From positions 1-64,000 of the forward strand of contig NZ_JAUSVX010000002.1 in assembly GCF_030814995.1 (NCBI RefSeq): 64,000 bases of DNA. The letters are read 5' to 3'. The first letter of the stretch is position 1. The number at the start of each line of letters is the position of its first letter. The notes under the pieces are model-generated. The model was not told where the DNA came from. It did not search any database and saw nothing but the letters and a program-made list of their open reading frames with translations. Source of the DNA: Labrys wisconsinensis (GTDB lineage: Bacteria; Pseudomonadota; Alphaproteobacteria; Rhizobiales; Labraceae). The position numbers were made by a program, and so were the translations under genes. Positions 1 through 64,000 of the stretch are shown here, piece after piece.

Positions 1-690
1 ATCGAGCGCCATGAGGGCACGCCGCAAGGCGGCCCCCTGTCGCCGCTGCTGGCCAATGTCCTGCTGGACGACGTCGACCGCGCCTTGGAGCGGAATGGGC
101 ATCGTTTTGCCCGCTACGCCGACGACTGCAATGTCTATGTCCGCAGCCGCAAGGCGGGCGAACGCGTGCTGGCAGCCCTGCGCCGGCTCTACGCGCGTCT
201 GCATCTGGTGGTGAACGAGACCAAGACGGCGGTCGCTCCGGCCTTCGGACGCAAGTTCCTCGGCTTCGAGCTGTGGAAGGCGCCCGGGGGAGCGGTCAAG
301 CGCAAGGTGGCCAAGAAGGCACTGGCGACCTATCGCCAGCGCATCCGGCAACTGACGCGGCGCAGCGGCGGGCAAAGCCTCGCCCAGGTCAGCGAGAAGC
401 TGAGGCGGTACGTGCCGGGCTGGAAGGGGTACTTCCGGCTGGCGCAAACGCCCAGCGTCTTCGCCAAGCTGGACGAATGGCTGCGTCACAGGCTGCGAGC
501 CCTGCAACTCAAGCAATGGAAGCGGGGCTCGACCATGTACCGGCAAATGCGCGCACTCGGGGCGAGCGAAACGGATGCAAGGACGGTCGCGGCAAACTCA
601 CGATGCTGGTGGCACAACAGCCGCCTGCTCCTGAACCGCGTCCTCCCCATCGCCTACTTCGACAGCCTCGGCGTGCCAAGGCTCGCATAA
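1..690 (+). CDS. group II intron reverse transcriptase/maturase, C-terminal part
   Basis: This is the C-terminal 229 residues of an intron-encoded reverse transcriptase; position 1 is a cut edge, not a start. Reading in frame from base 1 gives the RT signature GTPQGGPLSPLLANVLLDD and then the catalytic box RYADDCNVYV. The thumb region (RKFLGFELW) and the maturase domain (YVPGWKGYFRLAQ, later SRCWWHNSRLL) follow. The stop comes directly after the maturase region, so there is no C-terminal HNH endonuclease domain, as in several bacterial group II classes. The protein would help the intron RNA fold and splice and would prime its copying into DNA. Intron domains V and VI follow within 90 bases. 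The catalytic YADD is intact, so nothing visible here inactivates it. Confidence 0.92.
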   Translation: MERHEGTPQGGPLSPLLANVLLDDVDRALERNGHRFARYADDCNVYVRSRKAGERVLAALRRLYARLHLVVNETKTAVAPAFGRKFLGFELWKAPGGAVKRKVAKKALATYRQRIRQLTRRSGGQSLAQVSEKLRRYVPGWKGYFRLAQTPSVFAKLDEWLRHRLRALQLKQWKRGSTMYRQMRALGASETDARTVAANSRCWWHNSRLLLNRVLPIAYFDSLGVPRLA

Positions 691-703
691 CCTCAACTCC
701 TCG

Positions 704-779
704 AACCGCCCGGTGCGGACCCGCATGCCGGGTGGTGGGGGAGGGGTGGAGGCCACAAAGGCTTCCCCCCTATCCCGAT
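704..779 (+). ncRNA. group II intron domains V and VI
   Basis: Domain V can be folded from 705-736: ACC pairs with GGT, CCCGG (709-713) with CCGGG (728-732), and GCG (715-717) with CGC (722-724), leaving the usual asymmetric bulge (ATG, 725-727). Domain VI follows as a G-rich arm (about 737-755) facing a C-rich arm (about 761-776), with A772 as candidate branch point. These are the catalytic core and branch-site helices of a group II intron. The fold was made by eye, not computed. Confidence 0.7.
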
Positions 780-834
780 TGACATGAGGGTTCGGCCGCG
801 CCGCGAGGCCTGGGCTCTTTGTCGGGGGCGCGGG

Positions 835-1860
835 TCAGGCCGCATCCCGCGGCGGCGGCATGGTGGAGCCGCGGAACACCAGATCCACCGGCCAGACTTC
901 CCGCAGGGCGGCGGGATCGGCGCCCTCCGCCAGCGCCAGGGCGATCTCGGCGATGCGCGCGCCGGCGGCGCGGATCGAGGAGAAGGTGGTGGTGAGAGCC
1001 GGGGTCAGCGTCTCCGGCCGGATGGCCGCCAGGCCGTCGTCATGGGCGACGAGCGAGAGGTCGCGGCCGATGGCGCGACCACTGTCGCGGGCGGCGCGCA
1101 TGGCGCCGAGGGCGGCGAAGATCGAGGAGCAGATCAGGGCGGTCGGCGGCTCCGCCGCCTCGAACAGGGTGCGGGCCAGGCGATAGCCGTTCTCCTCGGT
1201 CATCGGTGCGCTGCGGGCGAGGGCGGGGGGTGCCGGCAGCCCGCGCGCCGCGAGCGCCTCGCGCCAGCCGCGCTCGCGGTGCAGGGCGAAGGTGAAGCCC
1301 GGATCGCCGTTGATCAGGCCGATTCGGCGGTGACCGAGATCGGCCAGCATGCCGGTGGCATTGCGGAAGGCTTCCTCGTTGTCGATGTCGAGAAAGGCGC
1401 AGGGCGCGGTGCTGCGCGTGCGGCCGTGCACCACGCAGGGCAGGCGCAGGCGCTGCAGCAGCGGCACGCGCGCATCCTCCACCAGCGGCGAAGACAGGAT
1501 GACCGCGTCGACCGAGTGCGCCCGCGCCATGCGCCGATAGGTTTCCGCCTCGTCGCCGCGCGGCGAGGACACCAGCACGTCGGTGTCGCTGCCGGCGCTG
1601 CCGTCGGCGACGCCGGCGAGGAAGTCGGTGAAGATCGGGTCGAGCAGCAGGTTGCGCCCGGTGGAGAAGACGATGCCGAGCGCACCGGCCCGACCGGTGG
1701 CGAGCTTGCGCGCGCTGGCGTTCGGCCGGTAGTGGAACTCTCTGGCCGCTTCCGCCACGCGCCGGCGCGTCTTCTCGCCGACTTCGGGAAAGCCGTTCAG
1801 CGCCCGGCTGACCGTGGTCTGCGACAGGCCGAGATGCTCGGCAAGCTCCTTCAGATTCAC
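835..1860 (-). CDS. thuR: LacI-family repressor ThuR
   Basis: A LacI/GalR-family repressor of 341 residues, the usual length. The N-terminal helix-turn-helix is plain (LGLSQTTVSRALNG, about residues 8-21), followed by a hinge (YRPNASARKLATGR) and a periplasmic-binding-protein-like effector domain. I chose the GTG start at 1860 because it places the helix-turn-helix at the very N terminus and has GGAGG nine bases upstream; a longer frame to 1977 adds an unconserved tail. The gene is divergent from thuEFGKAB, as in Sinorhizobium meliloti, where ThuR controls trehalose/maltose/sucrose uptake and catabolism. A palindrome (1923-1936) in its own upstream region and a second in the thuE promoter suggest autoregulation plus control of the operon. 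The inducing sugar is inferred from the neighbours. Confidence 0.88.
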   Translation of the reverse strand: MNLKELAEHLGLSQTTVSRALNGFPEVGEKTRRRVAEAAREFHYRPNASARKLATGRAGALGIVFSTGRNLLLDPIFTDFLAGVADGSAGSDTDVLVSSPRGDEAETYRRMARAHSVDAVILSSPLVEDARVPLLQRLRLPCVVHGRTRSTAPCAFLDIDNEEAFRNATGMLADLGHRRIGLINGDPGFTFALHRERGWREALAARGLPAPPALARSAPMTEENGYRLARTLFEAAEPPTALICSSIFAALGAMRAARDSGRAIGRDLSLVAHDDGLAAIRPETLTPALTTTFSSIRAAGARIAEIALALAEGADPAALREVWPVDLVFRGSTMPPPRDAA

Positions 1861-1922
1861 CGCATCGATCCTCCCGGTCGAAGCGCGCCTGTTGTCGCGG
1901 CGCTTGCTTGAGCGGCAGTCTG

Positions 1923-1936
1923 TCAAAGCGCTTTGA
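1923..1936. promoter_or_regulatory. probable ThuR operator upstream of thuR
   Basis: TCAAAGCGCTTTGA is a perfect 14-bp palindrome 63 bases upstream of the thuR start. Its core CAAAGCGCTTTG is the same as in the thuE-proximal site at 2128-2141. Even-length palindromes with a central CG are typical LacI-family operators. Its place beside thuR points to autoregulation. Confidence 0.75.
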
Positions 1937-2095
1937 AGCTGGCAAGCCCAATTTGCCGGCAACAGAGCCGCCGCCACGAGAGCGGACGGCGCAGGCCGAT
2001 CGGGGAAGGATCAATTCCGTCAGCGGTTTGGCGTCCTCCCCAGCTCGGCTCCGCCCGGCGGCGCGAGCGCCTCGTTCCTTGGCGAGCTCGCCCCC

Positions 2096-2127
2096 TTGAC
2101 AAAGCCATGGCGGCCGAGCATCAATAT
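2096..2127 (+). promoter_or_regulatory. candidate sigma70 promoter of the thu operon
   Basis: TTGACA at 2096-2101 is a perfect -35 box. A weak -10 lies in the A/T-rich CATCAATAT stretch (about 2119-2127), giving a spacer of 17-20 bases depending on the hexamer chosen. The ThuR-type palindrome begins at 2128, so a bound repressor would cover the transcription start. The thuE start codon is at 2255, giving a leader of about 120 bases. The rest of 1861-2254, the thuR/thuE intergenic region, shows no convincing gene. Confidence 0.5.
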
Positions 2128-2141
2128 CCAAAGCGCTTTGG
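2128..2141. promoter_or_regulatory. probable ThuR operator in the thuE promoter
   Basis: CCAAAGCGCTTTGG is a perfect 14-bp palindrome that shares the 12-bp core CAAAGCGCTTTG with the site at 1923-1936. It lies just downstream of the candidate -10, a position suited to repression by steric blocking. Confidence 0.78.
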
Positions 2142-2254
2142 GAGCGCTTGGCGACCTCCGGCAACGGGAGGCGCCCGTCGAGGAAACGCGACCGTCCGCG
2201 CCATGTTCCGTCCCGTCCGGGAGCGGTGCCGCGGACCCCGGAGGGAGGGACTGG

Positions 2255-3514
2255 ATGTTTCGCCGCCTGCTGCTTGCCGCTACAGCCACCATCGCCATGA
2301 CCGGCCTCGCCCATGCGGCGGAGATCGGCATCTCCTGCGGCGCCGTCGGCCAGGAACTGGCCCTGTGCAAGGAGGGAGCCGAAGCCTGGGCCAAGAAGAC
2401 CGGCAATAGCGTCAAGATCATCTCGACGCCCAACGACACCAACGAGCGCCTGGCGCTCTACCAGCAGCTGCTCTCGGCCGGCGCCGGCGACATCGACGTG
2501 TTCCAGGTCGACGTGATCTGGCCGGGCATCCTCGGCAATCATTTCATCGATCTCGCCCCCTATTCCAAGGGCGCGGAGAAGGCGCATTTCCCGGCCATCA
2601 TCGACAACAACACCATCGACGGCAAGCTGCTCGCCATGCCGTGGTTCACCGATGCCGGCGTGCTCTACTATCGCAAGGACCTCCTGGAAAAATACGGCCT
2701 GCAGCCGCCGGCCACCTGGCAGGAGCTGACCGAGGCCGCCACCAAGATCCAGGACGGCGAGAGGAAGGCCGGCAACGACAAGTTCTTCGGCTTCGTGTTC
2801 CAGGGCAGGGCCTATGAGGGCCTGACCTGCGATGCCCTGGAGTGGATCGACAGCTTCGGCGGCGGCGCCATCGTCGACGGCGCCGGCAAGATCACCATCA
2901 ACAATCCGAAGGCGGTGGAGGCCCTGACGCTGGCGGCAAGCTGGATCGGCAAGATCACGCCGGACGGCGTCCTGAACTATGGCGAGGAGGAAGCGCGCGG
3001 CGTCTTCCAGAGCGGCAATGCCGCCTTCATGCGCAACTGGCCCTATGCCTGGTCGCTGGCCAACAACGCGGATTCGCCGATCAAGGACAAGGTCGGCGTC
3101 TCGGCCCTGCCCAAGGGCGGCGCCGACGGCAAGAACACCGGCACGCTCGGCGGCTGGCAGCTGGCCGTGTCGAAATATTCGAAGAACCAGGACGCGGCGG
3201 CCGATCTGGTCATGTACCTGACCTCGAAGGAGGAGCAGAAGCGCCGCGCCATCGCCGGATCCTACAACCCGACGATCGCCGCGCTCTACGAGGACCCGGA
3301 CGTGCTGAAGGCGGTGCCGTTCTTCGGCAGCCTCAAGGCGACCTTCACCAGCGCGGTGGCCCGTCCCTCCAAGATCACCGGCGACAAGTACAACAAGGTT
3401 TCCAACGCCTTCTGGAACGCGGTGCACACCGTGCTTTCGGGCAAGGCACAGGCGGACGCCTCGCTCGCCTCGCTGGACGGCGAGCTGAAGAGGATCAAGC
3501 GCAACAAGTGGTAG
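2255..3514 (+). CDS. thuE: trehalose/maltose-type ABC transporter substrate-binding protein
   Basis: Periplasmic sugar-binding protein (family 1 solute-binding proteins), 419 residues. The ATG at 2255 is chosen because it begins a clear signal peptide ([20 protein letters not shown], cleavage after AHA at about residue 21) and is preceded by GAGGGAGGG. The mature protein has the features of the ThuE/AglE group: an early [12 protein letters not shown] segment, [20 protein letters not shown], and FMRNWPYAW in the C-terminal lobe. It would capture trehalose and related disaccharides and deliver them to ThuF/ThuG. It is the first gene of thuEFGKAB and is preceded by a promoter with a ThuR-type operator. 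The sugar assignment rests on synteny with the S. meliloti thu locus, above all on the linked thuA and thuB. Confidence 0.88.
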
Positions 3515-3669
3515 CGGCGGAAATCTGAAGGCTCCTCCCGACTGGGCGCCGCGCGACGCCAATGTCCGCGGCGCCACTTCCTTCCCTCGCCGGGCCGAAG
3601 CCGCGCCGCACCGACCCGCGCCTGATGCCGCATCCTCTCAGGACCCGACAACCCCTCTGGGCAGGGACC

Positions 3670-4592
3670 ATGGCCAATCGTTCCGAACTGACGCGTGCCA
3701 AGCTGCGCTCGGCCTGGCTCTTCCTCGCGCCCATGCTGGTGGTGCTGGCGCTGGTGGCAGGGTGGCCGCTGATCCGCACCATCTGGCTCGGCTTCACCGA
3801 CGCCAACCTCTCCGACCTCTCCAAGGCCGAGTTCGTCGGCTTCGACAACTACCTCGCCAATTATGACGGGGAGTGGGCCGGCCTGCTGGTCGAGCCGCTG
3901 TGGTGGCGCGCGGTCTACAACACCATCTGGTTCGCCGTCGTCTCGGTCGTGCTGGAGACGATCCTCGGCACGATCGTGGCGCTGGTGCTCAACGCCGACT
4001 TCAAGGGGCGTGCCCTCGTCCGCGCCGCGGTGCTGGTGCCGTGGGCGATCCCGACCATCGTCTCCGCCAAGATGTGGGGCTGGATGCTGCACGACCAGTT
4101 CGGCGTCATCAACGACCTCCTGATGCGCCTGCACGTCATCTCCTCGCCGGTCGCCTGGACCGCCAATGCCGACACGGCGATGTGGGCGGTGGTGATGGTC
4201 GACGTCTGGAAGACGACGCCGTTCATGGCGCTCCTCATCCTGGCGGCGCTGCAGATGCTGCCCTCCGATTGCTACGAGGCGGCCAAGGTCGACGGGGTGC
4301 ATCCGGTGAAGGTGTTCTTCCGGGTGACGCTGCCGCTGATCCGCCCGGCGCTGATGGTGGCGGTGATCTTCCGCGCCCTCGACGCCCTGCGCATCTTCGA
4401 TCTCATCTATGTCCTGACCTCCAACAGCCGCGACACCATCTCGATGTCCGGCTATGCCCGCCAGCAGCTCGTCGACTTCCAGGAGGTCGGCATCGGCTCG
4501 GCGGCGGCGACGCTGCTGTTCGTCATCATCGCGATCATCACCGCCGTCGCGCTGACGGCCGGCAAGGTCCGTCTGTCGGAGGAGGCACGCTG

Positions 4593-4593
<1 letters not shown>
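3670..4593 (+). CDS. thuF: sugar ABC transporter permease ThuF
   Basis: Inner-membrane permease of the MalF type, 307 residues from the chosen ATG at 3670 (ANRSELTRAKLRSAWLFLAP). An in-frame ATG at 3625 and a longer frame to 3562 exist but add an unconserved, proline-rich leader. The first membrane helix is WLFLAPMLVVLALVAGWPLI, and the cytoplasmic EAA loop that contacts the ATPase is visible as YEAAKVDGVHPVKVFFRVTL. With ThuG it forms the translocation pore of the trehalose/maltose-type importer. The stop TGA shares one base with the thuG ATG, so the two permeases are probably translationally coupled. Confidence 0.87.
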
Positions 4594-5426
<833 letters not shown>

Positions 5427-5429
5427 CCC

Positions 5430-6518
<1,089 letters not shown>

Positions 6519-6710
6519 CGCGGCGCGCCCGCCCGCCGGCACAGGCGCGACGTCCGGGGGAGTTCCGGTCGGGCCGAGCCGCAGCTGGCGCCCTTCGCCG
6601 GGAGCCGGCGCGGCGCCGGCGGATCGACAGCGAAATCGGGGCGGGATCGCGGGCCCAAGCCATGATCGGGCGGCCCGGCCCGGAGCGATACGGTGCAAAG
6701 GGATGACGGA

Positions 6711-7496
6711 ATGACCATACGCGCGCTTGTCTGGAACGAAAATCGCCACGAGCAGACCAATGCGCTGGTGCGCCGGCTCTACCCCGAGGGCATCCATGGC
6801 GAGATCGCCGGGGTGCTCCGGGCCGCCGGCGGCATCAGCGTGGAGACCGCCACCCTCGACGAGCCGGAGCACGGGCTGACGGTGGAGCGGCTCGCGGCCA
6901 CGGACGTGCTGGTGTGGTGGGGCCACACCGCCCATGGCGAGGTCAAGGACGAGATCGTCCAGCGGGTGCAGGAGCGGGTCTGGGAGGGCATGGGCCTCAT
7001 CGTCCTGCATTCCGGCCATTTCTCGAAGATCTTCAAGCGCCTGATGGGCACGCCCTGCGCCCTGTCCTGGCGCGAGGCGGGCGAGGTCGAGCGGCTCTGG
7101 GTGCTCAATCCCAACCATCCCATCGCCGCGGGTCTGCCGCCCTTCTTCGAGATCGAGCACGAGGAGATGTATGGCGAGCCCTTCACCGTGCCGGAGCCGA
7201 TGGAGACGCTGTTCGTGTCCTGGTTCGAAGGTGGCGAGGTGTTCCGCTCCGGCCTGACCTACCAGCGCGGCGCCGGACGGATCTTCTATTTCCGCCCCGG
7301 CCACGAAGCCTATCCGACCTATCACCACCCGGTGGTCCGCCAGGTGCTGGCGAACGCCACGCGCTGGGCCTACAACCCGGCGACGGCCTGGAAGCGGGTC
7401 AACCAGGCGCCGAACGTGCCGCCCGAGACGGCGCCGGTGCCGCTCACGGTCAAGGGGCCGCGCCTGCACGCCGACGGGGAAGAGGGCTTCCGCTGA
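6711..7496 (+). CDS. thuA: ThuA, trehalose-utilisation protein
   Basis: ThuA-domain protein of 261 residues with a class I glutamine-amidotransferase-like fold. It keeps the family's characteristic segments almost unchanged: [11 protein letters not shown] at the N terminus, [46 protein letters not shown] and [16 protein letters not shown]. In S. meliloti and Agrobacterium, ThuA acts with ThuB in catabolism of trehalose and related disaccharides through keto-sugar intermediates; its exact chemistry is less settled than its role. I use the ATG at 6711 rather than the GTG at 6693 because conserved similarity begins there. It lies downstream of the transporter genes and upstream of thuB. Confidence 0.9.
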
Positions 7497-7712
7497 GCCG
7501 CTGCCCGGAGCGCCGATCGCAGGCAGGTCCGTGAGGAGCGGCCCGGGCGTCCCTCCTGCGCCCACGGGGCGGCCGGAGATGCATCCGGTGCCGCCCGCAT
7601 GCGGGATCCCTGCGGTTCCGCTCGACAAGGCCGTGCCGGCGTCCGCCCGGCCCGGCAGCTTCCCCTCGACCTGTCCTTCCCTCTCCAGCTCTCCTTCGCA
7701 GGCACCGCCTCC

Positions 7713-8771
7713 ATGAGCAAAGTGCGCATCCTGGTCCTCGGCACCGGCCATATGGCGGCGAACCATGCCCGGGCCTTCCAGGCCGATCCCCTCGTCGAGG
7801 TGGTGGCGGGCGTCGACATCGACGAGACGCGGGCGCGCCTGTTCTGCGAGCAGAACGGCATCGCCCGCGCCTTCGGCGACCTCGACGAGGCCATCGCCTG
7901 GGGTGAGTTCGACGCGGTGGCCAACGTCACCCCGGATTCGGCGCATTACCCCACGACGATGAGGCTGCTCGCCGCCGGCAAGCACGTCTTCTGCGAGAAG
8001 CCGCTGGCCGAGACCTTCCCGCTGGCCGACGCCATGGCCAACGCGGCAGAGGCGGGCGGGCTCGTCAACATGGTGAACCTGACCTATCGCAACGTGCCGG
8101 CCCTGCAGAAGGCACGGGCGCTGATCGCAGCCGGCGAGATCGGCGAGGTGCGCCATGTCGAGGCCTCCTACCGGCAGAGCTGGCTGGTCGGCAATCATTG
8201 GGGCGACTGGCAGACCCTGCCGATGTGGCTGTGGCGGCTGTCGGAGGCCCATGGCTCGAAGGGCGTGCTCGGCGACGTCGGCATCCACATCCTCGACTTC
8301 ACCCAATATGCCGTGGGCATGGCGCCGGTCTCCCTGCAGGCGCGGCTCAAGACCTTCCACAAGGCGCCGGGCGACCGGATCGGCGACTATCCCTTGGATG
8401 CCAACGACAGCGCCCTCCTGTCGGTCGCCTTCGAGAACGGCGCGCTCGGCGTCATCCATGCCAGCCGCTTCATGACCGGCTATGCCAACACGCTGAAGCT
8501 GTCGGTCTACGGCACGCTCGGCGCGATCGAGCTCGACCACGGCTCCGCCTTCACCACGATCCGCATGTGCTCGGGGACCGACGTGCACACCCAGGCCTGG
8601 CGCGACGTGGTCAGCGAGCCCGTGCGCACCAACTATCAGAAGTTCGCCGCGGCGGTGGCGGCGGGGCGCAACGACGAGCCGTCCTTCCGCCATGCCGCCG
8701 ACCTGCAGCGGGTCTTGGATCTGTGCTTCGACGAGGCGAGCACGCGCTCGGCCGGAATCGGGCCGCTGTGA
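7713..8771 (+). CDS. thuB: ThuB, Gfo/Idh/MocA-type dehydrogenase
   Basis: NAD(P)-dependent oxidoreductase of the Gfo/Idh/MocA family, 352 residues. The N-terminal Rossmann motif is VLGTGHMAANHA, followed by the family's EKP segment (GKHVFCEKPLAETF) and a C-terminal alpha/beta substrate domain with GVLGDVGIHILDF. In rhizobia ThuB works with ThuA to oxidise trehalose-type disaccharides. The ATG at 7713 is chosen because the Rossmann motif follows at once; the frame to 7599 has no support. A gap of about 215 bases separates it from thuA. It is the last gene of the thu locus, and an XRE regulator converges on it six bases away. Confidence 0.88.
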   Translation: MSKVRILVLGTGHMAANHARAFQADPLVEVVAGVDIDETRARLFCEQNGIARAFGDLDEAIAWGEFDAVANVTPDSAHYPTTMRLLAAGKHVFCEKPLAETFPLADAMANAAEAGGLVNMVNLTYRNVPALQKARALIAAGEIGEVRHVEASYRQSWLVGNHWGDWQTLPMWLWRLSEAHGSKGVLGDVGIHILDFTQYAVGMAPVSLQARLKTFHKAPGDRIGDYPLDANDSALLSVAFENGALGVIHASRFMTGYANTLKLSVYGTLGAIELDHGSAFTTIRMCSGTDVHTQAWRDVVSEPVRTNYQKFAAAVAAGRNDEPSFRHAADLQRVLDLCFDEASTRSAGIGPL

Positions 8772-8777
8772 GGCCGG

Positions 8778-9050
8778 TCAGTCGTCCTCGGCGTTGGACC
8801 CGTCCGGCGCCGCGCCCTCCCGGGCCTTGCTGCCGAACTGGACGGAAACGCTGCCATTGTCCGGGAAGAATTCCGCTCCGGCAGCCTCCAGCGCCCGTCG
8901 CAGCCGGTCGGACGTCGCCTGGTAGTGAGCCGGCTGACCATTCTCGAACAGCCGGACGGTGTCCGGGCTGAGGCTGGCCGCCTCGGCCAGACGGTCCTCG
9001 GACCAGCCCAGCAATGCGCGCGCGGCGCGGACCTGCTCGCCTGTCAGCAT
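8778..9050 (-). CDS. small XRE-type helix-turn-helix regulator
   Basis: A 90-residue protein whose first two thirds are a Cro/CI-type DNA-binding domain: LTGEQVRAARALLGWSEDRL, then AEAASLSPDTVRLFENG and LRRALEAAGAEFF. The pattern of self-recruiting helix, SPDTVRLFE recognition helix and a short C-terminal tail matches stand-alone one-domain XRE regulators common in rhizobia. The ATG at 9050 has AGGGA upstream; the longer frame adds an unconserved leader. The tail is acidic and probably disordered. No phage or toxin gene adjoins it, so its target is unknown. Confidence 0.75.
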   Translation of the reverse strand: MLTGEQVRAARALLGWSEDRLAEAASLSPDTVRLFENGQPAHYQATSDRLRRALEAAGAEFFPDNGSVSVQFGSKAREGAAPDGSNAEDD

Positions 9051-9109
9051 GACCGTGTTTCCCTGCTTCGTCACGGCACGTGAACGCGCAGCCGCCCGGG
9101 AGGTTCCGC

Positions 9110-9670
9110 TCAGGTCAGGATGCCGACCAGCCAGTCGGGGTGGATCGACCAGCCGGCGAAGCCGGCGAGGGCCATCACCAGGCCGCCGGCGCCGAACAGC
9201 CAGGAAATGCCCAGCAGCCACCACAGCCCGGTCAGGGCTGCCACCGCCGCCAGGGAAAGCGAGATCGCCAGGCCCGCGTCCGACAGGTCGAACTGGTCGT
9301 CGCGAAAGTTCAGGGCGTCGTACTCGGCCTGGAACCCCTTGGCCTTCTCCGCGAGGTCCTTCGAGGCCTGCTCGTAATGGGCGATCGTCGCTGGCAGGCC
9401 GGCGATCGCGGCCTGCACGTCGGCGGCCGGAGCGGCTGTCTGCAGCTTGGCCATCATCAGGCTCTGCTCGGCGAAATGCAGCTTCAGGCGCTCGGCCTGG
9501 TATTCGTTCCAGGTGTCGAGCGCATCCGCCTTGGCGCTCTGCATGGCCTGGACGATGTTGTCGTCCTTGATCTTGGAGACCGCCATCACCACGGACAGGG
9601 CGACGACCGTGATGGCGACGGCGTTGTTGAGGGCGCGCGCGTGACCCTCGGCCTTGAGTTCCACTTCCAT
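9110..9670 (-). CDS. DUF4337-family membrane protein
   Basis: Membrane protein of 186 residues that matches the DUF4337 pattern: an N-terminal helix followed by KIKDDNIVQAMQSAKAD and DTWNEYQAERLKLHFAEQS, a charged, probably coiled-coil middle (residues about 60-130), then two closely spaced C-terminal membrane helices (ISLSLAAVAALTGLWWLL and LFGAGGLVMALAGFAGW). Function is unknown for the family. The ATG at 9670 begins right at the conserved region. It may lie in one transcription direction with the exported protein at 9821-10300, but a perfect hairpin at 9764-9785 separates them. Confidence 0.75.
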   Translation of the reverse strand: MEVELKAEGHARALNNAVAITVVALSVVMAVSKIKDDNIVQAMQSAKADALDTWNEYQAERLKLHFAEQSLMMAKLQTAAPAADVQAAIAGLPATIAHYEQASKDLAEKAKGFQAEYDALNFRDDQFDLSDAGLAISLSLAAVAALTGLWWLLGISWLFGAGGLVMALAGFAGWSIHPDWLVGILT

Positions 9671-9763
9671 GAGTCGGATCCGGGGGGCAGGATCACGCCG
9701 GTGCGGCGGAGGCCGCAGCGGCGCGATCGTCGTGATGTCCGATAGGCGGTCCGGCGACGCGAA

Positions 9764-9785
9764 CGGCCGCCCCGAAGGGCGGCCG
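9764..9785 (-). terminator. hairpin, probable terminator of the exported-protein gene
   Basis: CGGCCGCCC (9764-9772) pairs perfectly with GGGCGGCCG (9777-9785) around a CGAA loop. It lies about 35 bases beyond the stop of the minus-strand gene 9821-10300. Only a short T run follows on that strand, so it may terminate weakly or mainly protect the 3' end. Confidence 0.5.
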
Positions 9786-9820
9786 CTCCGTCATCGGTTC
9801 GCGAGGCGATCGACGGCCGC

Positions 9821-10300
9821 TCAGCCCGGCGTCGCGGCCTTCAGCTTGGCGTTGCACTGGCTCCAGTAGCCACCGCCCTTCTGGATCCACTTCAGGTCGC
9901 CGTTGCCGTTGCTGGCCTTGTTGGCTCGCCACTGGGCGGCGCAGGTGTGCAGGCGGGCCTTGCCGGGGGTCTCGTTGACGAACTCCTTCGAGATCGCGGC
10001 GGGGAACACGGCATTGCCGGCCTTGACCGTGGGCGTCGGCGCGGCAGGCGTCGCAGGCGCGGCCGCCGGCGTTGCGGGCGGCGCCGTCTCGGCGGCGGCC
10101 GCGTCGGCCGGCGAGACGTCCTGGTCGCCGCACTGGCTCTTGCGGAAATCGTTCCACTTCATGCCCTTGAGCGTGCCGGCGGTTTTGGCCTCCTGATACT
10201 TGGTGCCGCATTCCTGGATGGTGAGCGCCTGGGCGGGCATGGCAAAGGCCAGGGCGCCCCCCAGGGCCAGGAGGGAGCAGATCGATACGGAACGGAGCAT
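9821..10300 (-). CDS. exported protein with duplicated Cys motif
   Basis: A 159-residue protein with a clear signal peptide (SICSLLALGGALAFAMPAQA, cleavage at about residue 25). The mature part has two similar Cys-bounded modules, ECGTKYQEAKTAGTLKGMKW ending in a second Cys, and TCAAQWRANK ending in QCNAKLK, joined by an Ala/Pro-rich linker of about 45 residues. Each module could hold one disulfide. I do not recognise a named family; such small secreted proteins are common and uncharacterised in Hyphomicrobiales. The location is periplasmic by inference. It resembles the exported protein at 13405-13767 in layout (signal, Ala/Pro linker, Cys pairs), though the sequences differ. Confidence 0.7.
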   Translation of the reverse strand: MLRSVSICSLLALGGALAFAMPAQALTIQECGTKYQEAKTAGTLKGMKWNDFRKSQCGDQDVSPADAAAAETAPPATPAAAPATPAAPTPTVKAGNAVFPAAISKEFVNETPGKARLHTCAAQWRANKASNGNGDLKWIQKGGGYWSQCNAKLKAATPG

Positions 10301-10591
10301 GGTTCAGTCTCCCTTGCGGAACGGCCTTGGCGGCCGTCCATGTTTCCCAACGAGTCGGCCCGTTCGAGGGCCGACCTCGATCATCCTACCACACTTATGG
10401 CGCGAAACGACACGGGGAGCCCCCCGGTTCCGATCGATATTCGCAAGCTCCGTCAGGCGCTTGCGGCCGGAAATGGCCGCGGCGGGGCAGGGCGGTCGCG
10501 AAATTGCAATATCGGCGCTGGACAGCGCCGGTTCGCTTTGCTACATGGCCCCCGTCCAGCGCGGCAACCCCGCGCTGCGGCTTTTTCCGAT

Positions 10592-10667
<76 letters not shown>

Positions 10668-10943
10668 TCGGAATTTTCCGACATCGATCCGGACGATAGC
10701 GGCCGCGATCCGAGGCCGGGCGGCGAAACGCCGTCGCCGGCCTTGCGGATCGGACGGGGCGGCCCCATATCAGGCTCGGACCGATGCGGCCCGGCAGGCT
10801 CTCGCTCCTTGATCGAGCGCCGGGACCCTTCACAGCCCCTCCGGATGATGCCCGGTCGCCATGCGGCGGCCCGCCCGTGCGAGGGAATCGGTCCCATCAC
10901 ACCCACTCGTCGCGCGCCATGTGGCCGCGATCTCAGGACTTCC

Positions 10944-11111
10944 ATGCAAACGACCCACGAAACCAAGCCGGCGACCAGGCCGGCCCGTCCCCTGTTCCGC
11001 AGCCCGGAGCCGAAGATCCCCCGGCGCGATTCGGATCCGCGCTGGCGCCCCGAACCCTGCCCGCTCAGCCGCGAGGAGCTCCGGCGCATCGTCATCGAGC
11101 AACTGGGCTAG
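10944..11111 (+). CDS. small conserved-looking hypothetical protein
   Basis: A 55-residue frame starting at ATG 10944 that is rich in Pro and Arg and ends in LSREELRRIVIEQLG. Short proteins with this type of C-terminal ELRRIVxEQLG helix occur in other Rhizobiales genomes as far as I recall, which is the main reason to list it. No ribosome binding site stands out and no function can be given. It lies between the tRNA and the luciferase-like gene, both on the same strand. Confidence 0.45.
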   Translation: MQTTHETKPATRPARPLFRSPEPKIPRRDSDPRWRPEPCPLSREELRRIVIEQLG

Positions 11112-11201
11112 GAGCCCCACTCGAACATCGGCGCCGCCATCCCGCGCGGCGCCGGCGCACCCTATATAAGCCGATCCCTCGCGCCATCGGAGACGAGCCC
11201 C

Positions 11202-12260
11202 GTGGAGTTCGGCATCTTCACCTTCGTCGAGGCGACGCCCGATCCGACGACCGGCGTCGCGCCTACGCCGCCGCAGCGCCTGGCCGGGCTTCTGGAGGAG
11301 GCCGAGCTGGCGGATCAGCTCAGTCTCGACGTGTTCGGCGTCGGCGAGCACCATCGCCGGGATTATCTCGCCTCGGCGCCGGCGGTCATCCTCGCGGCCG
11401 CCGCGGCGCGCACCGGCACGATCCGGCTGACCAGCGCGGTGACGGTGCTGAGCTCGGACGACCCCGTGCGGGTGTTCCAGCAATTCGCCACGCTCGACCT
11501 CCTGTCGAACGGCCGCGCCGAGATCATGGCCGGCCGCGGCTCCTTCATCGAATCCTTCCCGCTGTTCGGCTACGACCTCGGCGACTACGACGCGCTGTTC
11601 GCCGAGAAGCTCGACCTCCTCCTGGCCCTGCGCCGGGAGGAGCCGGTGACATGGTCGGGCGCCTTCCGCGCGCCGCTCCGCGGCCTCGGCGTCCATCCCC
11701 GCCCGGTGCAGTCGCCTCTGCCGGTATGGGTCGCGGTCGGCGGCACGCCGCAGTCGGTGAAGCGCGCCGCAACGCTCGGCCTGCCGCTCGCCATCGCGAT
11801 CATCGGCGGCCTGCCCGAACAGTTCGCACCGCTGGTCAGGCTCTACCGCGACGCCGGCCGCAAGGCCGGTGCCGATCCCGCAGGCCTGGCGGTCGGCATC
11901 AATTCGCACGGCTTCGTGGCGCCGACCTCGCAGGAAGCGGCAGAGATCGCCTTCCCACCCTATGCCGAGACCATGTCGCGCATCGGTCGCGAGCGCGGCT
12001 GGCCGCCGACCAGCCGGGCGCAGTTCGAGGCTTCACGGCAGCTTCGCGGCGCGCTCTTCGTCGGCAGCCCGCAGCAGGTCGTCGACAAGATCCTGTTCCA
12101 GCACGAGCATTTCGGCCATGACCGCTTCCTCATGCAGATGAGCATCGGCGCCGTGCCGCATGCGGCACTGATGCGCTCGATCGAGCTCTTCGGCACCGAG
12201 GTCGTGCCGGCCGTCCGCAAGGCGCTGGGCGGCCGCGCCCGGCCGGACCCCGCTCGCTGA
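11202..12260 (+). CDS. luciferase-like (LLM) flavin-dependent oxidoreductase
   Basis: Bacterial-luciferase-family monooxygenase, 352 residues, with the usual TIM-barrel segments: [14 protein letters not shown] at the N terminus, [56 protein letters not shown] and [21 protein letters not shown] and the GRGSF loop are the flavin/substrate-side motifs seen in the group of LLM enzymes that use reduced FMN. The natural substrate cannot be read from the sequence. The start is the GTG at 11202, with GGAGACGAG upstream. No linked flavin reductase is visible, so it probably relies on a general reductase. Confidence 0.85.
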
Positions 12261-12277
12261 AGCGGCCGACGGGCCGG

Positions 12278-12589
12278 TCAGCCCGGCGGGTAGGCCCAGT
12301 AGCGATAGCCGGTGCCGGGGTCGACGAAGCCGAGAAGGCCGCGCTCGAGCTGCCGGTCGCGGACGGCATGGGCGGCCTGGAACACCCGGCAATTGCCGCT
12401 CGCCATCTCATTGTCGGCGATGCGCTGGAAGCGCGGGCCGCCGGCATGCAGCACCGCGATCGTCTCGGCATTGCGGCAGGCGATGACGTTGCGCCCGAGC
12501 GGCGCTGCCGAGGACTTGACCGCGCCCGACTGGCACGCCGCCAGGACCAGGGGCGCCAGCACCGCGCCCGCAACTCGCCACGACCTCAT
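12278..12589 (-). CDS. small lipoprotein
   Basis: A 103-residue protein whose N terminus (RSWRVAGAVLAPLVLAACQS) is a lipoprotein signal with lipobox LAAC, so Cys 21 is the probable lipidated residue. The mature domain has two further Cys (IACRNAET and GNCRVFQAAH) that could form a disulfide and ends in GTGYRYWAYPPG. The ATG at 12589 has GAGG upstream; the frame could also begin at an ATG 18 bases earlier. No family is recognised. It lies 14 bases downstream of the membrane-protein gene 12604-13119 on the same strand, so the two are likely cotranscribed. Confidence 0.68.
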   Translation of the reverse strand: MRSWRVAGAVLAPLVLAACQSGAVKSSAAPLGRNVIACRNAETIAVLHAGGPRFQRIADNEMASGNCRVFQAAHAVRDRQLERGLLGFVDPGTGYRYWAYPPG

Positions 12590-12603
12590 TCCGATACCTC
12601 GTC

Positions 12604-13119
12604 TCATTCCAGGGTACGCCATGTCTTCAGCCAGGCCGTCGTCGCCGCGCGCATGCGTTGGACGAACGTCCAGAAGGCGGTCGCCTTGGCCCAGGCCGTC
12701 ATGGCGTCGCGCACCCGGGTGATCAGGCCGATCAGCCAGGCGAACCAGGCGAAGGTCAGGAGCTTGTCCCGGCCGGCCTGATAGATGCGCTCGACCAGGA
12801 TGAAGCTGATGAGGTGGCCGAGCACCGTGACGACGATGCCGGGAACGAACAGGCCGCGCCCGAGCCATATGAGGCCGAGCAGCTTCATCGGCTCGGCGAT
12901 GGCGAAAGGGACGGCGAGCAGCAGGAGGACGGCATAGCGCGGCAGGCCGGCGATCGCCGCCTCCATGGCCGCCATCAGCCTCAGCGAGGAGATCCAGCGG
13001 GCGAGCGGCCGGTACAGCGGCCGCACCACCTCGTCGATCAGAATCAGCGCGGCGACGAGGATCTTGAGCGGCAGCAGGGCCAGTCGCGCGAGGCGGCGTG
13101 CGGGGCGGTCGGGTGTCAT
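12604..13119 (-). CDS. small membrane protein, unknown function
   Basis: A 171-residue protein from the ATG at 13119, with hydrophobic segments at LALLPLKILVAALILIDEV, YAVLLLLAVPFAIAEPMKLL, LFVPGIVVTVLGHLISFILV and LLTFAWFAWLIGLIT. The C terminus is amphipathic and Trp/Lys rich. Proteins of this shape (four hydrophobic stretches, EPMKLLGLIWLG) are found in Hyphomicrobiales without known function. A longer frame to 13299 exists but its leader is Arg/Pro-rich and looks non-coding. It precedes the lipoprotein gene on the same strand. Confidence 0.68.
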   Translation of the reverse strand: MTPDRPARRLARLALLPLKILVAALILIDEVVRPLYRPLARWISSLRLMAAMEAAIAGLPRYAVLLLLAVPFAIAEPMKLLGLIWLGRGLFVPGIVVTVLGHLISFILVERIYQAGRDKLLTFAWFAWLIGLITRVRDAMTAWAKATAFWTFVQRMRAATTAWLKTWRTLE

Positions 13120-13404
13120 GCGGCGAGGGCCTGCGGCGGCCGCGGCCCGGACGGGCGAACGAGGTCGTCCCGCCGGCGGGGCGGCACCTGGAATCGAGGG
13201 GAGGGGCCCGGGACCATCGTCGCGGTCATAGCGCAAGCGCCGCGCCTTTGATACCGGGTTCGAAGCGACATGACGCAGCGTTGCGGCTCTGCAACGCACC
13301 TGACTGCCGCGGTGCAGTCTCTATTTCGCCCCGATCGTCGCGGAAGGTTTCCCGGGTTTGGGAGTTTCGGATTCGCATACTCCCGACTTTCCTGGAGAGC
13401 TCAT

Positions 13405-13767
13405 ATGGCGATCAGACCATCCTTTGCAGCTGCCGTCCTCGTGGCCGGATTTCTGAGCTGGCCGGCGCTGGCCCAGACGACGCCGGCACCGGCGGCACCT
13501 GCCGATCAGCCCGCCGCAGACGCGGCGCCGGCCCCCGATGCAGCGCCTGCCGCCACGCCGCAGAAGCACAAGGCCCAACCCCTTTCGGGCAAGCGCCTGG
13601 CCTGCCGCGAGACCGGCAAGACCAGCGGCCTGAAGGGCGCCGACCGCATGGACCAGTTCCAGCTCTGCGTGGCGCAGGGGCGGCTCGACTGCACCAAGGA
13701 AGCGATCGACAAGAAGATCCCGAACGGCGCTCAGCGCATCGCCTACATCAAGCAGTGCCTGGGGTGA
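13405..13767 (+). CDS. exported protein with C-terminal Cys module
   Basis: A 120-residue protein from the ATG at 13405, which has GGAGAG upstream. The signal peptide (IRPSFAAAVLVAGFLSWPAL, cleavage after ALA at about residue 23) is followed by an Ala/Pro/Asp linker of about 35 residues. A compact module with four Cys follows: LACRETGKTSGLKGADRMDQ, then QLCVAQGRLDC and YIKQCLG. The spacing recalls small PsiF-like periplasmic proteins, but the match is loose. A periplasmic location is inferred. A very strong hairpin terminator follows 16 bases after the stop. Confidence 0.7.
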   Translation: MAIRPSFAAAVLVAGFLSWPALAQTTPAPAAPADQPAADAAPAPDAAPAATPQKHKAQPLSGKRLACRETGKTSGLKGADRMDQFQLCVAQGRLDCTKEAIDKKIPNGAQRIAYIKQCLG

Positions 13768-13782
13768 GCGCTGCCTGCGCAG

Positions 13783-13824
13783 GATCGACGAGGGAGCCGC
13801 CGAGCGGCGGCTCCCTCGTCGATC
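13783..13824. terminator. strong bidirectional terminator hairpin
   Basis: Bases 13783-13802 and 13805-13824 are perfect reverse complements (20 bp) around a two-base centre; the inner pairs would open to form a real loop. It lies between the ends of two convergent genes (13767 and 13837), as expected for a shared terminator. There is no long T run on either side. Confidence 0.72.
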
Positions 13825-13836
13825 GGCCGATGGCGG

Positions 13837-15300
13837 TCAGTAGGCCTTCTTGTCGAAGAAGGCGAGGATCGCGGTCCGCAGCAGGATGCGGATGTCCAGC
13901 CACAGCGTGAAATGGCTGATGTACCAGAGGTCGTGCTCGACCCGTTTCTCCATCGCGCCGACCTCCCGCGTCTCGCCGCGGTGGCCGTTGACCTGGGCCC
14001 AGCCGGTGATGCCGGGCTTGACGTGCTGGCGGATGGCATAGGTGCTGATCAGCGCGTCGTAATGGTTGTCGTGCGCCAGGGCGTGCGGCCGCGGGCCGAC
14101 CAGGGACATGTCGCCGCGCAGCACGTTCCACAGCTGCGGCAGCTCGTCCAGGCTGGACCGGCGCAGCAGCGCCCCGAAGGGGGTGACGCGGGGATCGTTG
14201 CGCTCGGCCTGGCGCACCTCGGCGCCGTTCTCCAGGACCCGCATGGTGCGGAACTTGAGGATGCCGAAGGTCCGGCCGCCGAAGCCGCGGCGCATCTGCC
14301 GGAACAGGATCGGGCGCCCCGAGCTGACCCAGACGCCGAGGGCGACCAGCACCAGCAGCGGCAGCAGCAGGATCAGGCCGACGCTGGCCAGCGTCACGTC
14401 GATCATCCGCTTGGCCGCCTGCTCGGACACCGAGAGCGGCGGGCGGACCACCTCGAAGGCGGTGGTGCCGGCCAGCTCCACCCGCCGGCCGGCGATGAAG
14501 GCACGCGTCGCCCCGTCGGGCAGCAGCAGGACGGGGAGCGGCAGCCGCGACAGGGCGGGCAGCAGGCGCGCCAGCACCGCGCCCTCGACCCAGGGCACGG
14601 CGAGATAGATGGTGTCGTATCGCTCGGCCAGCAGCGTCTGCTGCGCCGCCTGGGCAGCCTCGATGGCGGCGAGCTCGACGTCGCCGCGGGCGACGGCCAC
14701 CGTGTCGAGCTGGTGCAGGCCGGTGATGGCGATGCCGTTCGCGGCGAGGGCGCCAGCCGCCTCCACCTTGTCCTCGGCGTCGCCGGCATAGATCAGGAAG
14801 GCGGAGGCCAGGGTCAGGCGCCGTTCGAGGAACAGGCGCCGGATGCCCTCGACCACTGCCATGCGGCAGCCCAGCGCGAGCAGGAAGCCCGGCCCGAAGG
14901 CGAGGGACATCGCCCCGCGTGAGAAGGTCGCCGAGGTCTTGGTCAGGAAGGCCGCCCACAGCGCGAGCAGGATGCAGATTCCCCAGGCCTGCAGGAAGGA
15001 TATCAGTTGAATGCGCCGCAGCACGATGTTGTGCAGCTGGTAGCGGCCCTGCAACAGGAGAACGAGGAAGACCATCCCACCCGAAGCGGTCGACAAGGCG
15101 ATGATGTCGCCGAGCTGGAGGACGACGGGAACCGAGATTTTCGCGTATATCAGGATGGACGACGCAACAAAGACTGTCACAGACAGGAAATCGACTGCCG
15201 CGAGCATCGCGGAGATCGTGATATGCGGTAAATGATTGGAAGGCGGGGCGGCAAGAGACTTTGCCGAATCCGCCGCCTCCACGATCCTGTGCTGGTACAC
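13837..15300 (-). CDS. polyprenyl-phosphate sugar-phosphate transferase (WcaJ/ExoY type)
   Basis: A 487-residue enzyme that starts polysaccharide repeat synthesis by moving a sugar phosphate (commonly glucose-1-P or galactose-1-P) onto undecaprenyl phosphate. The N-terminal half has several membrane helices (about residues 30-140) and a degenerate nucleotide-binding region. The C-terminal transferase domain (about 295-487) carries the family blocks KRMIDVTLASVGLILLLPLL, FGILKFRTM, SSLDELPQLWNVLRGDMSLV, GPRPHA, and VKPGITGWAQVNG. The start is a GTG at 15300 with GGAG eight bases upstream. No linked glycosyltransferase or Wzx/Wzy genes are present, so the polysaccharide is unknown. A CtrA-type box lies about 115 bases upstream. 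Confidence 0.88.
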   Translation of the reverse strand: MYQHRIVEAADSAKSLAAPPSNHLPHITISAMLAAVDFLSVTVFVASSILIYAKISVPVVLQLGDIIALSTASGGMVFLVLLLQGRYQLHNIVLRRIQLISFLQAWGICILLALWAAFLTKTSATFSRGAMSLAFGPGFLLALGCRMAVVEGIRRLFLERRLTLASAFLIYAGDAEDKVEAAGALAANGIAITGLHQLDTVAVARGDVELAAIEAAQAAQQTLLAERYDTIYLAVPWVEGAVLARLLPALSRLPLPVLLLPDGATRAFIAGRRVELAGTTAFEVVRPPLSVSEQAAKRMIDVTLASVGLILLLPLLVLVALGVWVSSGRPILFRQMRRGFGGRTFGILKFRTMRVLENGAEVRQAERNDPRVTPFGALLRRSSLDELPQLWNVLRGDMSLVGPRPHALAHDNHYDALISTYAIRQHVKPGITGWAQVNGHRGETREVGAMEKRVEHDLWYISHFTLWLDIRILLRTAILAFFDKKAY

Positions 15301-15412
15301 AACGAGCGCTCCAAGCCACGCCTTGGATTTAACGAAATATTATCTCAAATAGTTGCGACCCGCGACGGAATGTGGAGCGTATGGTTAGTATCGAAGTTTT
15401 TTGGCTATTGCT

Positions 15413-15428
15413 TTAACACTTTATTAAC
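15413..15428. promoter_or_regulatory. CtrA-type binding box
   Basis: TTAACACTTTATTAAC matches the alphaproteobacterial CtrA consensus TTAA-N7-TTAAC exactly. It sits in the A/T-rich region between the divergent genes starting at 15300 (minus) and 15542 (plus), about 115 bases from each start. Binding is inferred from the match only. Confidence 0.55.
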
Positions 15429-15541
15429 CATGTTCCGTCCGATGTCGCTGGGCCGTGCCCTGCGGAACGGACTGCGGACGTGGGTTGCGTTAACGAATTG
15501 GAAACGGCTTCGCGCCACCCTCGGACAGGGAGTTGGCCGCC

Positions 15542-15829
15542 ATGCTCATGATCTTCGTCAGCAGCCTGATTGCCGGCGCCGCGGTCGGTCTCTTCGCGCG
15601 GCTGCTCGCGCTGGTGATCAGCATGGTCGTTTTCTCCGGCCTGATCACGGCGGCCGGCGCGCTGACGCATCCCTGGTCGGCGCTGGAGATGGCCGGCATC
15701 TTCCTCCTCGCCGCGACCGTGTTCCAGGTCGGCTATCTCTTCGGGATCGCGGCGCGGCACGTCTGGCCGCACGCGCAGGCCAAGGCGCCGGTGGCCGCCT
15801 CGGCCGAGACCCGCCGCCGCTCCGCCTGA
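15542..15829 (+). CDS. small membrane protein
   Basis: A 95-residue protein with two or three hydrophobic helices (IFVSSLIAGAAVGLFARLLA, LVISMVVFSGLITAAGAL and GIFLLAATVFQVGYLFGIAA) and a short basic, Ala-rich cytoplasmic tail. I start it at the ATG at 15542 with CAGGGAG upstream; a TTG nine bases earlier is also possible. It has no recognisable family. Similar small exopolysaccharide-linked membrane proteins occur in rhizobia beside sugar-phosphate transferases, and the divergent position across a CtrA-type box suggests a shared control region. That link is inference. Confidence 0.65.
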   Translation: MLMIFVSSLIAGAAVGLFARLLALVISMVVFSGLITAAGALTHPWSALEMAGIFLLAATVFQVGYLFGIAARHVWPHAQAKAPVAASAETRRRSA

Positions 15830-15866
15830 GCCGAGGGCCGGCGACCCCCCTCTTGCCGCGGCGAGC

Positions 15867-17000
15867 TCAGTCCCAGGCCTCTTCCAGCAGCACCGCGAAG
15901 TCCATCTCCGTGGCGGGGCGAGGATTGGTCGCGGTGGAATGGTCGGCGAAAGCCGCCTTGGCCATGGCGGAGAAGACCTCGTGCGGGGTGCCCATCTCCT
16001 TGAGCGTGCGCGGCAGCCCGAGCTGGGCGTTCAGCGTCTCCACCCAATGCGCCAGGTCCGCGCCCGCCGGCAGGCCGAGCACCCGGCGCAGCTCGGCATA
16101 TTTGGGCCGCGCCACGCTCTCGTTGAAGCGCAGCACCGCCGGCAGCAGCACGGCGTTGAGCGCGCCGTGATGCAACGAGGGCGACTTCAGCCCGCCCAGG
16201 GCGTGCGACAGGGAATGGACGGCGCCGAGCCCCTTCTGGAAGGTCAGGCCGCCCTCCAGCGCCGCCATCATCATCTCGCGGCGCGCATGGCGGTTCGTGC
16301 CGTTCTCCACCGCCTTGGGCAGCCAGGCGGCGGCGCGGGCCAGGCCGTCGAGGGCGATCGCCTCCGCCGGCGGATTGTCCCGCGGCGACAGATAGGTCTC
16401 GATGCAATGGGTGACGGCATCCATGCCGGTCGCGGCGGTGAGGCGCGGCGGCAGGCCGATGGTCATCTCCGGGTCGCAGACGGCGCGCCTGGGGATGAGG
16501 TGGGGCGAGATGAAGCCGAGCTTGCGCCCGTCCTTCAGCGTCACCAGCGCCGCCCGTCCAACCTCGCTGCCGGTGCCGGCCGTGGTCGGCACCGCGACGA
16601 CCGGCGCCACCGCCGCGGTGATCCGCGGCTGGCCGCCGAGGATGGCGGCGTAGCTCTCCAGCGGCTCGGAATGGGTGGCCAGCAGCGCGACAGCCTTGGC
16701 GAGGTCGATCGGCGAGCCGCCGCCCACCGCCACCAGCCCGTCGCAGCGCTCCGCCCGGTAGAGCGCGCAGGCGGCGAGGGCCGCCTCCTCGGTCGGGTTG
16801 GAGGGAACGGCGTCGAACAGCGGCGCATCGCGCAGCAGCGCCGCCGCGTCCCGCAGGCGGTCGACCAGCCCGGCTGCGGCCACGCCGGCATCGGCGACGA
16901 TCATCGGCCGGCCGATGCCGAGATCGGCGAGGTCCTGACCGATCTCGGAGACGGCGCCGAACTCGAATCGGATGGTGGTGAGATAGGCGATGAGGCTCAT
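15867..17000 (-). CDS. iron-containing alcohol dehydrogenase
   Basis: Group III (iron-type) alcohol dehydrogenase, 377 residues, close to the family norm. NAD(P) is bound through GGGSPIDLAKA (about residues 93-103) and PTTAGTGSEVGR. The metal-ligand pattern is visible as GMDAVTHCIETYLS (Asp, His), then GAVHSLSHALGG and HHGALNAVLLP (His, His). It oxidises or reduces an alcohol/aldehyde or hydroxy-acid pair. Candidates in this group include 4-hydroxybutyrate dehydrogenase and maleylacetate reductase, but the substrate is not evident. The ATG at 17000 is the natural start. No pathway gene adjoins it, and it is divergent from fabD. Confidence 0.85.
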   Translation of the reverse strand: MSLIAYLTTIRFEFGAVSEIGQDLADLGIGRPMIVADAGVAAAGLVDRLRDAAALLRDAPLFDAVPSNPTEEAALAACALYRAERCDGLVAVGGGSPIDLAKAVALLATHSEPLESYAAILGGQPRITAAVAPVVAVPTTAGTGSEVGRAALVTLKDGRKLGFISPHLIPRRAVCDPEMTIGLPPRLTAATGMDAVTHCIETYLSPRDNPPAEAIALDGLARAAAWLPKAVENGTNRHARREMMMAALEGGLTFQKGLGAVHSLSHALGGLKSPSLHHGALNAVLLPAVLRFNESVARPKYAELRRVLGLPAGADLAHWVETLNAQLGLPRTLKEMGTPHEVFSAMAKAAFADHSTATNPRPATEMDFAVLLEEAWD

Positions 17001-17168
17001 GGGACGATCCCGTCTTTGCTCGCCATTGTGACGCTTGCTGCAGCATCGAGTCCAGCGGCCGCGCGTATCGCTTGACTTCGCCGCCCGGGCGTTGTCTCAA
17101 CGCGCCCGTTCCCGCCGGGCCGCGCAAGCCTGAACGCCCGGCGGCCGGCATCACGAGGCAGGATTGCG

Positions 17169-18113
17169 ATGGGCATTGCTCTCACCTTTCCCGGACAAGG
17201 CAGCCAGGCGGTCGGCATGGGCAAGGCGCTGGCGCAGGCCTTCCCGGTGGCCCAGGCCGTGTTCGACGAGGTCGACGCCGCCCTGGGCCAGGCGCTGACC
17301 GGCGTGATGTGGGACGGGCCGGACGCCGAGCTGACGCTGACCGAGAACGCGCAGCCGGCCCTGATGGCGGTGTCGCTGGCGGCCTTCCGCGTGCTGCAGG
17401 ACGAGACTGGCCTCGACCTGAAGACGCAGGCGACCTTCGTGGCGGGCCATTCGCTCGGCGAATATTCGGCGCTGGCCGCGGCCGGCGCCCTGACCATCGC
17501 CGACACCGCCCGGCTGCTGCGCATCCGCGGCCGGGCGATGCAGTCGGCCACCCCGGTCGGCACCGGCGCCATGGCGGCGCTGCTGGGCCTCGATTTCGAG
17601 CAGGCGGTGGCCGTGGCGGCCGAGGCGGCGCAGGGCGAGGTCTGCGCGGCGGCGAACGACAACGCGCCGGGCCAGGTGGTGGTGTCGGGCGCCAAGGCCG
17701 CGGTCGAGCGGGCGGTCGAGATCGCCAAGGCCAGGGGGGCCAAGCGCGCGATCCTGCTGCCGGTGTCCGCCCCCTTCCATTGCGCCCTGATGCAGCCGGC
17801 CGCCGAGGTCATGGCCGAGGCGCTGGCCGAGGTGGCGGTGGCGGCCCCGGCCGTGCCGATCGTCGCCAATGTCCTGGCCCGGCCGATCGTCGATCCCGCC
17901 GAGATCCGGCGGCGCCTGGTCGAGCAGGTGACGGGCACGGTGCGCTGGCGCGAAAGCGTGACGTTCATGGCGGAGCAGGGCGTGACCCGCTTCGTCGAGA
18001 TCGGTGCGGGCAAGGTGCTGAGCGGGCTCGTCAAGCGCATCGCGGCGGGGACCGAGAGCATCGCCGTCGGCACGCCCGACGATGTGGCGGCGTTCCGGGC
18101 GTCGCTGGGGTAG
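17169..18113 (+). CDS. fabD: malonyl-CoA:ACP transacylase
   Basis: Loads malonyl groups from CoA onto acyl carrier protein for fatty acid synthesis. The 314-residue protein starts ALTFPGQGSQAVGMG, has the nucleophile Ser 95 in GHSLGEY and the catalytic His 204 in SAPFHCALM; the PGQGSQ oxyanion-side motif is at 8-13. The ATG at 17169 has AGGCAGGA upstream. fabG, acpP and fabF follow on the same strand, forming the fatty-acid cluster usual in alphaproteobacteria (no fabH or plsX in the window). Cytoplasmic. Confidence 0.96.
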   Translation: MGIALTFPGQGSQAVGMGKALAQAFPVAQAVFDEVDAALGQALTGVMWDGPDAELTLTENAQPALMAVSLAAFRVLQDETGLDLKTQATFVAGHSLGEYSALAAAGALTIADTARLLRIRGRAMQSATPVGTGAMAALLGLDFEQAVAVAAEAAQGEVCAAANDNAPGQVVVSGAKAAVERAVEIAKARGAKRAILLPVSAPFHCALMQPAAEVMAEALAEVAVAAPAVPIVANVLARPIVDPAEIRRRLVEQVTGTVRWRESVTFMAEQGVTRFVEIGAGKVLSGLVKRIAAGTESIAVGTPDDVAAFRASLG

Positions 18114-18160
18114 CTCCGGGCGGAACCCGGCCGGGATGAGGTGAGAGGGAAGGGAACGTC

Positions 18161-18898
18161 ATGTTCGATCTGACTGGCAAGACCGCGCTCGTCACCGGCG
18201 CGACCGGCGGCATCGGCGCGGCGATCGCCACGGCGCTGCACGCCCAGGGAGCGACGGTGGCGCTGTCCGGCACGCGCGTCGGGGTGCTGGAGGACCTCGC
18301 CGGCAAGCTCGGGGAGAGGACCCATGTCCTGCCCTGCCGCCTCAACGAGAGGGCCGAGGTCGACGCGCTGGTGCCAGCGGCCGAGACGGCGATGGGCCGG
18401 CTCGACATCCTCGTCAACAATGCCGGCCTGACTCGCGACAACCTGTTCCTGCGCATGAAGGACGAGGAGTGGGACGAGGTCATCGCCGTCAACCTCACTG
18501 CCGGCTTCCGCCTGAACCGGGCCGCCATCAAGGGCATGATGAAGCGCCGCTTCGGCCGCATCATCGGCATCACCTCCGTGGTCGGCGTCACCGGCAACCC
18601 GGGCCAGGGCAACTATGCCGCCTCCAAGGCCGGCATGATCGGCATGTCCAAGGCGCTCGCCGCGGAGGTCGCCAGCCGCAGCATCACCGTCAACTGCGTC
18701 GCGCCGGGCTTCATCCAGACGGCGATGACCGATGTCCTCAACGACAAGCAGAAAGAATCGATCCTCGGCGCGGTGCCCGCGGGCCGTCTCGGCCTGCCCG
18801 ACGAAATCGCTGCGGCGGTGGTCTACCTCAGCTCGGAGGAAGCGGCCTACGTCACCGGACAGACCTTGCATGTCAACGGCGGAATGGCAATGATTTGA
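18161..18898 (+). CDS. fabG: 3-oxoacyl-ACP reductase
   Basis: NADPH-dependent reductase of 3-oxoacyl-ACP, the first reduction of the elongation cycle. Short-chain dehydrogenase of 245 residues. The cofactor loop TGATGGIG is at 12-19, NNAG is near 86-89, and the catalytic Ser 139, Tyr 152 and Lys 156 (NYAASKAG) are in place. The C-terminal VTGQTLHVNGGMAM is typical of FabG. The ATG is 47 bases after the fabD stop with a GA-rich binding site (GAGAGGGAAGGG). About 360 bases separate it from acpP, which suggests acpP also has its own promoter. Confidence 0.96.
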   Translation: MFDLTGKTALVTGATGGIGAAIATALHAQGATVALSGTRVGVLEDLAGKLGERTHVLPCRLNERAEVDALVPAAETAMGRLDILVNNAGLTRDNLFLRMKDEEWDEVIAVNLTAGFRLNRAAIKGMMKRRFGRIIGITSVVGVTGNPGQGNYAASKAGMIGMSKALAAEVASRSITVNCVAPGFIQTAMTDVLNDKQKESILGAVPAGRLGLPDEIAAAVVYLSSEEAAYVTGQTLHVNGGMAMI

Positions 18899-19258
18899 AA
18901 GGCTTATTCGAAGCTGTGCATCGCCCTCGCCGTGTCGGTCCCGCTGTTGGCAAGCGCCGAGGAAGTGTGTTAAGCACCGCTGCAGGCGGGCTTTCCTGAT
19001 CCCGGAGCGATCGCCGGGATTTGGAAGTAAAGCAGAATTTTCGATCCGGTCCGGTCCTTCGAGACGACGCCTGTGGCGCGATCGGAGCAAACCTGCTTAG
19101 GTCGACGACAATACCGGAGGGAACGCAAGGTCCTTCCGGCACGACGCTGGAATGCTTGTCGATAGACGGGGGCCGGCGATTGAACCATGCCGATGCCGGT
19201 CTGCCGAGCAGATGGCGTCGGCGCCGTCAGGCATTCAAGTGTATCGAAGGAAAGAACG
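18899..19258. other. fabG-acpP intergenic region, 360 bases
   Basis: No convincing gene is seen. ATCCCGG (18999-19005) and CCGGGAT (19014-19020) form a 7-bp stem that could end the fabG transcript, though no T run follows. The region is long enough to hold a separate acpP promoter, expected for the very abundant carrier protein, but I find no clear -35/-10 pair. Confidence 0.5.
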
Positions 19259-19495
19259 ATGAGCGATATCGCGGAGCGCGTGAAGAAGATCGTGGTGGAG
19301 CATCTCGGCGTCGACGCCGACAAGGTGACGGAGAATGCGAGCTTCATCGACGATCTCGGCGCGGACTCCCTCGACACCGTCGAGCTGGTCATGGCGTTCG
19401 AGGAGGAATTCAGCTGCGAAATTCCCGATGATGCCGCCGAGACGATCCTCACCGTCGGTGACGCCGTGAAGTTCCTCACCAAGGCCACCGCCTAA
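19259..19495 (+). CDS. acpP: acyl carrier protein
   Basis: The central carrier of growing acyl chains, 78 residues, acidic. Ser 37 in the motif GADSLDTVE takes the 4'-phosphopantetheine arm; the surrounding helix II ([14 protein letters not shown]) is the usual docking face for Fab enzymes. The start ATG at 19259 follows GAAGGAAAG. It lies between fabG and fabF, as in most bacteria, and has a long upstream leader that may hold its own promoter. Confidence 0.97.
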
Positions 19496-19561
19496 GGCGT
19501 TCTCGGCATTGTCGGACAGGAAGAGCCGGGGAGCACCGCTTCCCCGGCCGCGGGAGGTTCT

Positions 19562-20821
19562 ATGAGGCGCGTCGTCGTTACCGGTCTGGGCATGGTCACG
19601 CCGCTCGGCGGCGATGTCGCTTCGACATGGGCGAACATCCTTGCCTCCAAGAGCGGCATCGTGCGTATCGGCCGGTTCGATGTGGAGGATCTCGCCGCCA
19701 AGATCGCCGGGCTGCTGCCGGCCGGCGACGGCACGGACGGGACCTACAATCCCGACCAGTGGATGGAGCCGAAGGAGCAGCGCAAGGTCGACGACTTCAT
19801 CGTCTACGCCATGGCCGCGGCCACGCAGGCGCTGGACGACGCCGGCTGGCATCCCTCCTCCCGGGAGGACCAGATCGCCACGGGCGTGCTCATCGGCTCG
19901 GGCATCGGCGGGCTGCAAGGCATCGACGAGGCGGCGATCACGCTGCGGGACAGGGGCCCGCGGCGCATCTCGCCTTTCTTCATTCCCGGCCGGCTGATCA
20001 ACCTGGCCGGCGGCCAGGTGTCGATCCGCCACGGCCTCAAGGGCCCGAACCATGCCGTCGTCACCGCCTGCTCGACCGGCGCGCATGCGATCGGCGACGC
20101 CGCCCGCCTGATCCAGTACGGCGACGCCGACGTGATGGTCGCCGGCGGCACGGAATCGCCCGTCTGCCGGCTGGCGCTGGCCGGCTTCGCTGCCTGCCGG
20201 GCGCTCTCCACCGCCTATAACGACGAGCCGGCGCGGGCTTCGCGCCCCTATGATCGGGACCGCGACGGCTTCGTCATGGGCGAGGGGGCGGGCTGCGTGG
20301 TGCTCGAGGCCTACGAGCACGCCAAGGCACGCGGCGCGCGCATCTATGCCGAGGTGATCGGCTACGGCCTGTCGGGCGACGCCTACCACATCACGGCTCC
20401 CTCGGAGGACGGCGACGGCGCCTATCGCTGCATGCAGATGGCGGTGAAGCGGGCGGGGATTTCCGTTTCCGACATCGACTACATCAATGCCCACGGCACC
20501 TCGACCATGGCCGATACGATCGAGCTCGGCGCGGTCGAGCGCCTCCTGGGCAATGCGGCGGCGAACCTGTCGATGTCCTCGACCAAGTCGGCCACCGGGC
20601 ATCTCCTCGGCGCGGCCGGGGCCATCGAGGCGATCTTCTCGATCCTGGCCATTCGCGACGAGATCGCGCCGCCGACGCTCAATCTGGAGAATCCGGCGAT
20701 GGAGACGCCCGTCGATCTCGTGCCGCTGGTCGCCAGGAAGCGCAAGATCGACACGGTCCTGTCGAACTCCTTCGGCTTCGGCGGCACCAACGCCTCGCTG
20801 GTGCTGCGCCGGGTCGCCTGA
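19562..20821 (+). CDS. fabF: 3-oxoacyl-ACP synthase II
   Basis: Condensing enzyme that elongates acyl-ACP with malonyl-ACP; 419 residues. The catalytic triad is present: Cys 170 in TACSTGAHAIG, His 311 in NAHGTSTMAD and His 347 in SATGHLLGAAGA. The N terminus RRVVVTGLGMVTPLG is classical. The ATG at 19562 has CGGGAGG upstream. It follows acpP by 66 bases and precedes mltG. FabF-type enzymes also set membrane fluidity through cis-vaccenate synthesis in other bacteria; that role is not shown here. Confidence 0.97.
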   Translation: MRRVVVTGLGMVTPLGGDVASTWANILASKSGIVRIGRFDVEDLAAKIAGLLPAGDGTDGTYNPDQWMEPKEQRKVDDFIVYAMAAATQALDDAGWHPSSREDQIATGVLIGSGIGGLQGIDEAAITLRDRGPRRISPFFIPGRLINLAGGQVSIRHGLKGPNHAVVTACSTGAHAIGDAARLIQYGDADVMVAGGTESPVCRLALAGFAACRALSTAYNDEPARASRPYDRDRDGFVMGEGAGCVVLEAYEHAKARGARIYAEVIGYGLSGDAYHITAPSEDGDGAYRCMQMAVKRAGISVSDIDYINAHGTSTMADTIELGAVERLLGNAAANLSMSSTKSATGHLLGAAGAIEAIFSILAIRDEIAPPTLNLENPAMETPVDLVPLVARKRKIDTVLSNSFGFGGTNASLVLRRVA

Positions 20822-20824
20822 GGC

Positions 20825-20845
20825 CCGGCGGCGGCCATCCGCCGG
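20825..20845 (+). terminator. possible fabF terminator hairpin
   Basis: CCGGCGG (20825-20831) pairs with CCGCCGG (20839-20845) right after the fabF stop. A short T stretch follows about 10 bases later. The stem is only 7 bp, so termination is uncertain. Confidence 0.35.
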
Positions 20846-21052
20846 CGAAGCGGAATCTCTTTGACCGGACCCGGCTCCGATTCAAGAGACTCTGCTAATG
20901 TTTTGAGATCATGCGAGATTTCGAGCCCGCCCGCGGGTGGGGCACGGACGTCTCGCCGATGTGGACCGGATCGCCCGGCGCGATCCCTGACTCGGACTTT
21001 CGCCATATTCGGCGATCATGCCGGTTTTCGTTTGACGTGGTGTGAGGTTCCC

Positions 21053-22426
21053 ATGGCTGATGATCGCGACAGCGGATTCCAGGCCGGACGATCCCGCCCG
21101 TCCTTCGGCGGCCGCTCGACCCCGCGCAGCGCCCGCGCCGCGATCGAACCGGAGAGCGTGCCGCCGCCGCCGTCCCGTTCGGCGCGGGTGCGCAACCCCT
21201 GGGTCGTGTTCGGTCATTCCGTCATTTCCCTCCTGTTCCTGGTGGTGATCCTGGGCGGCGGGGCGCTCTTCCTCGGCACCCGCGCCATGGAGGCTCCCGG
21301 CCCGCTCGGCGAGGAGAAGACGGTGCTGATTCCGCGCGGCGCCGGCACGACCGACATCGCCGATGCCCTGGAGAAGGCCGGGGTGATCGACAGCCCGCTG
21401 TTCTTCGCCACGGCGACGCGGGTGCTGGGCATGGCGGACGGCCTGAAGGCGGGCGAGTACCTGTTCAAGCCGGGCGTGTCGATGCGCGGCGTGGTCGACA
21501 TCCTGACCGAAGGCAAGGGCATCCAGCATGCCGTCACCCTGCCCGAGGGCCTGACGAGCCAGATGATCGTCGATCGCCTGTCCCAGGACGATGTGCTGAC
21601 CGGCGACACCCCGCCGCCGCCGCCGGAGGGATCGGTGCTGCCGGACACCTACAAGTTCCAGCGCGGGACGACGCGGGCCCAGATCCTCTCCCGCATGGAG
21701 GCCGAGCAGCGCCGGGTGCTGGACGAAATCTGGAAGCAGCGCTCGCCCAACCTGCCGCTGAAGAGCCCGGCCGAGCTGGTGACGCTCGCCTCGATCGTCG
21801 AGAAGGAGACCGGGCTCGCCGACGAGCGGCCGCGCGTGGCGAGCGTGTTCATCAACCGCCTGCAGAAGAACATGCGCCTGCAGTCCGATCCGACCGTGAT
21901 CTACGGCATCGTCGGCGGCAAGGGCAAGCTCGACCGGCCGATCTCGCGCGCCGACCTCGACCAGTCCACACCCTACAACACCTACACGATCAACGGCCTG
22001 CCGCCGGGGCCGATCGGCAACCCCGGCCGCGCGGCCATGGAAGCTGTGGCCAACCCGTCGCAGACCAAGGATCTCTACTTCGTCGCCGACGGCACCGGCG
22101 GCCACGCCTTTGCCACGACGCTGGACGAGCACAACAAGAACGTGGCGCGCTGGCGCCAGTCGCAGCAGCAGGCCAATGCGCCCGCGCCGCCGCCGGCGGC
22201 GACGACGCCCGCCGCGCCGCCGCCGGCGCCCGATGCGGCTCCCCCGGCGGCGGCGCCCGCGCCGGCACCCGTTGCCGCCGACCCGGCCAATGCGCCACAG
22301 GACCTGCCGGCCCAGAACGGCAAGAAGCAGCGCACGTTCTCCGACCCGGTCGAGAACACCAAGAAGGACCCGCTGCTCAACAAGACCTTCGATCTCAACT
22401 CGCCGCAGAACGTCCCGAAGCTCTGA
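21053..22426 (+). CDS. mltG: endolytic murein transglycosylase MltG
   Basis: Inner-membrane lytic transglycosylase that cuts nascent peptidoglycan strands. It has 457 residues from the ATG at 21053, chosen because the upstream frame to 20861 lacks conservation. The N-terminal cytoplasmic part is disordered and basic, one membrane helix follows (VFGHSVISLLFLVVILGGGA), then the YceG domain with the catalytic Glu (about 250) in ASIVEKETGLADERPRVA and the conserved MRLQSDPTVIYGI and YNTYTINGLPPGPI. The C terminus (from about 375) is an Ala/Pro-rich extension, longer than in E. coli MltG, and probably disordered. The order fabF-mltG-yicC-gmk is common in Rhizobiales. Confidence 0.94.
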   Translation: MADDRDSGFQAGRSRPSFGGRSTPRSARAAIEPESVPPPPSRSARVRNPWVVFGHSVISLLFLVVILGGGALFLGTRAMEAPGPLGEEKTVLIPRGAGTTDIADALEKAGVIDSPLFFATATRVLGMADGLKAGEYLFKPGVSMRGVVDILTEGKGIQHAVTLPEGLTSQMIVDRLSQDDVLTGDTPPPPPEGSVLPDTYKFQRGTTRAQILSRMEAEQRRVLDEIWKQRSPNLPLKSPAELVTLASIVEKETGLADERPRVASVFINRLQKNMRLQSDPTVIYGIVGGKGKLDRPISRADLDQSTPYNTYTINGLPPGPIGNPGRAAMEAVANPSQTKDLYFVADGTGGHAFATTLDEHNKNVARWRQSQQQANAPAPPPAATTPAAPPPAPDAAPPAAAPAPAPVAADPANAPQDLPAQNGKKQRTFSDPVENTKKDPLLNKTFDLNSPQNVPKL

Positions 22427-22505
22427 CCCCGGGACCTTGCATCGGGCGGCTTGAGCGTCGCCGCCCGGACCACTATGGTCCGCTACCTCTTTCGTCCTCC
22501 TGTCG

Positions 22506-23405
22506 ATGAGCAGCCGCATGGCCGTTACGAGCATGACCGGGTTCGCGCGCTCCGATGGAGCGAGCGGGGCCAACCGCTGGTCCTGGGAAGTCAAGACCGT
22601 GAACGGCAAGGGGCTCGATATCCGCGTGCGCCTGCCGCCCGGCTTCGATGCGCTCGAGGCCCAAGCCCGTTCCGCCGCCGCTGCGGCCTTTGCCCGCGGC
22701 TCGTGCCAGGTCGGGCTGACGGTCAAGCGCGAGGTGTCGGCGGCGACGGTGCGGGTCAACCAGGCAGTGCTCGACGCCGTGCTGGAGGCGATGGCTCAGG
22801 CCTCCAAGCGGATCGACGCGGCAGCGCCGCGGCTCGACGGCCTCTTCGCCATCAAGGGCGTGCTCGAAACCGACGAGCCGGAGGAGACCGAGGCGGAGCG
22901 CGCGGTGCTGCATGCCGAAGTGCTGGTGGGCCTGCAGACGGCCCTCGAGGCCTGCGTGGCCATGCGCGTGGCCGAGGGCGAGGCGCTGGCCCGCGTGCTC
23001 CATCAGCGCATCGACGAGATCGAGGCGCTGAGGCTCGCAGCGGAGGCCAATCCGGCCCGCCAGCCCGCGGCGATCCGCGACAAGCTCGCCCAGCAGGTCA
23101 AGGTCCTGACCGAGGCCGCGCCGGCGCTCGATCCCGACCGGCTGCACCAGGAGGCGATCCTGCTGGCGGCCAAGGCCGACATCCGCGAGGAGCTCGACCG
23201 GCTGCACGCGCATGTCGCGGCGGCGCGCGACCTCCTGGCCAAGGGCGGGGCGATCGGACGGCGGCTCGACTTCCTGTCCCAGGAGTTCAACCGCGAGGTC
23301 AACACGCTCTGCTCCAAGGCCAACGACGTCAGCCTCACCTCGACCGGCCTGTCGCTCAAGGCCGTGGTCGAGCAGTTCCGTGAGCAGGTGCAGAACATCG
23401 AATGA
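22506..23405 (+). CDS. yicC: YicC-family endoribonuclease
   Basis: YicC/YloC family protein of 299 residues; members are endoribonucleases in RNA turnover. The N-terminal SMTGFARSDG is the family hallmark, followed by WEVKTVNGKGLDIRVRLPPG, and the C-terminal signature FLSQEFNREVNTLCSKANDV is complete. I report the ATG at 22506; an ATG four codons later (22518) is equally possible, since the conserved SMTGFA begins shortly after it. The last four bases overlap the start of gmk (ATGA), so the two are coupled, as in many bacteria. Confidence 0.93.
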   Translation: MSSRMAVTSMTGFARSDGASGANRWSWEVKTVNGKGLDIRVRLPPGFDALEAQARSAAAAAFARGSCQVGLTVKREVSAATVRVNQAVLDAVLEAMAQASKRIDAAAPRLDGLFAIKGVLETDEPEETEAERAVLHAEVLVGLQTALEACVAMRVAEGEALARVLHQRIDEIEALRLAAEANPARQPAAIRDKLAQQVKVLTEAAPALDPDRLHQEAILLAAKADIREELDRLHAHVAAARDLLAKGGAIGRRLDFLSQEFNREVNTLCSKANDVSLTSTGLSLKAVVEQFREQVQNIE

Positions 23406-24082
23406 CCGGGCTTCGAGCCGAGACAGCCGCCGGCCTGCCGCTGCAGCGCCGCGGCCTCATGCTGATCGTGTCCTCGCCGTCCGGGGCGGGCAAGACCACG
23501 TTGACGCGCCTGCTCCTGGCGGAGGACCGCGACATCGACTTGTCGATCTCGGTTACGACGCGGCCGAAGCGGCCGAGCGAGGTCAATCACGTCCATTATC
23601 ACTTCATCGCGGCCAGCGAGTTCGAGCGGATGCGCGACCAGCGCGAATTGCTGGAATCGGCCAAGGTCCACGGCAATTTCTACGGCACGCCGATCGGGCC
23701 GGTGGAGAAGGCGCTCGCCGCCGGGCGTGACGTGCTGTTCGACATCGATTGGCAGGGCACCGTCCAGATCTACGAGCGCATGCGCCCGGACATCGTCTCG
23801 GTGTTCGTGCTGCCGCCCTCGGCGGCGGAGCTCAAGGCGCGGCTGGAGCGGCGGGCCGAGAACACGGCCGAAGACATCGGCCATCGCCTGCAGAACGCCC
23901 GCGTCGAGATCGGGCACTGGTCGAAATATGACTATGTCCTGGTCAACAACGACCTCGACAGCACCTTTGTCCGGCTGAAGGCCATCCTCGATGCTGAGCG
24001 GCAGAAGCGCGCGGAGAAGGCGAGGGTGGCCGAGCTGATCGAGAGGCTGAAGGCGGATCTCGACGCCATGGCCGTGCCCTGA
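23402..24082 (+). CDS. gmk: guanylate kinase
   Basis: Converts GMP to GDP with ATP; 226 residues. The P-loop SSPSGAGKTT is at about 24-33, the GMP-binding segment is SVTTRPKRPSEVNHVHYHFI, and the lid region is LERRAENTAEDIGHRL. The start overlaps the yicC stop by four bases. An N-terminal extension of about 19 residues before the core LMLIVSSPSG is shared with other rhizobial guanylate kinases. The gene ends four bases before the convergent rsmA stop. Confidence 0.95.
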   Translation: MTGLRAETAAGLPLQRRGLMLIVSSPSGAGKTTLTRLLLAEDRDIDLSISVTTRPKRPSEVNHVHYHFIAASEFERMRDQRELLESAKVHGNFYGTPIGPVEKALAAGRDVLFDIDWQGTVQIYERMRPDIVSVFVLPPSAAELKARLERRAENTAEDIGHRLQNARVEIGHWSKYDYVLVNNDLDSTFVRLKAILDAERQKRAEKARVAELIERLKADLDAMAVP

Positions 24083-24086
24083 GGCG

Positions 24087-24932
24087 TCAGCCGCCGAGGC
24101 TGTTGGCGAGCCGGACGAAGCCTTCGACCGGCACTTCCTCGGCCCGCATCTCGGGCCTGAGGCCGCAGGCCTCGACCCACGCGGCGGCATCCGGGCGCAG
24201 CCCCTTCAGGCTCTGGCGCAGCATCTTGCGGCGCTGGCCGAAGGCGGCCTGGGCCGTGCGCTCGAGGTCGGCGGTGCGGCAGGCCAGCGGCAAGGGACGC
24301 GGGCGAAGATGCACGATCGAGGAGGTCACCTTCGGCGGCGGCACGAAGGCCGAGGGCGGCACGTCGAAGACGATCTGCGCCTCGCTGCGCCAGCCCGCCA
24401 GCACGCCGAGGCGGCCATAGGCATCGTCGCCGGCGCCGGCGACGATGCGCTCGGCCACTTCCTTCTGGAACATCAAGGTCATGCTCTCGAACCACGGCGG
24501 CCAGGGCTCGGTCTCGAGCCAGCCGACCAGCAGCGGCGTCGCCACGTTGTAGGGCAGGTTGGCGACGATGCGGACCGGGCCGCCGACGCCGGCGAGCAGG
24601 GCCGGCCAGTCCGCCGTGAGCGCGTCGGCGGCGTGGACGTCGAGGCGGCCGGGATAGCGCGCGGCGATCTCGGCCAGGGCGGGCAGGCAGCGCTCGTCGC
24701 GCTCGACGGCGACGACCCGTTCCGCGCCGCAGGCGAGCAGCGCCCGGGTCAGGCCGCCGGGGCCCGGCCCGACCTCCACCACCGTCACGCCGGCGAGGTC
24801 GCCGCCGGCCCGGGCGATCCGGGCGGTGAGGTTGAGGTCGAGCAGGAAGTTCTGGCCGAGAGACTTCTTCGCCATCAGCTGATGGCGGGCGATGACGTCG
24901 CGCAGCGGCGGCAGGTCGTCGATCTGGGCCAT
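24087..24932 (-). CDS. rsmA: 16S rRNA dimethyladenosine transferase
   Basis: Dimethylates two adjacent adenines near the 3' end of 16S rRNA (KsgA); 281 residues. The N-terminal [14 protein letters not shown], the SAM-binding [14 protein letters not shown] and the catalytic [11 protein letters not shown] are all present. The ATG at 24932 shares one base with the pdxA stop, so it is coupled to pdxA; a longer frame running into pdxA is not coding. It closes the lptF-lptG-lptD-pdxA-rsmA operon. Cytoplasmic, acts in late 30S assembly. Confidence 0.95.
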
Positions 24933-25924
24933 CAGCGGCTCAACCGGTCGGCGAGCGTCAGGGCGGCAAGGAAGCTCGACGGATCGGCCCGTCCGGTGCC
25001 GGCGAGATCGAAGGCGGTGCCGTGGTCGGGCGAGGTCCGCACGAAGGGCAGGCCGAGGGTGACGTTCACCGCCTCGTCGAAGGCGAGCGCCTTGGCCGGC
25101 GCCAGCGCCTGGTCGTGGTACATGCACAGCGCCACATCGTAGCCCCGGCGCGCCCGGGCGTGGAACAGGGTATCGGCCGGCAGCGGGCCGCGGGCGTCGA
25201 TGCCGGCGCGCCGCAGCCGCTCCACGGCCGGCGCGACGATGCGGATGTCCTCCTCGCCCAGCGCCCCGCCCTCGCCGGCGTGCGGGTTGAGCCCGGCGAC
25301 GGCGAGGCGCGGCGAGGCGATGCCGAAGCGGGAGCGCAGGTCCGCGGCCGCGATGGTGCCGGTGCGGACGATCAGATCCTCGCTCAGGGCCGACGGCACG
25401 GCGGCGAGGGGGATGTGGACGGTGACGGGCACGACGGCGACGAGCTCGGACCAGATCATCATCACCGGCTCGGGCTCGCCGCCCCAATGGCGCTGCGCCA
25501 GCACGCCGAGATATTCGGTATGGCCGGGATGGGCGAAGCCGGCGCGGTAGAGCACCTCCTTCATGATCGGTGCGGTGACCAGGGCTCGGGCCAAGCCGTC
25601 GTGCACGGCGGCGACGCCGCGGTCGATGGCTTCGATCACCGCGGCGGCGGCCGCGACATCGGGCTGGCCGGGCTCGACCCGGGCGGCGTTGTCGAGCGGC
25701 ACCACCGGCAACGCGCGGGTGAAGGCAGTGGCCGCACCGGCCTCGTCCGTCGCCTCGATCGGCACATCGAGCCCGACCAGGCGGGCGCGCTCGCGCATCA
25801 GCGCCGGATCGGCCAGGAGGTAGAAGGGCAGGTCCGGCGTCCGCCGGCGCCAGGCCATCAGCGCGAGCTCCGGCCCGACGCCGGCCGGCTCGCCCATGGA
25901 AACGGCGATGGGAAGCCGGGACAT
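24932..25924 (-). CDS. pdxA: 4-hydroxythreonine-4-phosphate dehydrogenase
   Basis: NAD-dependent enzyme of pyridoxal-5'-phosphate synthesis; 330 residues. The family starts [17 protein letters not shown] and keeps [21 protein letters not shown] and [14 protein letters not shown], which carry the substrate and metal-binding residues. Its ATG at 25924 follows the lptD stop region directly, and its stop overlaps the rsmA start by one base. In many relatives surA lies between lptD and pdxA; here it does not. Confidence 0.95.
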
Positions 25925-25925
25925 G

Positions 25926-28310
25926 TCAGTACTTGGTGAAGCCGGTGTCCATGATCTTGTCGTTGAACTCCTGCGGGGTGCCTGTCTGCGTCAGCCCGCG
26001 CAGGTTGAGCTGGAGCTTCACCGACGTGTCGTACTTGTTGCTGACGTCGTCATAGGAATTGGCGAATTGCAGCCCGAGCGCGATGCACTCGTCGATATAG
26101 GTCAGCGCGACCGAACGCGAGGAGAAGCGCTTGCTGTCGATGTCGTATTCGGTGCCGAGGGATGCGAGCCAGTGGTCGGAGATCTTCGCGGAGATCTTGG
26201 CGCGGACGCCCTCGCGGTCTTCCAGGCCGAGGAGGGGCTGGGCGGCGATGCGCCCATAGCTGATGTCGGCCTTCAGCGGGCCGATCATGCTGATGGCGCT
26301 GACCTGCAGCTGCTTCATGGCCCAGTCGCTTTCGTCGAAGCGCGCGTTGCTGGTCAGGACCAAGTCCCGCATCGGCTGGATCTGCACGCGCGCGACGTAA
26401 TCGGCGACATTGGTGTCCAGACCCGATTCCAGGCCGACATTGGCCATGTCGGGCTCGTTGTAGGGATTGGTGCCGCCGAAGGAATAGGACTGGCCGAACA
26501 GGGCGTTGAAATAGGCCCCGCCATTGGTGGTGAGCGTGTACTGGACGCCGGCGTTGACGCGCGAGCCGTCCTCGAGGCGGTCGAAGCCCGAGGACTTGTC
26601 CCACTGGAACAGGTTGGTGTCGTCGTAGAGCAGGCTCTGCGAGTCCTCGTTCGGGAACTGACCGGTCTGCGCCGCCTTGGGACGCAGGATGACCTGGGCG
26701 ATGGGCTCGATCACCTGTGATCCCCAGCTCATCTGGGCGATGAAGGGATAGCGATATTCCAGGCCGATGGCCGGGACCGCGCGCGCGGCAAAGGCCTGGT
26801 CGGCGTCGATGAACTGGGTCGTGCCGCTGTCGAGCTGGGTCCAGCCGACATCCGCCCGGACATAGGCGAAGGGGGTCCATTGCTGGCCCAGCGGGTCGGT
26901 GAAGGTGCGCTTCCAATAGATATTGGCGGAGGCGCGCGTATAGGTGCCGTCGATGCCGCGCTGCACGCAATTGGCGCGCGTCGTTCCGGCGGCCGTGCCG
27001 TCGCAGGCGGCATCCGAGCCGTTGAGGATCTGGGCGAAGGCGGCCTGCGTCCGGGTGAGGCTGGTGAGGTTCAGGTTCCAGCCGAGCTCGCCGCCGAAGA
27101 CCGGATGATCGACGATATAGTCGTAGTCGATCACCGGCGCGACGATCGGCAGCTGCTTCTGCACGTCGCTCGACGTCAGGCCGTTGAAGTAATAGGACCG
27201 CGCCTCGAACCAGGACTTGTCGCCCTGGCCGATGAGGTACAGCGTCGAGGTGATGTCCGACTGGCGCCGGTCGAGATCGACGCTGTAGTCGTTGAGGTAG
27301 TATTTGTCGGACAGGAGCGTGACGTTCCAGCCCCATTTCCAGCGCTCGTTCAGCCAGAATTCGCCGACCGAGTTGATGGCGCCGCGGAAGTCGCGCTCCT
27401 TGCCTTCGTCGGAAAAGACGCCGGGATCCATCTGGTACACGCCGGAGGCGCTGATGGAATAGCTGCCGTTGAGCAGGCGCTGGCGCCACAGCGCCTCCAT
27501 CTCCGGGCCCTGGCGGGTGGTGAAGCCTGGGGTCAGCGTCAGGTCGTAATTCGGCGCCAGGTTGAAGAAATAGGGAACCTTCACGCCATAGCCGATGTCG
27601 GAGGAATAGATGTAGGACGGCGCCAGGACGCCCGACTTGCGCTTCACCGTCGGATCCGGGCTGGACATGTAGGGGAGATAGGCGATCGGCATGCCGAGGA
27701 ACTCGAAATGAGCATCCTCGAAATAGATCATCTTCTCCTGTTCGTTGTGGATGATCCGCACCGCCTTGATCTGCCACAGCGGCGGCTTTTCCGGGTGCTC
27801 CATGCAGGGCACGCAGGCGGTGTAGACGCCGTTCTGGAAGACCGTGACATTGCCGGCGGTGCGCTCGGAGCGGGTGGCGGCGAGATAGGTCTGATCCGTG
27901 GTGACCACCCGCAACGCATTGACGAAGCCGTCGTGGAAGTCCCTGGTGAGCTCCAGGGTGTCGGCATAGGTGATGGTGCCGTCGGCCTCGGTGACCTTGA
28001 CGTTGCCGGTGGCATGCACCCGGTCGGTCTTGCGGTCGTAGATCACCCGGTCCGCCTGCAAGGTGCGGCCATCATAATAGATCTGGACCTCGCCGACCGC
28101 GGTCACGTTGTCCTGGTCGTTGTCGTAGACCATCTCCTTGGCCTTGACGACCATGTTGGCATTCGGATCGTGCTGCTGGGTCAGGCCGGAGGTCAGGGCC
28201 GCCTGGGCCCAGGCGCTGCCGGAAGGCAGGCAGCACAGGGCCATGGCACCCGCCAGCAATGCGGCACGCAGTGCGATTCTCCTCGGCGGACGGGCGGCGA
28301 GGATACGCAT
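25926..28310 (-). CDS. lptD: LPS assembly outer membrane protein LptD
   Basis: Outer-membrane beta-barrel that, with LptE, inserts lipopolysaccharide into the outer leaflet; 794 residues. The signal peptide ends near residue 35 (GSAWA). An OstA/LptA-like jellyroll follows (MVVKAKEMVYDNDQDNVTAV, LQADRVIYDRKTDRVHATG), then a long barrel domain with regular aromatic-ended strands to the C terminus. Cys residues occur in VYTACVPCMEH and further on (ACDGTAAGTTRANC, ECIALG); in E. coli LptD two interdomain disulfides control assembly, and these are candidates for a similar role. The ATG overlaps the lptG stop by one base. Confidence 0.94.
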   Translation of the reverse strand: MRILAARPPRRIALRAALLAGAMALCCLPSGSAWAQAALTSGLTQQHDPNANMVVKAKEMVYDNDQDNVTAVGEVQIYYDGRTLQADRVIYDRKTDRVHATGNVKVTEADGTITYADTLELTRDFHDGFVNALRVVTTDQTYLAATRSERTAGNVTVFQNGVYTACVPCMEHPEKPPLWQIKAVRIIHNEQEKMIYFEDAHFEFLGMPIAYLPYMSSPDPTVKRKSGVLAPSYIYSSDIGYGVKVPYFFNLAPNYDLTLTPGFTTRQGPEMEALWRQRLLNGSYSISASGVYQMDPGVFSDEGKERDFRGAINSVGEFWLNERWKWGWNVTLLSDKYYLNDYSVDLDRRQSDITSTLYLIGQGDKSWFEARSYYFNGLTSSDVQKQLPIVAPVIDYDYIVDHPVFGGELGWNLNLTSLTRTQAAFAQILNGSDAACDGTAAGTTRANCVQRGIDGTYTRASANIYWKRTFTDPLGQQWTPFAYVRADVGWTQLDSGTTQFIDADQAFAARAVPAIGLEYRYPFIAQMSWGSQVIEPIAQVILRPKAAQTGQFPNEDSQSLLYDDTNLFQWDKSSGFDRLEDGSRVNAGVQYTLTTNGGAYFNALFGQSYSFGGTNPYNEPDMANVGLESGLDTNVADYVARVQIQPMRDLVLTSNARFDESDWAMKQLQVSAISMIGPLKADISYGRIAAQPLLGLEDREGVRAKISAKISDHWLASLGTEYDIDSKRFSSRSVALTYIDECIALGLQFANSYDDVSNKYDTSVKLQLNLRGLTQTGTPQEFNDKIMDTGFTKY

Positions 28311-29398
28311 CAGCCGTCTTCCTGGTTCAAGAGGATCGTGAAACCGATAAGCATGCTGACGATCGCTGGGCTCCAGGCGGCGGCCGACGTGTTGACGAGG
28401 CCGGCGGCACCCAGGTCCTCGGCAATTTTCGTGGCGACATAAAGCACGAAGCCGGCACCGACGCCACCCAGAACCATGAACCCCAGACCGCCGAACCGCA
28501 CGAAACGCAAGGACACCGTCGCCGCAATCAGAACCATCGCGACGAGCAGGGCCGGTCGCGCCAGAAGGGTTTGATAGTGCAGGCGGTATTCGTTGGTATC
28601 AAGGCCGGCTGCGGTGGCCAGGGCAATTGCCGAGGGGAGTCGCCAGAATGACACGGTGTCGGGCGAGGTGAAGGTCTGCAGCACCTGGGCGGCGGTCAGG
28701 TTGGTGGCCAGCACGTAGCTGTCATAGGCCGCCGGCTGGGTCTCGGGGCGCAGCACCCGCACGTCGTCGAGCGCCCAGGAGCCGTTCTGCAGCCGGGCCG
28801 TATGCGCCTCGATGCGTTCCTGGAAGCGGCCGTCATTGTCGAAGGTGAAGATGGTGACGCCCGTGAGCGTCAGCCCGCCCTCCAGGCTCGAGGCGGCGCG
28901 GATGACGGCCTGGCCGTCGATCGAGCGCTGGCGGATCCAGCGTTCCGAACCGGTGGCGACATTGGCGCTGCTCGAGTTGAAGACGGTGGCCTCCAGCGCG
29001 TCGCAGCGCGCCTTGAGGTCGGCGGAGAGCGGATTGAAGGCGATGGCGGCGAGGATGCCGAGCAGAGCCGCCAGGAGAACCGGCGGCATCAGGAACTGCC
29101 AGACCGACACGCCGGCCGCGCGCGCCACGATCAGCTCCAGCCGGCGCGACAGCGCGATGAAGCAGCCGATGGCGCCGAACAGCACCGCGAAGGGCAAGGT
29201 CTGCTCGGCGACCGACGGGGTGCGGAACAGCGAGATCAGGGCGATCGTGCCCGGGCCGACGCCGGTGATGTCGGAGGCGCGGCGCATGGTCTCGACGAAG
29301 TCGAGCACGAAGATCAGCGCGAACAGCACGGCGACGACGCCGAGCACCGACTTCAGGAATCGCCGGGAGATGTAGAGCCCGAGGGTGTGCCCGATCAT
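28310..29398 (-). CDS. lptG: LPS export ABC transporter permease LptG
   Basis: YjgP/YjgQ-family permease of the LptB2FG transporter that extracts LPS from the inner membrane; 362 residues. It has three N-terminal helices, a periplasmic beta-jellyroll (about residues 120-260) and three C-terminal helices (FGGLGFMVLGGVGAGFVLYV, SPAIVSMLIGFTILL). The ATG at 29398 overlaps the end of lptF by four bases; the longer upstream frame lies inside lptF and is not coding. The partner ATPase LptB is elsewhere. Confidence 0.93.
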   Translation of the reverse strand: MIGHTLGLYISRRFLKSVLGVVAVLFALIFVLDFVETMRRASDITGVGPGTIALISLFRTPSVAEQTLPFAVLFGAIGCFIALSRRLELIVARAAGVSVWQFLMPPVLLAALLGILAAIAFNPLSADLKARCDALEATVFNSSSANVATGSERWIRQRSIDGQAVIRAASSLEGGLTLTGVTIFTFDNDGRFQERIEAHTARLQNGSWALDDVRVLRPETQPAAYDSYVLATNLTAAQVLQTFTSPDTVSFWRLPSAIALATAAGLDTNEYRLHYQTLLARPALLVAMVLIAATVSLRFVRFGGLGFMVLGGVGAGFVLYVATKIAEDLGAAGLVNTSAAAWSPAIVSMLIGFTILLNQEDG

Positions 29399-30567
29399 GG
29401 GCGGACATCCGCGCGGCGGGCGCCGGGGATGCGAGCCAGCAGGTCGGCCCCCAGGCGCGCCATCGCCTGCGGCAGGTGAGGACGAGCCCAGCCCAGGATG
29501 ACGGCGAGGGCGACGAGCGAGGTCACGACCAGCACGGCGAAGGGGGCGACCGCGCCGGTCGGCGAGCGGGCGCTCCAGGTCTGGCCGGCGAAGCCGGCGA
29601 TGCGCACCACGACGATGACGACGATGGCAAGGGCCACGGCGGCGCTGCGGCTCTGCCGAGTCGTCCTCGCCTGACCTAACGCAGCCAACGCCACCAACAT
29701 GAACGCCACCGGGTACAAGGGAGCCACGAACCGCTCGACCAGCTCCGAGCGGAACCGGCCGACATTCGCAGCATACTGCGGATCCGTCGTATCGGGATCC
29801 CACAGCTCGCTGGTATACAGCTCCCTTGGTTTATAACGCGTGACGTCCGGGTCGTCGACCAATTGGGAGAGGTCGAAGGCGTAGCGCTCGAACACGACGA
29901 TCGAGGCGTCCGAGGCGCCGCCGGCGAGCTGGCGCTGCACCGACCCCTTGTCCAGGACCAGCAGCATGCCGGTGGCGGAATCGACGATCTGGCCGCGCTC
30001 GGCGATATAGGTCAGCGTCTGATCCTTGGCGCGCGCGTCCTGCACGAAGATGCCGAGCAGGGCACCGTTCGGCCGCCGCTCGCGGATATGGAAGGTGATG
30101 CCGCCCGCCACCGTGGTGAACTGGCCCTCGCGCACGATCTTGGAGATCAGGTCGGCGCGGACCTGGGTCAGCCAGTAGCGCAATTCGCGCAGGCTGGCGG
30201 GCTGGGCATAGGTGGTGACCACGCCGATCGCCACGGCGACCACCAGCGTCAGCACCATGAAGGGGCGAGCGAGCCGGGTCGGCGACAGCCCGGCGGCGCT
30301 CATCACCACCAGCTCCGAGTCGCCGTTCAGCCGGTTCAGGATCCAGACGATGGCGATGAACAGCGCCACCGGCGCGATGATGACGACGAGCGAGGGCAGG
30401 GCAAGCGAGCTGATGGTGAGGAAGATCAGCACCGTCTGGCCCTGCGCCGTCACCAGATCGAAGTCGCGCAGGGCCTGCGTCAGCCAGATCAACGCCGTCA
30501 GCGCGAGCAGACAGGCGAGAAAGGCGACCGTGAGGTGACGGAAAATGTAACGATCGATCAGTCGCAT
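29395..30567 (-). CDS. lptF: LPS export ABC transporter permease LptF
   Basis: First gene of the lpt operon, 390 residues, partner of LptG. N terminus RLIDRYIFRHLTVAFLACLL is typical of LptF; SELVVMSAAGLSPTRLARPF marks the coupling helix side, the periplasmic domain covers about 130-260, and three helices follow. The start ATG (30567) is divergent from pepA, with about 160 bases between. Its last four bases overlap lptG. The divergent pepA-lptF layout is widespread in alpha- and gammaproteobacteria. Confidence 0.93.
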   Translation of the reverse strand: MRLIDRYIFRHLTVAFLACLLALTALIWLTQALRDFDLVTAQGQTVLIFLTISSLALPSLVVIIAPVALFIAIVWILNRLNGDSELVVMSAAGLSPTRLARPFMVLTLVVAVAIGVVTTYAQPASLRELRYWLTQVRADLISKIVREGQFTTVAGGITFHIRERRPNGALLGIFVQDARAKDQTLTYIAERGQIVDSATGMLLVLDKGSVQRQLAGGASDASIVVFERYAFDLSQLVDDPDVTRYKPRELYTSELWDPDTTDPQYAANVGRFRSELVERFVAPLYPVAFMLVALAALGQARTTRQSRSAAVALAIVVIVVVRIAGFAGQTWSARSPTGAVAPFAVLVVTSLVALAVILGWARPHLPQAMARLGADLLARIPGARRADVRP

Positions 30568-30726
30568 GCGAGGTCCCGTCCCGCCGTTCTAGCCGTGGCT
30601 TGCGGTCCGGGCGAGGCGTTTCTATGTCCAAACTGAATTTGCCGCCAGGCGTGCTATAGAATCCCCAAGCCCTTCGGGCTCCCGCCGATACGATCCCTCC
30701 GCGCCACCACGATCCGGACCTTCCGC

Positions 30727-32226
<1,500 letters not shown>

Positions 32227-32231
32227 GGCGG

Positions 32232-32852
32232 GTGGCGACCACCCTGTTCGGCACCGAAGACAGTGTCTACGTGCGCATCGTCCGGCTCGTCCTGCATGAG
32301 AAGAAGATCATCTATGATTTTGTCATAGCTGATGTTTTCTCCCCGGAGGCTTTGCCGGCGTCCTTCGCTGGGCGCCACCCGTTCGGCCAGATCCCGGCCA
32401 TCGAGATCGATCGCATCCGCCTCTACGAGACGGACGCGATCGTCCACTACATCGAGGCGCTCCATCCCGATCCGCCGCTCGTGCCGGCCGACCCGCTGGC
32501 AGCCGCCCGCGCCCGGCAGATCATGCGGGTGATCGACAATCACGCCTATCGCGCCCTGGTCTGGGGGATCTACGTGCCGGTCTGGTGGCGGGAGGGCCGG
32601 GAGCCCGACGTGACGGCCATCGCCGCGGCGAGGCTGTCGCTCGCGGCCCTGGATGACCTGATCGGGGCTGCGCGCCTCGCCCCCACATCGTCGCTGGCCG
32701 GGTTCTATCTTGGGGCCGTCCTGGCGACGCTCGACAGCGTCGAGGCCGGCTCCCGCCTGCTCGACGGGTGTCCGCACCTGCGGTCCTGGTGGGACGGGTT
32801 CCGCGGGACGCCGGCGATGGTTGCCACGCGGTCGCCGCAGACGCAGTATTGA
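32232..32852 (+). CDS. glutathione S-transferase family protein
   Basis: A 206-residue GST-like protein with an N-terminal thioredoxin domain (TTLFGTEDSVYVRIVRLVLH, HPFGQIPAIEID, YETDAIVHYIEALHP) and an all-helical C-terminal domain (from about residue 85, Trp/Tyr-rich). The TEDSVYV stretch takes the place of the usual active-site Ser/Cys/Tyr region, so a Ser or Tyr there may act. Substrate unknown. The GTG start at 32232 is only six bases after the pepA stop, so it is probably translated from the pepA transcript. In many relatives pepA is followed directly by holC, so this gene looks like an insertion into a conserved pair. Confidence 0.8.
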   Translation: MATTLFGTEDSVYVRIVRLVLHEKKIIYDFVIADVFSPEALPASFAGRHPFGQIPAIEIDRIRLYETDAIVHYIEALHPDPPLVPADPLAAARARQIMRVIDNHAYRALVWGIYVPVWWREGREPDVTAIAAARLSLAALDDLIGAARLAPTSSLAGFYLGAVLATLDSVEAGSRLLDGCPHLRSWWDGFRGTPAMVATRSPQTQY

Positions 32853-32901
32853 GGCGCGGCCGGGCATTCCGGTCCGCGGAGGATCCAGGCAGCGGCCCGC
32901 G

Positions 32902-33348
32902 ATGACCGAAGCGCTCTTCTACCACCTTCAGCGGGTGCCGCTCGAACGGGTGCTGCCGGACCTGCTCGAGCGCTCGATCGGGCGCGGCTGGCGCTGTGCC
33001 GTCCAGGCCTCGGAGGAGCGGGTGCGGGCGCTGGACGACCTGCTCTGGACCTTTTCCGAGGCGAGCTTCCTGCCGCACGGCGTCGAGGCGGACGACGGTG
33101 CCAGGCAGCCGATCGTCCTCGTCACCCATGCCGGCAACCCCAACGGCGCCGTCGTGCGCTTCCTGGTCGACGGCGCAGCGCTGCCGGAAGAGCCCAATGC
33201 CTATGAGCGCCTCGTGGTGCTGTTCGACGGCAATGACGAGGACGCCGTCGCCACCGCCCGCGAGCACTGGAAGGTCGCCAAGGGCCTCGGCCTCGCGGCC
33301 ACGTACTGGCAGCAGAACGAGCAGGGGCGCTGGGAAAAGCGGGCGTGA
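32902..33348 (+). CDS. holC: DNA polymerase III chi subunit
   Basis: HolC-family protein, 148 residues, the chi subunit that links the clamp loader to SSB on the lagging strand. The pattern TEALFYHLQRVPLERVLPDL, LERSIGRGWRCAVQASEERV, FLPHGVEADDGARQPIVLV and the C-terminal HWKVAKGLGLAATYW is characteristic. The ATG at 32902 starts right at the conserved domain; the frame upstream overlaps the GST gene in another frame. pepA-holC linkage is widely conserved and supports the call. Confidence 0.92.
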   Translation: MTEALFYHLQRVPLERVLPDLLERSIGRGWRCAVQASEERVRALDDLLWTFSEASFLPHGVEADDGARQPIVLVTHAGNPNGAVVRFLVDGAALPEEPNAYERLVVLFDGNDEDAVATAREHWKVAKGLGLAATYWQQNEQGRWEKRA

Positions 33349-33424
33349 GCGGCCGGGCGCCCGGCAAGGTTTCGGTAACCATGGCGATGCTACCGGCGTC
33401 GTGTTTCGATCGGGGATCCCCACC

Positions 33425-33811
33425 ATGTCCTTTCTCAGGGTTGCCGTGCTCATCGCCGTGCTGCCGCTGGCCGCCTGCCAGACGGCCGAGCGTCCCCAGC
33501 CGGTCGTGCAGGCCGACGCCACGCCGCTGAACTCGAAATTCGCCCAGGCCGGGGACGGCACGGTGATTCCCGACTTCAAGCCGGATGCGGACGCGGTCGC
33601 CTATGCGGCGCGCTGCAGCGGCGGGCGCGGCGGTTCGATCGCCATGGGCATGAGCGAATGCGACCTGATCGGCGCCAAGGGCACGCCGAGCCGGGTGGTC
33701 GGCGGCCTCGACCAGCAGGGCCACACCCACAACGCGATCTGGTATGTCGAGGGCGGTGTCCGCACCGTCTACAAGTTCGATGACGACAAGCTGATCGACG
33801 TCATCAAGTAG
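33425..33811 (+). CDS. small BamE-like lipoprotein
   Basis: A 128-residue protein with a lipoprotein signal (SFLRVAVLIAVLPLAAC, lipobox LAAC, Cys about 18). The mature part ends in a segment (CDLIGAKGTPSRVVGGLDQQ, then IWYVEGGVRTVYKFDDDKL) whose pattern of short helix, turn and two strands is like the BamE/SmpA fold, though the match is not strong enough to name it. Two Cys (CSGGRGG, ECDLIG) could pair. It stands between holC and the convergent panC. Likely anchored to a membrane facing the periplasm. Confidence 0.72.
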   Translation: MSFLRVAVLIAVLPLAACQTAERPQPVVQADATPLNSKFAQAGDGTVIPDFKPDADAVAYAARCSGGRGGSIAMGMSECDLIGAKGTPSRVVGGLDQQGHTHNAIWYVEGGVRTVYKFDDDKLIDVIK

Positions 33812-33814
33812 CCG

Positions 33815-33830
33815 ACGGCGGTTTCGCCGT
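33815..33830. terminator. short hairpin between convergent genes
   Basis: ACGGCG (33815-33820) pairs with CGCCGT (33825-33830) around a GTTT loop. It sits between the ends of the lipoprotein gene and panC. The stem is short and lacks a T run, so it is only a possible terminator. Confidence 0.4.
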
Positions 33831-33833
33831 GGT

Positions 33834-34679
33834 TCAGACGCCCAGATTGTCGATCAGCCGGGTCTTGCCGATGCGGGCGGCGACCAGCAGGCGGATCGGC
33901 CCTCCCGTCCCGTCCGCCAGCGGCGCCAGGCTCTCGGCCTGCCGCGCCTCGAGATAGTCCAGGGCGAATCCGGCCCGCTCGATCGCCTCGCGCCCCTCGG
34001 CCAGCGCCGCGCCGGCATGGCCGCCGCCACGAATCGTGCGGGCGCAGGCGGCGAGGACCCGGTGGAGCACCGGCGCGGCGGCCCGCTCGTCCGGCGCGAG
34101 ATAGCGGTTGCGCGAGGACATGGCGAGGCCGTCGGCTTCGCGCACCGTCGGCGCGCCGACGACTCGAATGGGCAGGTCCAGGTCGCGCGCCATGCGCGTG
34201 ACGACCATCAGCTGCTGATAATCCTTCTCCCCGAACACGGCGATATCGGCCTGGCTCTGCACGAAGAGCTTGGCCACCACGGTGGCGACGCCGGCAAAAT
34301 GCGTCGGGCGGAAACGGTCCTCCAGGCCGGCGGCCGCAGGCCCGGCGAGCGAGACCGTGGTGGCGAAGCCGGCCGGGTACATCTCCTCCGGCGCCGGGAT
34401 GAAGGCGAGGGCGGTGCCGGCGGCTTCGAGCCGCGCGAGGTCGGCCGCTTCCGTCCGGGGATAGAGGGCGAGGTCCTCGCCGACCGCGAACTGGGTGGGA
34501 TTGACGAAGATCGAGGCGGCGACGTGGTCCGCCTCGCGGCGGCCTCGTTCGACCAGGGCGATATGCCCGTCATGCAGCGCGCCCATGGTCGGGACGAGGC
34601 CGATCGTGCCGCCGCCCCGGCGCAAGGCCGCGACGGCGGACCGCAAGGCCGCAACGGTGCGTACGATCGTGATGGCCAT
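33834..34679 (-). CDS. panC: pantothenate synthetase
   Basis: Joins pantoate and beta-alanine with ATP to make pantothenate, the CoA precursor; 281 residues. The nucleotidyl-transferase HIGH-type motif is in PTMGALHDGHIALVERG, followed by SIFVNPTQFAVGEDLALYPR, FGEKDYQQLMVV and MSSRNRYL (the KMSKS-like element), all family hallmarks. The ATG at 34679 is the natural start. panB is not next to it, unlike in many bacteria. It faces the divergent vWA gene at 34857. Confidence 0.96.
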   Translation of the reverse strand: MAITIVRTVAALRSAVAALRRGGGTIGLVPTMGALHDGHIALVERGRREADHVAASIFVNPTQFAVGEDLALYPRTEAADLARLEAAGTALAFIPAPEEMYPAGFATTVSLAGPAAAGLEDRFRPTHFAGVATVVAKLFVQSQADIAVFGEKDYQQLMVVTRMARDLDLPIRVVGAPTVREADGLAMSSRNRYLAPDERAAAPVLHRVLAACARTIRGGGHAGAALAEGREAIERAGFALDYLEARQAESLAPLADGTGGPIRLLVAARIGKTRLIDNLGV

Positions 34680-34856
34680 CGCGTCTCCAATTCTGTGCCG
34701 GACGGCGGCACCCTCTTGCCCTGCGGGAACGCCGTGTCATACAGGGGCGGCGAGGTTTTGCAGGAATTCCCGACGCCGTCCACAGGACAGGATCGGGAAA
34801 CCCGCATCGTGCGGCCCGTTCAGGCCGGCGCGCCTCGGACTTTTGGATGGAGCGTA

Positions 34857-35576
34857 ATGCCCGATCTGCCAGCCGGCTCCGCCCGTACCGATGCTTCCGC
34901 ACCGTCAGGTGCGGGGGCGGTGGCGGATTTCCTGGCCGACGTCCACGCCGTGGTGCCGGCGGGGGAGCGGGGCCGCCTGATCTTCGCGCTCGATGCCACG
35001 ATGAGCCGCCAGCACACCTGGGACACGGCCTGCCGCCTGCAGGGCGAGATGTTTCGCGAGGCCGGCCGGATCGGCGGGCTCGACATGCAGCTGGTCTATT
35101 TCCGCGGCCTCGGCGAATGCCGGGCGTCGCGCTGGGCCGGCGATGCCGAGCGGTTCGGGACGCTGATGAGCCGGATCGATTGCCGCGGCGGCCATACCCA
35201 GATCGGCCGCGTCCTCAATCATGCGGCGGGCGAGGCGCGGCGCGGGCGTGTCGGGGCCCTCGTCTATGTCGGGGACGCCGTGGAGGAGCCGGCGGACATG
35301 CTGTGCGCCCGCGCGGGCGAGCTGGCGCTGCTCGGCGTGCCGGTCTTCGCCTTCCAGGAGGGGCGCGACGCGATGGTCGAGAGCGTGCTGCGCGAGATCG
35401 CCAGGCTGACGCGCGGCGCCTGGAGCCGCTTCGACGCTTCGGCCGCGCATGAGCTGGCGGCGCTGCTGCGCGCGGCCGCCGCCTACGCCGCGGGCGGCCG
35501 CCGGGCTCTGGCCGCCCTGTCGGACCGTGGCGGCCCCGCGGCCGCCCGCCTGCTGCAGCAGATCGGCCGGCCATGA
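34857..35576 (+). CDS. vWA-like domain protein
   Basis: A 239-residue cytoplasmic protein with a von Willebrand A-like fold: RLIFALDATMSRQHTWDTA carries a MIDAS-type D-x-T-x-S, and VGALVYVGDAVEEPADML gives the later metal-side Asp. Length and spacing suggest one complete vWA domain plus a helical, Ala-rich C-terminal region (AHELAALLRAAAAYAAGGRR). The start ATG has GGATGGAG upstream; frames reaching to 34017 run antisense through panC and are not coding. Its stop overlaps the DnaJ-domain gene by four bases, so the two products are probably made together and may act together. Function unknown. Confidence 0.72.
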   Translation: MPDLPAGSARTDASAPSGAGAVADFLADVHAVVPAGERGRLIFALDATMSRQHTWDTACRLQGEMFREAGRIGGLDMQLVYFRGLGECRASRWAGDAERFGTLMSRIDCRGGHTQIGRVLNHAAGEARRGRVGALVYVGDAVEEPADMLCARAGELALLGVPVFAFQEGRDAMVESVLREIARLTRGAWSRFDASAAHELAALLRAAAAYAAGGRRALAALSDRGGPAAARLLQQIGRP

Positions 35577-36289
35577 ATCAGCTCATCCTCGGCGCCATCG
35601 CCCTCGTCGCCGTGCTCTGGCTGCTGCGGGGCTATACCAAGGCGAGCCCCAGCGCCATGGCGCGGCTCATGCGCAAGCTCGCGGGCTACGCCGCGATGCT
35701 CGTGGCGGCGCTGCTGCTGGTGCGCGGCCGCTTCGACGCCGCTATCCCGCTCTTCGTGTTCGGCGCTGGCCTCGCCGGCTGGATGCCCGGCCTGCCGGCA
35801 CTGTTCGGTGGCGGGGGCCGCCCCTCGCGGGGGCGGGTCAGCGCGGTCCGCTCGCGCTTCCTGCAGATGGAGCTCGACCATGACAGCGGCACGCTGCGCG
35901 GCGATGTCCTGGCCGGCCGCTTCGCCGGTCGCAGGCTCGACGATCTCGGGCCGAACGAGCTCGGAGCGCTCTACCGCGAAGCGCTGAGCGATCCGGAGAG
36001 CCGTTCACTCCTCGAAGCTTATCTCGACCGCCGGGCGCCCGGATGGCGTGAACACTTCGAGCAGGACGCGGCAGCGGGGCCGGGCGAAGGCGCTCGGCGC
36101 AGCAGCAACGCGATGACCAAGGAGGAAGCTCACCAGATCCTTGGGGTGGAGCCGGGGGCGGGCGCCGAAGAGATTCGACGGGCTCACCGGGCGCTCATGA
36201 AGAAACTCCATCCCGACCAGGGGGGCTCGACGTATCTGGCCGCGCGGGTGAACGAGGCTAGGGACGTTCTTCTCGGAAGCCATCGCTGA
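35573..36289 (+). CDS. membrane protein with C-terminal J-domain
   Basis: A 238-residue protein with an N-terminal membrane part (LILGAIALVAVLWLLRGY; LAGYAAMLVAALLLVRG; AAIPLFVFGAGLAGWMPG), a charged middle, and a C-terminal J-domain (about 180-238) with the signature HPD in KKLHPDQGGSTYLAARVNEA. This layout is like the DnaJ-type DjlA/Pam18 membrane co-chaperones that recruit Hsp70 to a membrane site. The J-domain lies at the extreme C terminus and is complete. It overlaps the upstream vWA gene by four bases (ATGA). The partner client is unknown. Confidence 0.8.
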   Translation: MNQLILGAIALVAVLWLLRGYTKASPSAMARLMRKLAGYAAMLVAALLLVRGRFDAAIPLFVFGAGLAGWMPGLPALFGGGGRPSRGRVSAVRSRFLQMELDHDSGTLRGDVLAGRFAGRRLDDLGPNELGALYREALSDPESRSLLEAYLDRRAPGWREHFEQDAAAGPGEGARRSSNAMTKEEAHQILGVEPGAGAEEIRRAHRALMKKLHPDQGGSTYLAARVNEARDVLLGSHR

Positions 36290-36319
36290 TACTCCAACGC
36301 TTACTCATACTGACGGCGA

Positions 36320-38017
36320 TCACAGACGAACGGGCATGCAGGGGAAGTCACGCGACTTCAGGGCAGCGCAGGCGGCCTGGGCCTGACGCTGGTCTTCGAA
36401 GCCGGCGAAGCGGGCCCGCCACAGCGTCGAGCCGTTCTTCTCCACCGTCTCGGTGAAGGGCTCGGCGCTGGACAGGGCGCCGTGGCCGGTGGATTGGGCG
36501 CGGGTGAGCAGTCGGCGGGCCTGGTCCTCGCTGTCGGTGGCGCCGATCTGGATCACCCAGCCGCTGCGCTGGGCAGCGGGCTGCTCCGGCGCGGCGGCGG
36601 GTTCGGGCGCGGCCGGAGGGGAGGCGGATGGGGGCGCATCGGCGACGGCGTCGCCCTTGTCGTCGACGCGGAAGGTGACGGTGCGGACCGTGGCGGTGGT
36701 GGCCGGTTCGGCGACGGCCTGCTGGGCCGTGCGGGCGGGAGGCGTCGCCGGCGCGGTGACCGGCGCGGGCCCCTGGACCCAGCGTAGCGCCGGGCCGGCC
36801 TCGACCGTGGAGGCCACTGCGGGCCGGGCGATCTCGAGCGGCCGCGGCCGCGGCTTGGCGGCCGGCTTGGCCACCGCATCGTCGTCGGCGAGCGAGGCGA
36901 GCTGCATCGGCGCGGCGACGGGTGCGTTCGCCTTGGGCTTGGGCGTCTCGGCCACCACGGCCGGCCGGATCTTGGCCGGGGCCGGGGTCGGCACCGCCAC
37001 GCTCGCCGCGGCGGCCTGCCGGGGCAGCGGGGCCGGGTCGGCGGCCGCGAACATCTGCTGGGTCTGGCGATTGCCGGCATAGGCGCGCGGCAGGTTGCTG
37101 GCGATGAGCTGGCGCATGGTGGCGTCACGCGAGGCGCCGGAGCGGCCGCCCAGCACCACGGCGATCAACTGGCGGCCGTCGCGCTTGACCGAGGTGAGCA
37201 GGTTGAAGCCGCTTGCCTGGGTGTAGCCGGTCTTGATGCCGTCGACGCCTTCGACACTGCCGAGAAGACGGTTATGGTTGCCGATCTCGTGCCCGCGGAA
37301 GACAAAGGCGCGCGTGGAGAAGAAGCGATAATATTGGGGGAAGCGGTCCTGGATCGCCACGCCCAGGGTGGCGAGGTCGCGCGCGGTGGTGATCTGGCCG
37401 GGATTGGGCAGGCCCGAGGCGTTGCGATAGGTGGTGCGCGTCATGCCGAGGGAGCGGGCCTTGCGCGTCATCATGGCCGCGAAATTGTCTTCCGTGCCGC
37501 CGAGGGCCTCGGCCACCACCACGGCGGCATCGTTGGCCGAGCGGGTGACGATGCCGCGGATGGCATCGCCCACGGCGATGGTCGAGCCCGGACGCAGGCC
37601 GAGCTTGGTCGGTGCCTGGGCGGCGGCATGGGCCGAGACCGGCAGCTGGCTGTCGAGCGTCAGGCGGCCGGCCTGCAGCTGCTCGAACAGCATGTAGAGG
37701 GTCATCACCTTGGTGATGGAGGCGGGGTGGCGCAGGCCGTCCGGATTGGCCTGCTCGAGGGTGCGGCCGGCCTTGACGTCGACGACGATGGAGGCGAAGC
37801 GCGGATCCTGCGTGGCGCTGGTGGGCGCGGCAACCTGACGCGCCCTGGTCGGCCGGGCGGCGACCCTGTGCTTCTTGGGCGCCTGATAGGCCGCGTGGCG
37901 GCGGCGCGCCTCGGCGGACCCGGTGTCGAAGGCGAGGATGCTACTGAAGGCGATGATGCCTGCAACCGCGATGGTGGCGCTCCGGGCCAATCTGCCCCTG
38001 ATCCATCCTGACAGCAT
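36320..38017 (-). CDS. D-alanyl-D-alanine carboxypeptidase with SPOR domain
   Basis: Penicillin-binding protein of the DacA/DacC type that trims peptidoglycan stem peptides; 565 residues. The start ATG at 38017 has AGGACGAG upstream; the longer frame to 38065 begins at a TTG. A signal/anchor helix is at about 13-30. The active site has S100 xx K103 (PASITKVM), S160-A-N162 (TRSANDAA) and K262-T-G264 (GIKTGYTQ). The enzyme is followed by a long Ala/Pro-rich linker (about 325-485) and a C-terminal SPOR domain (WVIQIGATDSEDQARRLL), which binds denuded glycan at the division site. This suggests septal recruitment. Confidence 0.9.
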   Translation of the reverse strand: MLSGWIRGRLARSATIAVAGIIAFSSILAFDTGSAEARRRHAAYQAPKKHRVAARPTRARQVAAPTSATQDPRFASIVVDVKAGRTLEQANPDGLRHPASITKVMTLYMLFEQLQAGRLTLDSQLPVSAHAAAQAPTKLGLRPGSTIAVGDAIRGIVTRSANDAAVVVAEALGGTEDNFAAMMTRKARSLGMTRTTYRNASGLPNPGQITTARDLATLGVAIQDRFPQYYRFFSTRAFVFRGHEIGNHNRLLGSVEGVDGIKTGYTQASGFNLLTSVKRDGRQLIAVVLGGRSGASRDATMRQLIASNLPRAYAGNRQTQQMFAAADPAPLPRQAAAASVAVPTPAPAKIRPAVVAETPKPKANAPVAAPMQLASLADDDAVAKPAAKPRPRPLEIARPAVASTVEAGPALRWVQGPAPVTAPATPPARTAQQAVAEPATTATVRTVTFRVDDKGDAVADAPPSASPPAAPEPAAAPEQPAAQRSGWVIQIGATDSEDQARRLLTRAQSTGHGALSSAEPFTETVEKNGSTLWRARFAGFEDQRQAQAACAALKSRDFPCMPVRL

Positions 38018-38244
38018 CACTCGTCCTCGTACTCTCCGCAGGCTCGCGCCGACGGTCCGCAACAAACCCTTGCGACGGCAGCGAAATTCGCCCCACCGTC
38101 TCCGGGAGGCTCTCCAGATCGATCAAGAGCCGCCCGGTCTCCCCGTGTGCCGGTCACCCGGACAACACAGTCAACGACGATAGGCAGGCGCAGTTACGGA
38201 TCTGTTAAATGCCGTTAGCACTCCGGCAGAAGGGTGGCGGTTTC

Positions 38245-38273
38245 TTGACACTGTATCGCGCTGCACCTAACTT
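38245..38273 (+). promoter_or_regulatory. sigma70-type promoter of the phasin gene
   Basis: TTGACA (38245-38250) is a perfect -35 box, followed by a 17-base spacer and TAACTT (38268-38273) as -10. The start would fall near 38280, about 85 bases upstream of the phasin ATG. A perfect -35 with ideal spacing fits an abundant protein. Confidence 0.68.
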
Positions 38274-38279
38274 TCATGT

Positions 38280-38288
38280 TGCAGTGCA
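38280..38288. promoter_or_regulatory. candidate PhaR operator at the phasin transcription start
   Basis: TGCAGTGCA is a short palindrome with one central base that overlaps the predicted start of phasin transcription. TGC/GCA half-sites around a short spacer are the type bound by PhaR, the PHB-responsive repressor of phasin genes in alphaproteobacteria. The site is short and the assignment is inferred. Confidence 0.45.
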
Positions 38289-38364
38289 CGCGGGTCCTGC
38301 CGGGTGCTGGATGCGATCGGACGCGGGGGCCGCTTGACGGCTCCAGACATCAGGAGAGGCTCAC

Positions 38365-38697
38365 ATGTTCCAGTCGATCGACGAAGTGCAGAAGCTGAGC
38401 AAGGAAAATCTCGATCTCGCCAGCAAGAGCTTCGCCGCGGTCTCCAAGGGCCTGCAGGCGATCGCGGCTGACACCGCGGACTACACCAAGAAGTCCTTCG
38501 AGACGTCCTCGGCCACCTTCGAGAAGCTGCTCGGCGCCAAGTCGCTCGACAAGGCGCTCGAGATCCAGACCGATTTCGCGCGCACGGCCTACGAAGGCTT
38601 CGTGGCCCAGAGCACCAAGATCGGCGAGCTGGTCACCAACATCGCCAGGGAGAGCTACAAGCCCTTCGAGGGCATCCTGGCCAAGACCGCCAAATAG
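38365..38697 (+). CDS. phasin family protein
   Basis: A 110-residue, all-helical phasin that coats polyhydroxyalkanoate granules or acts as an amphipathic scaffold. The sequence reads FQSIDEVQKLSKENLDLASK, later AVSKGLQAIAADTADYTKKS and FARTAYEGFVAQSTKIGEL, the classic phasin_2 pattern with regular amphipathic heptads and no Cys or Trp. The ATG at 38365 has CAGGAGAGG upstream. It has its own promoter and a strong terminator, so it is probably a single-gene unit. A TGC palindrome at the start suggests repression by PhaR when no polymer is present. Confidence 0.9.
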   Translation: MFQSIDEVQKLSKENLDLASKSFAAVSKGLQAIAADTADYTKKSFETSSATFEKLLGAKSLDKALEIQTDFARTAYEGFVAQSTKIGELVTNIARESYKPFEGILAKTAK

Positions 38698-38746
38698 CCG
38701 GATGGCGATGCCATCGTGAGCGCGACCCGCACGCGTGACCGTCTCG

Positions 38747-38772
38747 AAGGCCCGGCCGCAACGCCGGGCCTT
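38747..38772 (+). terminator. intrinsic terminator of the phasin gene
   Basis: AAGGCCCGGC (38747-38756) and GCCGGGCCTT (38763-38772) form a perfect 10-bp stem with a CGCAAC loop, followed by the T-rich tail TTTGCTTTCT (the first two T pairing or just after the stem). It lies 50 bases after the phasin stop. Confidence 0.85.
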
Positions 38773-38989
38773 TGCTTTCTCGGCGACGAGAGGCGGGCGG
38801 GCAACGGCCCGCAGCGAAAACTCGCACCGCAAACGCACTGGCGAAACTCGGAAGGCGTTTATAGATTACCGGTGGGGTACAATTCGTCTGCCACATCGGC
38901 CGCCTTTCCCGGGCTGCCTGCTTCCGGTTTTCATGATGGGACACTTCATATCCTCGCCGCAGACCCCGCCCGCAGCCGTCTTGCGCGCC

Positions 38990-39316
38990 ATGGCCCGCGA
39001 GCCGCGCGCGCCGGGCGACGGCACCGGCGCGGCGGTGATCACCAAGACCAAGCCGCAGACCAAGCGTCCGCCGGTCTATCGCGTCCTGCTGCTCAACGAC
39101 GACTACACGCCGATGGACTTCGTCGTGGAGGTGCTGGAGCGCTTCTTCAACAAGGACCGGGAGGAGGCCACCCACATCATGCTGCACGTCCACCACAATG
39201 GCGTGGGGGAGTGCGGCGTCTACACCTACGAGGTCGCCGAGACCAAGGTGACCCAGGTCATGGATTTCGCACGCAAGCACCAGCATCCCCTGCAATGCGT
39301 GATGGAAAAGAAGTGA
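38990..39316 (+). CDS. clpS: ClpS adaptor protein
   Basis: Adaptor that delivers N-degron substrates to ClpA; 108 residues from the ATG at 38990. The core [20 protein letters not shown], the [17 protein letters not shown] segment and the C-terminal [19 protein letters not shown] are diagnostic. The start is uncertain: ATGs at 38933 and 38936 would add 18-19 residues, and none of the three has a good ribosome binding site. A TATAGA at 38860 may be the -10 of its promoter. clpA starts 11 bases after the stop, as usual for this pair. Confidence 0.93.
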
Positions 39317-39326
39317 GGAACTGATC

Positions 39327-41792
39327 GTGCCATCATTCTCCCGCAGCCTCGAACAGTCCCTCCACCGCGCCCTGGCCGCCGCCAACCAGCGGCGCCACGA
39401 ATATGCCACGCTCGAGCATCTCCTGCTCTCGCTGATCGAGGACCAGGACGCCGCGGCCGTGATGCGCGCCTGCAACGTCGATCTCGACGTGCTGCGCCGC
39501 AACCTGGTCGAATATATCGACACCGAGCTGGAGAACCTGGTCTCCGACGGGCGCGAGGACGCCAAGCCGACCGCCGGCTTCCAGCGCGTCATCCAGCGCG
39601 CGGTGATCCACGTCCAGTCCTCCGGCCGCGAGGAGGTGACCGGGGCCAACGTGCTGGTCGCCATCTTCGCCGAGCGCGAGAGCCATGCCGCCTATTTCCT
39701 GCAGGAGCAGGACATGACCCGCTATGACGCGGTCAACTACATCTCGCACGGCATCGCCAAGCGGGCGGGCCTGTCGGAATCCAAGCCCCCGCGCGGCAGC
39801 GACGAGAGCGAGGGCGAGACGCCCAAGACCGGGCAGGGCGGCGAGGAGGGATCGAAGAAGAAGCAGGATGCGCTCGATGCCTATTGCGTCAACCTCAACA
39901 AGAAGGCGCGCGAGGGCAAGATCGACCCGCTGATCGGCCGCGACCTGGAGATCACCCGCACCATCCAGGTGCTGTGCCGCCGCCAGAAGAACAACCCGCT
40001 GTTCGTCGGCGACCCCGGCGTCGGCAAGACCGCCATTGCCGAAGGCCTGGCGCGCCGCATCATCGAGCGCGACGTGCCGGAGGTGCTGCAGGGCGCGACC
40101 GTGTTCGCGCTCGACATGGGCACGCTGCTCGCCGGCACCCGCTATCGCGGCGACTTCGAGGAGCGCCTGAAGCAGGTGGTCAAGGAGATCGAGGCCTATC
40201 CCGGCGCGATCCTGTTCATCGACGAGATCCACACGGTGATCGGCGCGGGCGCCACCTCGGGCGGGGCGATGGACGCCTCCAACCTCCTGAAGCCGGCCCT
40301 TGCGGCCGGAGCGCTGCGCTGCATCGGCTCGACCACCTACAAGGAATACCGCCAGTATTTCGAGAAGGACCGTGCCCTGGTCCGCCGCTTCCAGAAGATC
40401 GACGTGGCCGAGCCGACCATTGCCGACACGATCGAGATCCTGAAGGGCCTCAAGCCCTATTACGAGGAGTTCCACAAGCTGCGCTACACCAACGACGCCA
40501 TCAAGGCGGCGGTGGAGCTGTCGGCCAAGTACATCAACGACCGCAAGCTGCCGGACAAGGCGATCGACGTGATCGACGAGACCGGCGCCTCGCAGATGCT
40601 GGTGCCGGAGAACCGTCGCAAGAAGTCGATCGGCGTCAAGGAGATCGAGGCGACGATCGCGACCATGGCGCGCATCCCGCCCAAGAGCGTCTCCAAGGAC
40701 GACACGGAGACGCTGCGCAACCTGGAGCTCAACCTCAAGCGCGTGGTCTACGGCCAGGACAAGGCGATCGGCCAATTGTCCTCGGCGATCAAGCTGGCGC
40801 GGGCCGGCCTGCGCGATCCGGAGAAGCCGATCGGCAACTACCTCTTCTCCGGCCCGACCGGCGTCGGCAAGACCGAGGTGGCACGCCAGCTCGCCTCCAT
40901 CCTCGGCATCGAGCTGATCCGCTTCGACATGTCCGAATACATGGAGCGCCACACGGTCTCGCGGCTGATCGGCGCGCCGCCCGGCTATGTCGGCTTCGAC
41001 CAGGGCGGGCTCCTGACCGATGGCATCGACCAGCATCCCCATTGCGTGCTGCTGCTCGACGAGATCGAGAAGGCGCATCCGGACCTGTTCAACATCCTCC
41101 TGCAGGTGATGGACCACGGCAAGCTGACCGATCACAACGGCAAGACGGTCGATTTCAGGAACGTCATCCTGATCATGACCACCAATGCCGGCGCGGCCGA
41201 CCTCGCCAAGTCCGCCTTCGGCTTCACCAAGTCGAAGCGGGAGGGCGACGACACCGAGGCGATCAACCGGCTGTTCACGCCGGAGTTCCGCAACCGCCTC
41301 GACGCGACGATCCCCTTCGCGCATCTCTCCCAGGAGATCGTGTCGCAGGTGGTCGACAAGTTCGTGCTGCAGCTCGAGGCCCAGCTCGCCGACCGCAACG
41401 TCACCATCGAGCTGGCCGAGGACGCCCGCACCTGGCTGGTGGCCAACGGCTATGACGAATTGATGGGCGCCCGCCCGATGGCGCGGCTGATCCAGCAGAC
41501 GATCAAGACGCCGCTGGCCGACGAGGTGCTGTTCGGCAGGCTCAAGTCGGGCGGCGCGGTGCGCGTGGTGGTCACCACGGACGAGAACGGCAAGCGGGCG
41601 CTCGGCTTCGAGTATCCCGACGGCCCGATCGCCCCCAAGCCCGAGCGCGTGGTGGTCGAGGCGACCGCCAAGCCGCGTCGCAAGTCGTACCGGCGGGTGA
41701 AGGTCAAGGGGCAGGCGCTGCTGAGCGGCCCCAAATCGCCGCCGCGGGGTCCGCGAGGCTCGGTGCCCAAGGTGCCGCTCAAGACGGAATAG
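39327..41792 (+). CDS. clpA: ClpA, ATP-dependent protease specificity subunit
   Basis: Hexameric unfoldase that feeds substrates to ClpP; 821 residues. The N domain (about 1-145) contains the paired helix repeat ([20 protein letters not shown]). ATPase domain 1 has Walker [11 protein letters not shown] at 228-237, and domain 2 [10 protein letters not shown] at 509-518, with Walker B and sensor motifs in order ([23 protein letters not shown]). The start GTG at 39327 has GAGGAACTG upstream. The C terminus is extended by about 60 Lys/Arg/Pro-rich residues beyond the usual end ([13 protein letters not shown]), likely disordered. It is next to clpS, its adaptor. Confidence 0.96.
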
Positions 41793-41817
41793 CCGCTTCG
41801 CGGCGAGGAGCGATGCG

Positions 41818-41846
41818 CGGGCGGGCCTGGCCCGCCCGTTGCTTTT
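41818..41846 (+). terminator. intrinsic terminator of clpS-clpA
   Basis: CGGGCGGG (41818-41825) pairs with CCCGCCCG (41831-41838), loop CCTGG, then TTGCTTTT. It lies 26 bases after the clpA stop and has the stem and T tail of an intrinsic terminator. Confidence 0.8.
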
Positions 41847-41938
41847 GGGGAGCGGCGGGGCGGGGGACGCCGGCCCTTGACGGGTGGCCCGCCTCTGGGC
41901 TCTGCATGGGGCGTGCCCGTGCATCCCCGAGGAGCCCC

Positions 41939-43237
41939 ATGCCGTTCGATCTGGTCGTCAAGAACGCCACCCTGCCGGACGGTCGGACCGGCCAGGACAT
42001 CGCCGTCGCCGGCGAGCGGATCGCAGCGGTCGAGCCCGGCATCGCCGCCGAGGCCGGGCGGGTGATCGACGCGGCCGGACGACTGGTATCGCCCCCCTTC
42101 GTCGACAGCCACTTCCATATGGACGCGACGCTGTCGCTCGGGATCCCGAGGCTCAACCAGTCCGGCACGCTCCTGGAGGGCATCGCGCTCTGGGGCGAGC
42201 TGAAGCCGCTCCTGACCCAGGAGGCGGTGGTGGAGCGGGCGCTGCGCTATTGCGACCTGGCCGTCAGCCAGGGCCTGCTGGCGGTCCGCAGCCATGTCGA
42301 CATCTGCGACGACCGGCTGCTCGCCGTCGAGGCGCTGCTGCACGTCAAGGCTGCGGTGAAGCCCTATCTCGACCTGCAGCTCGTCGCCTTCCCGCAGGAC
42401 GGCTATTATCGCTCGCCAAGCGCGGCCCGCAATCTCGACCGGGCCCTCGACATGGGCGTCGACGTGGTCGGCGGCATCCCGCATTTCGAACGGACCATGG
42501 CCGACGGCGCCGCCTCGGTGCGGGCGCTGTGCGAGATCGCCGAGCGGCGCGGCCTGATGGTCGACCTGCATTGCGACGAGAGCGACGACCCGCTGTCGCG
42601 CCATGTCGAGACCCTGGCGGCGGAGGCCCAGCGCCTCGGCCTCGGCGGCCGGACGGTGGGCTCGCACCTCACCTCCATGCATTCCATGGACAATTACTAC
42701 GTCTCCAAGCTGCTGCCGCTGCTGCTGGAGGCGGGCGTGGCGGCAATCGCCAATCCGTTGATCAACATCACGCTGCAGGGCCGGCACGACACCTATCCGC
42801 GCCGCCGCGGCCTCACCCGCATCCCCGAGATGCGGGCGCTGGGCATCCCGGTGGCGCTCGGCCAGGACTGCGCCATGGACCCCTGGTACGGCCTCGGCGG
42901 CGCCGACATGCTCGACGTCGCTCATATGGCGGTGCACGCCGTGCCGATGACCAGCCGCGAGGCGATCCGCTGGAGCTTCGGCGCGGTGACGGCGATCCCG
43001 GCCGCCATCATGGGCCTGGAAGGCTACGGCCTCGAGCCCGGCTGCAACGCCGACTTCGTGCTGCTGCAGGCCGCCGATCCGATCGAGGCGATCCGCCTGC
43101 GCGCCACCCGCCTCGCCGTGGTGCGACGGGGCCGGGTGATTGCCGAGACGCCGCCGCGGCTGGCGCGGCTCGGGTTGGAGGGGCGGCCGACGGGCGTCGA
43201 TCCTGCGGGCTACGCGCCGCGGGTGGCGGCAAATTGA
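41939..43237 (+). CDS. CodA-like amidohydrolase (cytosine deaminase family)
   Basis: Metal-dependent amidohydrolase, 432 residues, close to E. coli CodA over its whole length. Visible landmarks are SHFHMDATLSLGIPRLNQSG (metal His-x-His), LQLVAFPQDGYY, VDLHCDESDDPLSRHVETLA (metal His and catalytic Glu), VGSHLTSMHSMDNYY (His), NPLINITLQGRHDTYPRRRG and LGQDCAMDPWY (metal Asp). CodA has GHDD where this protein has GQDC, so the substrate may be a related amino-heterocycle rather than cytosine. The ATG at 41939 has GAGGAG upstream. No codB-type permease adjoins it. Confidence 0.85.
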   Translation: MPFDLVVKNATLPDGRTGQDIAVAGERIAAVEPGIAAEAGRVIDAAGRLVSPPFVDSHFHMDATLSLGIPRLNQSGTLLEGIALWGELKPLLTQEAVVERALRYCDLAVSQGLLAVRSHVDICDDRLLAVEALLHVKAAVKPYLDLQLVAFPQDGYYRSPSAARNLDRALDMGVDVVGGIPHFERTMADGAASVRALCEIAERRGLMVDLHCDESDDPLSRHVETLAAEAQRLGLGGRTVGSHLTSMHSMDNYYVSKLLPLLLEAGVAAIANPLINITLQGRHDTYPRRRGLTRIPEMRALGIPVALGQDCAMDPWYGLGGADMLDVAHMAVHAVPMTSREAIRWSFGAVTAIPAAIMGLEGYGLEPGCNADFVLLQAADPIEAIRLRATRLAVVRRGRVIAETPPRLARLGLEGRPTGVDPAGYAPRVAAN

Positions 43238-43254
43238 TGGGAGTGTTTTCTAAA

Positions 43255-43295
43255 TGGACCACGGTCCATAGTGTGATAAAATCACACTATGGACC
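43255..43295. promoter_or_regulatory. parDE operator/promoter with nested inverted repeats
   Basis: A perfect 14-bp inverted repeat, GGTCCATAGTGTGA (43263-43276) and TCACACTATGGACC (43282-43295), flanks the A/T-rich TAAAA. The left arm also shares a second palindrome, TGGACC-AC-GGTCCA (43255-43268). Overlapping repeats just before an antitoxin gene are typical of autoregulated toxin-antitoxin operons; the A/T-rich centre (GATAAAAT) could be the -10. Its base composition is poorer in G+C than the surroundings. Confidence 0.75.
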
Positions 43296-43310
43296 GCAAG
43301 GGGAGGAGCT

Positions 43311-43592
43311 ATGTCCGCCACCGAGAAACGTACCTTCAGCCTCCCGACCGAGCAGGCCGCGTTCATCGACCAACTGGTCGCGAAGGGAACCTATGCCACG
43401 AGCAGCGAAGTCATCCGCGCGGGGCTGCGCGCTCTTCAAGAGCGCGATGCGGCGGTCGAGCGGTGGCTCCGCGAAGAGGTCGTGCCTGCCTATGACGAGA
43501 TGAAGGCGCACCCTGAGCGGGCCATTCCTCTCGAGCAGGTCATGGAGGAACTCCGCACTCGCCAGGCCACCCGCATCAAGGGGGGCGTGTGA
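43311..43592 (+). CDS. parD: ParD-type antitoxin
   Basis: Antitoxin of a ParDE-type module; 93 residues. The N-terminal ribbon-helix-helix region (KRTFSLPTEQAAFIDQLVAK, then YATSSEVIRAGLRALQ) is the DNA-binding part, and the C-terminal half (RWLREEVVPAYDEMKAHPER) is the toxin-binding helix. The ATG at 43311 has GGGAGGAG upstream. The end overlaps the toxin start (GTGA) by four bases. It should bind the inverted repeats upstream and repress the operon. The toxin gene is frameshifted, so this antitoxin may now be an orphan. Confidence 0.87.
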   Translation: MSATEKRTFSLPTEQAAFIDQLVAKGTYATSSEVIRAGLRALQERDAAVERWLREEVVPAYDEMKAHPERAIPLEQVMEELRTRQATRIKGGV

Positions 43593-43883
43593 AGGCCCGC
43601 AAAGTCCACGTCTCGCCAGCCGCACGCGTCGATCTTCATCCACGACTGGATCGCCAATGCTGGAAGCCCGGTAAACGCGCTGCGCTTCGTCGAGCGGATC
43701 GGAGCTTTCTGCGCGCGGCTGGAGACGGCTTCGGAGCGAGGACATCGCCGCGACGATATCCGCCTGGGTCTGCGCGTCGTCGGTTTCGAAAAACGCGTCG
43801 TCGTGGCCTTCACGGTCGATGATGAGCGTGTGACCATCCTCCGCATCTTCCGTGGCGGAGTTGATTGGGAACGGGCGCTATGA
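43589..43883 (+). pseudogene. ParE-type toxin, frameshifted
   Basis: The gene begins normally with a GTG overlapping parD and codes KARKVHVSPAARVDL, the ParE N terminus. Near 43635 the frame shifts: the open frame runs on as an unrelated Arg-rich tail to 43822. The true ParE continuation is in another frame (IHDWIANAGSPVNALRFVER, then DDIRLGLRVVGFEKRVVVAF and RVTILRIFRGGVDWERAL) and ends at the TGA at 43881-43883. A gap of a few bases after VDL, net out of frame, would explain it. The joined product would be a complete ParE toxin, a poison of DNA gyrase. As it stands it is probably inactive, unless the shift is a sequencing error. Confidence 0.82.
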
Positions 43884-43902
43884 CCGTTTGTCGTTCTGAA
43901 GC

Positions 43903-45960
<2,058 letters not shown>

Positions 45961-46171
45961 CGGGAACGGATCTGGCGATTCTATGTGGCGGCACTATGCC
46001 ATGGGGAGGCGATTTTCGCGAACGGATGGTAAACAAGCCGTGCGATCCGGCTTTTTCGAGGGCCCAATTCCGTCATCTTCTGCTGGCAGGTGGGCGGGCC
46101 GGCACCAAGTTGCGGAGCATGGCACGCCTGCCTATGGTGCCCCGATATTCCAGATAGCACGGACGATAGCG

Positions 46172-47059
46172 ATGCGGATGACACAGACGGCCGGGATCGT
46201 GGCGGCGGGATTGGCCGCGGGCCTGCTGTTCGCCGCCCCCGGCCGCGCCACCGACGCAGTGCCCGCCGCCGCGGTGACGCCTCCGGCCGTGGTGAAGCCG
46301 GTTGCCTTCGCGGCGCATCGTGCGGTCTACGACCTCAGCCTCGGCGAGACGCGGGGCTCGTCCAGCGTCGAATCGATCCGCGGCCGCATCGTCTACGACT
46401 TCTCCGGCAATGCCTGCGAGGGCTATGCCCTGAAGTTCCGGCAGGTCACCGAGATCGGCGTCAGCGGCGGCGGCTCCAACATCTCGGACCTGCGTTCGAC
46501 GACCTTCGAGGACGACAAGGGCAAGAGCTTCCAGTTCAATTCGCAGAACTTCCTCAACCAGCACCTCGACACCTCGATCGACGGCAGCGCCGATCGCGAG
46601 GACAGCGGCGCGGTCGACGTGGCGCTGAAGAAGCCGCGCAAGGCCCAGTTCGAGCTGCCGCACGACGTGGTGTTCCCCACCGGCCAGATGAAGGCGGTGA
46701 TCGAGGCGGCCGAGGCGGGACAGAACGTCTACGAGTCCAAGATCTATGACGGTTCCGACGGCGGCGAGAAGGTCTATTCGACCCTCGCGGTGATCGGCAA
46801 GAAGATCCCGGCCGACCGGCCGCGCGAGGGCGCGGCGGCCGGGCGCAAGGAGCTCGACGGCGTCGACCGCTGGCCCGTGACCATCTCCTATTTCGATCCG
46901 ACCAAGGCGACGGCCGGCGAGCAGACGCCGGTCTATTCCATCGCCTTCGACATCTACGCCAACGGCATCTCGGGGAGCATCCGGCTCGACTACGGCGACT
47001 TCACGCTGAAGGGCACGATGGCCGCGCTCGATTTCCTGCCGCAGACGGCGTGCCCGTGA
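46172..47059 (+). CDS. eipB: EipB-like envelope integrity protein (DUF1849)
   Basis: Periplasmic protein of 295 residues that matches the EipB/DUF1849 family, needed for envelope integrity and virulence in Brucella. A signal peptide covers about residues 1-27. The conserved blocks are AHRAVYDLSLGETRGSSSVE, RGRIVYDFSGNACEGYALKF and FQFNSQNFLNQHLD, with RLDYGDFTLKGTMAALDFLP at the end. Two Cys (82 and 294) stand where EipB has its conserved disulfide. EipB forms an unusual beta-spiral that may bind envelope lipids. The ATG at 46172 was chosen from the signal peptide. A PAP2 gene follows with no gap. Confidence 0.85.
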   Translation: MRMTQTAGIVAAGLAAGLLFAAPGRATDAVPAAAVTPPAVVKPVAFAAHRAVYDLSLGETRGSSSVESIRGRIVYDFSGNACEGYALKFRQVTEIGVSGGGSNISDLRSTTFEDDKGKSFQFNSQNFLNQHLDTSIDGSADREDSGAVDVALKKPRKAQFELPHDVVFPTGQMKAVIEAAEAGQNVYESKIYDGSDGGEKVYSTLAVIGKKIPADRPREGAAAGRKELDGVDRWPVTISYFDPTKATAGEQTPVYSIAFDIYANGISGSIRLDYGDFTLKGTMAALDFLPQTACP

Positions 47060-47887
47060 ATGAGTGAGGCCGAACCGGGGCGCGCACGGCGTCTCGCCGC
47101 CCTGCGCGCCGTCTGGCGGAAACTGGCCGGCCCGCCGCGCGCCGTCCTGCGCGCCTCCGGCGGACGGCGCCTCGTCGCCGCAGTCGGCGTCGCCGTCCTC
47201 GCCACTGCCGCCGCCATGCTGCTGCTCGATCCGATCGGGCTCGATGCCGTCGGCACCTGGTCGCGCTCGACCATGCGCGTCTTCCGTACCATCACCAGTT
47301 TCGGCGATTCCGCCTGGTACCTCGTGCCCTCCGGCCTGGCGCTGATCGCCCTCGGCTTCGTGCCGCCGGCCTCGCGGCGGGTGGAGGCCGCCCTCGGCGA
47401 GATCTGGCTGCGGTTCGCCTTCTTCTTCCTGGCGGTGGCGGGCACGGGCATCGCGGTCAATGTCGGCAAGCGGCTGATCGGGCGAGTGCGCCCGCTGCAT
47501 GTCGAGCCCGGCATGGTCTGGCATTTCGAGCCGCTGGGCTGGAAGTCGGCGGCAGCGAGCTTTCCCTCCGGCCATGCCACCACCGCCTTCGCCGTGGTGA
47601 CGGCGCTGGCGCTGCTCGGCGGCCCGCGCTTCGTCCGCCTCGGCCTGCCCTGGCTCGTCGCCGGCGCGCTGCTGGTCTGCCTCAGCCGCGTGGTGCTCGG
47701 CGCCCATTTCCCCTCGGACGTCATGGCCGGCGCCCTGTTCGGCACGCTTGGAACCTGGTGGTTTGCGCATTTTCTGGCGCGGCGCCGGCTGGTTTTCCGG
47801 CAAACCGCGCCGGGCGCTCTTGCCTTGCGGGGGGCGCATGCGTCAAAGACGCTGCGCGCCGTCCTGGCGGGTGACAAGGTTTCCTGA
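47060..47887 (+). CDS. PAP2-superfamily membrane phosphatase
   Basis: Integral membrane phosphatase, 275 residues, with the three PAP2 motifs: KRLIGRVRP (K-x6-RP), FPSGHATT (PSGH) and SRVVLGAHFPSDV (SR-x5-H-x3-D). Five to six helices surround them. Family members remove phosphate from undecaprenyl pyrophosphate, phosphatidic acid or lipid A (LpxE/LpxF). Its ATG immediately follows the eipB stop, and a GT2 glycosyltransferase starts three bases after its own stop, so all are probably one operon. That context favours a role in lipid A or lipid-carrier phosphate trimming, but the substrate is not decided. Confidence 0.85.
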   Translation: MSEAEPGRARRLAALRAVWRKLAGPPRAVLRASGGRRLVAAVGVAVLATAAAMLLLDPIGLDAVGTWSRSTMRVFRTITSFGDSAWYLVPSGLALIALGFVPPASRRVEAALGEIWLRFAFFFLAVAGTGIAVNVGKRLIGRVRPLHVEPGMVWHFEPLGWKSAAASFPSGHATTAFAVVTALALLGGPRFVRLGLPWLVAGALLVCLSRVVLGAHFPSDVMAGALFGTLGTWWFAHFLARRRLVFRQTAPGALALRGAHASKTLRAVLAGDKVS

Positions 47888-47890
47888 ACG

Positions 47891-48643
47891 ATGCAGTCCG
47901 ATCCATCGCCGGTCGAGGTCAGCGTGGTCGTGCCCGTGCGCAACGAGGCCGGCAACGTCGCGCCGCTGGTGGCCGAGATCGAGGCCGCGCTGGCGGGGCG
48001 CCTGGCCTTCGAGGTGGTCTATGTCGACGATGGCTCGACCGACGGCACGGCGGCCGAGCTCGGCCGGCTGGCGGCCGAGAAGCCGTTCCTGCGGTCGATG
48101 CACCACGACGTCTCCTGCGGCCAGTCCTGCGCGGTGCGCACCGGGGCGCGGGCCGCGCGCGGGACGATCATCGTCACCATGGACGGCGACGGCCAGAACA
48201 ACCCGGTCTATATCCCGGCGCTGGTCGAGGCGCTGACGCGCGGCGGCCCCGGCACCGGCCTCGTCGCCGGCCAGCGGCTCGGGCGCAAGGACACCGGCTT
48301 CAAGCGCTGGCAATCCAGGACCGCCAATGCCGTGCGGTCGCGGGTGCTGCGCGACGGCACGCGCGACACCGGCTGCGGCCTCAAGGCGATCCGGCGCGAG
48401 GTCTACCTGGCGCTGCCCTATTTCGATGCGCTGCACCGCTTCATGCCGGCGCTGGTCAAGCGCGAGGGCTTTGCCATCGCCTATGTCGACGTGGTCGACC
48501 GGCCGCGCCTGACCGGCACCTCCAATTACGGCTTCTTCGACCGGCTCTGGGTCGGCATCATGGATCTTGCCGGCGTGTGGTGGCTGATCCGCCGCCGGCG
48601 CCGCGTACCGGTCGTCAGGGAGATCGGCGGTCATGCTGGTTGA
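47891..48643 (+). CDS. GT2 polyprenyl-phosphate glycosyltransferase
   Basis: Family 2 glycosyltransferase of the dolichol-phosphate-mannose-synthase type, 250 residues: EVSVVVPVRNEAGNV, VVYVDDGSTDGT, IVTMDGDGQNNP and DTGCGLKAIRREVYLALPYF. Enzymes of this type move a sugar from a nucleotide donor to undecaprenyl phosphate for later transfer in the envelope (ArnC, RgtE and relatives). The C-terminal part (FFDRLWVGIMDLAGVWWLI) is hydrophobic and probably membrane-associated. It overlaps the LAB_N gene by 11 bases. In rhizobia such pairs serve lipid A or core sugar decoration; the sugar here is unknown and no GT39/ArnT-like partner is in the window. Confidence 0.83.
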   Translation: MQSDPSPVEVSVVVPVRNEAGNVAPLVAEIEAALAGRLAFEVVYVDDGSTDGTAAELGRLAAEKPFLRSMHHDVSCGQSCAVRTGARAARGTIIVTMDGDGQNNPVYIPALVEALTRGGPGTGLVAGQRLGRKDTGFKRWQSRTANAVRSRVLRDGTRDTGCGLKAIRREVYLALPYFDALHRFMPALVKREGFAIAYVDVVDRPRLTGTSNYGFFDRLWVGIMDLAGVWWLIRRRRRVPVVREIGGHAG

Positions 48644-48971
48644 CATTTCCAACGCCGTCGGCGGCTATCTGCACTTGGTCTTCATCGACAAGTTCAACGG
48701 CTGGGTGGTGCTCGGCCTGGTGGCGCAGGTCCTGTTCACCATGCGCTTCGTCGTGCAGTGGCTGGCCAGCGAGCGGGCGGGACGCAGCGTCGTGCCCTTC
48801 AGCTTCTGGTCCTTCTCGATCGGCGGCGGCGCCCTGCTGCTGCTCTACGCCATCAAGCAGCAAGACCCGGTCTATATCCTCGGCCAGCTGTTCAGCCTGT
48901 TCGTCTATTTCCGCAACGTGTCCTTCGTGCTGAAGGAGCGCCGGGCCAACCGGGCGTCCGGCGGGGCGTGA
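48633..48971 (+). CDS. LAB_N domain membrane protein
   Basis: A 112-residue membrane protein of the lipid-A-disaccharide-synthase N-terminal (LAB_N) domain family with four hydrophobic stretches: YLHLVFIDKFNGWVVLGLVA, VLFTMRFVVQWLASERAG, VVPFSFWSFSIGGGALLLLY and ILGQLFSLFVYFRNVSFVL. The motif RFVVQWLASERAGRSVVP is the family hallmark. Small LAB_N proteins usually sit next to a GT2 gene and are thought to help flip or present the lipid-linked sugar; function is inferred from that. It overlaps the GT2 gene by 11 bases. Confidence 0.83.
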   Translation: MLVDISNAVGGYLHLVFIDKFNGWVVLGLVAQVLFTMRFVVQWLASERAGRSVVPFSFWSFSIGGGALLLLYAIKQQDPVYILGQLFSLFVYFRNVSFVLKERRANRASGGA

Positions 48972-48984
48972 GCCGCCCGCCGCC

Positions 48985-50172
48985 TCACGATGCCCGGCGG
49001 AAGCGCTCCAGGCCTTCCTCCAGGTCGCGGATGAGGTCCGCCACGTCCTCCAGGCCGATATGCAGGCGCACGCAGGGCCCGCCGGGGTTCCAGGCCGAGG
49101 CCGTGCGGTAGGGGCTCGCGTCGAAGGGGATGGCGAGGCTCTCGAAGCCGCCCCAGGAATAGCCGAGGCCGAACAGCTTCAGCCCGTCGAGGAAGGCCTC
49201 GACCGCCGCCTCCGGCGCCGGCGTCAGCACGAGGGCGAACAGGCCGGAGGCGCCGGTGAAGTCGCGCTGCCAGAGCGCATGGCCGGGATCGCCGGGCAGG
49301 GCGGGGTGCAGCACGCGCTGCACCTCCGACCGCGCCGCGAGCCAGCGCGCCACGGCGAGCCCGCTCTCCTGGTGTTGGCGCAGGCGCACCCCCATCGAGC
49401 GCAGGCCTCGCATGGCGAGATAGATGTCGTCCGGGCCGGCGCACAGGCCCGTGTCGCCATGGAAGGCCTTGAGCCGGGGCCAGGCCGAGGCCGCGGCCGA
49501 GATCGTGCCGAACATCGCGTCGGAATGGCCGACGATATATTTGGTGCCGGCCTGGATCGCGAGGTCGACGCCGTGCGCATGCGCCTTGAAGAACAGCGGC
49601 GTCGCCCAGGTGTTGTCGAGGAGCACGGTGGCGCCGCGCGCATGCGCCGCGGCGGCGATGGCCGGCACGTCCTGCACCTCGAAGGTGAGCGATCCCGGCG
49701 ATTCCAGATAGACGGCCCGCGTGTTGGGGCGCATCAGGCCGGCGATGTCGCCGCCGATGCGAGGATCGTAATAGGTGGTCTCGATGCCGAAGCGCCCGAG
49801 CACCGCGTCGCAGGCGTGCCGGGTCGGGCCGTAGGCGCTGTCCGTCATCAGGAGATGGTCGCCGGCCGAGAGGCAGGAGAGCAGGGCGGTGGTCACCGCC
49901 GAGAGGCCGGAGGGGCAGAGCACGACGCCGGCGGCGCCCTCGACCGCAGCCAGCGCTTCCTCCAGCGCTTCGGAGGTGGGGGTGCCGCGCCGGCCATAGA
50001 CGTATTTCTGGGTGCGGCCGATGAGGTCCTTCACCGTCGGCGCGAGCACGGTCGAGCCGTGGTAGACTGGCGGATTGACGAAGCCGTGCTGCGCCGCCGG
50101 ATCGCGCCCGCCGACGACGAGCCTGGTGTTCTCGCCGAAGGCGGCAAGGTCGGTCTTCGTGATTTTTTTCAT
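48985..50172 (-). CDS. metC: cystathionine beta-lyase-like PLP enzyme
   Basis: Cys/Met-metabolism family PLP enzyme, 395 residues. Key features are TRLVVGGRDPAAQHGFVNPP, YGRRGTPTSEALEEAL, LCPSGLSAVTTALL, the phosphate/PLP-side TTYYDPRIGGDIAGL, LLDNTWATPLFFKAHAHGVD and the Schiff-base Lys in QAGTKYIVGHSD. It fits the MetC beta-lyase branch (cystathionine to homocysteine) better than gamma-synthase, though gamma-lyase cannot be fully ruled out. The ATG at 50172 is chosen by similarity. It is divergent from aapJ, so amino-acid-related genes face each other, but a common regulator is not visible. Confidence 0.85.
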   Translation of the reverse strand: MKKITKTDLAAFGENTRLVVGGRDPAAQHGFVNPPVYHGSTVLAPTVKDLIGRTQKYVYGRRGTPTSEALEEALAAVEGAAGVVLCPSGLSAVTTALLSCLSAGDHLLMTDSAYGPTRHACDAVLGRFGIETTYYDPRIGGDIAGLMRPNTRAVYLESPGSLTFEVQDVPAIAAAAHARGATVLLDNTWATPLFFKAHAHGVDLAIQAGTKYIVGHSDAMFGTISAAASAWPRLKAFHGDTGLCAGPDDIYLAMRGLRSMGVRLRQHQESGLAVARWLAARSEVQRVLHPALPGDPGHALWQRDFTGASGLFALVLTPAPEAAVEAFLDGLKLFGLGYSWGGFESLAIPFDASPYRTASAWNPGGPCVRLHIGLEDVADLIRDLEEGLERFRRAS

Positions 50173-50410
50173 GGGAATGTCGCTGGCAAGACAGGCGCTT
50201 CGGGGTATTCGTGGCGTTTGGGATCGTCGTAAGGCATCTTGCCCTTTTCCTGCAATGCGGCAATTCTGTGAAAATGGGCGGGACCGGAGGCAGCGCATCG
50301 AGCGGGCACCCCTCCGAGGATCATCCAAAACCGCTCTCGCCGGCGATCCCGGCGGAGAGCGCCACGACGGCAAATAGACCGTCCCCTACAAACCAGAGAG
50401 GCTTCCAGCC

Positions 50411-51424
50411 ATGAAGACCAGAATTCTCGCGGCAGCTTTCGGCGCTGCTCTCGCCTGGGGCGCGACGGCGGCCAGCGCGACCACGCTCGAGACCGTCAAG
50501 AACCGCGGCCAGCTGATCTGCGGCTCCAATCCGGGCCTGGCCGGCTTCGGCGCTCCGAACGACAAGGGCGAGTGGTCCGGTTTCGACGTCGATTATTGCC
50601 GCGCCATCGCGGCGGCGATCTTCGGGGACCCGACCAAGGTGAAGTTCGTGCCGCTCTCGGCCAAGGACCGCTTCACCTCGCTCTCCTCGGGCGACATCGA
50701 CGTCCTGGTGCGCAACACCACCTGGACGCTCGGGCGCGACACCCAGAACATGGACTTCCCGGCGACGAATTTCTACGACGGCCAGGGCTTCATGGTGAAG
50801 AAGTCGGCCAAGATCTCCTCGGCGCTCGAGCTTTCCGGCGCCACGGTCTGCGTGCAGCAGGGCACGACCACGGAGCTCAACCTCGCCGACTTCTTCCGCG
50901 CCAACAACCTGCCCTTCCAGGCGGTCACCTTCGCCACCTCGGACGAGACGCGCCAGGCCTATGATTCCGGGCGTTGCGACGCCTTCACCACCGACGCCTC
51001 GGGCCTCTATGCCGAGCGGCTGAAGCTGACCAACCCGGACGACAACATCGTCCTGCCGGAGATCATCTCCAAGGAGCCGCTCGGGCCGGCCGTCCGTCAC
51101 GGCGACAACCAGTGGGGCGACATCGTGCGCTGGGTGCACTTCGCCCTGCTCACCGCCGAGGAGGACGGGGTGACCCAGGCCAATGTCGACGAGATGCTGA
51201 AGTCCGACAAGCCGGACATCAAGCGTCTGCTCGGCACCGAGGGCGATTTCGGCAAGGCGCTCGGCCTGGAGAACAACTGGGCCTACAACATCATCAAGAG
51301 CCTGGGCAATTACGGCGAGATCTTCGATCGCAATGTCGGCGCCGGCTCGCCCCTGAAGATCGACCGCGGCCTCAATGCCCTGTGGACCAAGAAAGGTCTG
51401 CAATACGCTCCGCCGATCCGCTGA
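50411..51424 (+). CDS. aapJ: general L-amino acid ABC transporter binding protein
   Basis: Periplasmic amino-acid-binding protein, 337 residues. The signal peptide (KTRILAAAFGAALAWGATAA, cleaved about residue 23) is followed by TTLETVKNRGQLICGSNPGL and FDVDYCRAIAAAIFGDPTKV, the AapJ/BztA pattern, and VRNTTWTLGRDTQNMDF. It supplies a broad range of L-amino acids to AapQMP, as in Rhizobium leguminosarum, where the system also affects amino-acid efflux and symbiosis. The ATG has GAGAGGC upstream. The 238-base gap from the divergent metC holds its promoter, which I could not place. Confidence 0.93.
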   Translation: MKTRILAAAFGAALAWGATAASATTLETVKNRGQLICGSNPGLAGFGAPNDKGEWSGFDVDYCRAIAAAIFGDPTKVKFVPLSAKDRFTSLSSGDIDVLVRNTTWTLGRDTQNMDFPATNFYDGQGFMVKKSAKISSALELSGATVCVQQGTTTELNLADFFRANNLPFQAVTFATSDETRQAYDSGRCDAFTTDASGLYAERLKLTNPDDNIVLPEIISKEPLGPAVRHGDNQWGDIVRWVHFALLTAEEDGVTQANVDEMLKSDKPDIKRLLGTEGDFGKALGLENNWAYNIIKSLGNYGEIFDRNVGAGSPLKIDRGLNALWTKKGLQYAPPIR

Positions 51425-51494
51425 TCGCGGCACATGCGGGCGGCCTCGCGAGGGGCCGCCCGATCTGCATCCGGCGTCGAGCGAAGAGGTTTTG

Positions 51495-52685
51495 ATGACG
51501 ATAGCGGCCGAATCACGATCTGGCCAAAGCGCCACAGTCTGGTGGAACGATCCGAGAATTCGGAGCACCCTTTTTCAAGCCGTGCTGATCGTGGTCGTTG
51601 CGGGAGCCGTGGCCTGGCTCATCCACAACACCATCACCAACATGGCGCGGAGCCACCTCACGTCCGGCTTCGACTATCTCGCCCAGGTGGCGGGCTTTCC
51701 GATCAGCCAGCGGCCGATCGACTATGTCGTCGGCGTGTCGAGCTACGGGCGCGCGCTGGCCGTCGGCATGCTCAACACGCTGATCGTCGCCGCCATCGGC
51801 ATCGTGCTGACCACGATCCTGGGCTTCACCGTCGGCATCGCCCGGCTTTCCTCCAACTGGCTGATCGCCAGGATCGCCACCGTCTATGTCGAGACGATCC
51901 GCAACATCCCGCTCCTGCTGCAGCTCCTGTTCTGGTACACGGTGCTGCGCCTGCCGATGCCGGTGCCGAAGCAGTCGTTCAACATCGCCGACAGCATCTT
52001 CATCAACCAGCGCGGCTTCTATTTCCCCGCGCCGCATTGGGGCGACGCCGCCGTCCTCAGCGCGGTCGCGCTGATCGTCGGCGTCGCCGCCACGGCGTTC
52101 TACGTCCGATGGGCCAATCGGCGGCAGGAGGCGACCGGCCGCCGGCCGCCGGTGCTGATCGTCGCGCTGGCCCTGGTCGTCGGCCTGCCCGCGCTGGTGT
52201 TCGTCCTGAGCGGCTCTCCCGTGACGCTCGACTATCCCGCGCTGAAGGGCTTCAACATCGCCGGCGGCGCCACGGTCGGCCCCGAGTTCTTCGCCCTGGT
52301 GCTCGGCCTCGTCATCTACACCGCCTCGTTCATCGCCGAGATCGTGCGCGGGGGCATCCGCGCCGTGTCCTACGGCCAGACCGAGGCGGCGCGGGCCCTC
52401 GGCCTTCCCTCCGGAAAGACGCTGCGCCTGGTGGTGATCCCGCAGGCGATCAGGGTGATCATCCCGCCCCTGACCAACCAGTACCTCAACCTCACCAAGA
52501 ACTCGTCGCTGGCCCATTTCATCGGCTTTCCCGATCTGGTGCTGGTCAACGAGACGGTGATGAACCAGACCAACCGCTCGATCGAGGGCATCGCCATCGT
52601 GATGAGCATCTACCTCATCATCAGCCTGGTGACGGCGGCCTTCATGAACTGGTTCAACAAGCGCGTCGCGCTGGTCGAACGGTGA
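51495..52685 (+). CDS. aapQ: general L-amino acid ABC transporter permease AapQ
   Basis: His/Glu/Gln-type permease, 396 residues, larger than usual because of the long periplasmic loop typical of AapQ/BztB. Start FQAVLIVVVAGAVAWLIHNT is the first helix; VETIRNIPLLLQLLFWYTVL and the EAA-loop TEAARALGLPSGKTLRLVVI are conserved, and the last helices end KRVALVER. The ATG at 51495 has GAAGAGG upstream. With AapM it forms the pore; the genes are spaced by 10 bases. Confidence 0.93.
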   Translation: MTIAAESRSGQSATVWWNDPRIRSTLFQAVLIVVVAGAVAWLIHNTITNMARSHLTSGFDYLAQVAGFPISQRPIDYVVGVSSYGRALAVGMLNTLIVAAIGIVLTTILGFTVGIARLSSNWLIARIATVYVETIRNIPLLLQLLFWYTVLRLPMPVPKQSFNIADSIFINQRGFYFPAPHWGDAAVLSAVALIVGVAATAFYVRWANRRQEATGRRPPVLIVALALVVGLPALVFVLSGSPVTLDYPALKGFNIAGGATVGPEFFALVLGLVIYTASFIAEIVRGGIRAVSYGQTEAARALGLPSGKTLRLVVIPQAIRVIIPPLTNQYLNLTKNSSLAHFIGFPDLVLVNETVMNQTNRSIEGIAIVMSIYLIISLVTAAFMNWFNKRVALVER

Positions 52686-52695
52686 GGAGGCGGTC

Positions 52696-53841
52696 ATGAG
52701 CTCCACCAATTTCGACGTCGCCTTCCTCAGCCAGGAGACGCTGGAGGCGCAGCCGGCTCCGATCGCGAGCCGGGGCGCCGTCGGCTGGCTGCGCCACAAC
52801 CTGTTCTCCTCGCCCCTGAACGCGGTGCTCACCCTGCTCGCGATCCTGCTGATCGCCGCGGTGATCCCGCCGATCGTCAGGTTCGTGTTCGTCAACGCGA
52901 TCTGGGACGGGCTCGGGCGGGATGCCTGCATCGAGGACAAGGTCGGCCATCCCGTCGGCGCCTGCTGGGCCTTCGTCGGCTCGCGCCTGTCCTACTTCAT
53001 CTACGGGCAGTACCCCTTTGCCGAACGCTGGCGGGTCAACATCTATTTCGCCCTCGAGATCGTCGGCGTCGCCTGGCTGCTCTGGCCGCGCATCGGCGCC
53101 AAGGCCTGGGGCCTGGTCTATCTCATCGTCGTGTTTCCGCTCCTGGCCTTCTGGCTGCTGAGCGGCGGCTGGGGCCTTGCGCCCGTCGACACCAACCTGT
53201 GGGGCGGCATGCTGGTGACGCTGGTGGTGGCGACCGTCGGCATCATCTTCTCGCTGCCGGCCGGCGTCGTGCTGGCGCTCGGCCGCCGCTCCACCATGCC
53301 GGTCGCCAAGATCCTGTCGGTGGTCTTCATCGAGTTCGTGCGCGGCGTGCCGCTGATCACCGTTCTGTTCATGGCCAACGTCATGCTGCCGCTGTTCCTG
53401 CCCGAGGGCTCGCAGCCCGACAAGCTCCTGCGGGCGCTGGTCGCCGTGGCGCTGTTTTCCGCCGCCTACATGGCGGAGGTGGTGCGCGGCGGCCTGCAGG
53501 CGATCCCGAAGGGGCAGCACGAGGGGGCGATGGCCCTCGGCCTCGGCTATCCCCACCGGCTCGCCTTCATCATTCTGCCGCAGGCGCTGAAGATGGTGAT
53601 CCCCGGCATCGTCAACTCGATCATCAGCCTGTTCAAGGACACCACGCTGGTCGCCGCCGTCGCGATCTTCGACTTCCTCAAGACCATCGAGGCCTCGGCG
53701 CAGGACGCCGCCTGGGCGACGCCGGTGACGCTCTACAGTGGCTATGCCTTCGCCGCCATGGTCTACTGGCTGTTCTGCTTCAGCATGTCGCGCTATTCGC
53801 AATGGGTCGAGCGGCGCCTCGACACCGGGCACAAACGTTGA
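52696..53841 (+). CDS. aapM: general L-amino acid ABC transporter permease AapM
   Basis: Second permease of the Aap importer, 381 residues, paired with AapQ. Landmarks include [60 protein letters not shown], the EAA-type loop [20 protein letters not shown], and the final [17 protein letters not shown]. Starts ten bases after aapQ with GAGGAGG upstream. The long periplasmic insert (about 75-160) is a family feature. Confidence 0.93.
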
Positions 53842-53849
53842 GACGCACA

Positions 53850-55718
<1,869 letters not shown>

Positions 55719-55727
55719 GACCGCCGC

Positions 55728-56528
55728 TCAGGCGGCCGCGGTCTCCTCGAACAGGGCGGCGAGCGCGGGATAGAGGCTCGCCGGCCCGGCGATCATGCGA
55801 TTGCCCTTCCACAGGCCGTCGCCGGCCAGGAAATCGTTGGTCCGGCCGCCGGCGGCCTCGATGATCGCGACGGCGCCGAGGCAGTCCCAGGAATTGATGT
55901 GCATCTCGACATAGCCGATCAGCCGCCCGCAGGCGACGTAGCACAGGGAGAGGGCGCCCGAGCCGTCGCGGACGAACATGCCGCCCTGGTGCAGCAGCCG
56001 GCTGAACAGGGGCAGGAAGTTCGCGGGCGAGACACGGGGCGAGTAGCCGACGCCCAGCATGCCCTGGGTCAGGCTGGAGGCCTCGGCGACACGGATCGGC
56101 CGGCCGTTGAGCGTCGCCTCGCCGCCGCGGCGGCCGATGAACAGTTCGCCGCGGGCCGGGCTCACGACGAAGCCCATCTCGACGACGCCGTCCACCACCA
56201 GCGCGATCGACACGCACCAGCTGGTCATGCCGTTGACGAAGGGCTGGGTACCGTCGATGGGATCGACCACCCAGATGGCTTCGGGCGTGCCGAGGCCGTC
56301 CCGGCCGGTCTCCTCGCCGAGGAAGCCGTCCTGCGGGAAGCGCTGCTTCAGGCGGTCGCGGATCAGCACCTCGGTCTCGAGGTCGGCTTCGCTGGCCATG
56401 TCCTGCAGGCCCTTGCTCTTGATGGTGAGCGAGCCGAGCCGGTGGAAATAGCCGAGCGCCAGCGCGCCGGCCTCCTCGATCAGGCGGGAGGCGAAGTCGA
56501 AACGGTCCTGGAGTGCAACGCTGTCCAT
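55728..56528 (-). CDS. inositol monophosphatase family protein
   Basis: Mg-dependent sugar phosphatase of the IMPase family, 266 residues. It has the metal motifs DGFLGEETG (Glu), WVVDPIDGTQPFVNGMTSWC and HINSWDCLGAVAIIEAAGG (Asp). The ATG at 56528 has AGGAC upstream. It could act on inositol phosphate, histidinol phosphate (HisN-like) or another sugar phosphate; motifs alone do not decide. It is the last gene of an operon with a ROK regulator and a Mak-type fructokinase, which favours a sugar-phosphate substrate. It is convergent with pip. Confidence 0.87.
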   Translation of the reverse strand: MDSVALQDRFDFASRLIEEAGALALGYFHRLGSLTIKSKGLQDMASEADLETEVLIRDRLKQRFPQDGFLGEETGRDGLGTPEAIWVVDPIDGTQPFVNGMTSWCVSIALVVDGVVEMGFVVSPARGELFIGRRGGEATLNGRPIRVAEASSLTQGMLGVGYSPRVSPANFLPLFSRLLHQGGMFVRDGSGALSLCYVACGRLIGYVEMHINSWDCLGAVAIIEAAGGRTNDFLAGDGLWKGNRMIAGPASLYPALAALFEETAAA

Positions 56529-56592
56529 CGGAATGTCCTGTCGGTCGGGTCTGGGCCGGCCCGGGGCCGGCACGGGAAGGGGAAGGGGCGCG

Positions 56593-57492
56593 TCAGCCGT
56601 CCTTCCACAGCCAGGCGGCGCCGCGCACGCCGCTGGAATCGCCGTGGACGGCCTTGCGGATCGGCGTCTCGAACACCGGCGAGAAGGTATAGCTCGCCAG
56701 CGCCGGGGGCAGGTCGTCGTAGAGCTCGTCGACATTCGACATGCCGCCACCCATGACGAAGATGTCGGGATCGAGCGTGTTGACGACGACGGACAGGCCC
56801 CGGGCGACACGGTCGACATAGCGGTTCCATATGAGGCGCGCCAGCCGGTCGCCCGCCCGCATGCGGGCGAGGATGTCCCTGGCCAAGAGCTCCTGCCCGG
56901 TATGGCGGGCATAGTCGGCCTGGAAGGCCCGGCCGGAGACGAAGGTCTCCATGCAGCCGCGCTTGCCGCAATAGCAGGGCTCGCCGGGAATCTCGTTGAT
57001 GGTCGGGAAGGGCAGGGGATTGTGGCCCCAGTCGCCGGCGCTGTTGTTCGGGCCGTGATGGGCCCGCCCGCCGACGGCGATGCCGGCACCGGCGCCCGAG
57101 CCGAGGATGACGGCGAACACCACGTTGTAGCCGGCGCCCGCGCCGTCCACCGCCTCGGAGGCGGCGAGGCAGTCGGCGTCGTTCTCCATGCGGATCTCGC
57201 GCCCGAGAGCCTCGCGCACGTCCTTCTCCACCGGCTGGCCGAGCAGCCAGGTCGAGCTCGCCCCCTTGCCGAGGCGGGATTTCGGCTCGAGCGAGCCGGG
57301 AATGCCGATGCCGATCGTGCCGGTCCGGCCGGTCTGCCGCTCCAGGCGCTCGATGATGTCGCGGATCAGCCGGATGCAGCCGGGATAGTCGTGCCGCGGC
57401 GTGTCTTCCCGCAGGCGGGCGAGCTCCCGGCCGTCCGGCTCCAGCGCGACGCCTTCGATCTTGGTGCCGCCCCAATCGATGCCGATCAGCAT
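56593..57492 (-). CDS. mak: ROK-family sugar kinase, Mak (fructokinase)-like
   Basis: ROK kinase of 299 residues, strongly similar to E. coli Mak, which phosphorylates fructose. The phosphate loop is LIGIDWGGTKIEGVAL, the catalytic region is ENDADCLAASEAVDG, and the zinc site is CYCGKRGCMETFVSG; the end HGDSSGVRGAAWLW is almost Mak. The sugar-contact motif, EWGH in Mak, is DWGH here (in AGDWGHNPLPF), a conservative change of the sugar-binding Glu. I chose the ATG at 57492 because GGGAGAG lies just upstream, rather than an in-frame ATG at 57507. It lies between a ROK repressor and an IMPase gene. Confidence 0.85.
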   Translation of the reverse strand: MLIGIDWGGTKIEGVALEPDGRELARLREDTPRHDYPGCIRLIRDIIERLERQTGRTGTIGIGIPGSLEPKSRLGKGASSTWLLGQPVEKDVREALGREIRMENDADCLAASEAVDGAGAGYNVVFAVILGSGAGAGIAVGGRAHHGPNNSAGDWGHNPLPFPTINEIPGEPCYCGKRGCMETFVSGRAFQADYARHTGQELLARDILARMRAGDRLARLIWNRYVDRVARGLSVVVNTLDPDIFVMGGGMSNVDELYDDLPPALASYTFSPVFETPIRKAVHGDSSGVRGAAWLWKDG

Positions 57493-57523
57493 GTCGTTCT
57501 CTCCCATGGATTCGAGCCGGTCC

Positions 57524-58804
57524 TCAGGCGCCGGCCCTGAACAGAAGGTCGCGGTCCCGGGCGAAGCCGGCGAGCAGCGGCAGGCTGGCGGCGCCGAGCA
57601 CCCGGGCGTCGCGACCGATCGAGCCCTCGACCACCTCAACCGGCGCCACGCCCTGCGGCGCGGTCCGTTCCACCTTGTCGCGGGTGCGCTCGACGAGCCG
57701 GGCCCGGACCGGCGCCGGGCAGGCGCCGTCGATCACCACCGCCTCGAAGTCGATCACGGCCACGGCCGAGCCGATCGCCATGCTCAGCCCGTCCGAGGCC
57801 TGCTCGATCCATTGCTCCAGCGGCGCCCCGAGGTCGCCCCAGTCGCCGGCGCCGCCGAGCACGGCGGGATCGAGCCCGGCGCGGCGCAGCATGGCCTCCA
57901 GCGTGGACAGCGAAGCGCAGCGGATCAGGCGCTGCACGCCCGGCGGCTCGCAAGCGGGAGCGGCGACGAGCACCGAGCCGATGGATCCGGCATAGCCGGC
58001 CCGGCCGGGATAGAGGCTGCCGTCGAGCACGACGCCGCCGCCGACCAGCGTGGCGACGAAGACATAGAGATAGTTCGCCAGGCGCCCGTGCCGGCCAAAG
58101 GCGAGCTCCGCGGCGCAGGCCGCGGTCGCATCCTTGCAGAAATGCACCGGCCAGGGCACCAGGGCGCGCACGGTCGCGGCGATGTCCGCGTGCCGCCAGG
58201 CCTCGATCACCGCCGCCGGCGCGCCGACCTCGGCCTCCCAGCTCCACATCTCGAACGGCGCGGCAATGCCGAGGCCGCAGATCCGGGCCCGCTGCGCCGG
58301 CGCCAGCGCAGCGGTGATCTCGGCGAGGCCCGCCTCCACGAAGGCCGCGAGACGGCCGGGCTCGGGATAGGCATAGGCGGAGCGGACGAGCCGGCGCGGC
58401 GCGCCGACGAAATCCATCAGCACCAGGTCGGCGCTGCGCCGCCCGACCTTGAGGCCGATGGCGAAGGATCCTTCCGGATCGAGCGCGAAGGGGACGGAGG
58501 GCTGGCCGACCTTGCCGCGCAGCGGCGCCTGCCGGCGCAGCAGCCCGTCGCTCTCCAGCTGTTTCATGATCACCGAGCTGGTCTGGGCGGAGAGGCCGGT
58601 GATCCGGGCGATCTCGACCTTGGAGAGGCTGCCATGGGCCCGGATCAGCGACAGGACCAGGCGCTCGTTGTAGAGCTTGACGCCGGCCTGGTTGGTGCCG
58701 CGGCTGGGACCGCCTGCCTCGTCCGGCGCGGTGCCGGCGCGCGCTCGCCGTCCGCCCCGCGGCGGCGCAGGCCAAGGCCCGTCGATGGTTCCAAGCTCGC
58801 GCAC
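57524..58804 (-). CDS. ROK-family transcriptional regulator
   Basis: NagC/XylR-type repressor, 426 residues. A winged-helix DNA-binding domain (about 45-95: VEIARITGLSAQTSSVIMKQ) is joined to a ROK sugar-binding domain. The ROK part keeps IGLKVGRRSADLVL and ATLVGGGVVLDG, but the kinase zinc cysteines are absent (it reads GSIGSVLVAAPACEPPGVQR), as in non-catalytic regulators. The GTG start at 58804 is the only start codon giving a complete domain. It is the first gene of an operon with mak and an IMPase gene and probably senses their sugar. About 120 bases lie upstream before the next gene. Confidence 0.85.
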   Translation of the reverse strand: MRELGTIDGPWPAPPRGGRRARAGTAPDEAGGPSRGTNQAGVKLYNERLVLSLIRAHGSLSKVEIARITGLSAQTSSVIMKQLESDGLLRRQAPLRGKVGQPSVPFALDPEGSFAIGLKVGRRSADLVLMDFVGAPRRLVRSAYAYPEPGRLAAFVEAGLAEITAALAPAQRARICGLGIAAPFEMWSWEAEVGAPAAVIEAWRHADIAATVRALVPWPVHFCKDATAACAAELAFGRHGRLANYLYVFVATLVGGGVVLDGSLYPGRAGYAGSIGSVLVAAPACEPPGVQRLIRCASLSTLEAMLRRAGLDPAVLGGAGDWGDLGAPLEQWIEQASDGLSMAIGSAVAVIDFEAVVIDGACPAPVRARLVERTRDKVERTAPQGVAPVEVVEGSIGRDARVLGAASLPLLAGFARDRDLLFRAGA

Positions 58805-58923
58805 GCTCGAAGTCCGGATGGGATCGCGTCCAGCTATCGCATGGCTTTGGCCGCGGTCAATAGATAAATCATTCCGACTTAGTAATTGCGGCTTGGTCAA
58901 GTCGGCACCGGCACGGCCCGTCC

Positions 58924-60033
58924 TCAGGCCGCCAGGCGGTCGATCAGCGCCAGCATGGTGCGGATGTCGGGCATCGGCAGCACCTGGTCGATGCGCGGCA
59001 GGATGCGGTCCTTCACCAGGGGCGTGTCGATCTCCCCGGAGGTGCCGAGCGGGCCGCGGAAGCCGTGCTTCGTCCAGGCGATCTCCTGGACGTCTGGGCT
59101 CATCAGGGCGTCGATCAACGCATTTGCCGTCTCGTCGATGGCGATCAGCGGATGGGCCGAGAACACGGTCGGCTGGGGATAGAGGATCACCGGCTTGGCC
59201 GGCGCGGCGGCCTCGAGCCGGCTCCAGCGCGCCTCGTCCTCCAGCACCCATTCGACGAGCTGATTTTCGTAGCCGACGATCAGCGGCTGCGCGCCGGGGC
59301 CACCGGCGATGTAGTCCTCGAACATCTTGCCGGAAGAGCTCGGCTTGTAGCCCATGCCGGTAAAGATCGCCTGCACCTTGTCGCCGACCACGGTGAGGCT
59401 CTGGGGTGTCGCCACCTCGCCGGCGAGGAGGTTGGCCGCGAGGCCCGCGAACATGAAGCCGGAATTGGAGCGGTTCGGGTCGGTGGAGAGCAGGCGCGCC
59501 CGGCCATAGAGGCTGGGCACCCCGATGTCCGCCCAGGCCCGGTTCTGCAGGATGGCATCGAGGAGCCGCGCCAGGTCGAGACGATAGCGCACCGCCCCGT
59601 CCGGCTGGGCCAGGCCGGCGGCGACGAGGCCCTTGGCGACCACGTCCCAGGAATAGACCACGATCGGCGAGTTCAGGATCACCTGGTCACGCTGGATCTT
59701 CACGCCGCTGGCGCGGGCGAGATCAACCAGGACGGACGAGGACGGCCAGAGGAATTGCGGCTTCTGGTCGAGCAGCGTCCGCTCGCGCGCCATCTCGACG
59801 CTGCCGGCCCGGCGCGCGTCCAGCACCAGGCCGCCATGGCGGCGCAGGGCGGAGACCACGTCGGGATTGGCGAGGAAGCGCTCCTTCTCCCCGCCGATGA
59901 AGCCGAACAGCTTGGTCTCCTCGCCGAGATAGCCGCGGATCAGCGGGCTGGAGCGGCCATAGACCAGCGCGCCGGTGGCGGCGGCGCTGAGCCCGAGAAT
60001 GCCGAGGCCGACGGCGCGGCGGCTGATCGCCAT
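58924..60033 (-). CDS. membrane-anchored solute-binding-like protein
   Basis: A 369-residue protein with an N-terminal signal/anchor (ISRRAVGLGILGLSAAATGA) and a type-2 periplasmic-binding fold. Landmarks shared with the N-terminal half of the vWA protein at 60679-62307 are FLWPSSSVLVDLARASGVKI, NRSNSGFMFAGLAANLL, KPSSSGKMFEDYIAGG and PVILYPQPTVFSAHPLIAID. No lipobox is present. There is no ABC permease or ATPase nearby, so it is more likely a sensor or partner than an import subunit. It is the last gene of the telA operon, and its ATG follows the XpaC stop with no gap. Ligand unknown; the NSG motif recalls molybdate/phosphate-type binders. Confidence 0.75.
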   Translation of the reverse strand: MAISRRAVGLGILGLSAAATGALVYGRSSPLIRGYLGEETKLFGFIGGEKERFLANPDVVSALRRHGGLVLDARRAGSVEMARERTLLDQKPQFLWPSSSVLVDLARASGVKIQRDQVILNSPIVVYSWDVVAKGLVAAGLAQPDGAVRYRLDLARLLDAILQNRAWADIGVPSLYGRARLLSTDPNRSNSGFMFAGLAANLLAGEVATPQSLTVVGDKVQAIFTGMGYKPSSSGKMFEDYIAGGPGAQPLIVGYENQLVEWVLEDEARWSRLEAAAPAKPVILYPQPTVFSAHPLIAIDETANALIDALMSPDVQEIAWTKHGFRGPLGTSGEIDTPLVKDRILPRIDQVLPMPDIRTMLALIDRLAA

Positions 60034-60675
60034 TCACGAAGCTCCCTTGCTGTGCGGCGCCGGGCCGATATCCTCCGCAAGCGACCGGCTGAGCAGTCTG
60101 AGCTCGACATCGAGGGCGTCGAGCTCGGCCTGCGCGAAGCTGTCGGCATAGAAGGTGAAGGCATGGTCGAGCCTCACCATCACGTCCTCGATCTCGGCCA
60201 GCCGGCGGGCATCGGTGGTGCGCTGACCCTCCACCACCACCATGCCTTCGGCGATCTCGGCGGAGCGGGGCAGGTAATAGCCGAGGAAGCGCCGGACGGC
60301 CGACAGCTTGCCCGGCTCGGCGGCGAGACGCTCGAGGATGCCATGGGCGATCTCGGCCATGTGTGCCGCGATCCCGGCCGCCCGCTGCGAGCGCAGGCGA
60401 CGCGAGGCCTCGCGCAGCCGCGCGACCAGCGCCTCGCCGTCCTCGATCAGCCCGCCGACGAGCTCGGCCTGGGCCCGGCCGACGCGGGCGGGGTCGATGC
60501 GATCGGCCGCGCGCCGGGGCGCGAACAGGAAGGCGGTGCCGAGATAGAGCCCGGCCGCCAGCGGCAGGGCGACGAGGAAGGGCAGATTGAGGCCGAACAC
60601 CGCAGCGGGCACGGCGACGGCCGCGACCACCCCGCCGAGCACATGGTTCAAGCCGTTGCCGCTGCCTCCAGCCAT
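60034..60675 (-). CDS. XpaC-family protein (BCIP-hydrolysis family)
   Basis: A 213-residue protein of the XpaC family, named for 5-bromo-4-chloroindolyl phosphate hydrolysis in Bacillus but of unknown natural role. It has two N-terminal membrane helices (VLGGVVAAVAVPAAVFGLNL and LPFLVALPLAAGLYLGTAFL) and a helical cytoplasmic domain with FLGYYLPRSAEIAEGMVVVE and FTFYADSFAQAELDALDVEL, the family's conserved block. XpaC genes are commonly paired with telA, as here. The stop abuts the ATG of the downstream gene, and it starts three bases after the vWA gene. Confidence 0.83.
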   Translation of the reverse strand: MAGGSGNGLNHVLGGVVAAVAVPAAVFGLNLPFLVALPLAAGLYLGTAFLFAPRRAADRIDPARVGRAQAELVGGLIEDGEALVARLREASRRLRSQRAAGIAAHMAEIAHGILERLAAEPGKLSAVRRFLGYYLPRSAEIAEGMVVVEGQRTTDARRLAEIEDVMVRLDHAFTFYADSFAQAELDALDVELRLLSRSLAEDIGPAPHSKGAS

Positions 60676-60678
60676 GCC

Positions 60679-62307
60679 TCAATTATATCCCCGCACCGCG
60701 CGGAACGCGTCCACCAGGCCGGACCGCCCGTCGAACACCCGGCCGCCGGTCTCGGCCGCCAGGCGATCGAGCTGGGTCCGGTCGGCGTCGCCGAAGGTGA
60801 TGCCGAACACCGGCACCTTGTGCCCGTCCTCGCGCCAGGCCTGCAGGAAGCCCTGCAGATCGCCCTGGCTCTGGCCGTCGGTCATGATGACGATGGCCGG
60901 CAGGAAGCGCCCGGTGCCGAGAACGGGCGTCATGGCGCGCAGGGCCTGCCAGGCGCAGGCATACATGTCGGTGCCGCCGTCGGCCCTGAGCCCGGCGCCC
61001 CACTCCTTCAGCCGCTCCTGGTCCGCCGGGGCGCCGCTCCCCGGCATGGCCGGGCCGGGCGCGCTGGAAAAGGCGATGGCGAAGATGCGGTCCTCCGACG
61101 ACCATTGCACCAGGAGGTCGCGCGTCGTGTCCGGCGTGAACAGGAAGGTCATGGCTGCGCGCAGCTGGTCGATGCCCGGGCCGTCCATGCTGCCCGAGAC
61201 ATCGAGGCACAGGGTCGTCAGCGAGGGCCGCCGCAGCGCGTCCTGATAGAGGTTGAGGGCAGCCCAGATCACCTTCGGTTCCGGCGGGCGGATCGCGGTG
61301 ATCGGTCGCGACGGGTCGAAATTCCAGTCGGCGACCGGCTTGGCCGCCTCGGCCCGGCCCGGTCCGATGCGCCGGCCGGTGGCGGCGATGCGCTTCTGCG
61401 CGTCGTCGCCGAGCAGGAATTTCTGCAGATCGAGCACGAAGGTCTCCACCTCGCTGCCGCGGCCGCGGTCGAGATAGCCGAGCGGTCCGTCCGACACGGC
61501 CACGCCATCCTTGGGATAGACCAGCCAGAGCGGCTCGCTGCCGCGGGCGACCAGCGTGTCGTTGGTCTCCTTGAGCACCGATTCGTAGTTCCACATCGCA
61601 TCGTAATGGATGCCGCGCTGGTCCTGGTCGAGGAAGAGGTCGCCGAGCCAGCCGCTCGATCCGGACGTTCGTTCCACGCCCGCCAGCAGGGACCGCGCCT
61701 TGTCGCGCACGTCGGCGCTGGCGAGATCCGCCTCGCCGAGGAGGTCCTTGCCGACCGCCGTCGTCAGCATGGCGAGATAGGCGCCGGCGCCGGAATTCGA
61801 CTGCGTCGCCGACGACATCAGGAATTTCAGCTTGCCGTCGCGCACGGCGGCGAGGATGTCGGCGGTCGTCACCTCGCGCCCGGTCCAGCCGAGCGCCTCG
61901 GCCTTGCTCTTGCGCACGCCGAGGACGACCGGGCTCTGGGAGATCGACTGCAGGTGCTTGACCCTGCGGCCTTCGTCGAACAGATCGACCCAGATCGAGG
62001 CCGCCGGCCAGATCACGTCCGCCTGCAGGGGATCGCTGGTCGACTTCAGGCCGAAGCCGATGTCGAGCGAGCCCTTGTAGACGAAGCTGCACTTGGCGCT
62101 GTGTGCGGTGCAGAACTCCTGCACCAGCGGCTCCAGCGGCTTGTTCTCCGAGCCGGCGACGATGGTGATGTCCGGGCCCGGGCGCGAGCAGGAGGCGAGG
62201 GCGCCGGCAAGCACAGGGATGGCGAGGGCGAGCCGCAGGAAGCGCGCGAAGCCCGCTCCAGGCCGCATGGCGGTCCGCGCCGTCACGATGGCGGTCCGCG
62301 CCGTCAC
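60679..62307 (-). CDS. vWA/solute-binding fusion lipoprotein
   Basis: A 542-residue fusion. The N-terminal half (about 45-340) is a type-2 periplasmic-binding domain: ITIVAGSENKPLEPLVQEFC, DVIWPAASIWVDLFDEGRRV, SSATQSNSGAGAYLAMLTTA and LWLVYPKDGVAVSDGPLGYL. The C-terminal half (about 360-542) is a vWA domain with a perfect MIDAS (CLDVSGSMDGPG, Asp about 369) and the later IVIMTDGQSQGD. The leader RFLRLALAIPVLAGALASC ends in a lipobox. The reported GTG start (62307) overlaps telA (GTGA); ATG 62268 is also possible, because a 21-base tandem duplication covers the start region. No transporter genes are linked. Probably faces the periplasm. Confidence 0.8.
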   Translation of the reverse strand: MTARTAIVTARTAMRPGAGFARFLRLALAIPVLAGALASCSRPGPDITIVAGSENKPLEPLVQEFCTAHSAKCSFVYKGSLDIGFGLKSTSDPLQADVIWPAASIWVDLFDEGRRVKHLQSISQSPVVLGVRKSKAEALGWTGREVTTADILAAVRDGKLKFLMSSATQSNSGAGAYLAMLTTAVGKDLLGEADLASADVRDKARSLLAGVERTSGSSGWLGDLFLDQDQRGIHYDAMWNYESVLKETNDTLVARGSEPLWLVYPKDGVAVSDGPLGYLDRGRGSEVETFVLDLQKFLLGDDAQKRIAATGRRIGPGRAEAAKPVADWNFDPSRPITAIRPPEPKVIWAALNLYQDALRRPSLTTLCLDVSGSMDGPGIDQLRAAMTFLFTPDTTRDLLVQWSSEDRIFAIAFSSAPGPAMPGSGAPADQERLKEWGAGLRADGGTDMYACAWQALRAMTPVLGTGRFLPAIVIMTDGQSQGDLQGFLQAWREDGHKVPVFGITFGDADRTQLDRLAAETGGRVFDGRSGLVDAFRAVRGYN

Positions 62308-62308
62308 G
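62267..62308. repeat. 21-base perfect tandem duplication at a gene start
   Basis: Bases 62267-62287 and 62288-62308 are identical, back to back. The unit contains a GTG codon in frame, so two GTG starts and a following ATG at 62268 compete as the start of the vWA gene, and the first GTG copy overlaps the telA stop. Confidence 0.85.
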
Positions 62309-63374
62309 CCGACGCGCTCGCCAGGGCGGTCCGCAATTCGCCGGTGAGCTGCTCCATGCGCTGCTCCGCCTCGGCACGCTTCTGGCGGCCCTGCCGCTGC
62401 ACGGCCAGCACGCCGTTGACGGTGTCGATGAGGTCGCGGTTGGTCTTCTCCAGCGTTGCGATGTCGATGATGCCGCGCTGGGCCTGCTTCTCGATCTCGA
62501 TCGCCTGCGTCTTCATCATGTCGGAGGCTTGGCGCATCATCTGGTTGGTGGCGTCGGTGACCGTCTTCTGCAGGTCGAGCGCGGCGGACTGGCGGGTCAG
62601 GCCGAGCAGCAGCACCATCTTCTGCTTCCAGACCGGGATGGTGAGCTCGGTCGTCGCCTGCAGGTTCTCGATCAGCGTCTCGTCGCCGGCCTGGACCACG
62701 CGGATCTGCGGCAATTGCTGGATGCCGATCTGGCGGGCCTGCTGGAGATAGAAGACGCGCTTCTCCAGCCGGTCGAGCCCCTGGGCGGCGTCCTGGTAAT
62801 CCTGCGCGGCCATCAGGCCGTCGCCGCCGGCCTGCGCCGTATCGGCCCGCGTCTTCAGCTCCGCCAGGCGGCCGGCCCGGAAGTCGGCGGCGAAGGCCTT
62901 GCCGGCCTCGATATGGGCCTCGAGCGCCTGGATCGAGCGCTTGGTCTCCTCGTGCAGGTCGTCGAGCAGGGAGATGTCGCGGCGCAGGTCGTCCTTGTGC
63001 CTGTCGAGCTGGATGTTGATGCCCTCGATCTGGCCGGCGACGTCCTCGAAGCGGCCGACGAAGCGGCGCAGCCGGCTCTCGGCCGAGGAGATCAGCTTCT
63101 CGAAGAAGCCGGCCTTCTGCACCTGCGCCGGATCGAGGCCGCGCGCCTTCTCGATCACGTCGAGCAGGAGCTTGCCGGTGTCGCCCATCTCCCGGTTGCG
63201 GGTCTGGGCGAGGATCCGGTCGGCGAAGGCGGTGACGTCGCGCTGGGCCTTCTCGCCGAAGCCGGTCACCAGCGCCCGGTCGCCGAGGTCGATTCCCCCC
63301 TTGATCTCAGCCACCAGGGCTGGGTTGGCGACGACCGCCGGCAGCGTCGACGATGGGGCTGGGGTTTCGGCCAT
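62304..63374 (-). CDS. telA: TelA-family toxic anion resistance protein
   Basis: A 356-residue TelA-family protein, first gene of its operon. The family was named for tellurite/toxic-anion resistance and is linked with Ter-type stress systems. The middle is long and helical, mostly charged (FVGRFEDVAGQIEGINIQLD, HKDDLRRDISLLDDLHEETK), followed by LIENLQATTELTIPVWKQKM, the most conserved TelA block, and KTVTDATNQMMRQASDMMKT. No membrane helix or signal is seen, so it is cytoplasmic or peripheral. The ATG at 63374 has GGGAGA upstream. The frame beyond, to 63500, adds unconserved residues. A perfect 14-bp inverted repeat lies about 110 bases upstream. Confidence 0.86.
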   Translation of the reverse strand: MAETPAPSSTLPAVVANPALVAEIKGGIDLGDRALVTGFGEKAQRDVTAFADRILAQTRNREMGDTGKLLLDVIEKARGLDPAQVQKAGFFEKLISSAESRLRRFVGRFEDVAGQIEGINIQLDRHKDDLRRDISLLDDLHEETKRSIQALEAHIEAGKAFAADFRAGRLAELKTRADTAQAGGDGLMAAQDYQDAAQGLDRLEKRVFYLQQARQIGIQQLPQIRVVQAGDETLIENLQATTELTIPVWKQKMVLLLGLTRQSAALDLQKTVTDATNQMMRQASDMMKTQAIEIEKQAQRGIIDIATLEKTNRDLIDTVNGVLAVQRQGRQKRAEAEQRMEQLTGELRTALASASA

Positions 63375-63481
63375 GAGGTGGTCTCCCGCTCGCATTATCG
63401 TCGCGGCAATTACGACAGCTCCATGACAGGCATGTGATCCCAGAGTTCCCGCCCAACCAGCTTCTCGTGGCTTTCGCCACG

Positions 63482-63512
63482 ATTGATTTTGCATTTCCAA
63501 TGCAAAATCAAT
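63482..63512. promoter_or_regulatory. 14-bp perfect inverted repeat in the telA-pgsA intergenic region
   Basis: ATTGATTTTGCATT (63482-63495) and AATGCAAAATCAAT (63499-63512) are perfect reverse complements with a TCC spacer. The segment is strongly A/T-rich in a GC-rich region. It lies between the divergent telA (start 63374) and the phosphatidyltransferase gene (start 63625) and could be an operator or a small hairpin. No family is assigned. Confidence 0.6.
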
Positions 63513-63624
63513 GCTGCTCAGAGTCCTGGATGCAAGCAGGTTCGGAGAACCTGCTGAGCGCGAAATCTGCCGAGTCGACCGTGCAAACCGCTATGATGGG
63601 CCAAAGCAGCCGCGCCGATCCACC

Positions 63625-64000
63625 ATGTCCGTGACGATTCCCAACCTGATCACCATCGCCCGGTTCTGCCTCGCCCCGGTCGTGGTCTGGTGCATCGTCG
63701 AGGGGGAATGGCACTGGGCCTTCTGGCTGTTCGTCGCTGCCGGCGCCTCCGACGGCATCGACGGCTTCATCGCCAAGCGCTTCGACCAGCGCTCCGAGCT
63801 CGGTGCGGCGATCGATCCGCTGGCCGACAAGGTGCTGCTGATCTCCATCTTCGTCTCGCTCGGCATCGCCGGGGAGCTGGCGCTGTGGCTGGTCATCCTG
63901 GTGGTGTTCCGCGACCTGATGATCATCAGCGGCGTCGTGCTGGCCCGCTTCCTCGACAAGCCCGTCGCCATCGCGCCGTCCCTGGTGTCCAAGCTCAACA
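63625..64000 (+). CDS. CDP-alcohol phosphatidyltransferase, N-terminal part
   Basis: The first 125 residues of a membrane enzyme that joins a CDP-diacylglycerol to an alcohol; the gene runs past the window end. The start SVTIPNLITIARFCLAPVVV begins the first helix, and the family motif D-G-x2-A-(R/K)-x8-G-x3-D-x3-D is visible as DGIDGFIAKRF followed by GAAIDPLADK, with Lys in place of the usual Arg. It may be PgsA (phosphatidylglycerophosphate synthase) or a relative; the missing part is needed to decide. Divergent from telA. Confidence 0.87.
   Translation, partial: MSVTIPNLITIARFCLAPVVVWCIVEGEWHWAFWLFVAAGASDGIDGFIAKRFDQRSELGAAIDPLADKVLLISIFVSLGIAGELALWLVILVVFRDLMIISGVVLARFLDKPVAIAPSLVSKLN

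Follow-up and report, generated by a model that had tools for sequence, protein, structure and literature searches.

A parDE module in Labrys wisconsinensis with an intact ParD antitoxin and a frame-broken, probably recently inactivated ParE toxin gene

Whether a type II toxin-antitoxin module that keeps its antitoxin and operator after its toxin has lost its reading frame is simply decaying, or keeps the antitoxin for a purpose, is the question raised by positions 43255-43883 of the 64 kb stretch of Labrys wisconsinensis DNA analysed here (the window). This segment is a parDE module composed of a palindrome, an intact parD and a frame-broken parE, and its features are collected in Table 1. 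A preliminary description had read it as parDE with intact operator repeats and antitoxin and a frameshifted toxin, which the complete ParD frame, the perfect inverted repeat and a ParE divided between two frames now confirm; its coordinates were also correct, with 19 bases between the toxin remnant and the stop of topoisomerase IV parE at 43903. The module is very probably a type II parDE on the chromosome, of CC2985 (Caulobacter ParD4) type and in ordinary toxin-first decay, its toxin having recently been put out of action when the gene became shorter by a few bases.

Table 1. Positions of the parDE module, its parts and its neighbours in the window.
Feature	Position	Strand	Basis
Cytosine deaminase (PRK07572), upstream neighbour	41813..43237	+	PRK07572 match
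Promoter-like pair TGGACC-16-TAAAAT, -10 box within the palindrome	43255..43282	+	consensus scan
Palindrome, 16-base arms and 3-base loop, presumed ParD operator	43262..43296	.	perfect inverted repeat
Shine-Dalgarno-like GGGGAGG 5' of parD	43300..43306	+	seen in sequence
parD, intact antitoxin, 93 aa, CC2985 (TIGR02606) type	43311..43592	+	ORF, Pfam, NCBIfam
parE toxin, 5' part, original frame, GTG start	43589..43636	+	ORF and alignment
Lesion, net five-base shortfall against five intact relatives	43636..43637	+	DNA alignment
parE remainder, second frame, without internal stop	43629..43883	+	Pfam ParE_toxin 5e-10, translation
Topoisomerase IV subunit parE, downstream convergent neighbour	43903..45960	-	Pfam DNA_gyraseB, Toprim, HATPase_c

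The complete ParD frame matched both Pfam ParD_antitoxin (PF03693; 2.5e-8) and NCBIfam TIGR02606 antidote_CC2985 (2.5e-13), each above cut-off, identifying it as the ribbon-helix-helix antitoxin of a ParDE system. The operon is antitoxin-first, the GTG at 43589 overlapping the parD stop codon (43590-43592) in a 4-base overlap. Upstream of parD the arms of the inverted repeat (43262-43277 and 43281-43296) match perfectly, and the palindrome ranks second in length among the perfect inverted repeats of the 64 kb window with arms of at least 11 and loops of at most 10 bases. Its inner 31 bases occur at a single place in the 8.9 Mb genome when up to 3 mismatches are allowed, and its core reads GTGTGA-N5-TCACAC (43271-43287). 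One promoter-like pair was predicted by the consensus scan against a mean of 0.0 in shuffles, the sole such site in 43100-44000. The G+C content of the module is 62.3% compared with 68.9% for the window, and is equally low in 13 of 634 segments of module size. The C-terminal half of ParD, searched with a view to placing its specificity residues on solved ParD-ParE complexes, matched no PDB entry. The longest perfect inverted repeat of the window lies elsewhere, at 13783-13824; its arms are 20 bases and its loop 2 bases long.

The toxin ORF starts with the GTG at 43589, loses register near 43636 and stops at 43822, and this single frame matched no Pfam or NCBIfam family. It is in the second frame (43629-43880) that Pfam ParE_toxin (PF05016) is found, at profile positions 14-89 of 89, with no stop across 84 codons before the stop codon at 43881-43883; no NCBIfam model matched there, and the ORF list held no ATG, GTG or TTG in this frame after parD giving an ORF of at least 40 residues. 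A ParE/RelE-fold toxin in one open frame is thus lacking, PF05016 being matched only in the second frame, and the earlier placing of the frame change near 43635, with the remainder readable to 43883, holds with the lesion at 43636. An intact ParD frame beside a broken toxin frame is the arrangement of an orphan antitoxin, the toxin function being presumably lost, to judge from the sequence.

The size of the lesion was determined by aligning the window DNA with that of five intact relatives, namely four other loci and the paralogue from this genome; a five-base gap is found in the window alone, placed after 43636 with an ambiguity of a few bases. When 45 intact toxins, the paralogue and 44 from relatives, were aligned, none had a gap over paralogue residues 2-98. 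The distance from the start codon to the conserved RG motif is 148 bases in the window and 150 or 153 in 41 of the 49 relatives classed as intact; in the other 8 the motif search returned a lower value or no value, presumably because of an RG further forward or the choice of a wrong open frame. In family terms five bases have been lost net, away from any homopolymer, a pattern unlike that of a base-calling slip.

The state of the remnant bears on the age of the break. Its dN/dS was 0.15-0.27 in four of five comparisons with relatives, the fifth not being computable because of synonymous saturation, and the values for 17 pairs of intact toxins ranged from 0.065 to 0.32. Its profile score is 114.1, the median for the 49 sequences classed as intact being 121.9, and exceeds 9 of these; the lowest score among them (-1.7) presumably stems from open frames picked wrongly. 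Of 30 conserved columns the remnant departs from consensus in 6, including one at the lesion itself; among the 45 intact toxins, 3 depart at six or more conserved columns and 5 at five or more, and decay of the remnant may have begun or the toxin may have been unusual beforehand. The break appears young because the remnant has no stop and a dN/dS like that of intact pairs, and constraint on the toxin would have lasted until recently, possibly followed by some decay. The suggestion of an orphan antitoxin left by a recent frameshift is accordingly supported by the clean remnant frame and by a dN/dS within the range of intact pairs.

In the proposed course of events, parE would recently have lost a few bases net near its beginning, which inactivated the toxin. 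With ParD and its palindrome intact, ParD is probably still made and would repress its own promoter through the palindrome, which lies over the -10 box. Toxin translation would start by way of the overlap with the parD stop, run into the wrong frame and end at 43822, yielding no ParE. The toxin would be the part lost first, as the antitoxin could not be lost while the toxin works and a dead toxin would cost little; it is this order that lethality predicts. ParD would have taken on no new role.

How common such broken toxins are was investigated by a ParD scan of a collection of genomes of 84,980 species, which returned at least 166 relatives, the best 80 of which were kept (L046-L125) and classed by a profile of intact toxins. 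Among these best 80, ParE was intact at 49 loci and not intact at 31, comprising 14 frameshifts, 7 absent toxins (a class by profile, which may conceal a toxin of another family), 5 partial genes, 4 stops and 1 gene without a start. L066, whose sequence ends 211 bases past parD, is poorly determined. ParD had normal length at 29 of the 31 loci, the exceptions being L117 and L118. The positions of the breaks within the toxin vary between relatives, and L064, L092 and L101 carry more than one lesion each. The family core GT(A/G)TGA-N5-TCA(C/T)AC, searched within 100 bases upstream of parD, was found in 67 of these best 80 relatives but in none of 16000 upstream regions after base shuffling, being present at 42 of 49 loci with an intact toxin and at 25 of 31 without. 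GTATGA-N5-TCATAC is the family-wide form of this core; the window variant is altered in both arms with the symmetry preserved, and the same GTGTGA/TCACAC in both arms was found in only 1 of the 67 core-bearing relatives.

Inversely, a mirror test was made in 397 genomes of the order, with the best 30 loci kept per query. Among the best 30 toxin-anchored loci, all 29 other than the window (L127-L155) showed a ParD profile match, which was the sole basis for judging ParD there. With ParD as query in the same order, 6 of 28 toxins were broken, partial or unrecognised (L158, L159, L180, L182, L183 and L185), a count from the best 30 loci that leaves out the window and L162, which lies at a contig end; L179 was counted as intact with a toxin match from profile position 11, and the ParD of L180 gives only a partial match. 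The order includes Mesorhizobium, and L158, from a genome of this order, shares 3273 bases at 100% identity with L054, a Mesorhizobium record among the 80 relatives; L132, a toxin-anchored locus, again represents this same DNA. Fisher tests gave p = 1.7e-5 for 31/80 against 0/29, sets that were drawn differently and contain related, non-independent loci, and p = 0.010 for 6/28 against 0/29, again with related loci that are not independent. At L143, one of the 29 toxin-anchored loci and the same locus as L181, ParD stops a few residues before its usual end and was counted as intact; counting it as broken instead changes the two p values to 2.2e-4 and 0.052. Alone, the decaying pair in the window is of little weight, being one clean toxin-first instance where the state is frequent (31/80 ParD-anchored loci).

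At one Mesorhizobium site, 13 loci (L055, L058, L059, L060, L063, L066, L068, L072, L073, L080, L082, L096 and L101), linked through their flanking DNA by both flanks in 12 cases and by one flank for L066, all keep ParD, with ParE intact in 6 and broken or absent, by differing lesions, in 7. The site provides a natural series of alleles for studying how orphan antitoxins evolve and would permit a direct test of selection keeping orphan antitoxins. Selection on ParD among relatives was approached with eight broken-intact and eight intact-intact pairs chosen by the authors, disjoint within each group, with L050, L068, L082 and L124 occurring in two groups. For ParE, n/s was 0.72 beside breaks, against 0.70 in intact pairs; for ParD it was 0.42 beside breaks, 0.48 in intact pairs and 0.55 in four toxin-absent pairs, with no difference by Fisher test in either gene. 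As the toxin remnants show no difference either, the eight tested breaks look young, too young for n/s to discriminate, and ParD may or may not be kept for its own sake.

The genomic setting was compared with four congener genomes, all of which contain both neighbour genes of the module. The best matches to topoisomerase IV parE are 80-82% identical in all four, with gyrB as a separate gene. The same site in relatives had been proposed for inspection in the preliminary description, and parDE was found beside neither topoisomerase IV parE nor the deaminase gene in the loci of 13-15 kb taken from these four congeners. In one of them (G004) the topoisomerase IV gene and clpA are convergent with about 620 bases between them and neither deaminase nor parDE there, and clpA was not found in the topoisomerase IV loci of G001-G003, making gene order informative from G004 only. 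Set against that G004 locus (L035), window positions 39327-43902 have the deaminase and parDE sitting between clpA and topoisomerase IV parE. The deaminase and parDE accordingly probably entered or moved to this site in this lineage. Of 72,556 plasmid records, 78 matched and none covered 80% of the query, so no recent plasmid source was found among them. Two further parDE pairs lie on contig 3 of the genome. The intact paralogue near 472 kb has a ParD identical to that of the window at 65 of 93 residues (41 of the 50 N-terminal and 24 of the 43 C-terminal ones) and an operator of the same core type; the second and more distant pair lies near 166 kb.

A sequencing or assembly error, with the toxin intact in the living strain, had been offered beside a recent shift in the preliminary description, and of the two the recent shift is favoured. 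The error is improbable: in its favour there is a single assembly in 55 contigs and the remnant frame is otherwise clean, but five bases rather than one are missing, in the absence of a homopolymer, where the 45 aligned intact toxins have no gap, making a one-base slip unlikely. Breaks in the family are also similarly common in isolates (14/33) and metagenome bins (17/47), as sorted by record titles. Ribosomal frameshifting occurs in other genes. Programmed frameshifting giving low-level full-length ParE would fit the open and conserved second frame, yet the product would still be short of residues in the stretch that is free of gaps across the intact toxins, and no conserved shift site is seen, the relatives having their breaks at differing toxin positions; it is extremely improbable.

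A retained orphan ParD with a job, selected either for anti-addiction or for regulating the contig 3 parDE, is compatible with the lesion as described and is unlikely as an account of the module. The intact ParD and palindrome, and the shared N-terminal residues and operator core of the paralogue, would suit such a role, and orphan antitoxins have been proposed as anti-addiction modules (PMC7354431 and PMC7192599). Against it stand the divergence of the C-terminal halves and the description of ParDE paralogues as insulated in PMC7669267 and PMC7354431, the former reporting paralogous ParD-ParE pairs to be highly specific. The change in ParD also shows no difference between broken and intact toxins, nor does that in the remnants, the breaks tested being too young for a decision. 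In a wider form of this idea, CC2985-type modules at fixed chromosomal sites would frequently and recently have lost their toxins while ParD and mostly the operator stayed, ParD perhaps being the selected part (anti-addiction or regulator) and the toxins cycling between broken and restored; this too seems rather improbable. Ordinary toxin-first decay is preferred.

The module resembles ParDE4 of Caulobacter crescentus (CC2985/CC2984, so identified in PMC9851616) in that its ParD belongs to TIGR02606, a family named after CC2985. According to the same paper, C. crescentus parDE4 is likewise antitoxin-first but has genes overlapping by 21 bases compared with 4 here, and is active in biofilm cell death, whereas the toxin gene is broken here. 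Another parDE locus of C. crescentus, whose parE is a pseudogene (PMC7354431), likewise has ParD beside a dead ParE, 'technically' an orphan, in another genus. In Shigella flexneri Orf176/YacB the antitoxin was also kept and the toxin ended by a frameshift, although the orphan Orf176 is from another system and is reported to be a type III secretion substrate (PMC7354431). In the Klebsiella pneumoniae complex many antitoxins lack a working toxin, and a considerable share of these lie in their original context (PMC7192599); that was a survey of sequences within one species complex as opposed to one lesion and its age here. Orphan antitoxins are reported to be abundant, and anti-addiction or regulatory roles for them are discussed, in PMC7192599, PMC10790755 and PMC12654330, the last listing ParD1_3_4 among them. 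The window module is a further instance of this known kind. The passages of the cited papers gave no figure for a broken ParE beside a CC2985-type ParD, which may exist in print.

Some minor observations concern the surroundings of the toxin. The part of the toxin after the lesion shares the frame of parD (window 43590-43883, after the parD stop and about 12 codons), and read-through of that stop would yield a ParD-ParE fusion without the toxin start, probably a matter of chance (one frame in three). A functional link with the adjacent topoisomerase IV parE was considered and rejected as a coincidence of gene name, the ParE toxin and the topoisomerase IV subunit ParE having only a gene name in common. 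A second GyrB-like fragment is listed for none of the four congeners; at contig 1:1232058-1232567 of genome G000 (in L023), a 222-codon frame encodes a fragment of a GyrB-like ATPase domain immediately 5' of gyrB and in the same orientation.
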